Source: Myxococcus sp. (GTDB lineage: Bacteria; Myxococcota; Myxococcia; Myxococcales; Myxococcaceae). From it: a stretch of 51,958 bases of DNA. The stretch lies in the NCBI GenBank assembly GCA_014879945.1, contig JACSRE010000369.1, positions 1 through 51,958 on the forward strand, in the 5' to 3' direction. Below the pieces are notes generated by a model. That model searched no databases. It was given only the letters and a program-made list of their open reading frames with translations, and was not told the DNA's origin. The translations under genes were made by a program, and so were the position numbers. How positions within the stretch are numbered: the stretch's first letter is position 1; each line of letters starts with the position of its first letter. Shown one piece after another: positions 1 through 51,958 of this stretch.

Positions 1-75
1 CGGGCCTGGCGTCTTTCGAGGGCAGCGCGCCGCCCGACAAGGCCGTCGCGCTGCCCTCGAAAGACGCCAGGCCCG
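1..75. repeat. Perfect 29-bp inverted repeat at the window edge
   Basis: Bases 1-29 are the exact reverse complement of bases 47-75, with a 17-base spacer. The repeat begins at the very first base, so its true left limit is unknown. Both arms lie in the open frame of the TonB/TolA-like gene. A perfect 29-bp hairpin inside coding DNA is unexpected. A fold-back artefact at a contig end is the simplest reading; a real structure is possible. Confidence 0.9.
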
Positions 76-506
76 AGCCGAAGAAGGAAGCGGCGAAAGA
101 GACGAAGGACGGCAAGAAGAGCCTCTTCGACGCCTTCAACAAGACGGGGCGCGAGGCGAAGCCCGAAGAGCTCGAGGGCGCCGAAGACGGCGACAAGGAC
201 GGCGACTCGGCCACGCAAGAGGGCGAGCGCTACTATGGCCTGCTGAGCGCGGTGGTGAAGCGCAACTACGACGTCTCTGACACCATTCCCGAGGCCGAGC
301 GCCGCACGCTGCGCGCGACCGTGAAGATCAAGCTCGGCTCGAGCGGCGAGCTGCTCGACGTGGACCTGAGCAAGAGCTCGGGCAACGATCTGTTCGACTC
401 GGCCGTGACGGGGGCGATCCGCAAGGCGGCGCCGTTCGGCCCGCCGCCCGAGAAGCTCCGCGAATCGCTGAAGAAGAACGGTGTGGCGCTCGTCTTCTCG
501 CCATAA
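1..506 (+). CDS. TonB/TolA-like C-terminal domain protein (5' truncated)
   Basis: The frame is open from base 3 to the TAA at 504-506 and the start lies outside the window. The visible N-terminal part (about 75 residues) is rich in Lys, Glu, Asp and Pro, like the periplasm-spanning linker of TonB and TolA. The last 85 residues resemble a TonB C-terminal domain, with the segment SSGNDLFDSAV followed by an AAPFGPPP turn and a final hydrophobic strand ending VALVFSP. TolB follows 39 bases downstream, so this is most likely the TolA-like energy transducer of a Tol-Pal system, linking inner-membrane motor proteins to the outer membrane. The first 29 bases may be artefactual because of the inverted repeat there, so residues 1-15 should not be trusted. 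A generic TonB partner is the alternative. Confidence 0.75.
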   Translation, partial: GLASFEGSAPPDKAVALPSKDARPEPKKEAAKETKDGKKSLFDAFNKTGREAKPEELEGAEDGDKDGDSATQEGERYYGLLSAVVKRNYDVSDTIPEAERRTLRATVKIKLGSSGELLDVDLSKSSGNDLFDSAVTGAIRKAAPFGPPPEKLRESLKKNGVALVFSP

Positions 507-545
507 CCTCCGCGCCTCGTCGTCCTCTTCGACTGGAGTGTCCTC

Positions 546-1817
546 ATGAGACTGCCGTTCCTCGCTGCGCTGATCGCCCTCCCCTGCCTCGCGCAGCAGC
601 CCGTCATCGAGATCTCGGGCGCGAACTTCAGGCCCATGCCGGTGGCCGTGCCGGCCGTCACCGCCCAGGACGACGCCGCGAAGGAGGCGCAGGCCGAGGT
701 CGACGCCGCGTTGATGTTCGACCTCCAGGCCTGCGGCCTCTTCCAGGTGCTCGACCGCAAGTCCTACCTGGCTGACGCGAAAGAGGGCGTCACCGCGAGC
801 TCGATCACCTTCGAGAACTGGGTGAACGTTGGCGCCGAGACGCTGGTGAAGACCCAGCTCTCGCGCGACGGCGACACCCTGCGCGGCGAGCTCCGCCTCT
901 TCAACGTCAACGCCGGGCGCGAAGAGCTCAAGGCCAGCGAGTCGGTGCCCTCGAAAGACGCGCGCCGCCTGGCGCACAAGCTCGCCAACGCCGTCTACAA
1001 GCACTTCACCAAAGAGACCGGCCCCTTCGAGTCGCGCATCGCCTTCGTACGAAAGACCGCGAGCGGCAAGGACGTCTACCTCGCCGACTGGGACGGGAAG
1101 AACGCGGCGGCGGTGTCGACCGGCAACATCAACGTGCTGCCGTCGATCGCGCCTGATCGCAGCGTCGCGTTCACCTCGTACAAGCGCGGCAAGCCCGAGC
1201 TGTTCGTCGGCCGGCCAGGCCAGGAGCCGACGCCGCTGGTGGCCAACGGCCGCATGGTGGCGGGCGTGGACTTCTCGGCCGACGGCAAGCGCATCGCCTA
1301 CTCGGTGTCCGACGGCGAGAACGCCGAGATCTACCTCGCGGCCGCTGATGGAACGGGCGCCAGGAAGCTCACCGACACCAGGTACTTCCTCAACTCGTCG
1401 CCTGCGTTCTCGCCCGACGGCAAGAAGCTCGCGTTCGTCTCGAACCGCGGCGGCTCGCCGCAGATCTACGTGATGAACGTCGACGGCAGCGACGTGAAGC
1501 GGCTCACCTTTCAGGGCAACTACAACCAGACGCCCGCGTGGAGCCCCCGGGGCGATCTCATCGCCTTCACCGCGCGTGACGAGCGCAACGCGTTCGATCT
1601 CTTCACCATCGACGTCACCACCGGCAAGGTGAAGCGCCTCACCCAGGACACCCGGAACAACGAGGAGCCGTCGTTCTCGCCCAACGGCCGGCTCATTCTC
1701 TTCTGCTCGACCCGCGGCGGCACCAAGTCGCTCTACGTGATGACGTCGGATGGCGAGAACCAGGTCGCGCTGCCGATGGACAAGGGCGACTTCACCACCC
1801 CCGACTGGGGCCCCTGA
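546..1817 (+). CDS. tolB: Tol-Pal system beta-propeller protein TolB
   Basis: This 423-residue protein has a signal peptide (MRLPFLAALIALPCLA, followed by QQP). An N-terminal alpha/beta domain (about 20-150) precedes a six-bladed WD40-like propeller (about 165-423). Blade repeats are visible as FSADGKRIAYS, FSPDGKKLAFVSNRGG, WSPRGDLIAFTA and FSPNGRLILFCSTRGG. Length and domain order match the family. TolB is periplasmic, binds Pal and TolA, and helps keep the outer membrane attached during division. The ATG at 546 has a GGAG about 9 bases upstream. The TolA-like gene precedes it and both are probably cotranscribed. No pal gene follows: the next gene is convergent and starts its stop codon one base after the tolB stop, so pal must be elsewhere. 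Confidence 0.95.
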   Translation: MRLPFLAALIALPCLAQQPVIEISGANFRPMPVAVPAVTAQDDAAKEAQAEVDAALMFDLQACGLFQVLDRKSYLADAKEGVTASSITFENWVNVGAETLVKTQLSRDGDTLRGELRLFNVNAGREELKASESVPSKDARRLAHKLANAVYKHFTKETGPFESRIAFVRKTASGKDVYLADWDGKNAAAVSTGNINVLPSIAPDRSVAFTSYKRGKPELFVGRPGQEPTPLVANGRMVAGVDFSADGKRIAYSVSDGENAEIYLAAADGTGARKLTDTRYFLNSSPAFSPDGKKLAFVSNRGGSPQIYVMNVDGSDVKRLTFQGNYNQTPAWSPRGDLIAFTARDERNAFDLFTIDVTTGKVKRLTQDTRNNEEPSFSPNGRLILFCSTRGGTKSLYVMTSDGENQVALPMDKGDFTTPDWGP

Positions 1818-1818
1818 G

Positions 1819-2754
1819 TCAGCGACTGTGCGCCTTGAAGAAGTCCCACAGCTCGCGTGAGGCGTCGAGGTCGCGCGACGTCTTGCCGATGAAGCGCTCG
1901 GGCAGGTAGCGGTCACCGCCCGGCCAGGTGTGGCCGCCGCCCTTCACCACGTCGAGGCGCACCCGGCTGCCTTCGCGACAGCGGGCCACCTCGCGGCGCT
2001 CCACGCGGGTTCCGTCCTCGGGGTCTCCGTCGGCCAGGGGGCTGATCATCGGCGCTCCCTGGCAGCCGTTGAGCGCCCGCCAGCGGGCGAAGGTCTCGTC
2101 GGCGCCGATGATGCTCCCGCGCCCGCCCGTCATCGCCCCGCCGTCGAACGGCACCAGCTCGTCGTGATCGCCCGCGACGATCGCGACCGAGACGGGGCGC
2201 GACGGGGCACACGAGGCCGCCAGCTCCGCGCCCATCAGGCCCGTCACCGAGCCCACGGCGGTCACCCTGTCAGCGGCCCGGCACGCGAGGGTGAGCGCCA
2301 TGAAGCCGCCGTTCGACATGCCCATCACGTACACGCGCGAGGGGTCGGCCCGGCGGTGCGCGACGAACTCGTCGATGAGCGCGCGCAGGAACCCAACGTC
2401 GTCGACCCCCTGCTTCGACGCCGGCGAGGTGCCCCGCCCGTCGGCCCACGACCGATCGACGCCGTCGGGGTAGACGACGATGAAGCGCTCCTGCGTGGCG
2501 ACGGCGGTCATGCCGGTGAGCTTCAGCTGCTGCGCGCCGGTGCCCAGGCGCCCATGCAGCGCGATCACGAGGGGAAACGGGCCGGGCCCCTCAGGCGAGG
2601 CGGCGATGAAGGAGCGCGTGAGGCCGCCGTGCTCCAGCCGCCCCTCGAGGTGGCCCTTCGCCGACGACGCCCGGTGCGCGCAGGTCAAGCTGACGAGGCC
2701 GCACGAGCCGACGCCGAGCAGCACGCCGAGCAGCCGGGAGCGCGGCGAGCTCAC
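1819..2754 (-). CDS. LpqC/PHB depolymerase-like esterase lipoprotein
   Basis: This 311-residue alpha/beta hydrolase has the pattern of the LpqC / esterase-PHB depolymerase family. ALHGRLGTG is the oxyanion segment, GMSNGGF carries the nucleophile Ser, AGDHDELVPF carries the acid Asp, and GGGHTWPGG carries the His. The GTG start at 2754 is chosen because it overlaps the fabH stop (GTGA) and begins a signal sequence ending in an LTC lipobox, which suggests a lipid-anchored exported enzyme. A longer reading up to 2847 only adds residues antisense-like to fabH. The substrate is unknown: polyhydroxyalkanoate, feruloyl or other esters are all possible. It lies directly downstream of fabH, but the overlap looks like genome compaction and not a shared pathway. 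It is convergent with tolB with almost no spacer. Confidence 0.85.
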   Translation of the reverse strand: MSSPRSRLLGVLLGVGSCGLVSLTCAHRASSAKGHLEGRLEHGGLTRSFIAASPEGPGPFPLVIALHGRLGTGAQQLKLTGMTAVATQERFIVVYPDGVDRSWADGRGTSPASKQGVDDVGFLRALIDEFVAHRRADPSRVYVMGMSNGGFMALTLACRAADRVTAVGSVTGLMGAELAASCAPSRPVSVAIVAGDHDELVPFDGGAMTGGRGSIIGADETFARWRALNGCQGAPMISPLADGDPEDGTRVERREVARCREGSRVRLDVVKGGGHTWPGGDRYLPERFIGKTSRDLDASRELWDFFKAHSR

Positions 2755-3818
2755 TCGCGCATGAGGGTGGCGCCCCAGTGGAAGCCGGCGCCGAGGCCCA
2801 CGAAGCACACCAGGTCGCCCTTCTTGATGCGGCCCGACGCCTTGCACTCGTTGTAGGCGATGGGAATGGTGGCGGCCGTGGTGTTCCCGTAGCGCTGAAT
2901 GTTGTTGTAGACGCGGCTGTCGGGCAGCTTCAGCGCCTTCTGCACGCCCTCCGAGATGCGCAGGTTCGCCTGGTGGGGAATGAGCAGGTTGATGTCGTCG
3001 ACGGTGACGCCGGCCTTCGCGCAGACCTCGTGCACCGCCTCGGGCATCTTCGTCACCGCCATCTTGAACACCGTGCGGCCGTCCATCACCGGCACCCCGC
3101 GGCCCTCCTTGAAGTGCTCATCGGAGAAGTACGGGCGGTAGGCGAAGCCGGCCGATGGTACGTAGAGCGCCTCGACGTTCTTGCCGTCGGTGTGGAGCGC
3201 GAAGCCCAACAGCCCGCGCGAGGGGTCTTCCGAGGGGCCCATCACCACCGCGCCGGCGGCGTCTCCGAAGAGCACCACCAGGTGGCGGAACTTCGAGTTC
3301 CAGTCCTTCTCGGCCTGGGGGATCTCGGCGTCGGAGCGCCCCATCACCACGTCCCAGCCCTGCTTCGAGAAGGGCATGAAGCCGGTGTGAATCTCGGCGC
3401 CGATGAAGAGGAGCTTCTTGGCCTGCCCCGAGCGGATCAGCGCGTCGGCGACCTGCAGCCCGTAGACGAAGCCCGAGCACTGCTGCCGAATGTCGAGCGC
3501 GGGGATGTTGCTGAGCCCGAGCTTGGCCTGCACCAGGCTCCCGACGCCCGGGAAGTAGTAGTCGGGCGTCATGGTGGCGACGACGATGTAGTCGATCTCT
3601 TCGGCCTTCACGCCCGCGTCGTCGAGCGCCTTCTTCGCCGCGCCGACCGCGAGATCGCTGGTGCCGGTGCCCTCGTTGACGAAGTAGCGCTGCTCGATGC
3701 CGGAGCGCTCGCGAATCCACTCGTCCGAGGTGTCGCAGACCCTCGCCATGCGCTCGTTGGGAACGAGCACCTCGCCCGTCACGAAGCCCGACCCATAGAT
3801 TCGCGAAAACGCCTGCAT
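2751..3818 (-). CDS. fabH: Beta-ketoacyl-ACP synthase III (FabH-like)
   Basis: This 355-residue condensing enzyme of the thiolase fold starts fatty-acid (or another polyketide-like) chain synthesis by joining acyl-CoA to malonyl-ACP. The active-site Cys is in RQQCSGFVYG, the His in LIPHQANLRI and the Asn in YGNTTAATIP, giving the Cys-His-Asn triad. The ATG at 3818 (MQAFSRIYGSGF) is chosen because a TGAGGAG ribosome site sits just upstream. A much longer open frame continues upstream but reads as Arg/Pro-rich shadow. The protein is somewhat longer than E. coli FabH (317) because of an insertion around residues 185-235. Myxobacteria carry several FabH paralogs, some for branched-chain starters, so primary housekeeping FabH is likely but not certain. 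The spacer upstream holds a TGACC/GGTCA inverted repeat. Confidence 0.92.
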   Translation of the reverse strand: MQAFSRIYGSGFVTGEVLVPNERMARVCDTSDEWIRERSGIEQRYFVNEGTGTSDLAVGAAKKALDDAGVKAEEIDYIVVATMTPDYYFPGVGSLVQAKLGLSNIPALDIRQQCSGFVYGLQVADALIRSGQAKKLLFIGAEIHTGFMPFSKQGWDVVMGRSDAEIPQAEKDWNSKFRHLVVLFGDAAGAVVMGPSEDPSRGLLGFALHTDGKNVEALYVPSAGFAYRPYFSDEHFKEGRGVPVMDGRTVFKMAVTKMPEAVHEVCAKAGVTVDDINLLIPHQANLRISEGVQKALKLPDSRVYNNIQRYGNTTAATIPIAYNECKASGRIKKGDLVCFVGLGAGFHWGATLMRE

Positions 3819-3948
3819 GGAACTCCTCACGGCCAAGAGTGGAAAAATCGCGCCGCTTATCGAGTGACCTTGGTCAACGCGCAAGGGCGCGAGACGACAC
3901 GTTGCGTCAGCTTGGTTTCGTGGCCTGAGGCCTGCAGTCCCTGAGGCG

Positions 3949-4332
3949 GTGAGGCCGAAGCGTGGCGCGCAGACGACGGTGGCCGAGAGCAGCCCGAGTC
4001 GCTGGTCACGGGTCGAGGCGCTGCTGGCGCTGGTGGGCGTGGGCGTCGCCGACGGGCTGGTGCTGGTGGCGCACCGCGAGGAGGAGCTGGTGGGCGCGGC
4101 CGTGGTTCGACTGCACCCGCCAGACGCTGAGCTGGTGGCGCTGGTGACCGAGCCCAACCACCGCCACCAGGGCGTCGGGCGGCTGTTGGTTCGAGAGCTG
4201 GAGCGCCGCGCGCGCATCGCGGGCTGTACGAGGCTGCGGGTGCGGCTCCCGCGTCGAGATGACGCGGCCCACTCGTTCTTCGCGCGCATGGGCTTCGAAG
4301 ACACCCACGTCGCCTTCGATCGAGCGCTGTGA
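3949..4332 (+). CDS. GNAT-family N-acetyltransferase
   Basis: This 127-residue protein has the GNAT acetyl-CoA fold: an N-terminal helix and strands, then strand 4 with motif A (ALVTEPNHRHQGVGRLLV; the R/Q-x-x-G-x-G/A type pyrophosphate loop is HQGVGRLL), a following helix (RELERRARIAG), and motif B ending in FFARMGFE. It transfers acetyl from acetyl-CoA to an unknown amine. The GTG at 3949 is used because no better start is seen. The protein is at the short end for the family, so a few N-terminal residues could be missing. It is divergent from fabH and leads a five-gene plus-strand run, with 43 bases or more to the next start. Confidence 0.8.
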   Translation: MRPKRGAQTTVAESSPSRWSRVEALLALVGVGVADGLVLVAHREEELVGAAVVRLHPPDAELVALVTEPNHRHQGVGRLLVRELERRARIAGCTRLRVRLPRRDDAAHSFFARMGFEDTHVAFDRAL

Positions 4333-4375
4333 GGCGCGCCTTGCCGCCGCGGGGGCCTTCGCATACGCGCCGCCC

Positions 4376-4510
4376 GTGCTCTCCGCTCGCGTACGCCACG
4401 TCGCCACCCGGAGCTGGTTCGTACCGTGCGTCGTGCTCCTGTTCACGCTCGCGGCCCACGCCGTCTTCACCCTTCCCGGCGGGCCCGACAGCCGCACGGC
4501 GTACCCCCGC
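4376..4510 (+). other. Displaced N-terminal segment of the downstream membrane protein (frameshift)
   Basis: From a GTG at 4376 this frame encodes a basic start followed by a clear membrane helix (WFVPCVVLLFTLAAHAVFTL) and then PGGPDSRTAYP. It loses sense after the C-run at 4504-4508. The next frame picks up at once with PPLPTWDEGTVLYG, the start of the membrane protein. Adding one C to the run of five would give Y-P-P-L-P-T-W-D-E-G in one frame and a protein of 526 residues. This looks like one gene broken by a single-base deletion, either real or a sequencing error. Confidence 0.7.
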
Positions 4511-5955
4511 TCCCCACGTGGGACGAGGGCACGGTGCTCTACGGCGCGCTCCGGGTGGCGCAGGGCGAGGTGCTGTACCGGGACTTCTTCGAGTTCCAGG
4601 GCCCGGTCTTCTTCTGGCTCTTCTCCTGGCTCTTCGGGTGGCTGGGGCCGTCGATGCCCGCCGCGCAGGCGCTTCAGGTGCTCCTCAACGCCTCGAGCGC
4701 GCTGGGCCTGGCCGTCGTGGTGGCGCGGCTCGCGGGGCCGGTCATCGCGCTCACCTCGTCGGTCCTCTTCGTCTGCCTCATCGTGCCGATGTGGCCGCAC
4801 GCGTACCCGCACTGGCTCGCCCTGCTCTTCGTGCACGCCGCCCTCGCGCTGCTGGCCGGAGCGCGACCTGCCTGGTGGCGGCTGGGGCTGGCGGGGGCCT
4901 GTCTCGGCTTGTCGATGGCCACCATTCAGTCGCTCGGCGTCGCCGCGTTCGGGGCGAGCGTGGTGGGCGTGCTGGTCTCGGGAGCGGGCGCGCGGCGGTG
5001 GCGCGCCGGCGTGATGGCCGCCCTCCCCCTCGTCGCCGGCGCGCTGATCGTCGTCGGCGTCATCGCGGCCCTCTTCGCGGCGCACGGCGCGCTGGGGGAC
5101 CTCGCGTGGGCGATGTTCGAGTGGCCCTTCAAGCACTACCGCGGCATCAACTCGACGAGCTACGCCGCGTTCCTCGTCGATCACCTCGACTCCAACCGAT
5201 CGCAGCCGCACCTGTGGAGGCTGCTCTCGCAGGCTGGCGTGGTGGTGATCGCGGCGCTGCCCCTGCTGGCGATGATCTTCGGCGGCGCCGTGATCGTCGC
5301 CCAGGGCCGCGCCCTCCTTCGCCGAGCGGCGCCGATCGCGGGCGTGGTGCCAGCGATCGTCGCGGTGGCGGTGGTGCTCCCGCTCTTCGTCGCCCACACC
5401 CGCAGCGACGTCGTGCACCTCGCCTTCTTGTCGAGCCTGGCCTTCGTGGCGATGGCGGCGGCCGTCTCGCACTGGCCGGCGCTCGGGCGCCGGCTCGGCC
5501 TCGCCCTGAGCGTGCTCGCTGGCGTCTTCGCGCTCAACTTCTCGTGGAAGACGTACCGTTCGACGACGCACCCCGACCGGCCCATCAGCTTCAAGCAGGC
5601 CTGGGAGAAGCGCTTCACCTTCGCCGAGGCGCTCGAGGCCGCGGTGAAGCCAGGCGATCGCGTGGTGGTCGGCCCCGAAGGCAGCGGCGGCTACGCCTAC
5701 CTCTTCACCGGCACGGTGAACGCGACCTCGTACACCTACCTGCCCTTCGGGTGGCGCGCCGAGTCGGACTACCTCTCGAGCGCGCAGTGGGACCGCGCGG
5801 GCCGGGAGATCGTCGAGCGCCGCCCGGTGGTGATCGTCGTCGATGACGAGCAATGGGCGCGCCTGCTGCGCTCGGCGCCGGCGCTGTCGTCGATGTACGA
5901 GCAGCGCGACGAGCTCCGCCACCTGCGGCCCGCGCCCTCTCCCGGGGTTCCATGA
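4426..5955 (+). CDS. Multi-spanning membrane protein, GT-C glycosyltransferase-like (frameshifted 5' end)
   Basis: The open frame gives 509 residues, but the first 25 (Arg/Pro/His-rich) look like out-of-frame shadow. The real N-terminus is probably the helix encoded from 4376 in the neighbouring frame. The remainder has about ten hydrophobic helices up to residue 370 and a soluble C-terminal tail of about 130 residues. The first loop reads TWDEGTVLYGALRV with an Asp-Glu pair, then FFEFQGPVFFWLF. This is the arrangement of GT-C enzymes such as ArnT or dolichyl-phosphate-mannose-dependent transferases, which move a sugar from a polyprenyl carrier. No sure substrate can be named. The stop overlaps the next start (ATGA at 5952), so the two genes are translationally coupled. 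Assignment as GT-C is by topology and the DE loop only. Confidence 0.75.
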   Translation: MRRAPVHARGPRRLHPSRRARQPHGVPPLPTWDEGTVLYGALRVAQGEVLYRDFFEFQGPVFFWLFSWLFGWLGPSMPAAQALQVLLNASSALGLAVVVARLAGPVIALTSSVLFVCLIVPMWPHAYPHWLALLFVHAALALLAGARPAWWRLGLAGACLGLSMATIQSLGVAAFGASVVGVLVSGAGARRWRAGVMAALPLVAGALIVVGVIAALFAAHGALGDLAWAMFEWPFKHYRGINSTSYAAFLVDHLDSNRSQPHLWRLLSQAGVVVIAALPLLAMIFGGAVIVAQGRALLRRAAPIAGVVPAIVAVAVVLPLFVAHTRSDVVHLAFLSSLAFVAMAAAVSHWPALGRRLGLALSVLAGVFALNFSWKTYRSTTHPDRPISFKQAWEKRFTFAEALEAAVKPGDRVVVGPEGSGGYAYLFTGTVNATSYTYLPFGWRAESDYLSSAQWDRAGREIVERRPVVIVVDDEQWARLLRSAPALSSMYEQRDELRHLRPAPSPGVP

Positions 5956-7121
5956 AGCACCACTTCGTCCTCGACCCCGACGTCACCTTCCTCAACCACG
6001 GGAGCTTCGGCGCCTGCCCCCGATCGGTGCTCGCCGAGCAGCAGCGCCTGAGAGAACGCCTCGAGGCCGAGCCGGTGCGCTTCTTCAACCGCGAGTACGA
6101 GCCGCTCCTCGACGCGGCCCGCCATACGCTGGGGCGCTTCGTCGGCTGCGATGGCGACGACCTGGCCTTCGTCACCAACGCCACCACCGCCGTCAACGCC
6201 GTGCTCCGGAGCCTCGAGTTCTCGCCCGGCGACGAATTGCTCATCACCTCGCACGGCTACAACGCCTGCAACAACGTGGTGCGCTTCGTGGCGGCGCGGA
6301 CGGGCGCGGTGGTGGTGGTCGCGCAGGTGCCCTTCCCCGTCACGTCGGCCGAGGAGATCGTCGAGGCCATCACCCGGGCCGTCACCCCTCGCACGAAGCT
6401 CGCCGTGATCGATCACATCACCAGCCCGACGGCGGTGGTGTTTCCCATCGCCCACATCGTCTCGGCGCTCGAGGCGCGAGGCGTGCGGGTGCTGGTCGAC
6501 GGCGCGCACGCGCCAGGGCAGGAGCCGCTCGCCCTCGCGGCGCTCGGCGCTTCGTACTTCACCGGCAACCTGCACAAGTGGACCTGCGCGCCGAAGGGCG
6601 CGGCGTTTCTTCACGCCCGTCGCGACCGCCAGGCGGGGCTCCACCCGGCGACCATCAGCCACGGCGCCAACGCCCAGCGCGCCGACCGCAGCCGCTTTCG
6701 CGTCGAGTTCGACTGGCAGGGCACCCACGACCCCACGCCCTTCCTCACCGTGCCCTTCGCCCTCGACGCCGTGGCGCAGCTGGTGCCCGGAGGCTGGGAC
6801 GAGGTGCGCGCTCGGAGCCGGGCGCTGGTGCGGCAGATGCGCGACGTGGTGCTGCGCGCCGTCGGGGGCCAGCCGGCGGTGCCCGACGCGCTCCTGGGCA
6901 TGATGGCGACCATCGCGCTGCCGAACGCGATGACCGGCCAGGGCGCGCTCCCCGGCATGGGCGCGCTCGACCCGCTGCAGGACGCGCTCTGGCACCGGCA
7001 CCAGATCGAGGTGCCGCTCTTCAGCTTCGAAGGGCGCCGGTGTCTGCGGCTCTCGGCGCACCTCCACTCGACCCTCGCCGACGCGGAGAAGCTGGCTGCG
7101 GTGCTGCCGGCGTTGCTGTGA
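5952..7121 (+). CDS. Class V aminotransferase-fold PLP enzyme (isopenicillin-N epimerase-like)
   Basis: This 389-residue PLP enzyme has the isopenicillin-N epimerase / cysteine desulfurase fold. The start MKHHFVLDPDVTFLNHGSFG is a typical opening of the epimerase-like subgroup. The phosphate-binding region is FVTNATTAVNAV, the pyridine-contacting Asp is in VLVDGAHAPGQ, and the PLP Schiff-base Lys is in FTGNLHKWTCAPKG. The ATG at 5952 is preferred over an upstream start at 5853 because the extra residues are Ala/Arg/Pro filler and because ATG overlaps the previous stop. Members act as epimerases, desulfurases, lyases or hercynylcysteine sulfoxide lyases, so the reaction is not fixed by sequence. 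No penicillin-type genes are nearby, so beta-lactam synthesis should not be inferred. Confidence 0.88.
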   Translation: MKHHFVLDPDVTFLNHGSFGACPRSVLAEQQRLRERLEAEPVRFFNREYEPLLDAARHTLGRFVGCDGDDLAFVTNATTAVNAVLRSLEFSPGDELLITSHGYNACNNVVRFVAARTGAVVVVAQVPFPVTSAEEIVEAITRAVTPRTKLAVIDHITSPTAVVFPIAHIVSALEARGVRVLVDGAHAPGQEPLALAALGASYFTGNLHKWTCAPKGAAFLHARRDRQAGLHPATISHGANAQRADRSRFRVEFDWQGTHDPTPFLTVPFALDAVAQLVPGGWDEVRARSRALVRQMRDVVLRAVGGQPAVPDALLGMMATIALPNAMTGQGALPGMGALDPLQDALWHRHQIEVPLFSFEGRRCLRLSAHLHSTLADAEKLAAVLPALL

Positions 7122-7169
7122 AGCATTCACGCGGCGCGACCGGCAACGTGCTGTAGGCTGCACGGCCCC

Positions 7170-8090
7170 GTGAGCCGCTACGCCGCCATCGACATCGGAA
7201 CCAACTCGGTCCTCTTGCTGGTCGCTGAGCGTGACGCGCACGGCAGGTGGCAGGCCGTCAGCGAGCGCGCCGAGATCACGCGCCTGGGCAAGGGCGTGGA
7301 TCGCGCCCGGGCGCTCTCGCCCGAGGCCATCGAGGCGACGCTCGAGGTGGTGGGCCGCTTCGCCGCCGAGGCCCGCGCGCTCGGCGCAAGGGACCTGGCG
7401 ATCAGCGCGACCTCGGCCGCTCGTGACGCCAGCAACGGCGCCGGCTTCCTCGACGGCGTGGAGGACCGGGCCCAAGTGGCCGCGCAGATCCTCTCGGGCG
7501 ACGAAGAGGCGCGGCTGTCGTTCGCGTCGGCGCTGGCCGACTTCGGCGGCAAGAGCCCACTGGTGGCCATCGACATCGGCGGGGGCTCGACCGAGTTCAT
7601 CTTCGGCGACGCGGCGGGCGCCATCTCGTTTCGCAAGAGCTTCGACGTGGGCTCGGTGCGCATGACCGAGCGCTTCCTGGCCGGTGATCCGCCGTCGCCC
7701 GACGAGCTGGCGCGCCTCGCGGCGTTTCTGCGTGAGACGTTCGCGCCGCTGCCCCGCCCGGTGGCCGGCGCGCGGGTGGTCGGCGTCGCGGGCACGGTGA
7801 CGACGGTGTGCGCCGTGGCGCGAACGATCGAGCCCTACGACGCGACCCTGGTGCACGGCGCCGAGCTGACCCGGGCCGAGATCGAGGCCACGGTGTCGAG
7901 GCTGGCGCACCTGCCCTCGGTGCTCCGCCGCACGCTCCCCGGGCTCCAGCCCAAACGCGCCGACGTGATCGTCGCGGGCGGCGTGATTCTTCAGCTGGCC
8001 CTCGAGCGCCTCGACGCCTCGACCGTCACCGTCAGCGATCGCGGGCTGCGGTGGGGCCTGCTGGCCGATCGGTTCGGGAACGCGCCGTGA
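7170..8090 (+). CDS. Ppx/GppA-family phosphatase
   Basis: This 306-residue protein belongs to the ASKHA fold family of exopolyphosphatases and guanosine pentaphosphate phosphohydrolases. The N-terminal phosphate-1 motif is AAIDIGTNSVLLLV, the central motif ATSAARDASNG is the family signature near the catalytic acid, and the phosphate-2 motif is VAIDIGGGSTEFIFG. It hydrolyses polyphosphate or pppGpp, affecting phosphate storage and the stringent response. The length fits the short form with only the two Ppx-GppA subdomains and no C-terminal HD domain, so the exact substrate is open. The start is GTG at 7170 following a 48-base gap. Its stop overlaps the next GTG start (8087). Confidence 0.9.
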   Translation: MSRYAAIDIGTNSVLLLVAERDAHGRWQAVSERAEITRLGKGVDRARALSPEAIEATLEVVGRFAAEARALGARDLAISATSAARDASNGAGFLDGVEDRAQVAAQILSGDEEARLSFASALADFGGKSPLVAIDIGGGSTEFIFGDAAGAISFRKSFDVGSVRMTERFLAGDPPSPDELARLAAFLRETFAPLPRPVAGARVVGVAGTVTTVCAVARTIEPYDATLVHGAELTRAEIEATVSRLAHLPSVLRRTLPGLQPKRADVIVAGGVILQLALERLDASTVTVSDRGLRWGLLADRFGNAP

Positions 8091-9325
8091 GCGCAGCCGC
8101 AGCACCTGCGCGGCCCGCCGCCCCGGGCGCGATCTTCGCCCTCGTCATCCTCACGATGATGAACCTGCTGAACTACGTCGATCGCTGGGTGCCCTCGGCG
8201 GTGAAGGCGCTGTTCAAGAAGGACCTCGACCTCACCGACGCCGAGACGAGCTGGCCGCTCACTGCCTTCGTGCTCGTCTACATGGTCGCCAGCCCCATCT
8301 TCGGGGCGCTCGCCGAGACCCGGAACCGGCGGGTGTTGATCGCCGTCGGCGTCGCGGCCTGGTCCCTCGCCACCGCCGCGGCCGGGCTCGCCACCGGGTT
8401 CTGGTCGCTGCTGCTGGCCCGCGCCCTGGTGGGCATCGGCGAGGCCGCCTACGCCACGCTCGCGCCGTCGCTGCTGGCCGACTTCTTTCCCCCGGAGCGC
8501 CGCAACCGGGTCTTCACCGTCTTCTACGTCGCCATTCCGGTGGGCTCGGCGCTGGGCTTCGCGGTGGGCGGCGCGCTGGGGGCGGCCTACGGCTGGCGAA
8601 ACGCCTTCTACGCGGTGGGCTTGCCGGGGCTCGCCATCGCCGCGCTCGCGCTGTTGATGAAGGACCCCGTGCGGGGCGCCTTCGACGACGCGCCGCCACG
8701 CCAGGTGTCGTTCGTCGCCGCGCTCGGCCTGCTCGCCCGCAACCCCATCTACGTCGTCACCGTCGCCGGCTACACGCTCGTCACCTTCGCGACCGGCGGC
8801 ATCGGAGACTGGTTCGCCGAGTTCCTCCACCGGGTGCGCGGCATGGAGCTCGAGAAGGCCACCCTCGCCATCGGCGCCTCGGCCATCGTCGGGGGCCTGC
8901 TGGGCACCTCGCTGGGCGGCGTGGTCGCCGATCGCCTCGTCGGGGTCACCCGCCAGCCCTACCTCGCGGTGTCAGGCCTCTTCATGGTGCCCGCGACGGC
9001 GCTGGTCTGCCTGGCCCTCTTCGTCTTCGAAGATCCCACCACCATCATCGCGAGCATCATCGCCGCGCAGGTCTTCGTGTGGGCCTACAACGCCCCGGTC
9101 AACGCCCTCATCGTCAACAGCGTCGAGCCCAGCCTGCGCGCGCGCGCCTTCGGCATCTCGATTCTCTGCATTCACGCGCTCGGCGACGCCATCTCGCCGC
9201 CGATCATCGGAACGCTCTCGGACAGCACGGGGAACCTCAAGGGCGCCCTGGTGATCGTGCCCATCACGCTGGGGCTGGGCGCCCTGGTGTGGCTCGTGGG
9301 GTGGCGCCGGCTCCGTGAGGTCTGA
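8087..9325 (+). CDS. MFS transporter, spinster-like
   Basis: This 412-residue major facilitator protein has about twelve membrane helices. The first helix region, MMNLLNYVDRWVPSAV, resembles the spinster (Spns) subgroup opening NYxDR. The loop between helices 2 and 3 reads GALAETRNRRVLI, the MFS A-type motif. The repeat-like element in the second half, GVVADRLVG, is the matching loop. Related proteins export lipids or organic acids, but substrates cannot be deduced here. The GTG at 8087 overlaps the Ppx stop (GTGA) and is preferred to an upstream start at 7808, whose extra residues are a shadow of the ppx gene. It is the last gene of the plus-strand run and converges on the acyltransferase, with six bases between the stops. 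Confidence 0.9.
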   Translation: MSAAAAPARPAAPGAIFALVILTMMNLLNYVDRWVPSAVKALFKKDLDLTDAETSWPLTAFVLVYMVASPIFGALAETRNRRVLIAVGVAAWSLATAAAGLATGFWSLLLARALVGIGEAAYATLAPSLLADFFPPERRNRVFTVFYVAIPVGSALGFAVGGALGAAYGWRNAFYAVGLPGLAIAALALLMKDPVRGAFDDAPPRQVSFVAALGLLARNPIYVVTVAGYTLVTFATGGIGDWFAEFLHRVRGMELEKATLAIGASAIVGGLLGTSLGGVVADRLVGVTRQPYLAVSGLFMVPATALVCLALFVFEDPTTIIASIIAAQVFVWAYNAPVNALIVNSVEPSLRARAFGISILCIHALGDAISPPIIGTLSDSTGNLKGALVIVPITLGLGALVWLVGWRRLREV

Positions 9326-9331
9326 CGGCGC

Positions 9332-10651
9332 TCAGGGGCCGTCCTCGAGGCGCGGCTTCAGCTCCCCCACCAGGCCCTGGATCTCCTCCTGCAGCCGCTC
9401 ACCGTGGAAGAGCAGGTGTTGCCGCAGCGCCGAGCGGTTGCCGATTCGAAGGAACGCCATCACGTCGTTGAGCGCCGCGCGCCGACGTTCGAGGAAGTAG
9501 CGGGTGAAGAGGGCCAGCGGCAGGGCGCCCACCAGCGCCACCACCAGGCCCACCGTGCCGGCCAACGCCCAGCCGGCGATGGTGAGCAGCGTCCACCAGG
9601 CGGGCACCATCAGCAGCGCTGAGACCAGCTTGAGCGTGGCGACCCGGTCACGCGACACCGGCGCCACCATGGCCAGGGTGCGCAGGAACATGAAGGGCGC
9701 CGCGTAGAGCACGACGCCGAGCGCGAAGAGCGGGAAGCCCAGGAGGATCGCGCCGAGGTTCCTCAGCACGAACCAGGTCACCTCTCGCCCGCGGTACTGC
9801 ACGCGCAGATCGCCAGGCGCGGCGTTGAGCACCGCGAGCCGGGCCCGGAACGAGAGGATGTCCTCCTTCAGATCGTCGAAGCGATCGGGCTGCTCGTTGC
9901 GCAAGAGCGACGCGCCCTTCGAGAACAGCCGCAGCCGGTCCGGGTCCTTCTCGCGAAACCCGTTCCTCAAGGCGAAGAGCTGGTCGGCGGTCTCGATCAG
10001 GCCCAGGTCGTCCCACACCTCGAGGTTGAGCGTCACCGAGCGCATCGCCTCGCTGACCCGATCGGTCAGCGCCCGCACCCACTCCTGCTCCGCCTCGGGC
10101 GTCAGCGTACCGACCGCCTCGACGAGCAGGCCGTGCCCGACCTCGATGTGCACGCGGCTCTTGAAGCGGTGCTTCTGCTCATAGGTCAGCCCGACGGGGA
10201 TGATGCGCAGCGCCTTGCCGGCCTTCGCCACCTTCAGCGCGATGCGCGCGCAGCCCGTCTTGATCTCAGAGAGCTGCGGGGCCGAGTGCGACTTGCCCTC
10301 GGGGAAGATGGTGATGGCGCGTGAGGCGATGAGCGCCGCCGCGGCGGTGTCGAGGGTGCCCTCGTTCTTCTCCATCAGGCCCGGGTGGTCCTGCTTTCGG
10401 TACACCGGCAGCGCGTCGAGCGCCTTGAGGATCCACCCCATCACCGGCACCCGGAACAGCGGCTCCCGGGCCAGGAAGGTCACCTTTCGATCGGTGATGA
10501 CGAAGACCAGCGCGGGGTCGATGAGGCTGTTGGGGTGGTTGCCCACGAACATCACCGGGCCCGACAGATCGTCGGCCTGGCGCACCACCTCGACCCGGTA
10601 GAAGAGGCGCAGCGCAAACGCGACGACGCCTCTGATGAGCCCGTAGAGCAC
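9332..10651 (-). CDS. PlsC-type lysophospholipid acyltransferase
   Basis: This 439-residue protein has an N-terminal membrane-associated acyltransferase domain of the 1-acylglycerol-3-phosphate family. The catalytic His/Asp block is VGNHPNSLIDPAL, and the substrate-binding block is ITIFPEGKSHS. A second half (about 300-400) has two hydrophobic hairpins (LGAILLGFPLFALGVVLYA and WWTLLTIAGWALAGTVGL), so the enzyme is anchored in the inner membrane. This resembles the longer bacterial proteins related to yeast GPT2/SCT1, which acylate glycerol-3-phosphate or lysophosphatidate. The His-to-Asp spacing is five residues here, as in HPNSLLD-type relatives. It starts with GTG 21 bases after the tamA-like stop, making it the last gene of a tamB-tamA-acyltransferase operon, which fits an envelope-lipid role. 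Confidence 0.88.
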   Translation of the reverse strand: MLYGLIRGVVAFALRLFYRVEVVRQADDLSGPVMFVGNHPNSLIDPALVFVITDRKVTFLAREPLFRVPVMGWILKALDALPVYRKQDHPGLMEKNEGTLDTAAAALIASRAITIFPEGKSHSAPQLSEIKTGCARIALKVAKAGKALRIIPVGLTYEQKHRFKSRVHIEVGHGLLVEAVGTLTPEAEQEWVRALTDRVSEAMRSVTLNLEVWDDLGLIETADQLFALRNGFREKDPDRLRLFSKGASLLRNEQPDRFDDLKEDILSFRARLAVLNAAPGDLRVQYRGREVTWFVLRNLGAILLGFPLFALGVVLYAAPFMFLRTLAMVAPVSRDRVATLKLVSALLMVPAWWTLLTIAGWALAGTVGLVVALVGALPLALFTRYFLERRRAALNDVMAFLRIGNRSALRQHLLFHGERLQEEIQGLVGELKPRLEDGP

Positions 10652-10672
10652 GGCCGCGACTGTAGCCCGGGC

Positions 10673-13600
10673 TCAGAAGACGCCGATGTTGAAGTGCGCG
10701 ACCACCCGGGGCTCGTTGATGATGAGGTCGGGCGCCAGGTTGACGCCGACGTCGAGCGCCAGCGGCCCGATCGGCGTCACGTACCGCACGCCGGTGCCGA
10801 GCACGTAGCGCAGCCGGGTGAAGTCGTTGAGCTCGGCGGGCATGCCCAGCCAGAGGTTGCCGGTCTCGAAGAAGAGGCCGACGTCGAACACGCTGAAGCC
10901 GGGGAAGCGCACCTCGGCCTTCGCCAGGCCGAAGAACTCGCCGCCCTCCGACGGAATCTGCCGGCCCGCCGCCACCGTGCTGGCCGCCGCGGTGCAGCCC
11001 GACTTCGAGGCGAGCACCTGGCAGGCGGCGATCTGCTCCTGGTACTGGGCGCGCCGGTCTTGCGCGATCAGCTGGTCTTCGTTGAACCCGCGCATCGACG
11101 TGGCGCCACCAAGGAAGAACCGCTTCACCGGCGGCGTCACGGCATCGCTCACCAGCGGCACGATGCGCCCGCCGCGCAGCGACAGGGCCAGCACCACCCG
11201 CTGCGAGAGGGGGATGTAGCCCGTCGCCAGCACCGAGGTCTTGAAGAACGAGACCGGCACCGCGCGCTCTTCGCTGCTGCCCGGGGCGATCGGCGTGCCA
11301 GCGTAGAGCGCGCCCGTCACCTCGGCCGAGCCCTGCAGCAGCACGCCCTTGTGCGGCGAGAGGGCGTTGTCTCTCAAGTCGAAGGTCGGCTGGAAGCGCA
11401 CCGTCTGGAGCGCGAAGGTGCCGAAGAGGAACCGCAGGCGCTCCTGGTCGATGAAGGTGAGCGGCACCGAGGTGCTGCGCGCGCTCGTCTCCTGCACCCG
11501 CGCCCACTCGACCTCGTACTGCAGCGCCAGCGACACCTTCAGCCGCGTCTCGATGCGGGGGATCTCGAAGCTCCGCGTCCAGTCGAGGCTGGGAATGCCG
11601 GCCCACCGGGTGAAGCGGAACTGGGGGCGGAACACGCGCTCGCCGACCACGTCGACGCGCCAGCCGATGTCGAACGGCAAGAGGCCCCGGTTCTGGATCG
11701 AGAGGTTCCCGCGCCCGCCCAGCTGCGTCACCGCGTCGAGATCGCTCACGTCGACGTTCTTGTTCAGCGCGGGGAACGACAGGGCGAACCAGTTGATCTG
11801 CGCGCGGAGGGCGAGGTTCACCGCCTTGCCCCCCAGGTTGGGCGCGGCGGCGTCGAGCACCACGCGCGGCCCTTCGGCCAGGAAGTACCCCAGGCCCACC
11901 TCACCCGAGATGCGGGGCCGCTCCTTCACCTTGAGCAGCACCGTCTTCAGCGGCTCGGCGCGCTCCGGCGCCAGCGTCTCGACCTCGACGGTGCGGAAGA
12001 TGCCCGTGCCGAGCAGGTTGCTCTGGGTGGTGAAGAGGCTCTCGGCGTCGAGCGGCTGCCCCTCGACCATCGTCGCCTGCCGCAGCAGCACCTCTTCGTC
12101 GGTGCGCACCGCGCCCACCGGCAACACCGTGCGCACCCGCACCTGCGGGCCCGCCTTCACCTGCAAGACGCAGTCGGCGAACTTGCCGGTGAGCTCGAGC
12201 GCGTACGAGGCCTCGACGTCGGCGTACAGGTAGCCGCGCCGAGAGAGCTCGCGAATGACCCCCTGGCGGATCTGCTCCAGCGCCGCGACGCTGAACGGGC
12301 TGTTCGTCTTGACCAGCTCGACCGTCTCGGAGCGGAAGCCGCGCGGCACCCCCTGCAGCTGCACCAGGCGGAACCGCGCCTGGGCGCCCTCGGTGACCGA
12401 GAAGCGCGCCACCGCCTGGCCCGCCCCGTCGCGGTCGACGGCGTCGAGCTTCACCACCGCCTTGAGGTACCCCCGCTCGCGGTACTGCGCCGTCATCGCC
12501 TTCAACGCCTCGACGTAGGCGTCTTCGTCGAGCACCGACAGCGGGGGCGGCGCCGGGAAGTCGGCCGCGAAAGGTGGCCTGGCGCGGCCCTCGAGCGAGA
12601 GCGGATCGGAGGTGCCGTGCGCTTCGATGACGCCGGTGGGCGTCGCCCCCTCGATCACCCGGCTCAAGATGTCGCGGAGCTCGGGGGCGCCGATGGCCTG
12701 GTTCCCCGAGAACTCGACGCGCGAGACGCGCAGCGGGTCGCCCTCGACGATCACGAAGCCCAGCGCGGCGCGCGCGCCGTCGAGGCTCCGGGTCTCGCTC
12801 GCGGTGACGCGCGCGTCGTGGAAGCCGCGGAACCGATAGAAGCGCTCGAGGCGCCTGGCGAGCCGGCTGGCCAGCAACCCGTCGAGCGTCTCTTCGCCGT
12901 CGTAGCCCAGCACCGCGAGCAGCGCGGCGTCGGTGAGCCGTCGGTTGCCGGTGAAGACCAGGTCGTACCGCGGCCCGGCGCGCACCGGCACCACCAGCTG
13001 GCCGCCCTCGAAGACCACGGGCGGGTCCACCCGCGCGCGGAAGTACCCCTGGCTGCGCAAGAGCGCCCGCAGCGACTCGACGCCCCGCTGCGCGACGTCG
13101 AGATCGAGCACCTGCCCGGTGGTGACGCCCATCGCCCCCAGCAGGCGCGTCACCTCGAGGCCCGGGTCGCCAGCGACGGTCACCGAGCGCACCAGCGTCG
13201 GCGCTCCCTGACTCACCGTGAAGCCCACCGCCAGGCCCAGCTCGCCGTCGAGGGTCGTGTGGGTGACGCTCGCGTCTCGAAAGCCCCGGCGCCGCAACAG
13301 CTCGCCCATCGCCTCGGCCGCCTGCTCGCCCCGCTCCGGCCAGTACTCGGCGCCCTCGGTCAGCCGCCCCGCCGCGAGCAGATCGTTCCGGAGCGCGAGC
13401 GGCAGCCGCCCCCCGGGGGACTCGAAGAAGACGTCGGCGACGGACTGCCGGGGCACCAGCTCGAAGACCACGGCCACGCCCTCGTCAGAGGGCTCGACGC
13501 GCGCGACGACGTCAGCGAAGCGCCGCGACTCGAAGAGGCCCTCGATGGAGCGCCGCACCGCGCGCCGCGACAGCCGCTGCCCGCGGCGCACCGTCACCAA

Positions 13601-13729
13601 CTCGGTGATGCGGTCGAGCAGCTTCTCGTCGACGCCCGCCGGGAGCCGCAGCTCGACGCGATCGACCACCGGCCGCTCACCCTCGAAGGCCGGGGCCTGC
13701 GCCACCAGCACGCTGAGGAGCAGCGTCAT
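10673..13729 (-). CDS. tamA: Omp85-family outer-membrane protein with seven POTRA units (TamA-like)
   Basis: This 1018-residue protein starts with a short signal sequence (MTLLLSVLVAQAPA). I count seven POTRA-like repeats over about residues 20-610. Each ends in a strand plus a short G-rich or charged turn (e.g. VPVRAG, FVIVEG, FSVTEG, VLQVKAG), before the next unit begins with an R-x-V-type strand. A 16-strand Omp85 barrel follows; its conserved loop-6 motif appears as GGATSMRGFNEDQL, and the chain ends in Phe (FNIGVF), the usual barrel C-terminal signal. It inserts or supports insertion of outer-membrane proteins. Its place directly after tamB argues for a TamA role; E. coli TamA has three POTRAs and BamA five, so the length is unusual. 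The ATG at 13729 overlaps the tamB stop (ATGA); ATG at 13735 is also possible. Confidence 0.88.
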   Translation of the reverse strand: MTLLLSVLVAQAPAFEGERPVVDRVELRLPAGVDEKLLDRITELVTVRRGQRLSRRAVRRSIEGLFESRRFADVVARVEPSDEGVAVVFELVPRQSVADVFFESPGGRLPLALRNDLLAAGRLTEGAEYWPERGEQAAEAMGELLRRRGFRDASVTHTTLDGELGLAVGFTVSQGAPTLVRSVTVAGDPGLEVTRLLGAMGVTTGQVLDLDVAQRGVESLRALLRSQGYFRARVDPPVVFEGGQLVVPVRAGPRYDLVFTGNRRLTDAALLAVLGYDGEETLDGLLASRLARRLERFYRFRGFHDARVTASETRSLDGARAALGFVIVEGDPLRVSRVEFSGNQAIGAPELRDILSRVIEGATPTGVIEAHGTSDPLSLEGRARPPFAADFPAPPPLSVLDEDAYVEALKAMTAQYRERGYLKAVVKLDAVDRDGAGQAVARFSVTEGAQARFRLVQLQGVPRGFRSETVELVKTNSPFSVAALEQIRQGVIRELSRRGYLYADVEASYALELTGKFADCVLQVKAGPQVRVRTVLPVGAVRTDEEVLLRQATMVEGQPLDAESLFTTQSNLLGTGIFRTVEVETLAPERAEPLKTVLLKVKERPRISGEVGLGYFLAEGPRVVLDAAAPNLGGKAVNLALRAQINWFALSFPALNKNVDVSDLDAVTQLGGRGNLSIQNRGLLPFDIGWRVDVVGERVFRPQFRFTRWAGIPSLDWTRSFEIPRIETRLKVSLALQYEVEWARVQETSARSTSVPLTFIDQERLRFLFGTFALQTVRFQPTFDLRDNALSPHKGVLLQGSAEVTGALYAGTPIAPGSSEERAVPVSFFKTSVLATGYIPLSQRVVLALSLRGGRIVPLVSDAVTPPVKRFFLGGATSMRGFNEDQLIAQDRRAQYQEQIAACQVLASKSGCTAAASTVAAGRQIPSEGGEFFGLAKAEVRFPGFSVFDVGLFFETGNLWLGMPAELNDFTRLRYVLGTGVRYVTPIGPLALDVGVNLAPDLIINEPRVVAHFNIGVF

Positions 13730-16700
13730 TCCCATTCGAAGCGGAACCGCAGGTCGACGCCGGGGTTCCCGACGGTGGTGTTCTGGTTCTGGTTGTCCCA
13801 CTGCGCGCGGGCCGAGACGCTCTGGTTGAAGCGGTACTCCGCCTGGGCGCGGGTGCCCCTGCCGGTGACGGGTTGGGTGACGCCGACCTTGAGGTTGTCG
13901 AACACCACCTTCGACTCCCACGTCACCGAGGGCTCGGCGGTGCCGGTGGCCTCGTTGAAGGTGGTGGTGAGGCGCACCTGTTGGTCCTTGAGGCCCACGT
14001 TCTGCGAGAGGAACTTCTGCACCTGCCGGTCGAGGCCCGTCGTCGACAACAGCGCCTCGGCGGCGAGGCCGAGGCCCGCCTGCCCTGCCAGCTGCTCGCG
14101 GGTGGTGACCCCCAGCGTGAGCAGCGACACCACGTCGGCCTCCGAGAGCGCCGGCGTCGCGGTGAGCGAGACGCGGGGGTCTTCGAAGCGGCCGAAGGCC
14201 TTCACGTTGACGAGGAACTCGCGCACCACCGTCTGCGCCGAGAAGTCGAAGGTGGGCCAGAGGCCGTTGAACTGGAGCACCGCGCGCCCCACGTTGAAGA
14301 CGTTGTTGCGGAAGAAGGCCTGCGCGCCCTCGGCGGCCTCGACCGAGCCCACCAGCACCGGCTTGACGTTGGTGCCCGCGAGCTTCAGCTTGCCCAGGAA
14401 CCGCGCGCGGGCGAGGTTGTTCTCGACGCGCACGTCGTTGCCGGCGGCGATGTCGACGTCGAGGCGCAGCCACTCCGAGGGCTGCTCGTCAGACGGCACC
14501 GACCGCTTGCGCGCCGACTCGATCAGCGTCTCGAGCGAGAGCGGCTCGGTGTACCGGAGCTTCACCACGTCGATGTTCCCCGACAGCTGGTACGGCGACG
14601 CCGCGCCCCCTCGCGTCGAGAGCAGCAGCTCGCCCGACAGCGTCGCCGGCACGCGCGGGCGCACCTGCACGGTGACGTCTTCGAGATCGACCTGCAGCTC
14701 CATCGCCCCCAGCGACAGCTTGTCGAGCCGCACGTCGCCCCGACCCTTGAGGCGGCCGTCGTTCAAGAAGCCCGTCACGTCTTGAATGACGATGCGCGCC
14801 TCGGAGAAGTCGGCGTGGCCCGAGAGCGAGCGCACCGACAGATCTTGCCCCTTCACCGCCAGCCGGGCGTCGACGAGATCGGCGCCGCCGATGACGGTGG
14901 GCGCGGCCACCGGGCCCCCGAAGGCCGCGGTGAAGTCGAGCCGGCCCGAGGTGCGCTCGACGTCGGGCACGAAGGTGCTCAACAGGCGCAGGTCGACCGC
15001 CCCCTGGGTGCGAAGGTTCACCCGCGACGGGCCCCAGAAGCCCTCGGCGCTGACCTCGGTGGTGGGCCCCTTCATGGCGAGCGCCTTCACCTGAAACGCG
15101 CCGGCGTTCCACGCCAGCTCGGCCGGCCCCACGTTCGAAGCCGACACCTCGCCGCGCGCGACCACCAGCTTCTCGAGGTAGGCCACGGCCTTCGTCTGGC
15201 TGAAGTCCCGCATCGGCCCCACCGCCGTCACCGCGCCCGCCAGGCCGACCTGGAGCCCCCTGGCCGACGCCGGGAGGAACGGCGAGAGATCGGGCAGATC
15301 GACGTCGAAGCTCGAGTCGTAGGGCCACTCGTTGCGCATCTTCAGGCCGAGCCGGCCGCTGACGCCGTTGATCACCTGCCCCGTCACGGTGAGGTCCCTG
15401 CCCAGCAGCGAGAGCGCGAGCGTCATCGGCCCCAGGCGCTGCTCCTGCCATCGCACCTCGTCGGCGCGGAGCGAGCCCTTCATCTCGTAGAGATCGGTGG
15501 TGCCCCCGAGCACGAAGCGGCCGGTGAGCGCGCCGCCCAGCGCGATCGCGCGGGCCCCCGCCGGGTCGACGGCCTCGGCGAGCGAGCCCTCGTCCCACGC
15601 GATGCGGTAGTCCAGCGGGCCGTCGAAGCCCCAGGTGCCGTCGGCGGTGATCTTGCCCATCGGCCCCTCGAAGGTCGTCGGGGCGAGCACCAGGCGGTCG
15701 CCGTCTTCGAAGCGCAAGATGAGGTTGGCCGCGCCGAGCCGCCGGTCGAAGTAGGCCACGTCGTTGAGGCGCACCGCGAGCAGCCCGGCCAGCGCCCTGG
15801 CGGGGGAGTCGATGGCGGCCACCATCGACACGCGCCCCACCAGCACGTCCTGGAGGTTCTCGAGGGCGGGGCTCAGGTCGACGAGCAGATCGACGACGTC
15901 TTCGACCCGCCCCTCGGGCAGCTGCACCGACGCGCGCGTGTAGAGACCGGCCTCGAGGAAATCGAGGCCGATGTCGCCGAACAGCTGGGTGCGGCCCTTC
16001 TGCGCGACCATGCCCTCGAAGGTCAGCGTGTCGCCCTCGTACCGCACCGGGCTCTGGACCACGCCCAGTGAGTAGCCCGCGAACTTGAAGTCGCGCAGCG
16101 AGGTGTGGCCGGTGATCTTCACGTTCTGCGTCAGCCCCTTCACCTTCACCGTGGCGTTGCCGGTGCCCGACCAGGGGAGCTCGGCGATGCGCCCGAAGTC
16201 GGCCAGATCGATCGCCGACGCGACGGCGGTGATGTCGAGGTCGAGCCCCTTCTCGACCAGCCCCAGGCGCACCGCGCCGCCGACCTTCGTGTGCCGCCCC
16301 ACCGAGAGCGCGACGTCGTCGAAGGTGACGGCCCTGGGCGTGACGCCGAAGAGGAACGAGCCCCGCGCGGACGAGAAGGCGAGAATGTCGGTGCCCGCCG
16401 CCCTCGGCGCGTCGTACGCCCGCGACGCCAGCAGAAAGGGCCCCGCGACGAGCTCCATCGGGCCGCTCAGCGACACCGTCGGGAGCAGGTGCCCGGTCAC
16501 CTCTCCGGTCAGGGTCGCCGGGAAGTCGACCCACGCCCCGGTCACGCTCGACCGCGCCAGCGCGCGGGCCAGCGACGCCTCTCTGGTCGCGATCTTCGCC
16601 TTGAGGGGAAAGCCCTCGGCCAGCCGCAGCTCGCCGCTCAGGCGCACCTCGCCCTCGCCCACCGCGGTCGCGAAGTCGTCGAGGCGCACGACCCCGTCAG

Positions 16701-17613
16701 CGAACGAGAGCCGCGCCGAGAAGTCGCCTGGCGTGAAGGGGCCCAGCGCCACCTGGCTGGCCCTCGCCTCGGCGCGCACCGACGGCGAGGCGAGCGGCCC
16801 CGAGGCCGAGACCCGCGCCCAGATCTGCCCCGTCGTCGGCGAGGGGAGCGGCGCGCCGAGCCGCGCGAGCGCCTCGATGGGCAGGTACACCTGGCCGTTG
16901 GCGTCGAGCTCGGGGGCGGGCTTGCAGAGCTCTCGCAGCTCCCCCGAGCCGGTGAAGCTGATGCCCGCGGCCGAGAGATCGGCCTTCTGCACCTCGAGCA
17001 CCTGCGCCTTCGCGTCGAGCGTGGCCTCGGCGGCGACCCGGCCGATCGCGATCTTCCGGTCGGCGGCGAGGGTGATGGAGCCGTGCCGCAACGACACCTC
17101 GACCTCGCTCAGGCGCCGGCGCACGCGGGCGCGCACGTCGAGGCCGTCGAGCGTCACCGCCCGGCCATCGGCGAAGCGCAGGGCCACCGAGCCGTCCTGC
17201 ACCTCGAGGCGCCCCACCCGCACCCGTGACAGCACCTCGAGCGGGCACTCGGCGTCGGGGCTGTCGCGCCCCGCGGCCAGCTCGAGATCGACGCGTGGGC
17301 GCACGACGGTGACGTCCTGCAGCGAGACGCCCGAGAAGAAGAGGCCGGCCAGCGAGACCGACGCCAGCTCGGCCCTCACCACCGGGCGCGCCTCTGGCCC
17401 CACCGAGACGCCCTGAATCTCGACCGACGCGGTGAGGGGGTCGATGAGGCACCGCTCGATGCGCACCGGGAGGCCGATCAGCTCCGGCGCGCGCGCGCGG
17501 GCCTCTGCGCAGACCTTCTCTCCGGCCCAGTCGGAGCGCAGCACGATGGCGAGCGCGAGCAGGGTCAACGCCGCGATGGCGAGCACCACCCGTCCGCGTC
17601 GCCAACGAGCCAT
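13726..17613 (-). CDS. tamB: Translocation and assembly module protein TamB (DUF490)
   Basis: This 1295-residue protein has an N-terminal basic patch and one membrane helix (VVLAIAALTLLALAIVL). A very long run of short beta strands follows, typical of AsmA/TamB proteins that form a hydrophobic groove across the periplasm. The C-terminal 350 residues carry the conserved DUF490 region, with segments such as LKLAGTNVKPVLVGSVE, VLQFNGLWPTFDFSAQT and SLLTLGVTTREQLAGQAG, and end in FRFEWE. TamB-type proteins are thought to carry phospholipids to the outer membrane and to help TamA assemble outer-membrane proteins. The ATG at 17613 is preferred; a GTG lies one codon upstream. The stop overlaps the tamA-like start, confirming a tamB-tamA unit, with a PlsC-type acyltransferase after it. 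Confidence 0.9.
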   Translation of the reverse strand: MARWRRGRVVLAIAALTLLALAIVLRSDWAGEKVCAEARARAPELIGLPVRIERCLIDPLTASVEIQGVSVGPEARPVVRAELASVSLAGLFFSGVSLQDVTVVRPRVDLELAAGRDSPDAECPLEVLSRVRVGRLEVQDGSVALRFADGRAVTLDGLDVRARVRRRLSEVEVSLRHGSITLAADRKIAIGRVAAEATLDAKAQVLEVQKADLSAAGISFTGSGELRELCKPAPELDANGQVYLPIEALARLGAPLPSPTTGQIWARVSASGPLASPSVRAEARASQVALGPFTPGDFSARLSFADGVVRLDDFATAVGEGEVRLSGELRLAEGFPLKAKIATREASLARALARSSVTGAWVDFPATLTGEVTGHLLPTVSLSGPMELVAGPFLLASRAYDAPRAAGTDILAFSSARGSFLFGVTPRAVTFDDVALSVGRHTKVGGAVRLGLVEKGLDLDITAVASAIDLADFGRIAELPWSGTGNATVKVKGLTQNVKITGHTSLRDFKFAGYSLGVVQSPVRYEGDTLTFEGMVAQKGRTQLFGDIGLDFLEAGLYTRASVQLPEGRVEDVVDLLVDLSPALENLQDVLVGRVSMVAAIDSPARALAGLLAVRLNDVAYFDRRLGAANLILRFEDGDRLVLAPTTFEGPMGKITADGTWGFDGPLDYRIAWDEGSLAEAVDPAGARAIALGGALTGRFVLGGTTDLYEMKGSLRADEVRWQEQRLGPMTLALSLLGRDLTVTGQVINGVSGRLGLKMRNEWPYDSSFDVDLPDLSPFLPASARGLQVGLAGAVTAVGPMRDFSQTKAVAYLEKLVVARGEVSASNVGPAELAWNAGAFQVKALAMKGPTTEVSAEGFWGPSRVNLRTQGAVDLRLLSTFVPDVERTSGRLDFTAAFGGPVAAPTVIGGADLVDARLAVKGQDLSVRSLSGHADFSEARIVIQDVTGFLNDGRLKGRGDVRLDKLSLGAMELQVDLEDVTVQVRPRVPATLSGELLLSTRGGAASPYQLSGNIDVVKLRYTEPLSLETLIESARKRSVPSDEQPSEWLRLDVDIAAGNDVRVENNLARARFLGKLKLAGTNVKPVLVGSVEAAEGAQAFFRNNVFNVGRAVLQFNGLWPTFDFSAQTVVREFLVNVKAFGRFEDPRVSLTATPALSEADVVSLLTLGVTTREQLAGQAGLGLAAEALLSTTGLDRQVQKFLSQNVGLKDQQVRLTTTFNEATGTAEPSVTWESKVVFDNLKVGVTQPVTGRGTRAQAEYRFNQSVSARAQWDNQNQNTTVGNPGVDLRFRFEWE

Positions 17614-17652
17614 CACGTCACCCTTCGCAGCACGTCGAGCTCCGGCGGCTGG

Positions 17653-18960
17653 CTACAGCTTGCCGAGCCCCTCGAGGTACCGATCGATCTCGGCGAGATC
17701 GACGCCCGGCCTGGGCTTCGAAGCGCCCGCCGCTGCGGCGCTGCCTTCTCCTTCTGGCGGCAGGGGCGCAGGCGCGGGCTGCTCCTCGAGCGGCAAGCCT
17801 TGCACGACCGGCGAGGGCGCCGGCAGGGGTGGCGGCACCACCGGCTGAACGGCCGGGGCCGCAGGAAAGGGGCTGATCCCCGACGGGGTCGATGGGCGCG
17901 GCACAGCCGATCGGATGCCCGAGGTGCCCGAAGCGATCGGCCCGGCCCCCTCGAACGCCCGGGGTGACGCCACCGCCACCGAGCCGCCCCGCACCGTCGC
18001 GGTCACCTTCATGCCGCCCTCGGACTCCTGGGCGAGCTCGGGGTCGCGCCGCAGGGCGGCGGGCACGCCCGGCACGGCCTGGAACGCAGCCGGTGGCGGC
18101 GGTGGCGGCGGCGCTGCCGCGGGAGCGACCGCCGGGGCCGGGGCGCCTGCCTCCAGGCCCAGGTTGTCGGCGATCTGCTCGATCAGCGCGGCACGAATCT
18201 CGGTGCTGCGGGCCAGGAAGGCCTCGAACAGGGCGTTGTCGCAGAGGGTGTTGATGACGCGCGGCGTGCCCGCGGCGCGCCGATGCACGGCCTCCATCGC
18301 GTCGGCCGTGAAGGGCACGCGCGCGCTCCCGGCCAGCCGCATGCGGTGCTTGATGTACGCCTCGGTGGAGTCGGCGTTGAACGGCTCGAGCCGGTAGCGC
18401 ATGGCGACGCGCTGCGCGAGCGGCGGGTCGAGCTTCAGGTTCTTCTCGATCTCAGGCAGCCCGAAGAAGACGAAGCTGATCAGCTTTCGCTCGGGCACCT
18501 CGAGGTTCAGCAGCCCGCGAAACTCCTCCATCAGCTCGCGGGTCTCGAGCATCTGCGCTTCGTCGATCAGCACGACGGCCTTGCGCCCCTGCTCGTAGAT
18601 CTGCAGCAGGCGCTGGTAGAGCTGCGAGAGGAGCGCCAGCTTCTCTTGCGCCGGGTTCTCGACCCCCAGCTGGAGCGCGATGCGGCGCAGAATCCAGCTC
18701 GCGGTGATGCCGGAGTGGATGATGACGAGCAGCGCGGCCTCGTAGTCCTCCTCGGGCAACGAGTCGAGCATGCGGCGGGCCAGCGTCGTCTTGCCGGCGC
18801 CGATGTCGCCCACCAACACCGCGAGCCCCTTCATCGAGCTCACGGCGTAGAGCAGCCGGGTCAGCGCTTGCTGGTGCTGGGGCGCGTTGAAGTAGAACCG
18901 GCTGACCGGCGCGTTGCTGAACGGCTCAGCGGTCAAACCGAAGTGGTCGAGGTAGCTCAT
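17653..18960 (-). CDS. ExeA-like AAA ATPase
   Basis: This 435-residue protein opens with SYLDHFGLTAEPFSNAP, the standard start of ExeA/GspA-type ATPases. The Walker A is GDIGAGKTT, the Walker B AVVLIDEAQML, and the sensor segment is FGLPEIEKNLKL. The AAA part covers about residues 1-275. The remaining 160 residues are Ala/Pro-rich with no peptidoglycan-binding domain visible, unlike Aeromonas ExeA, which uses one to help secretin assembly. It ends with a short acidic helix (DLAEIDRYLEGLGKL). It sits 9 bases after the TPR protein and is the last gene of the efp-acc run. A role in assembling an envelope complex is an inference; related ATPases also occur with transposons and exopolysaccharide gene sets. 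Confidence 0.85.
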   Translation of the reverse strand: MSYLDHFGLTAEPFSNAPVSRFYFNAPQHQQALTRLLYAVSSMKGLAVLVGDIGAGKTTLARRMLDSLPEEDYEAALLVIIHSGITASWILRRIALQLGVENPAQEKLALLSQLYQRLLQIYEQGRKAVVLIDEAQMLETRELMEEFRGLLNLEVPERKLISFVFFGLPEIEKNLKLDPPLAQRVAMRYRLEPFNADSTEAYIKHRMRLAGSARVPFTADAMEAVHRRAAGTPRVINTLCDNALFEAFLARSTEIRAALIEQIADNLGLEAGAPAPAVAPAAAPPPPPPPAAFQAVPGVPAALRRDPELAQESEGGMKVTATVRGGSVAVASPRAFEGAGPIASGTSGIRSAVPRPSTPSGISPFPAAPAVQPVVPPPLPAPSPVVQGLPLEEQPAPAPLPPEGEGSAAAAGASKPRPGVDLAEIDRYLEGLGKL

Positions 18961-18969
18961 TCAGCGTCC

Positions 18970-21900
18970 TCAGACGTAGCCGACCTTGCGAGACGACGAC
19001 CCAGAGGGGCCGCCCTTCTTCGGCGGCGGCCCACCGCCGGGCGGGCCGTCCTCCTCGGGCACGGCGATGGCCGAGAGGCGGTCGACCATCGCGCCGACGT
19101 CGCGGTACGAGGGGTCGCCGGCCTGCACCTTGAGGTACTGCGCGAGCGCGCGCCCGGCCTGCCCCGCGCCCTCGTAGGCGCCAGCCAGCTCGAACCGGGT
19201 GGCCTTCTCGACGTCACCCGTCGAGTGCTCGCTGGTCAGGGCTTGCAGGAAGGCGTCCACCGCGAGCGGGTAGTCGCCCTTCATCACCTGGAGGAGGCCC
19301 ACCATCGTCAGGCAGTCGACCTCCTTCTTCTTTCCGACGCAGCCCTTGCGAGCGATGGTGAACTCGCTGATCGCGTCCTCCATCAGGCCCATCTCTTTGT
19401 AGGCGATGCCGAGATCGTAGTGGGTGTCCACGTCTTCGGGTTTGACGACCTTCTCGAGGCCCTTCTTGAACTCGGCGAAGACCTCTTCCACCGACACCTG
19501 GTAGTCGTCGTCGCCGCCGGCGGGCGCGGCGGCGGCCGCCTCTTCGCCACCGAAGTCGCCGAGCTCGTCGGCCAGCTCCTGGGCCAGGTCGAAGGCGTCG
19601 CGGCTGCCGGTGTTCTCGAGCGACTCGTCGGCCGGCTGGGGCGCCGCGGCGCCGCCGTTGGCCCCGGCGTCGACCTGCGCGAGCAGCTGGGCGGCCCGCT
19701 GGTGGTCCGGGTAGGCGATCAGCACCGTCTCGAGGATCTCGCGGGCCTCTTCATACAGGCCCTGCTCGATGAAGAAGGTGGCCTCGTCACACTCCTCCGA
19801 GGCGGGCTCGTCGAGCGGGGGCGCCTCGACGGGCTCCTCGGCCTGGGGGGCGGGCGTCTCGACGACCTCGGCCGGCGCGTACTCCTCCTCCGCCATCGTC
19901 GACATGGGCCGCTGCTCGGCCGGCGCCTCGACGTCGAGGGGCGCCTGGAGCGCGGCGAGGGCCGGCGAACGGAAGCCCGCCGAGGTCTTCAGCATCGACG
20001 GATCGAACGCCTTCATCGCCCGCGTCGGGGCCTCGTGCTCGTCGCCCAGCCCGACCGGCGGCTCGTAGGCGGGGGCCTGTCGCGTCGCAGCCGTCAGCGC
20101 CGCTGACGTCGGCGCCTCTGCGGGCGGGTGGCGCTGCACCGGAATGCCGGTGCCGAAGGTCGGGCCGTCGTCGGGCTCGGCGAACGGGTCGTCCTCAGGC
20201 TGCGCCACCGCCTGGGCCGTCTCGAACTCGCCCGTCCTGGGTTCTTCGTCGAGTGAGAGGTTGCTGGTCGGCGGCTCGTAGGTCTCGTCCTCTGGGACCA
20301 CCGCCTCCGACTCGAGATACGCGGGGTCGGAGTCGATGAAGTCGTCGGCGACGGGCGGCGGATCGACCTCGATCTGCCCCGCGCTCTCGGCGTCGTCGGG
20401 GGCGATCGCCATGTCGTCGGGCACGTACTCGGCCACGTACTCCGGCGCGTCGATCGACTCCTCGGCCGAGATGGCGACTTCGGCGCTGATCGGCTCGTCG
20501 ACCTGCTCATCGGCGACGATCACCTCGTCGTCGCTCGAGTCGACCAGGATCGCGTCGTCGTGCACCTCAGCACGCGCAGGCTGCGCGCCCGAGCTCCCCG
20601 TGCCCTCGAGCCGGAGCGCCTGGAGGAACGCTGGCACCTCGGGGTGGCCGGGGTTCTGCTGGAGGATCGAGGCGAGGTACGGCTGTGCGCGCTCACGGTC
20701 GCCCAGGCGCGTGTGCAGGCGCAGCACGTTGAGCAACTGCTCGGCGGCCTGCGCGTGGTTGTTCGAGGCGACGTAGATGGCGTAGGCCTTCTCGTGCGCG
20801 TCGATGTTCTCGGGCTCGGCCGCGAAGATCTTGCGAAGGTGCTCGAGCGCTTTGTCGTGCAGCCCGTACTTCACGTAGACGTCGGTCTCGGTGAGGAGCT
20901 TGCCGAGCGCGTCTCCGCGCGGCTTGGCGGCCGGGGCGGCCACGGGGCTGGCGACCTGGACCGGGGCGTGCTGCGCGGTGGGGGCCGCCCGCGGCTGGAA
21001 GGCCGGCGACACGGCGGTCGCCTGCTGCGCCGCCGGGGCGTAGGCGCCGCCGACCCCGGTGCTGCCGGTGCGCTGCGGTGGCGCAGGCGCAGGCGCGGCC
21101 ATCATCGGCTCATCGGCCTGGGGCGCGCGCGCCTGCACGTCTGGGTCGTTGGGGTCGAGCTGCGCGACCTGCGCCCAGGTCTGCTCCGACTCCTGATCCT
21201 GGCCGCGCTCGGCGTAGGCGCGAGCCAGCTCTTTGTAGACGCTGATCGTCTTCGAGGTCTGCCCCAGCCCCTGGAACGCCACCGCCAGCAGCCGCAGCGT
21301 GTCGATGTCTCTCGGGTCGGCCTTGAAGCAGACCTGCAGCTTCGCGAGCGCGCGCTTCTGATCGTTGCGCTGCAGGTAGATCTCGGCGAGCTCCCGCGCG
21401 AGGCCCAGATCGTCGGGCGTGAGCGCGCTGATCTTCTCGGCCACCCGCAGGTAGTCGTCGATGCGGTTCTGCCGCTTGAGGTGCTCGGCGGCGCGCTGCA
21501 GCTCGCCGCCCGCCTCTTCGTTCATGCGCTCGCGAATGTAGAGATCGGCGAGCTTCACCCGCGACTGCACGTTGTCGGGGTCGAGGTCGACCATCTTGCG
21601 CAAGACGTCGAGCGACTTCTTCACGTCGCCCTGCTTGTCGTAGTGGTTGGCGACGATCTGGTAGTACGCCATCGCCTCGCCCATCAGCTGCAGCTGCTGG
21701 TGGAGCTCGGCGAGCTGCACGTTGATGTCCACCAGCGTGGGGTCGAGCTTGAGCACCTGCTTGTACTGAGCGACGGCCTTGAGGAAGAAGCCGTCTTTCG
21801 CGTAGCTCTCGGCCACCTTCATGATGAAGGTGGCGGCCTGCGCGTTGTCGTTCTTCTTCTGGTACAGCTCTCCCATCTTCTGGAGAATCCGAACGTCCTT

Positions 21901-22002
21901 CGGATCGACCTCCAGGATCTTCTGGTACTCCTTGATCGCCTTGTCGTAGGCCCCTTTGGCGACGAGCTTGCCAGCGGCCTCGATGATCTTGTTCTTGTCC
22001 AA
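18970..22002 (-). CDS. Large tetratricopeptide-repeat protein (TTG start)
   Basis: This 1010-residue protein has no signal peptide. It has an N-terminal TPR array (about 1-280; units such as AIKEYQKILEVDPKDVRIL and AVAQYKQVLKLDPTLVDIN), an Ala/Pro/Gln-rich linker (290-355), another TPR pair (360-460), and an acidic, probably disordered stretch rich in Asp/Glu/Pro (480-730). Further TPRs (about 735-800 and 830-990) and a Gly/Pro/Ser tail (KKGGPSGSSSRKVGYV) follow. Only TTG at 22002 gives the expected opening (DKNKIIEAAGKLVAKGAYD), and the ribosome site before it is weak, suggesting low or coupled translation. TPR proteins are scaffolds; partners cannot be read from the sequence. It lies between accC and the ExeA-like ATPase, 9 bases before the latter, so the ATPase is the most likely partner. 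Confidence 0.85.
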   Translation of the reverse strand: MDKNKIIEAAGKLVAKGAYDKAIKEYQKILEVDPKDVRILQKMGELYQKKNDNAQAATFIMKVAESYAKDGFFLKAVAQYKQVLKLDPTLVDINVQLAELHQQLQLMGEAMAYYQIVANHYDKQGDVKKSLDVLRKMVDLDPDNVQSRVKLADLYIRERMNEEAGGELQRAAEHLKRQNRIDDYLRVAEKISALTPDDLGLARELAEIYLQRNDQKRALAKLQVCFKADPRDIDTLRLLAVAFQGLGQTSKTISVYKELARAYAERGQDQESEQTWAQVAQLDPNDPDVQARAPQADEPMMAAPAPAPPQRTGSTGVGGAYAPAAQQATAVSPAFQPRAAPTAQHAPVQVASPVAAPAAKPRGDALGKLLTETDVYVKYGLHDKALEHLRKIFAAEPENIDAHEKAYAIYVASNNHAQAAEQLLNVLRLHTRLGDRERAQPYLASILQQNPGHPEVPAFLQALRLEGTGSSGAQPARAEVHDDAILVDSSDDEVIVADEQVDEPISAEVAISAEESIDAPEYVAEYVPDDMAIAPDDAESAGQIEVDPPPVADDFIDSDPAYLESEAVVPEDETYEPPTSNLSLDEEPRTGEFETAQAVAQPEDDPFAEPDDGPTFGTGIPVQRHPPAEAPTSAALTAATRQAPAYEPPVGLGDEHEAPTRAMKAFDPSMLKTSAGFRSPALAALQAPLDVEAPAEQRPMSTMAEEEYAPAEVVETPAPQAEEPVEAPPLDEPASEECDEATFFIEQGLYEEAREILETVLIAYPDHQRAAQLLAQVDAGANGGAAAPQPADESLENTGSRDAFDLAQELADELGDFGGEEAAAAAPAGGDDDYQVSVEEVFAEFKKGLEKVVKPEDVDTHYDLGIAYKEMGLMEDAISEFTIARKGCVGKKKEVDCLTMVGLLQVMKGDYPLAVDAFLQALTSEHSTGDVEKATRFELAGAYEGAGQAGRALAQYLKVQAGDPSYRDVGAMVDRLSAIAVPEEDGPPGGGPPPKKGGPSGSSSRKVGYV

Positions 22003-22091
22003 GAAGAGCTGGGGGAACCGGGTTTCGCGAAGAAAAACAACAGACTAAGGGTTCCAAACGCTACCAGAGGGTTGACCGCCCTCCAAGAAGC

Positions 22092-23477
22092 TTACGGGGT
22101 CTCTTCGATGGCCCATTTCAGTCGGGCGGTACCGCTCTCGGAGGCCTGCATCTGCTCGACGAACCGGGTGTCGTAAGCGCCGTTGACGAAGGCCTCTTCT
22201 TCGAGGGCCGCGCGGTGGAAGGGAATGTTGGTGCGAATGCCCTGCACCACGTACTCGGCCAGGGCGCGCTTCATGCGGCGAATGGCGGTGGGCCGGTCTT
22301 CGGCGGTGACGATCAGCTTGGCCACCAGCGAGTCGTAGTGGGGCTGCACCACGTAGTTCTCGTAGGCGGCCGAGTCGACCCGCACGCCCAGGCCTCCGGG
22401 CGCGCTGTAGGCGGTGATCTTCCCCGGCCAGGGCGCGAACGTCACCGGGTCTTCGGCGTTCACCCGGCACTCGATCGACGCGCCCTTCATCACGATCTGC
22501 TCCTGCGTGAAGGGCAGCTTCTCGCCGGCGGCCAGGAGGATCTGCGTGCGCAGCAGGTCCACGCCCGTCACCTGCTCGGTGACCGGGTGCTCCACCTGAA
22601 TGCGGGTGTTCATCTCCATGAAGTAGAAGCGCCCGGCGTCATCCATCAGGTACTCGATGGTGCCCACGTTCGAGTAGTTGATGCGCTTCATCGCCTCGAC
22701 CGACACCCGGCCCATCTCTTCGCGGAGGGCCGCGCTGACGCCGGGCGACGGAGACTCCTCGATCAGCTTCTGGTGCCGGCGCTGCACCGAGCACTCGCGC
22801 TCCCCGAGGTGCACCACGTTGCCGTGCACGTCGGCGACGATCTGGATCTCGATGTGGCGCGGGCGCTCGATGTACCGCTCGAGGTACATGTCACCGTTCG
22901 AGAACGCCGAGACCGCCTCGGCCGAGGCCGTCGCGAAGGCCTGCGCGATGGCCCTCGACTCGCGCACGATCTTCATGCCGCGCCCGCCGCCGCCCGCCGC
23001 GGCCTTCATGATGACGGGGAAGCCGATCTGCTCGGCCACCTCGATGGCCTCTTCGGCGCTCTTGAGCACCCCCGCCGAGCCCGGCAGCAGCGGCAGCCCC
23101 GCCGCGCGCGCCGCGTCCTTCGCGCGCACCTTGTTGCCCATCAGGCGAATCACCTCGGCGCGCGGCCCGATGAAGCCGATGCTGCACTTGGCGCACACCT
23201 CGGCGAACTCGGCGTTCTCCGAGAGGAAGCCGTAGCCGGGGTGAATCGCGTCGGCGCGGGTGATCTCGGCCGCTGACAGCAGCGCCGGCACGTTGAGGTA
23301 GCTGTCTTTCGAGGGCGGCGGGCCGATGCACACCGCCTCGTCAGCGAACCGCACGTGCAGCGAGTTGGCGTCGGCGGTGGAGTGCACCGCGACCGTCGCG
23401 ATCCCCAGCTCGCGGCAGGCACGAATGATGCGCAGGGCGATCTCGCCACGGTTCGCGATGAGGACCTTCTTGAACAC
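22092..23477 (-). CDS. accC: Biotin carboxylase subunit of acetyl-CoA carboxylase
   Basis: This 461-residue ATP-grasp enzyme carboxylates the biotin of AccB using ATP and bicarbonate, the first half of malonyl-CoA synthesis. The N-terminal domain starts [19 protein letters not shown]. The substrate loop [16 protein letters not shown], the ATP-grasp glycine loop [14 protein letters not shown], the catalytic [16 protein letters not shown] and the C-terminal ECRVNAEDP motif are all present and in order. The length is normal for a free-standing AccC (about 450), with no fused BCCP. The GTG at 23477 has a GGGAGGG ribosome site just before it. It follows accB by about 70 bases in the same direction. 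Some myxobacterial homologs serve propionyl-CoA carboxylases, but the accB neighbour makes acetyl-CoA carboxylase the best reading. Confidence 0.95.
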
Positions 23478-23545
23478 GGTACCCTCCCGGGAAACTACGG
23501 GGCGAGCCGACCAGGGCCGGCCTCGTCACCTTGCGCAGCGACAGC

Positions 23546-24118
<573 letters not shown>

Positions 24119-24128
24119 GGCGGGCGGG

Positions 24129-24704
24129 TCAGACGGTGGCGGTGCGGGTGAGGTACTTGCCGTCGCGGGTGTCGATCTTGAGCACGTCACCCTCGTTGAT
24201 GAAGAGCGGCACGTTGACGACGTAGCCCGACTCGAGCGTGGCGGGCTTCTGGGCCCCCGACACCGTGTCGCCGCGCACGCCGGGGTCGCACTTGACGACC
24301 TTCAGCTCGACCGAGTTCGGCAGCGTCACGCCGATGGCCTTGCCGTTGAAGAAGAGCACCTGCGTGGGGAGGTTCTCTTTGAGGTAGTTCTTCGCCTCGT
24401 CGATGACGCTCTCGAGCACGAACGTCTGCTCGAAGGTCTTGTTCTCCATGAAGTGGTACTCGTCGCCCTGCTTGTAGAGGAACTGCATGTCCTTCTCTTC
24501 GATGTCGGGGCGACCGACCTTGTCACCGCTCTTGAAGTTGCGCTCGAGCTGACGGCCCGAGATCAGGCTGCGGTAGACGGTGCGGCAGAACGCCGACCCC
24601 TTGCCCGGCTTGACGTGCTGGAACTCGACGATCACGAAGGGCTCGCCCTCGATCTCGATCTTGAGACCCTTGCGAAAATCGGACGTGTCGATGACTCCAG
24701 CCAT
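24129..24704 (-). CDS. efp: Translation elongation factor P
   Basis: This 191-residue, three-domain tRNA-mimic protein relieves ribosome stalling at polyproline stretches. The domain I loop HVKPGKGSAFCR carries Lys35 (counting Met) at the tip, the position modified by beta-lysylation in EpmA-type systems (rhamnosylated homologs have Arg here). Domain III has the C-terminal signature region (PLFINEGDVLKIDTRDGKYL). The length is as expected. Proline-rich proteins in this window (the TPR and AccB linkers, the ExeA-like tail) are plausible clients. The ATG at 24704 has a weak GAGG upstream. The intrinsic terminator of the preceding operon lies only 22-47 bases upstream, leaving almost no room for a separate promoter after it. 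Modification enzymes are not in the window. Confidence 0.95.
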   Translation of the reverse strand: MAGVIDTSDFRKGLKIEIEGEPFVIVEFQHVKPGKGSAFCRTVYRSLISGRQLERNFKSGDKVGRPDIEEKDMQFLYKQGDEYHFMENKTFEQTFVLESVIDEAKNYLKENLPTQVLFFNGKAIGVTLPNSVELKVVKCDPGVRGDTVSGAQKPATLESGYVVNVPLFINEGDVLKIDTRDGKYLTRTATV

Positions 24705-24717
24705 GTGTGCCTCGTGA

Positions 24718-24751
24718 AAGGAAAAAAGGTGGCGGGCTCATACCGCCACCT
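24718..24751 (-). terminator. Rho-independent terminator after the pilM-Q-Roadblock operon
   Basis: On the minus strand a perfect 9-bp stem AGGTGGCGG / CCGCCACCT (24727-24735 and 24743-24751) with a 7-base loop is followed at once by six T residues. It lies 36 bases after the Roadblock stop and 22 bases before the efp start, so it separates the pil operon from efp-accBC. Confidence 0.85.
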
Positions 24752-24787
24752 CTCTACCTGCACAAGCAATGGCTTCGACCCGACGCT

Positions 24788-25156
24788 CTAGAGCTCTTTG
24801 GCGACCCTGGGGGCGGTTATGCGCATGACGTAGCGCGCTTTTCCGTAGTTCCCGGTCGGCAGCAGGCCCAACACCAGGAAGTAGTCCTGGTTCACCATGC
24901 GCAGCAGCGTGATGACCTTCTCGGAGTTGATCGACACCTCGGCCACCTTGCCCGTCTTCAACGTCTCGGCGGCGGCCTTGGCCTGCGACATCAGGTTGGC
25001 GAACTCGACCCAGGCGGCCTGCAGATCGAGCTCGACCGCCGACTCGGGCAGGTCTTTGGGGAGCGTCTCGACCGAGATGCCATCGAAGCCCATCACGCTG
25101 CACGCGATGGCCCCGTCGACCCCGTCCATGATGGCCTTCAGGTGCTCGGTGAACAT
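24788..25156 (-). CDS. Roadblock/LC7-domain protein
   Basis: This 122-residue protein is a single Roadblock/LC7 (MglB-like) fold: an N-terminal helix (MFTEHLKAIMDGVDGAIAC), a strand pair with GFDGISVET, a long middle helix (AAWVEFANLMSQAKAAAETL), strands (VAEVSINSEKVITLLRMV), the YFLVLGLLPTGNYGKARYVM hairpin, and a final helix. Such domains dimerise and act on small Ras-like GTPases; in Myxococcus MglB is the GAP of the polarity switch MglA. The ATG at 25156 overlaps the stop of the lipoprotein gene (ATGA), so it is the last gene of the pilMNOPQ operon, ahead of the terminator. No GTPase gene lies beside it. A link between pilus machinery and polarity control is an inference from position. 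Confidence 0.85.
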   Translation of the reverse strand: MFTEHLKAIMDGVDGAIACSVMGFDGISVETLPKDLPESAVELDLQAAWVEFANLMSQAKAAAETLKTGKVAEVSINSEKVITLLRMVNQDYFLVLGLLPTGNYGKARYVMRITAPRVAKEL

Positions 25157-25983
25157 CAGGGCGCCGCCACGTCGCAGCCCGGGGTCGCCAGATCGAGCGC
25201 GGGCACGCCGTTGGCGTCGAGCAGGTTGCAGCAGTCGGCCGGCGTGAAGCGGGTCTTCGCGCCGATGAAGTTGCACGCGCGCTTGTTGGGGTCGGTGTTG
25301 GTGAAGCGACGCAGGCGCGTATCGGCCGAGGTGCAGATGACCTCGCTCTTCACCAACGTCAACGGCACCGGCACCGGCGGCGTGCGGAACTCGACCCCGC
25401 CAGGCTCGGTGACGCCCTGGATCTCGAAGGTGACCGTGAACTGGTACGCGTCGGCGTTGCTGGGCGAGATCGCAGCGGCCAGCTTCTCGCGGGCGTTCGC
25501 GCCGAACAGGGGCACCTGCATGAAGGTGCTGATGGACGACTCCCGGTTGAGCAGCAGCGTACGCGGGACGAGGTCACACATCCGCTTCGCGAGGCACTCG
25601 GCTTGCGACGCCGCGCCAGGCGTGAGCCCTGGAATGCCCGGCTTCGAGGCGTAGCGGAGGAACACGTTCTGAACGAGGAGGTGCTCGCGGCCCGTCGACG
25701 ACAGCACCTGGCCGCCGGTCACCACGACGGGGCGCTGCGAGGTCGCGCCGAAGAACTCCTCGAGCCCTCCAAGCTCGGCCGAGATCTCGACCTCGGGAGG
25801 CGCCGCGACGTCCACCACGCCCAGCGAGGTGATCGTCTCTTTGTTGGTGGCGCAGCCGCCCACCATGCCGACCGCGCTCGCGGTGATCTGCTTGACGTAG
25901 AGCGGGCCGTTTCCGGGAGTGCAGGCACCGAGAGAGGCGATGAGGAGCAGCGGAGCGAGGGTTCTCATGATGGCGCCTTTCAC
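25156..25983 (-). CDS. Cysteine-rich lipoprotein of unknown function, downstream of pilQ
   Basis: I do not recognise the family. The 275-residue reading has a signal sequence with the lipobox LGAC (MRTLAPLLLIASLGAC), so it is probably lipid-anchored in the envelope. Eight further cysteines are present (in VGGCAT, AECLAKRMC, VICTS, RACNF, DCCNLL, TPGCD), enough for four disulfides in the periplasm or at the cell surface. The body looks mostly beta-stranded. The GTG at 25983 overlaps the pilQ stop; ATG at 25968 (MRTL) gives the neater signal peptide and may be the real start. It lies between pilQ and the Roadblock gene with overlapping ends on both sides, so it is expressed with the secretin. 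A secretin-associated lipoprotein is possible but unproven. Confidence 0.8.
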   Translation of the reverse strand: MKGAIMRTLAPLLLIASLGACTPGNGPLYVKQITASAVGMVGGCATNKETITSLGVVDVAAPPEVEISAELGGLEEFFGATSQRPVVVTGGQVLSSTGREHLLVQNVFLRYASKPGIPGLTPGAASQAECLAKRMCDLVPRTLLLNRESSISTFMQVPLFGANAREKLAAAISPSNADAYQFTVTFEIQGVTEPGGVEFRTPPVPVPLTLVKSEVICTSADTRLRRFTNTDPNKRACNFIGAKTRFTPADCCNLLDANGVPALDLATPGCDVAAP

Positions 25984-28604
25984 AGGTTCTGCGCGACAGT
26001 CTGCCGGTTGAGGATTCGCGGCGAGATGAAGATGAGGAGCTCGTCCTTCGACTCGAGCTCGCGGTAGTTGCGGAAGAAGAAGCCGATGATGGGGATCTTG
26101 CTCAGCAGCGGGAGCCCGTTGCTCGTGGTCGAGCCGCGGCGCACATAGATGCCGCCGATCACCGTGGTGTCGCCGTCCTTCACCAGCACGTTGGTGTTGG
26201 CCTCCTTGCGGCTGATGGCGGGCTGGCCGTTGGCGCCCGAGTTCGCCGGGTCGGGCTGGTTGTTGCTGGCGATGATCTTCATCGTGATGCTCCCGTCGGC
26301 CGTCACGTGGGGGGTGACCGACAGCTGGAGGATCGCGTCAACGAAGACCGTGTTGGCGCCCGCCGCTGACACCTGGCTGAACGGAATCGACGTGCCCTGT
26401 GAGATGCGGGCGAGCTGGTTGTCGAGCGTGGTGACCCGCGGCGCCGAGAGCGTCTTGATCGAGCCCTGCGACTCGAGCGCCGAGAGGCGGAGGTTGAGCG
26501 TCGCCGCGCTGCCGGCGCTGCCGAACACCAGACCGATGGCGCCACCGGACCCGTCCTGGGCGCCGACCGGCAAGCTGACGGCGTAGTTGGGCGAGCCCTG
26601 AACACCGTCGGCGGCGGCGGTGCCGTTGGCGATACCGCCCGTCACGGCGAAGTTGTTGGGGAACTGCAGGCCCGTCGGGTTGCCCGTGGCCTGGCTCAAC
26701 ACCGACTGCCCGCCCCACTGCACGCCGATTTCACGCGCCTGGCGAATGTTGGCTTCGACGATGCGGGCCTCGATGAGCACCTGCGGCGTCTGGAGGTCGA
26801 GGCTGGCGACGAGCGAACGCACGCGCTGCATGTTCTCGGGCAGGTCGCGGACGATGAGGGTGTTGGTGCGGGCGTCGATCGAGACGTTCCCGCGCTCGCT
26901 GAGGATCTCCTTGACCTGCGTCGACATCTGCTCGGCGGTCGCGTAGTTGACGGGCACCAGCTGCACCGACAGCTCACGGGCGCTCTTCTCGGCCTTGCGG
27001 CGCTCGGCGCGGCTCTTGGCCTCTTCTTCGAGCTTCGCCAGCGGCGCGACCCGCAGAATGTTGCCGAGGTCTTCCATGCCGAGGGTCTTGGAGCGGAGGA
27101 TCAGCTCGAGCGCCTGGTCCCAGGGAACGTTGCGCAGGCGAATGGTGACCTTGCCCGACACGTCGTCGGCCACCACGATGTTCTTCTTCGAGATCTCCGC
27201 GATGATGCGCAGGAGGTTGTGAATCTCGATGTCCTTGAACTCGAACGAGACCTTCTTGCCGACGTAGCGGGTGCGCTTGGGCGCCCCCTCGACGGCGAAG
27301 ATCGACGACTCCACGGCCACGCCCGCGGTGCCGCGCCCGTCGGTGCTGGCGGTCTCGACGCCCTTCTGGCCCTGCTTGAACGTCCACGAGAGGCTGCCGG
27401 GCCTGGTCGCGACCACGTCGTCGAGCTCGGCCGAGCCAGCGACGACGATGCGAACCTTGTTCTCCGAGCCGGGCACCGCGAAGGTGCTGATCATCTTCAC
27501 CGCGGTCTGGAGGTCGCCGGTGTCGAGGCTCCGCTCCAGCTTGCGCGGCAGCCGCGCGCCGTCGAGCGTCAAGACGGCGCTGCGCCGGTCGGGGCGGTCC
27601 ACCTTCCAGCCACAACGGCCCGAGAGGGTGAGCTCGACGCGCCCCCCTGCCCCGTCCTCCTTGAAGGCGACGTTCTCGACGGTGGCGAGCTCGGCGTCGT
27701 CGGTGACGCTGACGCTCTGCCCGTCGATCACCACCTCTTGTCCCTCGGAGGGCGGCAGCGCCCTGGGGGCCGAGAGGCGAACCGAGACACCGGCGGCGAC
27801 GCGCTTGATGTCGTAGCTGGGCAGGCGCGAGGCGCCCTCGAGCACCACGCGGAAGCGGCGCTCGTCGCTGCCCACGCGGAGGTCGCGCACCAGCCGGTCA
27901 GAGACCTTCGGGCCTCGGGCCGGGCCGGCGAACCCGACGAGGTCGACCGCGAGGCGATCAGGCGCGCTCAGCTCGAGCGTCTCGATGCGCGCCACGGGGC
28001 CGTCGGTCTTCACCAGGAGCACGCCGCGGGAGTACGTCAGGCCCGTCACGCGGGCGCCCTTCCGGCTCACCGCGATCTCGTCGACCTTCACGGTGGGCTC
28101 GGCGGCCTCGGCGACCACCGGGGGCGCGGCCTCGGGCGCCTCGGCGGCGCGCTCGGCGGGCGCGGGCGACGGCGTCGGGGCGGCGGCCGTCGGGGGCGCC
28201 TCACCGTCGACCGTCACCACCAGCGTCGTGCCCTCGGCCCGAACGTCGTAGCGGCTGGCCTTGTCGAGCCCCACCAGCAGGCGGGCGACCTGGCTCTTGC
28301 CATCGGCGAACTGCGAGACGACGACGCCGCTCACGGGGCCGACGCCGTCGTAGTGGCCCAGGAGCGCGCCGCGCTGGGCGTTGGCGACGTCCACCACGAG
28401 CCGATCGGGCTCCTGCAGTCGGAAGACGGTGAAGACGGGCGGGCTGTTGGCGTCGACCCGAATCATCGCGCCCGTGGGCGAGGTGGTGACGCGAAGCGAC
28501 GAGAGGTCGTTCCGCTCCGCCGCCACGGCAACCACGGCGACGACACTCAGGGCTGCTGCGACAAGGCGATTCATCGACCTGGGCTCCATTGCAAATGCAC
28601 GCAT
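25980..28604 (-). CDS. pilQ: Type IV pilus secretin PilQ
   Basis: This 874-residue protein forms the outer-membrane channel for the pilus. After a signal peptide (MNRLVAAALSVVAVVAVA) there are three AMIN-like segments (about 30-130, 175-270, 305-410), which bind peptidoglycan. An STN/N0 domain follows (about 440-520; VSFEFKDIEIHNLLRIIAE), then a secretin N1 domain (about 550-610; YATAEQMSTQVKEILSERG) and the secretin core (about 615-865), with QVLIEARIVEAN, a gate region and the end ELLIFISPRIL. The start at 28604 keeps a 2-base gap to pilP. ATG at 28574, directly before the signal peptide and with a GGAG upstream, is equally plausible. It follows pilP; the lipoprotein gene overlaps its stop. 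Confidence 0.95.
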   Translation of the reverse strand: MRAFAMEPRSMNRLVAAALSVVAVVAVAAERNDLSSLRVTTSPTGAMIRVDANSPPVFTVFRLQEPDRLVVDVANAQRGALLGHYDGVGPVSGVVVSQFADGKSQVARLLVGLDKASRYDVRAEGTTLVVTVDGEAPPTAAAPTPSPAPAERAAEAPEAAPPVVAEAAEPTVKVDEIAVSRKGARVTGLTYSRGVLLVKTDGPVARIETLELSAPDRLAVDLVGFAGPARGPKVSDRLVRDLRVGSDERRFRVVLEGASRLPSYDIKRVAAGVSVRLSAPRALPPSEGQEVVIDGQSVSVTDDAELATVENVAFKEDGAGGRVELTLSGRCGWKVDRPDRRSAVLTLDGARLPRKLERSLDTGDLQTAVKMISTFAVPGSENKVRIVVAGSAELDDVVATRPGSLSWTFKQGQKGVETASTDGRGTAGVAVESSIFAVEGAPKRTRYVGKKVSFEFKDIEIHNLLRIIAEISKKNIVVADDVSGKVTIRLRNVPWDQALELILRSKTLGMEDLGNILRVAPLAKLEEEAKSRAERRKAEKSARELSVQLVPVNYATAEQMSTQVKEILSERGNVSIDARTNTLIVRDLPENMQRVRSLVASLDLQTPQVLIEARIVEANIRQAREIGVQWGGQSVLSQATGNPTGLQFPNNFAVTGGIANGTAAADGVQGSPNYAVSLPVGAQDGSGGAIGLVFGSAGSAATLNLRLSALESQGSIKTLSAPRVTTLDNQLARISQGTSIPFSQVSAAGANTVFVDAILQLSVTPHVTADGSITMKIIASNNQPDPANSGANGQPAISRKEANTNVLVKDGDTTVIGGIYVRRGSTTSNGLPLLSKIPIIGFFFRNYRELESKDELLIFISPRILNRQTVAQNL

Positions 28605-28606
28605 GA

Positions 28607-29188
28607 TCACTCTCGCGTCTTTCCGTTCATGAGGTCGAGAACCGGGTTGGTGCCCTGTCCTTCGGTGCTGACACACAGGCTCTGACGGTTGGGTTGTGCT
28701 CGGCCATCGGGACCAACGACGAATGAGGTCACGACGATGCAGTCTCTGAGGATGGCTGTCACTTTTCCTGCCTGCCGGCCGACCTTGGTGTTGCGGCGAA
28801 CCACGTGCCCGGTGCCGGTGCGGTCTTCGACCATCGCGACCGGGTTCGCGTCTCCGCTGACCACGGCCACCAGCCGCAGCTCATCGAGATCGACCTGACA
28901 CAGCGGCTCATCGCAGACGTCGCGCTCGGTGCCGCTGCCCGAGGTGCTGGGGCTCGACGGCTCGCTGGAGGTGCTGCCTCCGCGGAAGGGGTCGCGCTTG
29001 CCCATCGAGACGTACGAGTAGAGGTAGGGCTCGCCAGACGAGAGCCCGACCCCGGCGTCGACGACCGCGGGCCGCCTGGGCTGCACCACCGCCGTGGGGG
29101 CGGCGCCGGTGGTGCCGTCGTCGCCGCAGGCCGCGAGCAGCGCAGCGAGGGCCAGCACCAGCGCGAGGGCCTTGAGGACGCCGCTCAT
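28607..29188 (-). CDS. pilP: Type IV pilus alignment lipoprotein PilP
   Basis: This 193-residue lipoprotein has a signal peptide ending in the lipobox LAAC (LALAALLAACGDD). A Pro/Ser/Thr-rich disordered region contains the conserved YSYVSMGKRDPFR segment. A C-terminal small beta domain (about 100-165, with DELRLVAVVSG and GHVVRRNTKVGRQAGKV) is the homology region that contacts the N0 domain of PilQ. PilP connects the inner-membrane PilN/PilO pair to the secretin. Family length is about 175-190 residues. The start ATG overlaps the pilO stop (ATGA), and pilQ begins two bases or a little more after its stop. Three further cysteines flank the beta domain. Confidence 0.93.
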   Translation of the reverse strand: MSGVLKALALVLALAALLAACGDDGTTGAAPTAVVQPRRPAVVDAGVGLSSGEPYLYSYVSMGKRDPFRGGSTSSEPSSPSTSGSGTERDVCDEPLCQVDLDELRLVAVVSGDANPVAMVEDRTGTGHVVRRNTKVGRQAGKVTAILRDCIVVTSFVVGPDGRAQPNRQSLCVSTEGQGTNPVLDLMNGKTRE

Positions 29189-29790
29189 GGCGTACCTCCG
29201 GGCGCCCCGGGGGGCTTGGGCTTCTGGGTGATGAAGCGGAACGTGGTGGCCATGAAGTCCGAGCTCAAGATCACCTTGTCGTTGCGGAGGGTCGGCGTCC
29301 CCAGCTTGAGGTTGTTGACGTTCACGATGCGCTTGAGCTGCGAGATCTCCTGAAGGAAGACCGCGATCTCGTGGTAGTTGCCCTTGACCGCCATCGCGAT
29401 GGGAATGCGGGCGAAGAACGACTCGGCCGACTCGGTGCCGGGCACGACGCGGGTGATCTCGAGCCCAGCCTTCTTCCCGAGGTCGTTGAGCGCGGCCAGG
29501 AGCTCGCCGAGGTCTTTCCGTTCGGGCAGCTCGGTGAGCGCGTCCTGGAGCTGCTGCTCGAGCTGGTCCATCTCGCGGCGGCGCTCGAGCAGGTTGTCGG
29601 CGATCTCCTTCTTCTCGGCGTAGGTCTGGTCGAGGGTGACCTGCTGCGCCTTGAGCGACTCGATCTCGGTCTCGATGTCTTGAATGAGGAGGAACCAGGC
29701 GCCCGCGGTCATCAAGACGATGATGCCGACGACGATGCCGGCCTTGGCGGCGATGGGGAGCTTATTGACGCGTTCGAGGAGCTGTTCCAT
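29185..29790 (-). CDS. pilO: Type IV pilus inner-membrane alignment protein PilO
   Basis: This 201-residue protein has a short cytoplasmic N-terminus, one membrane helix (AGIVVGIIVLMTAGAWFLLI, about 17-36), a coiled-coil stretch (about 40-95; LKAQQVTLDQTYAEKKEI), and a ferredoxin-like periplasmic domain (about 100-190) with LGELLAALNDLGKKAGLEI and a final strand region. PilO pairs with PilN through the coiled coil, forming the inner-membrane ring under PilP/PilQ. The C-terminal tail ends in a Lys/Pro/Gly stretch. It lies 3 bases after pilN and overlaps pilP. Confidence 0.93.
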   Translation of the reverse strand: MEQLLERVNKLPIAAKAGIVVGIIVLMTAGAWFLLIQDIETEIESLKAQQVTLDQTYAEKKEIADNLLERRREMDQLEQQLQDALTELPERKDLGELLAALNDLGKKAGLEITRVVPGTESAESFFARIPIAMAVKGNYHEIAVFLQEISQLKRIVNVNNLKLGTPTLRNDKVILSSDFMATTFRFITQKPKPPGAPGGTP

Positions 29791-29793
29791 GGG

Positions 29794-30465
29794 TCACGTC
29801 GCGTAGTTGGCGGTCATGCCGAGCTCGAACTTGACGTTCGGCTTGCCCTTGTTGTCGAACTGCTCGCTCGTCTTCAGCTCGACCCCGGTGAAGAAGTTCG
29901 AGAGGTCCTTGGCCTCGAAGTCTTCGATGGAGCCCTCGGCCGAGAGGAGCTCGATGCGAACGGTGCGGGCGTCGCGCTTGCGCTCCACCACCCGGCCGAT
30001 GCCCTTGGGCGTCCACACGATGTTGCTGAGGCCGTGCATGAACTCCGACACGTCTTCGTGGCTCTCGCCGGTGCCGACGATTCGCACTGCGCTGGCCTTC
30101 TCGTCGAAGTCCGAGACGAAGACCTTCTTGGGGATCGCCGACGAGAGCGCGTCGAGCATCTTGACCGGCCCGTTGCGCTGCTTCTTGAGCTTGTCGAGGA
30201 TCGCGAGCTTGTCGACGACCTCTTTCTTGCGCTTCTTGAGCTCGTTGACCTCGCCGATCTGCTTCTCGAGGGTGTCGATGCGGCGCTGGGTCTCGGTGAC
30301 CTGCTCCTGGTGGCGCTCGCGCACGCCGTCTCGCGACGCGTACCAGTAGTAGTTGCCGGCGCCCGAGATGATGAGGGCCCCCGCGACCAGCACGAGGAAC
30401 TGCCGCCCCATCTCCCGCTTCTTCACCTGCCGGACTGGCAGGAGGTTGATTCTGATCGTCGTCAT
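29794..30465 (-). CDS. pilN: Type IV pilus inner-membrane alignment protein PilN
   Basis: This 223-residue protein starts with TTIRINLLPVR, the conserved cytoplasmic INLLP peptide that inserts into PilM. A membrane helix (FLVLVAGALIISGAGNYYWY) follows at about residues 24-43, then a coiled coil rich in Lys/Glu (about 50-100), and a periplasmic ferredoxin-like domain (about 110-215; FVSDFDEKASAVRIVGTGES). It forms heterodimers with PilO. The gene sits 14 bases after pilM and 3 bases before pilO. All hallmarks are present and the length is close to other PilN proteins, if slightly longer in the coiled coil. Confidence 0.94.
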   Translation of the reverse strand: MTTIRINLLPVRQVKKREMGRQFLVLVAGALIISGAGNYYWYASRDGVRERHQEQVTETQRRIDTLEKQIGEVNELKKRKKEVVDKLAILDKLKKQRNGPVKMLDALSSAIPKKVFVSDFDEKASAVRIVGTGESHEDVSEFMHGLSNIVWTPKGIGRVVERKRDARTVRIELLSAEGSIEDFEAKDLSNFFTGVELKTSEQFDNKGKPNVKFELGMTANYAT

Positions 30466-30479
30466 GGGTCGTCCTCCTT

Positions 30480-31562
30480 TCAGCCGAGCTTGTCGCCGGG
30501 TTTACGCAGGGCCAACCCCACGGCGACCGCCGCCTGCGGGGCGACGTCCATGATGAAGGCGGGGTCGAACTTGCGGTTGTCGATCTCGATCCGCTTGAAG
30601 GGCTGCAGAATCTCCACGGGCACTCCGACTCGTGACTCGATCGTCTTGAAGAGCGCGGGCACCTTGGCCGTGCCGCCCGAGAGGAAGACCTTCGAGAAGG
30701 TCGCGTCGGCGGCGGTGCCTGCGTAGAAGTCGAGGCTGCGCTGGATCTCGCCGGCGACCTGCTCGGCGACCTGGCTCATCACCTTCTCGACTTCCTGGGG
30801 AACGACGGCGTCGGCGTCACCGCGGCCACCGCCGACCTTCAGCGCCTCGGCCTCTTCGTACGAGACGTTCAGCTGCTTCTGGATCTCTTCGGTGAACTGG
30901 TTGCCGCCGATGGTGACGTCGCGGGTGAAGACCGTCACGCCGCCCGAGAGGATGTTGATGTTCACCACCGCCGCGCCGGCGTTGATGAGCACCACCGTCT
31001 CGTTCATCGGCACCTCGTAGTTGGCCGAGAACGCGTTCTGCACGGCGAAGGCGTCGACGTCGACCACCACGGGAATCAGGCCCGCCTCGGTCACGACCTG
31101 GGTGTAGTCGTTGATCATGTCCTTCTTGGCGGCGACGAGCAGCACGTCCATCTGGCCGGTCTGATCGTTAGCGTCGGCCTTGAGGATCTGGGTGTCGATG
31201 TTGACGTCTTTGATGTCGAAGGGAATGTGCTGCTCGGCTTCCCACTGAATCGCCTCTTCGAGCTCGTCTTGCGACATGCGCGGCATCGAGATCTTCTTGA
31301 TGATCACCGAGTGCCCGCCGACGCCGATGGCGACCTCTTTGTGGCGGAGCTTCAGCTCTCCGACGAGCTCCTGAACGGCCTGAACGATGGCCGTCGAGTT
31401 CATCAGCGCGCCGTCGACGATCGCCTCGGGCGGCAGCGGCTTCATTCCGAAGCTCTGCAGCGAGTAGATGATCTCACCGCGACGGCGGTTCTCCTTGAGC
31501 GAAATGAGCTTCACACCGGAAGAACCGATGTCGAGCCCCAGTGCCAGCTTCCCTTTGGCCAT
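30480..31562 (-). CDS. pilM: Type IV pilus cytoplasmic actin-like protein PilM
   Basis: This 360-residue FtsA/actin-like ATP-binding protein has the phosphate-1 motif LGLDIGSSGVKLISL, a connecting region with IQWEAEQHIPFD (a PilM signature), a second phosphate loop in VVLINAGAAVVNINILSG, and the adenosine motif FLSGGTAKVPALF. It forms a cytoplasmic ring that binds the N-terminal peptide of PilN and connects to the PilB/PilT motors. The ATG at 31562 is preceded by AAGGAG. It is the first pil gene of the operon, 79 bases after the XRE regulator, and cotranscription with that regulator is likely since no strong terminator separates them. Confidence 0.95.
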   Translation of the reverse strand: MAKGKLALGLDIGSSGVKLISLKENRRRGEIIYSLQSFGMKPLPPEAIVDGALMNSTAIVQAVQELVGELKLRHKEVAIGVGGHSVIIKKISMPRMSQDELEEAIQWEAEQHIPFDIKDVNIDTQILKADANDQTGQMDVLLVAAKKDMINDYTQVVTEAGLIPVVVDVDAFAVQNAFSANYEVPMNETVVLINAGAAVVNINILSGGVTVFTRDVTIGGNQFTEEIQKQLNVSYEEAEALKVGGGRGDADAVVPQEVEKVMSQVAEQVAGEIQRSLDFYAGTAADATFSKVFLSGGTAKVPALFKTIESRVGVPVEILQPFKRIEIDNRKFDPAFIMDVAPQAAVAVGLALRKPGDKLG

Positions 31563-31641
31563 CGCGTCCTGGCTCCTTCACCGTGCAGCGTGCTTCGAAA
31601 GACTACGGCCGGAATCGGCCTTCTCCAAAAAACCCGGCTGA

Positions 31642-31869
31642 TCAGTCTTCGAAGACCTGACCCTTGTCGGAGACCTTGAGCCCCAGGGCGAGAATGATCT
31701 TGCGCTTGGTGTCGAGGCGGCACGGCGCGCCGCGCTCGACCCGATCGATCGTCAGCACCGACACGCCCGCGCGGCGCGCCAGCTCGGCCTTCGACAGCAG
31801 CCGCTCCTCACGCAGGTGTTGAACGTGGTTCCTGCGATCGCCTTCGTCGTCATCGCCGCGCGCGCTCAT
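31642..31869 (-). CDS. Small XRE-family helix-turn-helix protein upstream of pilM
   Basis: This 75-residue protein consists of one Cro/CI-type helix-turn-helix: LREERLLSKAELARRAGVSV then LTIDRVERGAPCRLDTK, with a helix ending KIILALGLKVSD. The ATG at 31869 (MSARGDDDEGDRR) is chosen because the domain starts soon after it; a longer frame to 32019 reads through the AT-rich promoter island. It contains no partner domain, so it should bind DNA as a dimer. Its gene heads the pilMNOPQ operon, and nested palindromes lie 74-106 bases upstream of its start, so self-regulation and control of the pil operon is a reasonable inference. Confidence 0.85.
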   Translation of the reverse strand: MSARGDDDEGDRRNHVQHLREERLLSKAELARRAGVSVLTIDRVERGAPCRLDTKRKIILALGLKVSDKGQVFED

Positions 31870-31922
31870 TCGGATCACGAGCTTTCCCCGCGCCGTGCCG
31901 GCTGTCAATCGAACTGATCTTT

Positions 31923-31975
31923 CTTTGACCCCATAATTAGATGTCAAAGATATGTAGGTATACATCAAAATGTAT
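31923..31975. promoter_or_regulatory. AT-rich island with two palindromes ahead of the XRE-pilM operon
   Basis: In an unusually AT-rich stretch (about 31915-31976) there are two inverted repeats: CTTTGAC at 31923-31929 with GTCAAAG at 31943-31949 (13-base spacer), and ATACAT at 31960-31965 with ATGTAT at 31970-31975 (4-base spacer). Both are perfect. TTGACA-like elements occur in the same place on the minus strand, but no matching -10 can be fixed. It is the only spacer before the XRE gene, so it most likely holds the operon promoter and operator. Confidence 0.55.
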
Positions 31976-32032
31976 GTGCGCGGAGGCCCACCCCAAGGGC
32001 TGGGGGGGGCGCCGATCACGAACAGCGGTGGC

Positions 32033-33469
32033 TCAGGGCAGCGGGGCGTCGGGGTCGAGGGCGCCTTCGGCGTCGGGGTCGATGCCGTAGTCTTTGATCT
32101 TGTAGAGCAGCGCGCGGTGGCTGATCTCGAGCAGGTCGGCGGCGTGGGTGCGGTTGCCGCGGGTCTTGCGCAGCGCCGCGCGAATGAAGCGCTCCTCGAG
32201 CTGCACCATGGCGCGCTTGAGTGAGTACTCGGCCTCTTTGGGCGTCGGCACGGCCACGGCCGGGCGTACGGGCGCGGCGGCGGCCTTGCGGGCGACCACC
32301 CGCTCGGGCAGCGCGTCGAGCTCGACCACCGCCCCGTCGGCCAGGAGCACCGCGCGCTCCACCGCGTTCTCGAGCTCGCGCACGTTGCCCGGCCACTCGT
32401 ACGCCAGGAGCGCGGCCTGCGCCTCGACCGAGAAGCCCGTCACCGGCTCCTGCCGGTTGAACGCGCGGTTGAAGCGCCCCACGAAGGTAGCGGCCAGCGA
32501 CAGCACGTCGTCGCGGCGCTCCCGCAGCGGCGGCACCTGCAGCTGCACCACGTTGAGGCGGAAGTAGAGGTCTTCACGAAACTCGCCGCGCTCCACCAGG
32601 CGGGTGAGGTCGCGCAGCGTCGCGGCGATCACCCGCACGTCGACCTTCTCGACGCGGTTCTCACCGACGGGCCGCACCTCGCCCTCCTGCAGCACCCGCA
32701 GCAGCTTGACCTGCGCGGCCGCCGGGAGCTCGGCGACCTCGTCGAGGAGGATGGTGCCCTTGTGCGCGTCGGTGAAGAGGCCGCGCTTGGCCGTGCGCGC
32801 GTCGGTGAAGGCGCCCCGCGCGTGCCCGAAGAGCTCCGACTCGATGAGCCCCGCCGGAATCGCGCCGCAGTTCACCGTCACGAAGGCCTCGTTCGCCCGG
32901 GGCGAGAGCTCGTGCAGCGTGCGCGCGACCAGCTCCTTGCCCGTGCCCGACTCTCCGGTGATCAACACGGTGCTGTTGACGGGGCCGACGCGCTGCATCT
33001 GCTTCTTCAGCGCCTTCATCGGCTCGCTGCCGCCCAGCATCTGCTCGAGGGTCGCGCTCCCCGCCGGCGCCCGCAGCCGCCGGTTCTCGCGCAGCAGCCG
33101 GGCGCGCTCCTCGACCTTGCGCAGGGTGAAGACGATCTCTTCGGGCTTGAAGGGCTTCTGGACGAAGTCGTAGGCCCCCGCGGCGACCGCCTCGAGCGCC
33201 TGGTCCTTCGAGCCGTACGCGCTCATCACCAGCACCGTCAGCTCGGGCTGGAGCGCGAGCCCCTGCTTGAGGAGCGCCATGCCGTCGAGGCGCGGCATGC
33301 GCACGTCAGAGATCATCACGTCGTAGGGCCGGGCGTTGAGCTCCTTGAGCGCCTCTTCGCCGTCAGAGACCGCGCGCACCTCGAAGCCGTGCTCGCTGAG
33401 CACCAACGTCAACACGTGGCGAATCGAGGCCTCGTCGTCGACGACCAGGATCGAGCGGAGGGTGCCCAT
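32033..33469 (-). CDS. pilR2: Sigma54-dependent NtrC-type response regulator (PilR2-like)
   Basis: This 478-residue regulator has a receiver domain (about 5-120; phosphoacceptor Asp in MISDVRMPRLDG), an AAA+ sigma54 activator domain (about 150-380; Walker A GESGTGKE, Walker B GTILLDEVAELP) and a C-terminal Fis-type helix-turn-helix (TRGNRTHAADLLEISHRALL). The sigma54-contact loop reads GAFTDA where most family members have GAFTGA. The ATG at 33469 precedes the receiver domain directly; ATG at 33481 is an alternative, and neither has a strong ribosome site. It lies 29-41 bases after the paired histidine kinase. By its position between pilI and pilM it matches the second PilS/PilR pair of Myxococcus pil clusters; the name is by synteny. 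Confidence 0.88.
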   Translation of the reverse strand: MGTLRSILVVDDEASIRHVLTLVLSEHGFEVRAVSDGEEALKELNARPYDVMISDVRMPRLDGMALLKQGLALQPELTVLVMSAYGSKDQALEAVAAGAYDFVQKPFKPEEIVFTLRKVEERARLLRENRRLRAPAGSATLEQMLGGSEPMKALKKQMQRVGPVNSTVLITGESGTGKELVARTLHELSPRANEAFVTVNCGAIPAGLIESELFGHARGAFTDARTAKRGLFTDAHKGTILLDEVAELPAAAQVKLLRVLQEGEVRPVGENRVEKVDVRVIAATLRDLTRLVERGEFREDLYFRLNVVQLQVPPLRERRDDVLSLAATFVGRFNRAFNRQEPVTGFSVEAQAALLAYEWPGNVRELENAVERAVLLADGAVVELDALPERVVARKAAAAPVRPAVAVPTPKEAEYSLKRAMVQLEERFIRAALRKTRGNRTHAADLLEISHRALLYKIKDYGIDPDAEGALDPDAPLP

Positions 33470-33509
33470 GGGCGATGACATACGCGAGGTGGCGCAGCCG
33501 ATCGACTTG

Positions 33510-34616
33510 TCAGGGCGCGGGCAACGAGATGACGAAGCGGGCGCCGCCCTCGGCGCGGTTCTCGGCGGTGAGCTTGCCGTCGAACTGCCCCAGCAGGTGG
33601 CGCGAGACCGCCAGGCCCAGCCCGGTGCCCTGCCCCGGCGCCTTGGTGGTGAAGAAGGGCGTGAAGAGCTTCGAGAGCACCTCGGAGGCAATGCCCGGGC
33701 CGTCGTCCTCGACGCGCACCCGCGCGGCGCCGTCCTCGAGCGACACCCGCACCCAGACGTGGCCCCGGCCGCCGACGGCCTGGCAGGCGTTGAGGAGCAG
33801 GTTGACCAGCACCTGCGCCAGCGGGCCTGGCTCGGCGCGCAGCCAGGTGGACTCGGGGCAGTCGAGCTCGATGCGCACGTCGCTGTTCTCGCGCATCGAG
33901 CTGACCATCTTCACGCACCCGTCGATCAGCGGGCGCACCTCGATGGGCTGCGCCTTCCCCCGTGAGGGGCGCCCCATCTCGAGCAGCCCGCGCACGATGC
34001 CGTCGATGCGCTTGACCTCTTCTTCGATGCGCTCCACCACCTCGAGGGTCTGCGGGTTGCCGTCGGCCCGCATGCGCAGCACCGAGAGGTAGCCGAGAAT
34101 GCCCGAGAGCGGGTTGCCCACCTCGTGGGCGACGCCGGCGGCCAGCTTGCCGATGGTGGCGAGCCGATCGGCGGCCACCAGCTCGGCCTGCAGCCGCGAC
34201 TTCTGCTCGACGTTCACCGAGAGCTCCTGGAGCCGCCGCGCGCTGGTGGTGCGCTCGGCCACCAGCAGGTCGCCCAGGTGCAGCGCGGCCTGAGACAGGC
34301 TGCCCGCGAGGCTTCCGTCGGAAGGGAGCCGGCTGCCTTCGCGCTCCAGCACCGCCGCCGCCTGCCGCTCCGCGTCCTTGATCGGCCGCCCGACCAGCAG
34401 GCTCAGCAACAGGTAGGTGACCACCATCGACAGCACGAGATCGAGCAGCCCCAGCAACGCCACCACGGCCTCGATGCGGGTCGCGCTCTGCACGTCACCG
34501 GTCAGCGCGCGGGCGGCGTCGAGCTGCGCCGAGACGATCGGCTGCAGGCTGAGCCAGGTGCCGCCGGCCGACGCGATGGCGACGACGACCGAGACCGCGA
34601 GCAGGCGAGACCGCAT
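33510..34616 (-). CDS. pilS2: Sensor histidine kinase (PilS2/NtrB-like)
   Basis: This 368-residue kinase has two membrane helices (LLAVSVVVAIASAGGTWLSL and VVALLGLLDLVLSMVVTYLLL, about 5-24 and 50-75) with a short periplasmic loop. A HAMP-like linker follows, then the dimerisation/phosphoacceptor helix with His in AAGVAHEVGNPLSGILGYL, and the ATP-binding domain: N box LLNACQAV, G1 VEDDGPGIA, F box LFTPFFTTK, G2 GTGLGLAV. No PAS domain is visible. It presumably phosphorylates the regulator encoded next. It follows pilI by 33 bases; in the Myxococcus order known to me pilD sits in that position, and it is absent here. Confidence 0.88.
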   Translation of the reverse strand: MRSRLLAVSVVVAIASAGGTWLSLQPIVSAQLDAARALTGDVQSATRIEAVVALLGLLDLVLSMVVTYLLLSLLVGRPIKDAERQAAAVLEREGSRLPSDGSLAGSLSQAALHLGDLLVAERTTSARRLQELSVNVEQKSRLQAELVAADRLATIGKLAAGVAHEVGNPLSGILGYLSVLRMRADGNPQTLEVVERIEEEVKRIDGIVRGLLEMGRPSRGKAQPIEVRPLIDGCVKMVSSMRENSDVRIELDCPESTWLRAEPGPLAQVLVNLLLNACQAVGGRGHVWVRVSLEDGAARVRVEDDGPGIASEVLSKLFTPFFTTKAPGQGTGLGLAVSRHLLGQFDGKLTAENRAEGGARFVISLPAP

Positions 34617-34649
34617 GGGGTCGATTCTGGTCGCCGTCGGGCGCGGCGG

Positions 34650-35431
34650 CTACTTGAAGTCCCGCCGCTCGAAGATCTGCGTGGCGAACACCAGCACCAG
34701 CGCAGTGTAGGCCAGCGTATAGGCGGTGATCGAGAGCAGCTCCGAGTTCGAGGTCGGGTCGAAGTAGGTCGCGCGCGCCTTGAAGTCGAGCCGGTCGAAG
34801 TTCGGCAGCACGTAATAGATGGCCTTGCCCGCGTAGCGCAGCACGTCGAGCTTCGAGCGGTTGGCGAACGTGTACAGGTCTTCGGCCATGTGCCCGATGA
34901 AATACAGACACGTCACCGAGAGGCTCGAGACGTACTGTGAAGACGCCGACGCGAAGAGGAAGCACACCGCGGTCAACAGCACCACCTCGAGGAGCAACCC
35001 GTAGAGCGCGACCAGGTGCTCGCGGTGAATGCCGGTGCTGAAGGTCGCCGACGCGCCCGCCACCTCGAGCTGTATCAAGAAGAGCGCGCTCATGATGACC
35101 ACCAGGAACACCACGGTGATCACGTTGCCGAGGTAGCGGCCGACGAGGAACGCCGAGCGGCTGACGGGCTTGGCCACCACCATGAAGATGGTGCGCCGCT
35201 CGATCTCTCGTGGAATCAGCGCCGTGCCGAGGAAGATGGTCAGCGCGGGCGAGAGGAGCCCGATGACCCCCAACCCGAAGTCCGTCATCACCCGATCGAA
35301 GGTCGCGACCGTGAACTCGATCGAGACGGTCGTCGAGAAGACCATGATGAACGCGAAGACGAACAGCACCGAGGTCACCCGGTTCCGTCGCGCCTCGCGA
35401 AAGCCGTTGAGGGCGATGTTGAGGACGCCGT

Positions 35432-35435
<4 letters not shown>
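34650..35435 (-). CDS. pilI: ABC transporter permease PilI
   Basis: This 261-residue membrane protein has about six helices (e.g. VTSVLFVFAFIMVFSTTVSI, LGLGVIGLLSPALTIFLGTA, VITVVFLVVIMSALFLI, VVLLTAVCFLFASASSQYV) and the NosY-type segment LIPREIERRTIFMVVAKPVSR. It pairs with PilH to form an ABC transporter that is needed for pilus assembly in Myxococcus (family knowledge); the substrate is unknown. The GTG at 35435 overlaps the pilH stop (GTGA); a longer frame upstream is shadow of pilH. Located between pilH and the second sensor kinase. Confidence 0.9.
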
Positions 35436-36375
<940 letters not shown>

Positions 36376-36379
<4 letters not shown>

Positions 36380-37224
36380 TCGGAGATCCCCTTGAGGCGG
36401 CCGACGAGCCACGACGAGCGGCCTCGACCGGCTTCGACCGAGAGCTCACCGCCGTGCGGGTCGTGCGTCAGATCTGTGGGCCACTCGCCCGCGGCGATCA
36501 CGTCTTCGAGCGTCTGCGGGTCGCGCCCCGTCCTGGCCTTCGCGGCGACGATCGCCGCGTCGAGCTTCCGCAAGAGGCGCTCGATCTCGAGCTGCTTCTT
36601 GCGGTCAGACAAGAGCGTCATGCTCCCGTGGCCGCCCTCGTCCATCGCCTCCGAGATCATCGCGATGGCCTCGTCGAATTGGTCCTCGTCGACGAACTTC
36701 GCGGTCGCCGCGGCGATGGCGCCGGCGGGGGCGTTGGGCAGCTTCGAGATCTCGATGAACTCCTCGATGGCCGCGCGTTGGTCACGCTCGACGTAGGTCA
36801 GCAGGAACGCGCTCAGCATGCGCAGGCGGTAGTCGTCGGGAAACTGCTTCTTGCCCTTGCGCACCAGCTTCAGCGCGAGGTCGCCGTGCAGGTACTTGTC
36901 GCCGCCCAGGGAGTACACGGTCGCGAGCGAGAGGAAGTAGTAGGCGTGGAAGAAGCGGGGGTCGAGATCGGTGAGGAACTCACCGTAGGCGTACAGGTTC
37001 TTGTTGCGCTGCTCCGACTCCGGCTCGGCGATGCCGATCAACGTGCGGAGGAAATAGAGGTCGATGAGGAGCGGCAGGTGCGGCTTCGAGACCGTCGAGG
37101 CGATCGACCCACGAAGCAAGAGCGGCCTCAGCTCGCCCTCGTGTCTCGACTCGAGCGGAGCAGGCTCCGCCCGAGTCAAGATGAGGACTGCAACTGAGAC
37201 CGCCCCAATCCAGAATCGGATCAC
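36376..37224 (-). CDS. pilG: Pilus assembly protein PilG (myxobacterial type)
   Basis: This 282-residue protein has an N-terminal signal-like helix (MIRFWIGAVSVAVLILT) and a body of paired helices with TPR-like spacing (e.g. LDPRFFHAYYFLSLATVYSL, AAIEEFIEISKLPNAPAG, DEAIAMISEAMDEGG). The C-terminal part (GRDPQTLEDVIAAGEWPTD, then DPHGGELSV) resembles the minor-pilin/TPR end segment seen in related proteins. It is probably periplasmic or anchored in the inner membrane. Identification rests mainly on its place directly after pilA and overlapping pilH, as in Myxococcus. The start is GTG, 31 bases after the pilA stop, so part of its expression may come from pilA read-through. It is unrelated to the PilG response regulator of Pseudomonas. 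Confidence 0.8.
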
Positions 37225-37255
37225 AGACTCACTGTCGCGAGACTGCTGGCTTTGC

Positions 37256-37954
37256 TTACTGCGCGCAGACGTCGTCGTTCACGGGGGCAGGGCTGCCCGA
37301 CGTGTACGCGGTCATGTTCGCGATGGTCATCGCAGGCGGGCAGCCGACGACGCCGATGGTCTCGATGGTCTGCGACGAAATCCACCACTCGTCGCCCTGG
37401 TCGTCGTTGTCGACGTTCGACTTGGCGCGCGCGGCGAAGTCGCAGTTCGGGCACGCAGCGCCGTTGACGCCGGCCATCGTGGCGACGAGCGCGGGGTTGG
37501 TATTCTCCGAGGTGAAGGTCGCGGTGCCCGAGGTCATGAGCGCGAGGATCGTCGCGTCGAGGAACTGGTTACCGTGGCGAACCGAGTCGACGCCGATGCC
37601 GCAGTCGTTGGCGGTGAGGGGAATGAGCGCGGCGGCGCGGCTCTGGAGCTGGCCGCAAGCACCCTGGGTACCCGACGCCACGTCCATCGCGACCGGCCCG
37701 AGGTCGTAGAGGTACCGGTTACCACGCTCAGGCTGGAAGCCGATCGCGCCGATGTCGCTCCAGTAGCCGTTGTTGGGCGAGAACGTCGCCTTCTGGGCCG
37801 AGAAGATGCCCTTGAGGTTCGAGTTCGCCTCGGCCTGCTTCCCCTTCGCCTGGAACTTGATGAAGTTCGGAATGGCGATGGCGGCGAGGATTCCGATGAT
37901 CGCGACGACGATCATCAGCTCGATCAGCGTGAAGCCCTTTTTCTTGTTGGTCAT
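37256..37954 (-). CDS. pilA: Major type IV pilin PilA
   Basis: This 232-residue prepilin has a short basic leader (MTNKKKG), cleaved before Phe in GFTLIELMIVVAIIGILAA, with Glu5 of the mature protein in place. The hydrophobic helix IELMIVVAIIGILAAIAIPN is the polymerisation core. The globular part ends with VVGCPPAM and DDVCAQ and contains six cysteines (two in CPNC), enough for three disulfides. Pilin polymerises into the extending and retracting fibre. The ATG at 37954 has GGAG five bases upstream. A sigma54-type promoter lies at 38002-38018. The gene is divergent from the fused transporter gene and is followed by pilG. Longer readings to 38143 cross the promoter. Confidence 0.96.
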   Translation of the reverse strand: MTNKKKGFTLIELMIVVAIIGILAAIAIPNFIKFQAKGKQAEANSNLKGIFSAQKATFSPNNGYWSDIGAIGFQPERGNRYLYDLGPVAMDVASGTQGACGQLQSRAAALIPLTANDCGIGVDSVRHGNQFLDATILALMTSGTATFTSENTNPALVATMAGVNGAACPNCDFAARAKSNVDNDDQGDEWWISSQTIETIGVVGCPPAMTIANMTAYTSGSPAPVNDDVCAQ

Positions 37955-38001
37955 GCGTTCTCCGACAGAGGTGGACGAGAAAGTTCGCCGAGCGGGCCAT
38001 G

Positions 38002-38018
38002 TGCACGAACGGCGCCAA
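38002..38018 (-). promoter_or_regulatory. Candidate sigma54 (-24/-12) promoter of pilA
   Basis: The minus strand reads TTGGCGCCGTTCGTGCA, with the invariant GG and GC separated by ten bases; apart from A-to-G, G-to-C and T-to-G changes it fits TTGGCAC(N)5TTGCA. It would start transcription near 37990, giving a leader of about 36 bases with a GGAG site. Sigma54 control of pilA is known in Myxococcus and Pseudomonas, and two NtrC-type regulators are encoded nearby. Confidence 0.7.
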
Positions 38019-38102
38019 GGGCAGAAACGCCCCGCGCGCAGGGTAGCTGATGGAAATGGGGCTGCCCAGTTTCTTTTCGGTGACCAACTGCGACACCGAC
38101 GC

Positions 38103-38117
38103 TGACGAAATTTGTCA
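38103..38117. promoter_or_regulatory. Near-palindrome TGACGAAATTTGTCA, possible activator site
   Basis: This 15-base near-perfect palindrome (one G/T mismatch pair around a central A) lies about 115-120 bases upstream of the inferred pilA start point, a usual distance for enhancer-binding regulators. It is also 56 bases from the start of the divergent fused gene, so it could serve either. A TGTC half-site (GTGTCGCA on the minus strand) lies beside it. Confidence 0.4.
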
Positions 38118-38172
38118 GTCGGGGCGCCGCGAATCTCTGGCACCGTAGCCTCGCCGTCGATCTGGAGGTCGT

Positions 38173-41100
38173 GTGCGTCGAGCGTGGGTGCTACCGCTGT
38201 TGCTGCTGTCTGGGTTCTCGGGGTTGGCCTACGAGTTGTTGTGGGTGCGCCTGCTGGCCTTGAGCCTGGGCGCCACCACGGCCTCGTTCTCGATCGTGCT
38301 GGCCGTCTTCTTCGGCGGGCTGGCGCTCGGGGCGAGGTGGGCAGGAAAGCGAAGTGTAGGTGCGCGGCGCCCGTTGGCGACCTACGCCGCGCTCGAGGCG
38401 CTCACTGGCCTCTTCGCGCTCGGCCTGTACCCGGTGCTGAAGAACCTCGGGGCGGTGGTCGCCGTGGTCGACCCCGGCACCGGGTCGGCGGGCCTGCTGC
38501 TGCGCATCGTGCTGTCGGCGATCCTGCTGCTGCCGCCCACGTTTCTGATGGGCGCCACCCTGCCCTTCGTGTCGGTCGGCACCATCGAGCGCGACGAAGC
38601 CAGCGGCTCTGGCACCGCGCTCATCTACGGGCTCAACACCCTCGGCGCGTGCCTGGGCGCCTTCTTCGTCACCTTCTTGATGTTGCCGCACCTGGGCGTC
38701 TTCGCGTCGACCATGGTGACGGCGCTGCTCAACCTCACCGTGGCGGCCATCGCCTTCGCCCTCAGCCGGCGCGCTGACGGCGACGGCGCCGCGGCGCCCG
38801 AGGTCACCACCCCCTCGCCGGCGCCCGACCAGCGTCGGCGCCTGGCCGTCGTGCTGGCAGCCGGGCTCGGCGGCCTGGTCGCCACGGGCGCGCAGGTCGT
38901 CTGGGCGCGGCTCTTCACCATCTCGCTGCGGGGCACCTCGTACGGCGTGGGCTCGGTGCTGGTGGTGGTGTTGATCGGCATCGCGCTCGGCAGCCTCCTG
39001 GCCTCGGCGGTGAGCCGGCGCGCGAAGCACGTCGCCACCTGGGCGGTCGCGTTTCAGCTGCTCTTCTTGATCGGCCTGATGGGCTTCGCGGCCGCGACGC
39101 CGATGATGAACTGGCTGGTCGGTACGCTCGGAAACACCGGCCTGGTGGGCACCAGTCGTCACCTCGCCGAGCTCGTCGCGGTGCTGGCCTTCCTGGGGCT
39201 GCCCACCATCGCGGCGGGCGCGATCCTCCCCTCGCTCGTCGCGGTGGCCGAGAGCTCGGCGCGAAACGCGGGCAAGACGCTCGCGGAGCTCTACTCGGCC
39301 AACACGCTGGGGTGCATCGCGGGCTCTCTCGTGACCGGGTTCGTGCTGCTGCCGGGCATCGGGTCGTCGGCGACGATGTACCTGGTCTTCCTGCTCCTGG
39401 CGGCGACGACGGTCATCTTCGCCATCGCGACCTGCGCCGATCGCCGCGCCGTCGTCGTGGCGGCGACCGGCGTGGTGCTCCTGGCGGCGGCGTTCTTCCC
39501 CCAGACCGACCCGCGCCTGATCTCGCCGCGCACGAACGCCTCTGACTACTTCACCTTCATGGGCGCTCAGCGCGCCGCGCTGGCGAACATCTCGTCGTAT
39601 TACGAAGGCGACGTCGCGACCGTGACGGTGTCGGTGACGGGTGACTCGCGGGGGCTCCTGCTCAACGGGCTCGGCCAGGGCTCGCGCAGCACCATCCCCC
39701 CCTTCATCGGGCACGAGTCGGTGCTGGTGGGCACCACGCCGTGGCTCCACGCACGAAACCAGCGCCGGGGGCTGGTCGTCGGCCTGGGCGCCGGAGGCAC
39801 CGTCGACGTGTTGCTCAAGCTGGGGGTCGAGCAGCTCGACGTCGCCGAGCTCGAGCGGGGCGTGGTGGACGCGATCGAAGAGATCTGGGGCGAGCAGTCG
39901 CCGCTGACGAACGCGCGCGTGAAGGTGATCAACAACGACGCCCGCCACCACCTGCTGATGGCCGCACGCGGCTCGGGCGACCGCTACGACTTCATCACCT
40001 CGATGCCGGCGCACCCGTGGGTCGCCTCGGCGCTGTTCACCCGGGAGTTCTTCGAGCTGGCCCGCGAGAACCTCGCCGAGGGCGGCGTCTTCTCGACCTG
40101 GTTCGGCCCCGCCGAGATGCCCGACGAGTCGATCGAGGGGCTCTTCGGGGCGTTCACCACCGTCTTCCCCCACACCATCACCTACTGGGTGCCCGAGGCC
40201 GGCGCGTTCTACCTGGTCGGCGCGACGCAGCCGCTCACCTTCGACGTCGCCCGGGCCGACTCGCTGATCACCCACCCCGTGATGGAGGGGCGCACCCGCG
40301 ACCAGGCCCGCGCGCTGTACATGGCGAGCCGGGTGACCGGCGTCACCACCCCCGAGAAGCCGGCCACCACCACCCGCACCAGCACCGACGACAACGGGCT
40401 GATCGAGTTCGGGCCTCAGCGGCCGCGCACGACGGGCGTGCTGGGGTCGCTCACCTACCTGCCAGTGAGGGCGCTGCCGGCCTCGATGATCGTGAACGCC
40501 CCCGCCCCCGACGCGTTCGCCCTCGAGGCCCTCGAGAACTCCATGGGCACGCGTGGCGCCTGGCTCCCCTTCTCGCCTGGCGACCCGTCGAGCACGGCGC
40601 GCGCGGTCTCGGCCATCGACCCGGGCTCGCCGCTGAGCGCCTACGCTACGTTCAGGACGGCCTTCGCTCAGGGCAAGCGCGCTGAAGCGATCACCCTGGC
40701 CGACGCCATCGAGGAGCCGGTGCAGCGCGACCGGGCCCGCGCGCTCCTCGCGTCGACCGAGCCTGACCCGGCCGCGCGGGTCGCCGCCCTCAAGCTTCTG
40801 CCGCCCCGCCCCGACGTGCGCGCCCTGCTCCTGTCGCTCGGAGAGCCCGACGACGGCGCGCGAGGACCGGCACCTGAGGTGGACGATGACCCGGTCGGGT
40901 GGCTCTTCGTCGGTGACGAGGCGCTCAAGGGCCTCGACGCCGAGGCCAAGGCGCGCGTCACCCGCGCCCTCAACCAGCGCATCGCAGCCTTCGAGAGCCC
41001 GGCGCTCGCGCGCACCGCGCAGCGCCTCTACGAGGCCGCCGGGTGGACCGAGAGCGCCTCGTGGGCCCAGAGCATGGTGCTCGCGGCCCAGCGCGCGGCG

Positions 41101-41385
41101 AGCGGCAAGCTCGTCAGGCGCGCCCTCGATGCCGGCTCGAAGGAGCGCTACGCCGAGGCCGTCAGGCTGCTGCTCGAGGCCGAGCACCTGGCGCCGCTGC
41201 GGGAGCCCCAGGTCAAGACGCTGCTGCAGACCGCGCTCCGCCTCAACGACGTCGCGGCGATTCAGACCGCCCGCGACATGCTGCTGATGCGCGGCTACGA
41301 GCGGGCCACCATCACCGGCCTCGAGGCGAGCCTGCGGGCCGCCAACGAGAAAGAGAAAGAAGCAGCGCGCCCCGCCCCCCCGTAG
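38173..41385 (+). CDS. Membrane transporter-like protein fused to a spermidine-synthase-like domain
   Basis: This 1070-residue protein belongs to the 'fused MFS/spermidine synthase' group. About residues 1-430 hold roughly twelve or more membrane helices, starting VLPLLLLSGFSGLAYELLWV, a typical opening of these proteins. Residues about 465-690 are a Rossmann methyltransferase/aminopropyltransferase fold (YYEGDVATVTVSV, GLVVGLGAGGTVDVLL, LDVAELERGVVDAI). The last 300 residues are helical, Ala/Arg-rich and TPR-like. The motif GGGDGG of true synthases is GLGAGG here, and the segment that carries the catalytic Asp in SpeE reads SMPAHPW, so polyamine synthesis is doubtful. The GTG at 38173 has GGAGG upstream. 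It sits between pilA and pilR on the opposite strand, with four bases to the pilR stop. Confidence 0.8.
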   Translation: MRRAWVLPLLLLSGFSGLAYELLWVRLLALSLGATTASFSIVLAVFFGGLALGARWAGKRSVGARRPLATYAALEALTGLFALGLYPVLKNLGAVVAVVDPGTGSAGLLLRIVLSAILLLPPTFLMGATLPFVSVGTIERDEASGSGTALIYGLNTLGACLGAFFVTFLMLPHLGVFASTMVTALLNLTVAAIAFALSRRADGDGAAAPEVTTPSPAPDQRRRLAVVLAAGLGGLVATGAQVVWARLFTISLRGTSYGVGSVLVVVLIGIALGSLLASAVSRRAKHVATWAVAFQLLFLIGLMGFAAATPMMNWLVGTLGNTGLVGTSRHLAELVAVLAFLGLPTIAAGAILPSLVAVAESSARNAGKTLAELYSANTLGCIAGSLVTGFVLLPGIGSSATMYLVFLLLAATTVIFAIATCADRRAVVVAATGVVLLAAAFFPQTDPRLISPRTNASDYFTFMGAQRAALANISSYYEGDVATVTVSVTGDSRGLLLNGLGQGSRSTIPPFIGHESVLVGTTPWLHARNQRRGLVVGLGAGGTVDVLLKLGVEQLDVAELERGVVDAIEEIWGEQSPLTNARVKVINNDARHHLLMAARGSGDRYDFITSMPAHPWVASALFTREFFELARENLAEGGVFSTWFGPAEMPDESIEGLFGAFTTVFPHTITYWVPEAGAFYLVGATQPLTFDVARADSLITHPVMEGRTRDQARALYMASRVTGVTTPEKPATTTRTSTDDNGLIEFGPQRPRTTGVLGSLTYLPVRALPASMIVNAPAPDAFALEALENSMGTRGAWLPFSPGDPSSTARAVSAIDPGSPLSAYATFRTAFAQGKRAEAITLADAIEEPVQRDRARALLASTEPDPAARVAALKLLPPRPDVRALLLSLGEPDDGARGPAPEVDDDPVGWLFVGDEALKGLDAEAKARVTRALNQRIAAFESPALARTAQRLYEAAGWTESASWAQSMVLAAQRAASGKLVRRALDAGSKERYAEAVRLLLEAEHLAPLREPQVKTLLQTALRLNDVAAIQTARDMLLMRGYERATITGLEASLRAANEKEKEAARPAPP

Positions 41386-41388
41386 CCG

Positions 41389-42745
<1,357 letters not shown>

Positions 42746-42753
<8 letters not shown>

Positions 42754-44368
42754 GCACGGCTCCCTCGACGGCGTTGGCCTCTGCTGACCCGAGCATGAAG
42801 CAGAACGTCGTGCCCGTGCTGGGTGAAGAGGCCACGGTGATTCGGGCGCCGTGGGCGTGCGCGATCGACTGCGCCGTCGAGAGCCCCAGCCCGGTGCCGT
42901 CGGGTTCGCGGCTGTAGAAGGGCTCGAAGAGGCGGTTCAGCTCGTCCGGCGGCACCGAGCCCGCGCTGTCCCAGACCTCGAAGAGGGCGTCGCCCTGCCC
43001 GTGCACCGACACCCGCACCGTGCCGCGCGGCCCGGCGGCGCGAAAGGCGTTGCGGAGCAGGTTGATGAGCACCTGCTTGATCTGCGCGGGGTCGAGCTGG
43101 GCGGTCCGCGGCTCGAGGTGCTCCTCGATGGTGGCCCCTCGCGCGGCCGGGTCGGCGCGCAGCACCTCGACGGTCTCGGCCACCAGGGTGTCGACGCGCA
43201 CGGGCCGGCGCTGAGGCTCCTTCGGGCGGGCCAGCTCCAGGTAGTGGTCGACGAGGTTCGCGAGGCGATCAGCCTCTCGCACGATGATCTGGCTCAGCCG
43301 CTCCTGGGGTGACCCGTGCGGCGCGTCGCTCAGCAGCATCTGCGCCGAGCCGCGCATCGAGGCGAGCGGGTTGCGCACCTCGTGGGCCAGCGTGGCCGAG
43401 ACCCGCCCCAGCTCGGCCAGCTGATCGAGCCTCGTCATCTCGTCCTCCTTACGCCGCACGTCGGTCAGGTCCTGAAAGACGACCAGCAGCGAGCCCGACT
43501 CGTCGAGGGGGGTGGTCGAGATGCCGAGAATGCGGTCGCCGTTGACGGTCGACACCACGCTCTCCCAGCGGCGCCCGGCGCGAATCGCCCGCACGGCGGG
43601 GAAGAGCGCGTCGATGGTGGGGAACGGAGGCGTCGGGTCGAGCCCCAGAATGGCGAGCCCAGCCGGGTTGATGAACCGCACGAGCCCGGTGGCCTCGGAG
43701 ACGGCCAGGCCCGAGGTGATGCTGGTCACGATTCGGTCGCGCAGCAGCTTGGTGCGCGCGAGATCCTCCTCGCTCGTCACCAGCTGACCCCGCGCGCGAA
43801 TGAGCTGCTCGGCGACGTAGGCGCTCAAGATGGCGACCAACACCTGGGCCAGCAGCTGGGTGCCGGTCTCGACGAGCCGCGGGTGGCCCTCTGGCGCCGA
43901 CGCGTGCACCCAGGCCGAGATGGTGATCGTCGCGGCCGCCGAGGCCACCGACGAGCCCAGGGCGCCCTTCCGGCCCAGCACCACCGAGCCGCCGATCACC
44001 GCCAACAGGTACGTGAACCAGAACGGTGACTCGAAGTTGTCGGTCAGCAGCACGATCGAGGTGGCGAAGGCCACCGCGCCCAGCACCTGCCCCCAGGCCA
44101 GGGGGAGCCCGGCGTAGCCACGCCGTAGCGCGATCGCCGTCACCAGCGTCACCAGGTAGTCCACGGCGACGACGGTGAACCAGGCCACCTCGCTGCCGGT
44201 CATCGTCTGCGTCACGGGCCTGGGGCCCACTCGCAGCACCGCGAGGATGAGGATCAGCGTGGCGGCGACGGTGCGAAACACCACCAGCGCGGTGAGGCGC
44301 AGGCGGAATTCAGAGAGCTCAGGTGGGGCTGCAGTGACGGCGGTCGCGCGGGCGCTACTTGATGGCAC
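42746..44368 (-). CDS. pilS: Sensor histidine kinase PilS
   Basis: This 540-residue kinase has six membrane helices in its first 190 residues (e.g. LTALVVFRTVAATLILILAV, VLGAVAFATSIVLLTD, FTYLLAVIGGSVVL). A PAS-type domain follows (about 205-320; VTSITSGLAVSEATGLVRFI), then the phosphoacceptor His in ATLAHEVRNPLASMRGSA, and the ATP domain with LINLLRNAFRAAG, a shortened G1 region (VWDSAGSV, weaker than the usual DNGxGI) and GTGLGLSTAQS. In Pseudomonas PilS senses pilin in the membrane; the same six-helix layout is seen here. It starts with GTG inside the end of pilC (14-base overlap) and overlaps pilR, so pilC-S-R are tightly coupled. Confidence 0.93.
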
Positions 44369-45617
44369 TGGCGATGGTGAAGATCGGCAAGTACATCGCG
44401 ATGAGGAAGCCGCCGACCACGCCGCCGAGGAAGACCATCATCAACGGCTCGATCATGGCCGTGAGGCTGCCGACCGAGGTGTCGACCTCGTCGTCGTAGA
44501 AGTCGGCGATCTTGGTCAACATCTGGTCCATCGCGCCGGTGGCTTCGCCGACGCCGATCATCTGCACCACCATCGGCGGGAAGACCTTGGTCTCGGCCAG
44601 CGGGCCGGCGATGTTCTTGCCTTCGGAGATCTTGGTGCGGACGTAGAGGATCGCGTTCTCGATGGTGCGGTTGCCGGCCGTCTTCGCGGTCACGTCGAGC
44701 GCGTCGAGAATGGGCACGCCCGAGCTGATCATCGTTCCGAGGGTGCGGGTGAAGCGCGCGACCGCCACCTTCGTCAGCAGCGAGCCGATCAACGGCACCA
44801 CCAGAATCACCTTGTCGAAGATCACTCGGCCGCGCGAGTTTCGATAGAACGTGACGAAGGCGAAGGCGAACGCCCCCATGCCCGCCAGGATGTAGATGAT
44901 GTACTCCTGCAGCACCTTCGAGAGATCGACGACGAACTGGGTCGGCGCAGGCAGCGCAGACCCGAAGTCGGCGAACATCTTCTCGAAGACCGGGGTCACC
45001 TTCAGCAGCAGCAGCGCGGTGACGCCGATACCGACGGTCAAGACGATGATGGGATAGGTGAGCGCGCCCTTGACCTTGCTCTTCAGCTTCTCGGCTTTTT
45101 CCCGGTACACCGCGAGGCGGTTGAGAATGGTGTCGAGAATACCGCCGACCTCGCCGGCCGCGCAGAGCTGCACGAAGAGCTCGTCGAAGACCTTGGGGTG
45201 ATCCTTCAGCGCGTCAGAGAAGGTCGAGCCGCCCTCGACGCGCGTCTTGATCGCGAAGATGACCTTGCGAAAGCTGGGGTTCGGGGTCTGCGAGCCCAGA
45301 ATGTCGAGGCACTGAACCAGGGGCAGGCCGGCGTCGATCATCGTCGCGAACTGGCGCACGAAGATCAGCAGGTCCTTGCCGCTGACGCCGCCGGCGCCCG
45401 GGAGGGTGATGCCCGCGTCGAAGATGGTCTTCTTGCGCACCTTGCTGGGCGTCAGGCCCAGCGACTTCAGGCGCGCGTCGACGGCGGCCGCGTCGCTGGC
45501 CTCCATCTCGCCCTTCTTCACCTCGCCCGACTTGGTCTTCGCTTCCCACAAGAAGACGGGAACGGAAGACTTCTTGGCCTTGGGCGCGGCCTGGGTTCGT
45601 GCAGTTGCTGCGGGCAT
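44355..45617 (-). CDS. pilC: Type IV pilus inner-membrane platform protein PilC
   Basis: This 420-residue protein has two GspF domains (about 85-215 and 285-415). The first begins KDLLIFVRQFATMIDAGLPL and the second VAVARFTRTLGTMISSGVPI, each with the family helix pattern. Three membrane helices are seen: YPIIVLTVGIGVTALLLL, YIIYILAGMGAFAFAFV and MVFLGGVVGGFLIAMYLPIF. PilC is the rotor-like platform on which PilB adds and PilT removes pilins. The ATG at 45617 has a GGAGG seven bases upstream; the upstream reading to 45662 is rejected. It follows pilT with about 87 bases between. Confidence 0.95.
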   Translation of the reverse strand: MPAATARTQAAPKAKKSSVPVFLWEAKTKSGEVKKGEMEASDAAAVDARLKSLGLTPSKVRKKTIFDAGITLPGAGGVSGKDLLIFVRQFATMIDAGLPLVQCLDILGSQTPNPSFRKVIFAIKTRVEGGSTFSDALKDHPKVFDELFVQLCAAGEVGGILDTILNRLAVYREKAEKLKSKVKGALTYPIIVLTVGIGVTALLLLKVTPVFEKMFADFGSALPAPTQFVVDLSKVLQEYIIYILAGMGAFAFAFVTFYRNSRGRVIFDKVILVVPLIGSLLTKVAVARFTRTLGTMISSGVPILDALDVTAKTAGNRTIENAILYVRTKISEGKNIAGPLAETKVFPPMVVQMIGVGEATGAMDQMLTKIADFYDDEVDTSVGSLTAMIEPLMMVFLGGVVGGFLIAMYLPIFTIASAIK

Positions 45618-45704
45618 GGAAAACCTCCGGACGAGTCGTGACCCTACCGCACCTGGAGCCACAACCGAAGGAAGCGGCCCGACTACCCCTACCTACCTGC
45701 CCGG

Positions 45705-46832
45705 CTACCGCCCGCCCGGACGCGTCGGCAGCCCTGATTGGGCGGTGTGGCCGGGGAGCGACGCGCCACCGCCGCTGGCGAGGATGTTCTTGAGCTCCTC
45801 GGCGTCTGAGGTGCGCGCGAAGGCCTCGTCCATGGTGATCAGCTTGCGGGCCAGCAGCTGCGCGAGCGACTGGTTGAAGGTCTGCATGCCGAACTTCGAC
45901 TGGCCGACCTGCATCGACGAGTAGATCTGGTGCACCTTGTCTTCGCGAATCAGGTTCCTGATCGCGGCGTTGGGGATCATCACCTCGAGGCACAGCACCC
46001 GGCCGTTGCCGGTGGCGCGCGCGAGCAGCGACTGCGACATGATGCCCTCGAGCACGAACGACATCTGCGCGCGCACCTGCGGCTGCTGGTACGGCGGGAA
46101 CACGTCGAGGATGCGGTTGATGGTCTGCACCGCGCTGTTGGTGTGCAGGGTGGCGAACGCGATGTGGCCCGTCTCGGCGATCACCAGCGCCGCCTCGATG
46201 GTCTCGAGATCTCGCATCTCACCGACCAGCACCACGTCGGGGTCTTGCCGCAAGATGTACTTGAGCGCCGTCTTGAACGACTTGGTATCGGCGCCGACCT
46301 CGCGCTGGTTCACCAGGCAGTTCTTGTGCGGGTGCAGGTACTCGATCGGGTCCTCGATCGTCATGATGTGCTCGTGACGCTCGGTGTTGATCTTGTCGAT
46401 GATCGACGCCAGCGTCGTCGACTTGCCTGACCCGGTCGGCCCCGTCACCAGGATCAGCCCGCGGGGCTTCTTCGAGAGGTCGGCCACCACCGGCGGCAGG
46501 CCCAGCTCCTGGAAGGTGAGGATCTTGAACGGGATGGTGCGGAACGCGCCCGCCACGGCGCCGCGCTGCATGAAGGTGTTGGCGCGGAACCGCGAGAGCC
46601 CCTTGACGCCGAACGAGAGGTCGAGCTCGTTGTTCTCTTCGAAGGCGTGCTTCTGGGCGTCGGTGAGGATCGAGTAGCACAGCTGCTTGGTCTCGACCGG
46701 CGTGAGCGGGGCCATCTTCAGCGGCACCAGATCGCCGTCGACCCTCAGCTGAGGCGGAGACCCCGTCGTGATGTGGAGATCGCTCGCCCCCTTCTCGACC
46801 ATCGCCTTGAGCAGCTGGTGCAGATTCGCCAC
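45705..46832 (-). CDS. pilT: Pilus retraction ATPase PilT
   Basis: This 375-residue secretion-superfamily ATPase has an N-terminal PAS-like domain (1-100), Walker A VTGPTGSGKSTTL, the Asp box (ERHEHIMTIEDPIEYLHPH), Walker B LVGEMRDLETIEAAL and a His box (GHIAFATLHTNSAV). The AIRNLIRE motif, needed for retraction, is intact in NAAIRNLIREDKVHQIY, which separates PilT from PilB. It forms the hexamer that pulls pilins back into the membrane. The start is GTG at 46832 with an AGGA upstream, 29 bases after the pilB stop. The C-terminus is a disordered Gly/Pro tail (SGGGASLPG). The length is about 30 residues longer than Pseudomonas PilT. Confidence 0.96.
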   Translation of the reverse strand: MANLHQLLKAMVEKGASDLHITTGSPPQLRVDGDLVPLKMAPLTPVETKQLCYSILTDAQKHAFEENNELDLSFGVKGLSRFRANTFMQRGAVAGAFRTIPFKILTFQELGLPPVVADLSKKPRGLILVTGPTGSGKSTTLASIIDKINTERHEHIMTIEDPIEYLHPHKNCLVNQREVGADTKSFKTALKYILRQDPDVVLVGEMRDLETIEAALVIAETGHIAFATLHTNSAVQTINRILDVFPPYQQPQVRAQMSFVLEGIMSQSLLARATGNGRVLCLEVMIPNAAIRNLIREDKVHQIYSSMQVGQSKFGMQTFNQSLAQLLARKLITMDEAFARTSDAEELKNILASGGGASLPGHTAQSGLPTRPGGR

Positions 46833-46861
46833 GTGGTTCGTTTCCTTTCGACGCCTGCGCT

Positions 46862-48568
46862 CTAGAAGCGATCAGGGGCGGTGTTGCCGACAGCCTCTTC
46901 GAGCGTGCTGTCGCCACGCATGACCTTGTTGAGGGCCGACATGCGGAGCGTCTGCATGCCGAGCCGAATCGCCTCTTGTTTGATCTCGGCCGCCGACGCG
47001 CCGTTGATCACGATCTCTTTGAGCCCGTCCCAGAAGGGCATCACCTCGTAGACGGCCACGCGGCCGCGGTAGCCGCGATCGTTGCACTCCTTGCACCCGA
47101 CCTTCTCGTAGGCGGTGAAGGTGCCGATCTTCTCCTGGGGAATGCCGGCGTCGGTGTAGGCCTTCTCGTCGAACTCGGCCACCGGCCGCTTGCAGTTGGG
47201 GCAGAGCCGGCGGCACAGGCGCTGCGCCAGAATGAGGTTGAGCGACGCGGTGACGTTGAAGGGCTCGATGCCCATGTTGAGCAGGCGCGTCACCGTCGAG
47301 GGCGCGTCGTTGGTGTGGAGCGTGGACAGCACGAGGTGGCCCGTGAGCGCCGCCTTGACCGCGATCTCGGCCGTCTCGAAGTCTCGCACCTCGCCGATCA
47401 TGATGGTGTCGGGGTCTTGCCGCAGGAAGCTGCGCAGCGCGGCCGCGAAGCTCAGGCCGATGCTCTCTGACACCTGCACCTGGTTGATGCCGGCGAAGTT
47501 GAACTCGACCGGATCTTCTGCGGTCGACACGTTGGTGGTGGGGTCGTTGAGCGCCGCGAGCGCCGAGTAGAGCGTCGTCGTCTTGCCTGAGCCGGTGGGG
47601 CCCGTCACCAGCACCATGCCGTACGGGCGATCGATGGCCTCTTTGAACCACTTGAGCGGCTCGGGCTCGAAGCCCAGCTTGGTCATGTCGAGCTGCAGGT
47701 TCGACTTGTCGAGCAGACGCATGACGATCTTCTCGCCGAAGAGCGTCGGGCAGACGCTCACGCGGAAGTCCATCTCTTTGCCGCCGCCCAGCTTGATCTT
47801 GATGCGGCCGTCCTGCGGGAGCCGGCGCTCGCTGATGTCGAGCTGCGCCATGATCTTCAGGCGTGAGGTGATGGCGTTGCGCAGCTTGATGGGCGGCTTC
47901 ATCACCTCGTACATCACGCCGTCGATGCGGAACCGAACCCGGAAGTCCTTCTCGTAGGGCTCGATGTGAATGTCAGAGGCGCGCTTGCCGATGGCGTCCT
48001 TCAAGATGAGGTTCACCAGCTTGATGACGGGCGCGTCGTCGGCGGCCTTCGCCATCTCTTCGACGTTGCCGCCGGCGTCGTCGCCGTCGGCGACCTCGAC
48101 GTCATCTTCCATGTTGCTGATGATGTCTTCGAGGTTGGGGCCCTTCTCGGCGTAGTACTTCTCGATCGCCTCGCGCAGCGCGGGCTCGCTGGTGACGACC
48201 GGCTCGATGTTGTAGCCGGTGAGGAACTTGAGATCGTCGACCGCGTAGATGTTCGACGGGTCGCACATCGCCACGATGAGCGAGCTGCCGGCGCGGTTGA
48301 CCGGAATCACCAGGTGCTTCTCGGCGACGTCCTTGGGGACGAGCTTGATGATGTCGGGGTCGACATCGAACTCTTTGAGGTTGATGGCCGGAACGCCGTA
48401 CTGCTTCGACAAGAAGTCGGTGAGCTTCGACTCCTCGATGGCACCGACCTTGATCAAGGCGGTGCTGATACGAGTCCCGTTCTTCTGCTGATCTTCTTGC
48501 GCTTTTCGCAGCTGCTGCACCGAGATCAGATTCTCGCGGACGAGCAGCTCACCCAGACGGCCTGACAT
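46862..48568 (-). CDS. pilB: Pilus extension ATPase PilB
   Basis: This 568-residue ATPase has an N-terminal MshEN/GspE-N domain (about 1-150) starting RLGELLVREN, whose 24-residue repeat (residues 4-27) fits the c-di-GMP-binding pattern with Arg, Leu, Gly, Leu, Leu and Gln conserved and one Leu replaced by Gln. The motor domain has Walker A GPTGSGKTTT, Walker B MIGEVRDFETAEIAV, the His box GHLVLSTLHTNDAP, and a four-Cys zinc site (CRRLCPNCKRP and VGCKECNDRG). PilB powers pilin addition. The ATG at 48568 has GAGAGG upstream. It heads the pilB-T-C-S-R run, downstream of ribF with a 112-base spacer holding a candidate promoter. Confidence 0.96.
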   Translation of the reverse strand: MSGRLGELLVRENLISVQQLRKAQEDQQKNGTRISTALIKVGAIEESKLTDFLSKQYGVPAINLKEFDVDPDIIKLVPKDVAEKHLVIPVNRAGSSLIVAMCDPSNIYAVDDLKFLTGYNIEPVVTSEPALREAIEKYYAEKGPNLEDIISNMEDDVEVADGDDAGGNVEEMAKAADDAPVIKLVNLILKDAIGKRASDIHIEPYEKDFRVRFRIDGVMYEVMKPPIKLRNAITSRLKIMAQLDISERRLPQDGRIKIKLGGGKEMDFRVSVCPTLFGEKIVMRLLDKSNLQLDMTKLGFEPEPLKWFKEAIDRPYGMVLVTGPTGSGKTTTLYSALAALNDPTTNVSTAEDPVEFNFAGINQVQVSESIGLSFAAALRSFLRQDPDTIMIGEVRDFETAEIAVKAALTGHLVLSTLHTNDAPSTVTRLLNMGIEPFNVTASLNLILAQRLCRRLCPNCKRPVAEFDEKAYTDAGIPQEKIGTFTAYEKVGCKECNDRGYRGRVAVYEVMPFWDGLKEIVINGASAAEIKQEAIRLGMQTLRMSALNKVMRGDSTLEEAVGNTAPDRF

Positions 48569-48597
48569 GTATGATTGCCTCTCGCGTTCGGCGAAGG

Positions 48598-48613
48598 TCG
48601 ACGTCGACGTCGA
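48598..48613. repeat. 16-bp perfect palindrome in the pilB leader
   Basis: TCGACGTCGACGTCGA is its own reverse complement. It lies 30-45 bases upstream of the pilB ATG, between the candidate -10 and the ribosome site, so it could be an operator or a leader hairpin. The gene-poor spacer is otherwise unremarkable, and GTCGAC-type words are common in this GC-rich DNA. Confidence 0.7.
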
Positions 48614-48621
48614 GGCGCGAA

Positions 48622-48650
48622 ATGGAACCCCCTGCGCCCCGTCGAGTCAA
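48622..48650 (-). promoter_or_regulatory. Candidate sigma70-type promoter of pilB
   Basis: On the minus strand TTGACT (complement of 48645-48650) is followed after 17 bases by TTCCAT (complement of 48622-48627). The -35 matches five of six consensus bases and the -10 three of six. Position and spacing suit pilB, but the -10 is weak, so this is tentative. Confidence 0.35.
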
Positions 48651-48680
48651 GCTTTCATGAAGGTGTACGACGGTGTGGGC

Positions 48681-49607
48681 TCACCCGGACAGCCGGCGGT
48701 TGAAGACGACGCGGGCGGCCACCACGTCGCGCTCGATCTGGGCCTTGAGCGCGTCGAGCCCCGAAAAGCGCTGCTCCGAGCGCAGCCGCTCCAGGAACGC
48801 GACCCGGAGCGTCTGCCCGTACAGATCTTCGGCGAGCTCGAAGAGGTGGCACTCGATGGTGACCTCGCCGCCGCCCACGGTGGGCTTCGTGCCGATGTTG
48901 CAGGCCCCGCCCACGCGCCGGCCGTCGGCCAGCCGCACCTCGATGGCGTACACCCCTGCGGCGGGGCGCAGCTCGTTGGGCGTGTCGACGTTGGCCGTGG
49001 GGAACCCGATGGTGCGGCCGCGCTGGGCCCCTTTGACGACGACGCCGTCGAGATCGAACGGCCGACCCAGCATTCGCGCCGCCGCTTCGACGCGGCCCTC
49101 GAGCACGTACTCGCGCACCCGGCTCGACGACACCACCACCCCCTCGAGCGTGACGGGCTCGACGATCGACACCGTCGCGCCCGCGGCGAGCGCGGCGCCC
49201 TCCAGGCGCTCCACGGTGCCCGCGCGCGCCTTGCCGTAGGTGAAGTCGGCGCCCACCACCACCGCTTGCGCGCCCAGGGTCTCGAACAGCAGCGCCTCGA
49301 ACTCCGCGGGCGTGGTGCGCGCGAACTCCCTCGTGAAGGGCTGCACCACGCACGCGTGCACGCCCGCCGCCGCCAGCAGCTCCAGCTTGCGCGCCGAGGT
49401 CGCGATCAGCCGAGGCGCCAGCTCCGGGTGCAGCACCTTGCCGGGGTGCGGGTCGAAGGTCACCGCCACCACCCGCCCCAGCGTGGCGGCGCGCGCGAAG
49501 AGCGCCTGGTGGCCCAGGTGCACCCCGTCGAAGTTCCCCAGACTGGCCGCGCAGCCGCGCAGGTTGCCCGCGCGGCCGGCCTCAACGAGGGTGGAGTACG
49601 TCTGCAT
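48681..49607 (-). CDS. ribF: Bifunctional riboflavin kinase / FAD synthetase RibF
   Basis: This 308-residue enzyme turns riboflavin into FMN and then FAD. The N-terminal adenylyltransferase half (1-180) has ASLGNFDGVHLGHQALF (the G-x-F-D-G-x-H-x-G-H nucleotide site), VTFDPHPGKVLHP, VVGADFTYGKARAGT and the VSSSRVREYVLEG segment. The C-terminal kinase half (185-305) has RGRTIGFPTANVD and the acidic catalytic segment VTIECHLFELAEDLYG. The ATG at 49607 is preferred because a GGAGGTG ribosome site lies at the right distance; the GTG at 49616 sits in that site. It is divergent from trmB (99-base spacer, no FMN riboswitch seen) and upstream of pilB. Confidence 0.94.
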   Translation of the reverse strand: MQTYSTLVEAGRAGNLRGCAASLGNFDGVHLGHQALFARAATLGRVVAVTFDPHPGKVLHPELAPRLIATSARKLELLAAAGVHACVVQPFTREFARTTPAEFEALLFETLGAQAVVVGADFTYGKARAGTVERLEGAALAAGATVSIVEPVTLEGVVVSSSRVREYVLEGRVEAAARMLGRPFDLDGVVVKGAQRGRTIGFPTANVDTPNELRPAAGVYAIEVRLADGRRVGGACNIGTKPTVGGGEVTIECHLFELAEDLYGQTLRVAFLERLRSEQRFSGLDALKAQIERDVVAARVVFNRRLSG

Positions 49608-49706
49608 CAGGCGCACCTCCTAAGCCTCGGCCACGGGCCCTGTCGACGGCCATTCACACTGGGCGCTGTCGCAACGGCGAAAGGTGTGGTTGAGCCGGGC
49701 CCGCTC

Positions 49707-50351
49707 ATGTCTCGCATTCCGCTACGACCCGAAAAGGCCGGAGAAGATCTCGCGGCCCTCACCTCGCCGCCCGACTGGGACCAGCTCTTCGGCCGCGCCG
49801 GCTCCCTCGAGCTCGAGATCGGCTGCGGGGCGGGCGGCTTCGCGCTCGAGCACTGCCGCCGCGACCCCTCGATTCGCTACCTCGCGTTCGAGTGGCGCAA
49901 GAAGTACGCGCGCGAGGTCTCGTTCCGCGCGCAGAAGCACGGCCTCACCGGCCTGAAGGTCATCGAGGGTGACGCGCGCATCGTGGTGCCGAAGATCTTC
50001 GCGCCCGGCTCGCTCGACGTGATCCACCTGCAGTTCCCCGACCCGTGGTGGAAGCGCGCCCACTTCAAGCGCGCCATCTTGACGCCCGACTTCACCAGGG
50101 TGCTGCTGGGGCTGCTCAAGCCCGGGGGGCGGTTCGACTTCCGCACCGACGTCGAGGAGCGCGCCCGCCAGGGCCTCGCGGTGCTCGAGAAGGCCGGGTT
50201 CCACAACCCGCTCGGCCCCGGCGTCTTCCACCCCTACGATCCCGAAGAGGCGCCCTCGACCCGCGAGCGCCGGTACCTGGTGACCAACCAGCCGGTCTAC
50301 CGCGCCAGGCTGGTGAGGCTGTCTTCGGCGCAGGGTGCAGTAGGCTCCTGA
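49707..50351 (+). CDS. trmB: tRNA (guanine-N7-)-methyltransferase TrmB
   Basis: This 214-residue SAM-dependent enzyme methylates G46 in the variable loop of tRNAs. The SAM-binding motif is LELEIGCGAGGFAL, the acidic loop is KVIEGDARIVVP, and the family signature is HLQFPDPWWKRAHFKRAIL. Near the C-terminus are RTDVEERARQGL and PSTRERRYL, with the T-x-x-E-x-R element that binds tRNA. The ATG at 49707 (MSRIPLRPEKAG) is used; an in-frame GTG at 49686 is possible. A far longer frame reaching into pilB is antisense shadow. It is followed after 6 bases by the diguanylate cyclase gene. Confidence 0.95.
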   Translation: MSRIPLRPEKAGEDLAALTSPPDWDQLFGRAGSLELEIGCGAGGFALEHCRRDPSIRYLAFEWRKKYAREVSFRAQKHGLTGLKVIEGDARIVVPKIFAPGSLDVIHLQFPDPWWKRAHFKRAILTPDFTRVLLGLLKPGGRFDFRTDVEERARQGLAVLEKAGFHNPLGPGVFHPYDPEEAPSTRERRYLVTNQPVYRARLVRLSSAQGAVGS

Positions 50352-50357
50352 CACCCC

Positions 50358-51395
50358 ATGCCCCAGGCCCGCCGGAAGACGCTCGAGGTCGCGCGACGAG
50401 ATGAGGGCGCCCTCAAGCTCGAGGGGCGGCTCTTGTTGCTGGTCGACGACGATCGCGGCGTCATCGAGCTGCTCCGGCGCGGCCTCGCGCCCTGGGGCTA
50501 TCGCTTCGTCGAGGCGGAGGACGGCACCCAGGCGCTGACGGCCATCCGCAAGCACCACCCCGATCTCATCCTGATGGACGTCGAGATGCCGGGACTGGGC
50601 GGCGTCGAGGTCTGCCGCATCGTGAAGGCCAACCAGGGCGCGGGCTTCGCGTTCACCCCGGTGATCCTGATGACCGCCGGGCGCAGCAGCGGCAAGGTCG
50701 AGGGGCTCGAGCTCGGCGCCGACGACTACCTCGTCAAGCCCTTCGACATGCTCGAGGTCTCGGCGCGGGTGAAGTCGATGCTCCGCCTCAAGGCCCTGCA
50801 GGACACCCTGGTCGAGAAGAACAAGGAGCTCGACCGCATCAACCGCGAGCTCGAAGAGAAGCGCGCGGCGCTCGAGCGGCTCTCGCGCATCGACGGCCTC
50901 ACCGGGCTCGTCAACCGGCGCCACTTCGAGGAGCTCCTGCAGAGCGAGTGGGCGCGCAGCCTGAGGTACCGCTCGCCGCTGTCGTGCCTCTTGCTCGACA
51001 TCGACCACTTCAAGAAGGTCAACGACACCTGGGGCCACCCGTTCGGAGACACGGTGCTGCGCGAGGTGGCCGGCGTGGCCCGGCGCGCGCTGCGCGACGT
51101 CGACGTGCTCGCCCGCTACGGCGGCGAGGAGCTGATCGCCCTGCTCCCCGAGACGTCGCCCGAGGAGGCCTGGCGCGCGGCCGAGCGGGTGCGCATGGGC
51201 GTCGAGGCCATGCGCCTGACCTGCCGCACCGTCGAGCCCCCCGAGCAGGTGCGCTGCACCGCCAGCATCGGCGTGTCGACCGCGCCGCTGGCCGGCGTCG
51301 AGACGCCCGAGCAGCTGGTGCAGCTGGCCGACGAGTGCCTCTACGAGGCCAAGCAGGGCGGTCGAAACCAGGTCCGCCAGGCCCTGTCTGAATGA
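50358..51395 (+). CDS. Response regulator with GGDEF diguanylate cyclase domain
   Basis: This 345-residue protein has a receiver domain (about 22-145; phosphoacceptor Asp in LILMDVEMPGLGG, Lys in YLVKPFDM), a coiled-coil linker (about 150-180; NKELDRINRELEEKRAALER) and a GGDEF domain (about 180-343). The active loop is RYGGEELIAL, a functional GGEEL variant. An RxxD inhibitory site (RDVD) sits five residues before the loop, so both synthesis of c-di-GMP from two GTP and feedback inhibition are expected. The layout is that of PleD/WspR-type soluble enzymes activated by phosphorylation. The partner kinase is not adjacent. The start ATG at 50358 has a weak ribosome site, suggesting coupling to trmB. 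Confidence 0.93.
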   Translation: MPQARRKTLEVARRDEGALKLEGRLLLLVDDDRGVIELLRRGLAPWGYRFVEAEDGTQALTAIRKHHPDLILMDVEMPGLGGVEVCRIVKANQGAGFAFTPVILMTAGRSSGKVEGLELGADDYLVKPFDMLEVSARVKSMLRLKALQDTLVEKNKELDRINRELEEKRAALERLSRIDGLTGLVNRRHFEELLQSEWARSLRYRSPLSCLLLDIDHFKKVNDTWGHPFGDTVLREVAGVARRALRDVDVLARYGGEELIALLPETSPEEAWRAAERVRMGVEAMRLTCRTVEPPEQVRCTASIGVSTAPLAGVETPEQLVQLADECLYEAKQGGRNQVRQALSE

Positions 51396-51440
51396 GCCGG
51401 CTTCCGTCGTGACCCACGTGCGCATCGACGCGAGGAGTAT

Positions 51441-51893
51441 ATGAAGCGGGTGATGCGCTCGTTGCCGCTCCTCGCCGCCCTGTCGGTCGCCGCCTGCCAG
51501 AAGGGGCCGCCCACGACGCCTGAGGCGGCCTTCCGCGCCTTCGGCGACGCGGTGAAGCGGCAAGACGCGCGCTCGGCCTTCGAGCTGCTCGGGCCGAAGA
51601 GCCGGGCCGCGCTCGAGGCCCGGTCGAAGGCCCTGGCGGTGGAGTCGAAGGGCGCCGTGCGAGACGAGCCCGCGCTCCTGGCCTTCCGCACCCCGGCCCA
51701 GCCGGCCCCCGTGGTCTCGATTGTCGTCGCTCAAGCCGACGAGGCCGCCGCGGTGCTCGAGGTGAAGACCTGCCGCCAGGCGCTCGACGCGAGCGGAGCG
51801 TGCCCAGCAGGCGCAGACGTGCAAGAACGCGTCACGATGACGAAGGTAGGGCAGCGCTGGGGGGTTGAGCTGCCGGAGCTGGTGACGCCGTGA
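51441..51893 (+). CDS. Small lipoprotein of unknown function
   Basis: This 150-residue protein has a signal peptide with the lipobox VAAC (RSLPLLAALSVAACQKG), so it is predicted to be lipid-anchored in the envelope. The next part (TPEAAFRAFGDAVKRQDARSAF, then ELLGPKSRAALEAR) resembles the first helices of NTF2-like/DUF4878 domains, followed by strands and TKVGQRWGVELPEL at the end. Such folds bind ligands or proteins, but no function is known. Two further cysteines (KTCRQA and GACPAG) may pair. The ATG has AGGAG five bases upstream. Its stop overlaps the start of the next gene. Confidence 0.75.
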   Translation: MKRVMRSLPLLAALSVAACQKGPPTTPEAAFRAFGDAVKRQDARSAFELLGPKSRAALEARSKALAVESKGAVRDEPALLAFRTPAQPAPVVSIVVAQADEAAAVLEVKTCRQALDASGACPAGADVQERVTMTKVGQRWGVELPELVTP

Positions 51894-51958
51894 CGGACAC
51901 GAACGACAAGAACAAGAAGCCCACGCCTCGGGTCGAGGTGATCCGCAAGGGCCCGGGC
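51890..51958 (+). CDS. Unidentified gene, 3' truncated by the window end
   Basis: A GTG at 51890 overlaps the stop of the lipoprotein gene (GTGA) and opens a frame to the end of the window. The visible 23 residues start VTDTNDKNKKPTPRVEV and are hydrophilic and basic, with no signal peptide. This is too little to assign a family. The overlap with the previous stop supports a real, coupled gene. Confidence 0.5.
   Translation, partial: MTDTNDKNKKPTPRVEVIRKGPG

Follow-up and report, generated by a model that had tools for sequence, protein, structure and literature searches.

A fused MFS/spermidine-synthase-like gene that accompanies pilA in three genera of Myxococcales: a possible accessory gene of the type IV pilus

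The presence of a 3.2-kb gene for a fused transporter/spermidine-synthase-like protein in the middle of a type IV pilus cluster raises the question of whether its product has anything to do with the pilus. The locus belongs to a stretch of 51,958 nucleotides (the window) from a Myxococcus genome assembly of 7.7 Mb in 448 contigs. The minus strand of the cluster reads pilB, pilT, pilC, pilS, pilR, pilA, pilG, pilH, pilI, pilS2 and pilR2, several of these names being assigned by cluster position only, and the gene under study lies on the plus strand between pilR and pilA. The first-pass annotation had described it as a gene inserted between pilA and pilR, opposite to them in strand and sharing the regulatory spacer of pilA, and this description holds: the ORF occupies exactly 38173–41385, both neighbours are on the minus strand, and the gene diverges from pilA and converges with pilR, which is 3 bp away. 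The true start of pilA is the ATG at 37954, and not the upstream GTG of the mechanically defined ORF; therefore the spacer between the two divergent starts measures 218 bp (Table 1).

The reading that we favour, with a probability of roughly 0.45, is that this is a pilin-linked accessory gene of the type IV pilus, and that a periplasmic domain of its product modifies the pilin or an envelope component with a donor delivered by the MFS part. In more general terms, the 1070-aa protein probably works on the pilus or the cell surface, and possibly does so by modifying pilin or the envelope.

The protein is a member of the fused MFS/spermidine-synthase family NF037959 (MFS_SpdSyn, 109.2 bits for a cut-off of 40 in the NCBIfam scan), and Pfam detects PF01564 at residues 522–672 (41.4 bits, cut-off 22.9). 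The gene is protein-coding and under purifying selection. In the comparison with its nearest ortholog, dN is 0.16 and dS 0.83, and mismatches amount to 0.43 at third and 0.12 at second codon positions; three further orthologs gave dN and dS values of 0.21 and 0.76, 0.32 and 0.80, and 0.31 and 0.88.

Table 1. Features of the pilA–pilR region, with positions in the window.
Feature	Position	Strand	Basis or remark
Fused MFS/spermidine-synthase-like gene	38173..41385	+	Intact ORF, 1070 aa, GTG start; Pfam, NCBIfam, alignment
MFS-like membrane part, residues 1–445	38173..39507	+	13 predicted helices: 12 and one leading to the soluble part
Spermidine-synthase-like domain, residues 446–760, predicted periplasmic	39508..40452	+	Pfam, NCBIfam, PDB profile search, Foldseek, charge counts
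SMPAHPW motif, residues 610–616, replacing Asp-x-x-Asp-Pro of SpeE	40000..40020	+	Alignment
C-terminal alpha-solenoid, TPR-like, residues about 805–1064	40585..41364	+	AF2 model, Foldseek
Spacer common to the fused gene and pilA, 218 bp	37955..38172	.	Start assignment, spacer comparison
Sigma-54-like pilA promoter (TGGCGCCGTTCGTGCA)	38002..38017	-	In all 6 genus spacers, 8–9 of 11 letters agree with the consensus
Dyad TGAC-N7-GTCA, upstream of the pilA promoter by about 100 bp	38103..38117	.	Candidate enhancer site of an activator of the PilR type
pilA, major pilin, 232 aa	37256..37954	-	PF14245 and N-methylation motif
pilR, sigma-54-dependent response regulator	41389..42753	-	Pfam/NCBIfam; named by position
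pilS, sensor kinase	42746..44368	-	Pfam; named by position
pilG-position gene	36376..37224	-	No Pfam/NCBIfam match; named by position
pilH-position ABC ATPase	35432..36412	-	Pfam, synteny
pilI-position ABC-2 permease	34650..35330	-	Start approximate; Pfam scores slightly below cut-off

The evidence that bears most directly on a pilus role is the company that the gene keeps in other genomes. A profile search of the order (E ≤ 1e-150) found orthologs in 8 of 145 genomes, seven full-length and one split by a contig break, this being a search that scored few candidates per genome and could miss weak orthologs; the phylum-wide search matched 10 of 195 genomes (E ≤ 1e-110). Likewise, a protein search of 99 relatives gave orthologs of more than 40% identity in G000–G003, G005–G007 and G050. 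The ortholog diverges from pilA and adjoins it in every one of the eight family genomes that carry it, and hence the position is conserved in related genomes and is not a peculiarity of this one. In genus g1 the ortholog is placed between pilR and pilA; in G003 its two ends are on different contigs, the start next to pilA and the end next to pilR, and the two pieces were left unjoined. Two further genera show a rearranged cluster. In G007 the block formed by the gene, pilA, pilG, pilH, pilI and pilS2, which lies between pilR and pilR2, is inverted as a whole, and the ortholog now adjoins pilR2; in G050 the ortholog is on contig C472 with two copies of pilA followed by pilG, pilH and pilI, and pilC, pilS, pilR and pilS2 are on contig C343. 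In both, the gene parted from pilR and stayed with pilA. The first-pass annotation had also proposed a pilus or surface function, and such a role in the pilus or envelope is the best reading of this conserved linkage. A scan of viral contigs returned one fragment, which was set aside.

The same annotation regarded pilR and pilA as usual neighbours split by the insertion, which is correct for some relatives, since pilR abuts pilA in G011, G023, G027, G028 and G059 (L054, L065, L068, L069 and L090), but does not hold for many others, in which the pilA block is inverted and pilR faces pilI.

Linkage to pilA could also be kept for reasons foreign to the pilus. The gene might encode an envelope or transport protein retained beside pilA by a promoter region that is hard to break, or by shared ancestry; we regard this as doubtful, although the restriction of the ortholog to three genera within the order speaks for it. 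Five of the six listed g16 genomes are devoid of the ortholog. In four g16 genomes other than G050 (L063, L074, L076 and L080) pilR is immediately followed by pilS2 and pilR2, and thus the pilA block is gone from the cluster there too. G004, which is placed in the genus, shows neither the ortholog nor a PilC match at 1e-120, a threshold (E ≤ 1e-120) at which PilC is matched in 92 of 99 relatives. Given this patchy distribution (8/145), the frequency of PilC and the fact that most of g16 lacks the ortholog, the gene is not a general requirement of pilus assembly; a core component of the type IV pilus is present wherever the machine is, and this gene is not. A further point for the non-pilus reading is that relatives of the MFS_SpdSyn type are common, with a match to the 1070-aa protein in 65 of the 99 relatives, and that no pilin was seen beside the paralogs in 22 fetched loci (L014–L035) within flanks of up to 1.5 kb, at least four of them shortened by contig ends and many paralogs lying outside these 22. 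The lack of a pilin beside these paralogs also counts for the accessory-gene reading.

Two members of family f17 (G159 and G160) provide a further argument of this kind. They belong to the same SMPAHPW clade as the orthologs, and neither showed a linkage to pilA: tblastn at 1e-4 revealed no PilA match in the 18.0 and 13.7 kb, respectively, that were fetched for them, in a search that a highly divergent pilin could escape and, for G159, on a contig that reaches only 2.9 kb upstream of the gene. Both genomes have relatives of PilC; the PF14245 search was empty in both and equally so in its control genomes. From the lack of a nearby PilA match it follows that the gene for this protein can also occur without pilA at its side. 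Against a role unconnected to the pilus stand the two rearrangements, which split the gene from pilR and never from pilA, and the sister genera, which have pilA without the gene, and show that its loss or relocation was possible.

The spacer shared with pilA was compared among the genomes. The sequence TGGCG(C/T)CG(T/A)TCGTGCA lies 63–65 bp before pilA in the six spacers of the genus, and the dyad TGAC-N7-GTCA, which occurs twice in the window, precedes pilA by 163–166 bp in the same six. Outside the genus, the dyad is found 148 bp before the first pilA of G050 and is absent in G007; near pilA of these two genomes the strict promoter pattern gave no match, and a looser scan found 8 of 11 (G007) and 7 of 11 (G050) consensus letters in a comparable place. 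The binder of the dyad would be PilR or another activator of its type. The first-pass annotation had suggested that the gene may be regulated with the pilin, and the dyad might act on both genes. The possibility that the 1070-aa gene brought a shared enhancer of its own was discarded, since the dyad also lies before pilA in loci without an ortholog (L054, L065, L068, L090, L093, L117, L119 and L120), and therefore belongs to pilA; it does not precede pilA in L055, L059, L069, L071, L073 and L083, among others. For the gene itself, no sigma-70 promoter was found in 37900–38400, and a sigma-54 promoter is not proposed, since TGGCAC near the start recurs in several spacers and is followed by the -12 GC in only two of eight (L043 and L044).

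The layout of the protein suggests how it might act on the pilus. The 13 helices of the window protein were delimited manually from hydropathy and AF2 helices, one long helix being halved, and with these borders the loops of odd number contain 11–19 lysine and arginine residues versus 1–3 in the even ones, in all 26 aligned family members. These positive-inside counts, together with the number of helices, point to an N terminus inside and a soluble part outside, and hence the synthase-like domain and the solenoid are predicted to be periplasmic. The full AF2 model has a mean pLDDT of 54.1, with block values of 41–70 in the membrane part; from this low-confidence model Foldseek retrieved 37 matches at E ≤ 0.001, with MFS-type transporters at the top of the ranking (TMt 0.33–0.71). 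The model of the soluble part has a mean pLDDT of 60.2, poor in the synthase-like domain and mostly 75–94 in the block of the solenoid; the 50 matches listed of 913 were mostly proteins with TPR or other helical repeats and SpeE enzymes (E 0.007–0.08), the best E value was 0.007 and none of the 913 was below 0.001. Because the models are too weak for an active-site reading, nothing beyond the MFS-like fold and the solenoid was taken from them. In a search of PDB sequences with a profile of the family, 30 sequences reached E ≤ 0.1; they comprise aminopropyltransferases and some methyltransferases, the latter with weaker matches.

The 1070-aa protein and SpeE (PF01564; PDB 1uir, 3anx and 1inl) have in common a synthase-type domain with a Gly-rich loop, an acidic residue of the ribose site and the Asp of the NDAR motif. 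Gly537, Gly539, Gly541, Glu559 and Asp589 are invariant in the seven orthologs and vary little or not at all in the 26 rows of the alignment; a TDD motif at residues 738–740 is retained alongside the Gly-rich loop, Glu559 and Asp589. In contrast with SpeE, the domain is fused to a membrane part and predicted to be periplasmic, and Met611 and His614 align with two Asp residues of 1uir, which we take to be the catalytic pair of SpeE, so that both catalytic positions are replaced. The SpeE equivalog cut-offs are missed widely (TIGR00417, 40.2 bits for 249.55; PRK00811, 53.9 for 260; PRK03612, 95.9 for 472).

With NF037959 at large the protein shares the two-part architecture and the family motifs, including those around TM1 (Y-E/Q-x-x-W-x-R) and TM7 (W-x-R), but it belongs to a clade of its own in which the motif SMPAHPW is found in the nine rows, i.e., seven aligned family rows and the two f17 relatives, and it is pilA-linked in the family. 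Seventeen of 19 paralogs fit S-x-P-x-x-P-W/Y in other letters (SEPSNPW, SVPSNPW, SDPIHPW, SEPSNPY), the exceptions being L030 and L047. Residue 241 in TM7 is Gln in the seven orthologs versus Glu in the 19 paralogs, and position 135 in TM4 is Val, Leu or Ala in orthologs and Arg (17), Lys (1) or Leu (1) in paralogs. In a tree of 29 rows, a starred clade (100/99) unites the seven pilA-linked proteins and is nested in the starred SMPAHPW clade of nine (100/100); since long branches meet, as the tool warned, deeper joins of this tree were not used. These results suggest that the annotation as spermidine synthase is wrong for the pilA-linked clade.

On this basis, the accessory-gene reading could work as follows. 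The MFS-like domain, with its 12 helices plus one, would anchor the protein in the inner membrane, leaving the synthase-like domain and the solenoid, according to the predicted topology, on the periplasmic side, which also contains the globular part of PilA. The solenoid may serve as a dock for the pilin or for the assembly machine, and the MFS part might hand a small donor across the membrane to the periplasmic domain, which has residues of the nucleotide pocket and is devoid of those for aminopropyl transfer; this domain would then modify the pilin itself or some component of the envelope in its vicinity. The strictest form of the idea is a self-contained transporter-transferase, in which the MFS part brings an activated donor into the periplasm and the redesigned synthase domain modifies the co-inherited pilin. 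We hold this form to be distinctly improbable; if true, it would represent a pilin modification of a novel type, with the fold of SAM enzymes put to use in the periplasm.

The same features can be read without any catalysis. The periplasm, the predicted location of the domain, is a compartment in which S-adenosylmethionine (SAM) is not expected, and both catalytic Asp positions are lost, as would suit a factor for assembly or stability that helps its partner pilin into the fibre, with the synthase fold as a scaffold and the solenoid, a typical protein–protein module, doing the work. The protein would then resemble TfpY, a factor that promotes assembly without being a glycosyltransferase of pilin (PMC11841053). 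Against this, the residues of the nucleotide pocket are still conserved, and the solenoid shows lower conservation than either the membrane part or the synthase-like part in the comparison with each of the four orthologs (55–67% identity versus 64–76% for the synthase-like part); we therefore consider a purely structural factor unlikely.

It is very improbable that the protein transports, senses or makes polyamines in connection with the pilus: the family name, the MFS fold and Foldseek matches that include, among many MFS proteins, vesicular monoamine transporters and an entry named 'The spm-bound structure' agree with it, but the catalytic Asp pair of SpeE is absent, the speE model is missed, the predicted location of the domain is the periplasm and the membrane Glu of all 19 paralogs is Gln in the orthologs, so that neither the moving of polyamines, as proposed in the first-pass annotation, nor their making is sustained and polyamine handling by the protein is unlikely.

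For the accessory-gene reading, the closest known way of working is that of the pilin-accessory cassettes of Pseudomonas, offered here as an analogy and not as a claim of membership. In that genus, according to PMC11841053, TfpO and TfpW are glycosyltransferases that act on pilin, and TfpY helps assembly. The cassettes (TfpO, TfpW; TfpX/Y/Z) resemble our locus in that a membrane protein is encoded beside pilA and remains with it; they differ in that the Pseudomonas genes are downstream of pilA, whereas the 1070-aa gene is divergent in all eight genomes. No glycosyltransferase domain of the TfpO or TfpW type was matched in the protein by Pfam or NCBIfam, and the likeness is one of genomic position. 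Our literature searches showed no assigned role for fused MFS/spermidine-synthase proteins, and nothing that looked relevant to a link of spermidine-synthase-like proteins, or membrane-fused forms of them, to pilA, type IV pili or the periplasm; the word 'spermidine' is absent from the main text of a paper on myxobacterial pilus clusters (PMC6060248). The pilA-tied clade is a concrete place to test the role of these fused proteins.

Other genes occupy the same slot elsewhere. In G045 a 583-aa membrane-type ORF with a C-terminal TPR (L083:5997–7745) lies between pilR and pilA; it shares with the 1070-aa gene the slot, the orientation, many hydrophobic stretches (judged by eye) and the C-terminal TPR, but has no MFS_SpdSyn match. 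Its DDE-type motif, which had no database match, is reminiscent of GT-C (TMTC-like) transferases. In G021 a PAP2–MFS_SpdSyn fusion of another subfamily (L115:1697–5377) is divergent from a pilin; it is like our gene in this arrangement and in its MFS_SpdSyn domain (106.4 bits), and unlike it in its extra PAP2_3, in the lack of a match to S-x-P-x-x-P-W/Y and in its place in the tree, beside L047 on long branches. Pilin linkage is thus not unique to the SMPAHPW clade. These parallels, few and hand-picked from the fetched loci, suggest a pattern and do not prove it. The pilin-divergent slot holds the present protein in three genera, the PAP2 fusion in G021 and the TPR membrane-type protein in G045, which suggests that the pilins of myxobacteria may be accompanied by type-specific accessory genes, as in Pseudomonas.

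A 520-aa ORF of G010, likewise of membrane type by eye, lies between pilI and a pilin. The idea that the prepilin peptidase PilD is absent and replaced was discarded, since PF06750 is found once in each of six genomes, including that of the window. In L055 a prepilin peptidase gene, assigned by Pfam, is divergent from pilA, and L061 and L073 appear similar by eye; an inverted pilA block in these three loci may be the origin of this neighbour.

The pilA-pilG-pilH-pilI block is absent from the main pilus cluster in four genomes of g16, a genus of the order (loci L063, L074, L076 and L080); since the block is gone from the cluster, pilR is followed directly in these genomes by pilS2 and pilR2, the second pilS/pilR pair.

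Displaced pilin blocks of g16 genomes have genes for EIIA-Man domains inside or alongside them, at two loci by a PF03610 match and at a third by sequence similarity only (Table). Other proteins were also seen beside pilins. At the G021 locus, a PAP2_3 domain and an MFS_SpdSyn protein are fused in one ORF, which is divergent from a pilin. In G045, the pilR-pilA slot that holds the MFS/synthase gene in the window is occupied by a membrane-type ORF with a C-terminal TPR; its DDE motif is reminiscent of GT-C transferases, and no database match to these enzymes was found for this ORF.

The genome of the window carries a second pilA-like gene, the product of which is 72% identical to the main pilin. 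This gene adjoins an ATPase gene, ABC-F-like by eye, as well as a 1052-aa ORF, and no match to the fused MFS/synthase was found on its 10.6-kb contig.

Regarding other ORFs of the window, the start of the 509-aa ORF is reminiscent of GT-C sugar transferases, and Pfam at 0.001 gave no match for this ORF. In the 594-aa ORF the Methyltransf_4 match is confined to residues 415–543; therefore, its mechanically assigned start may be too early, or an additional domain may be present.

Table. Positions of the genes and ORFs discussed
Feature	Location	Strand	Remark
PAP2_3 + MFS_SpdSyn fusion	L115:1697-5377		G021
Membrane-type ORF with TPR	L083:5997-7745		G045
EIIA-Man domain gene	L115:458-919		PF03610 match
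EIIA-Man domain gene	L043:19557-19970		PF03610 match
EIIA-Man-like gene	L117:8167-8736		sequence similarity only
Second pilA-like gene	L122, G000:C413:7671-8378	-	
509-aa ORF	window 4426-5955	+	
594-aa ORF	window 48567-50351	+	adjoins pilB
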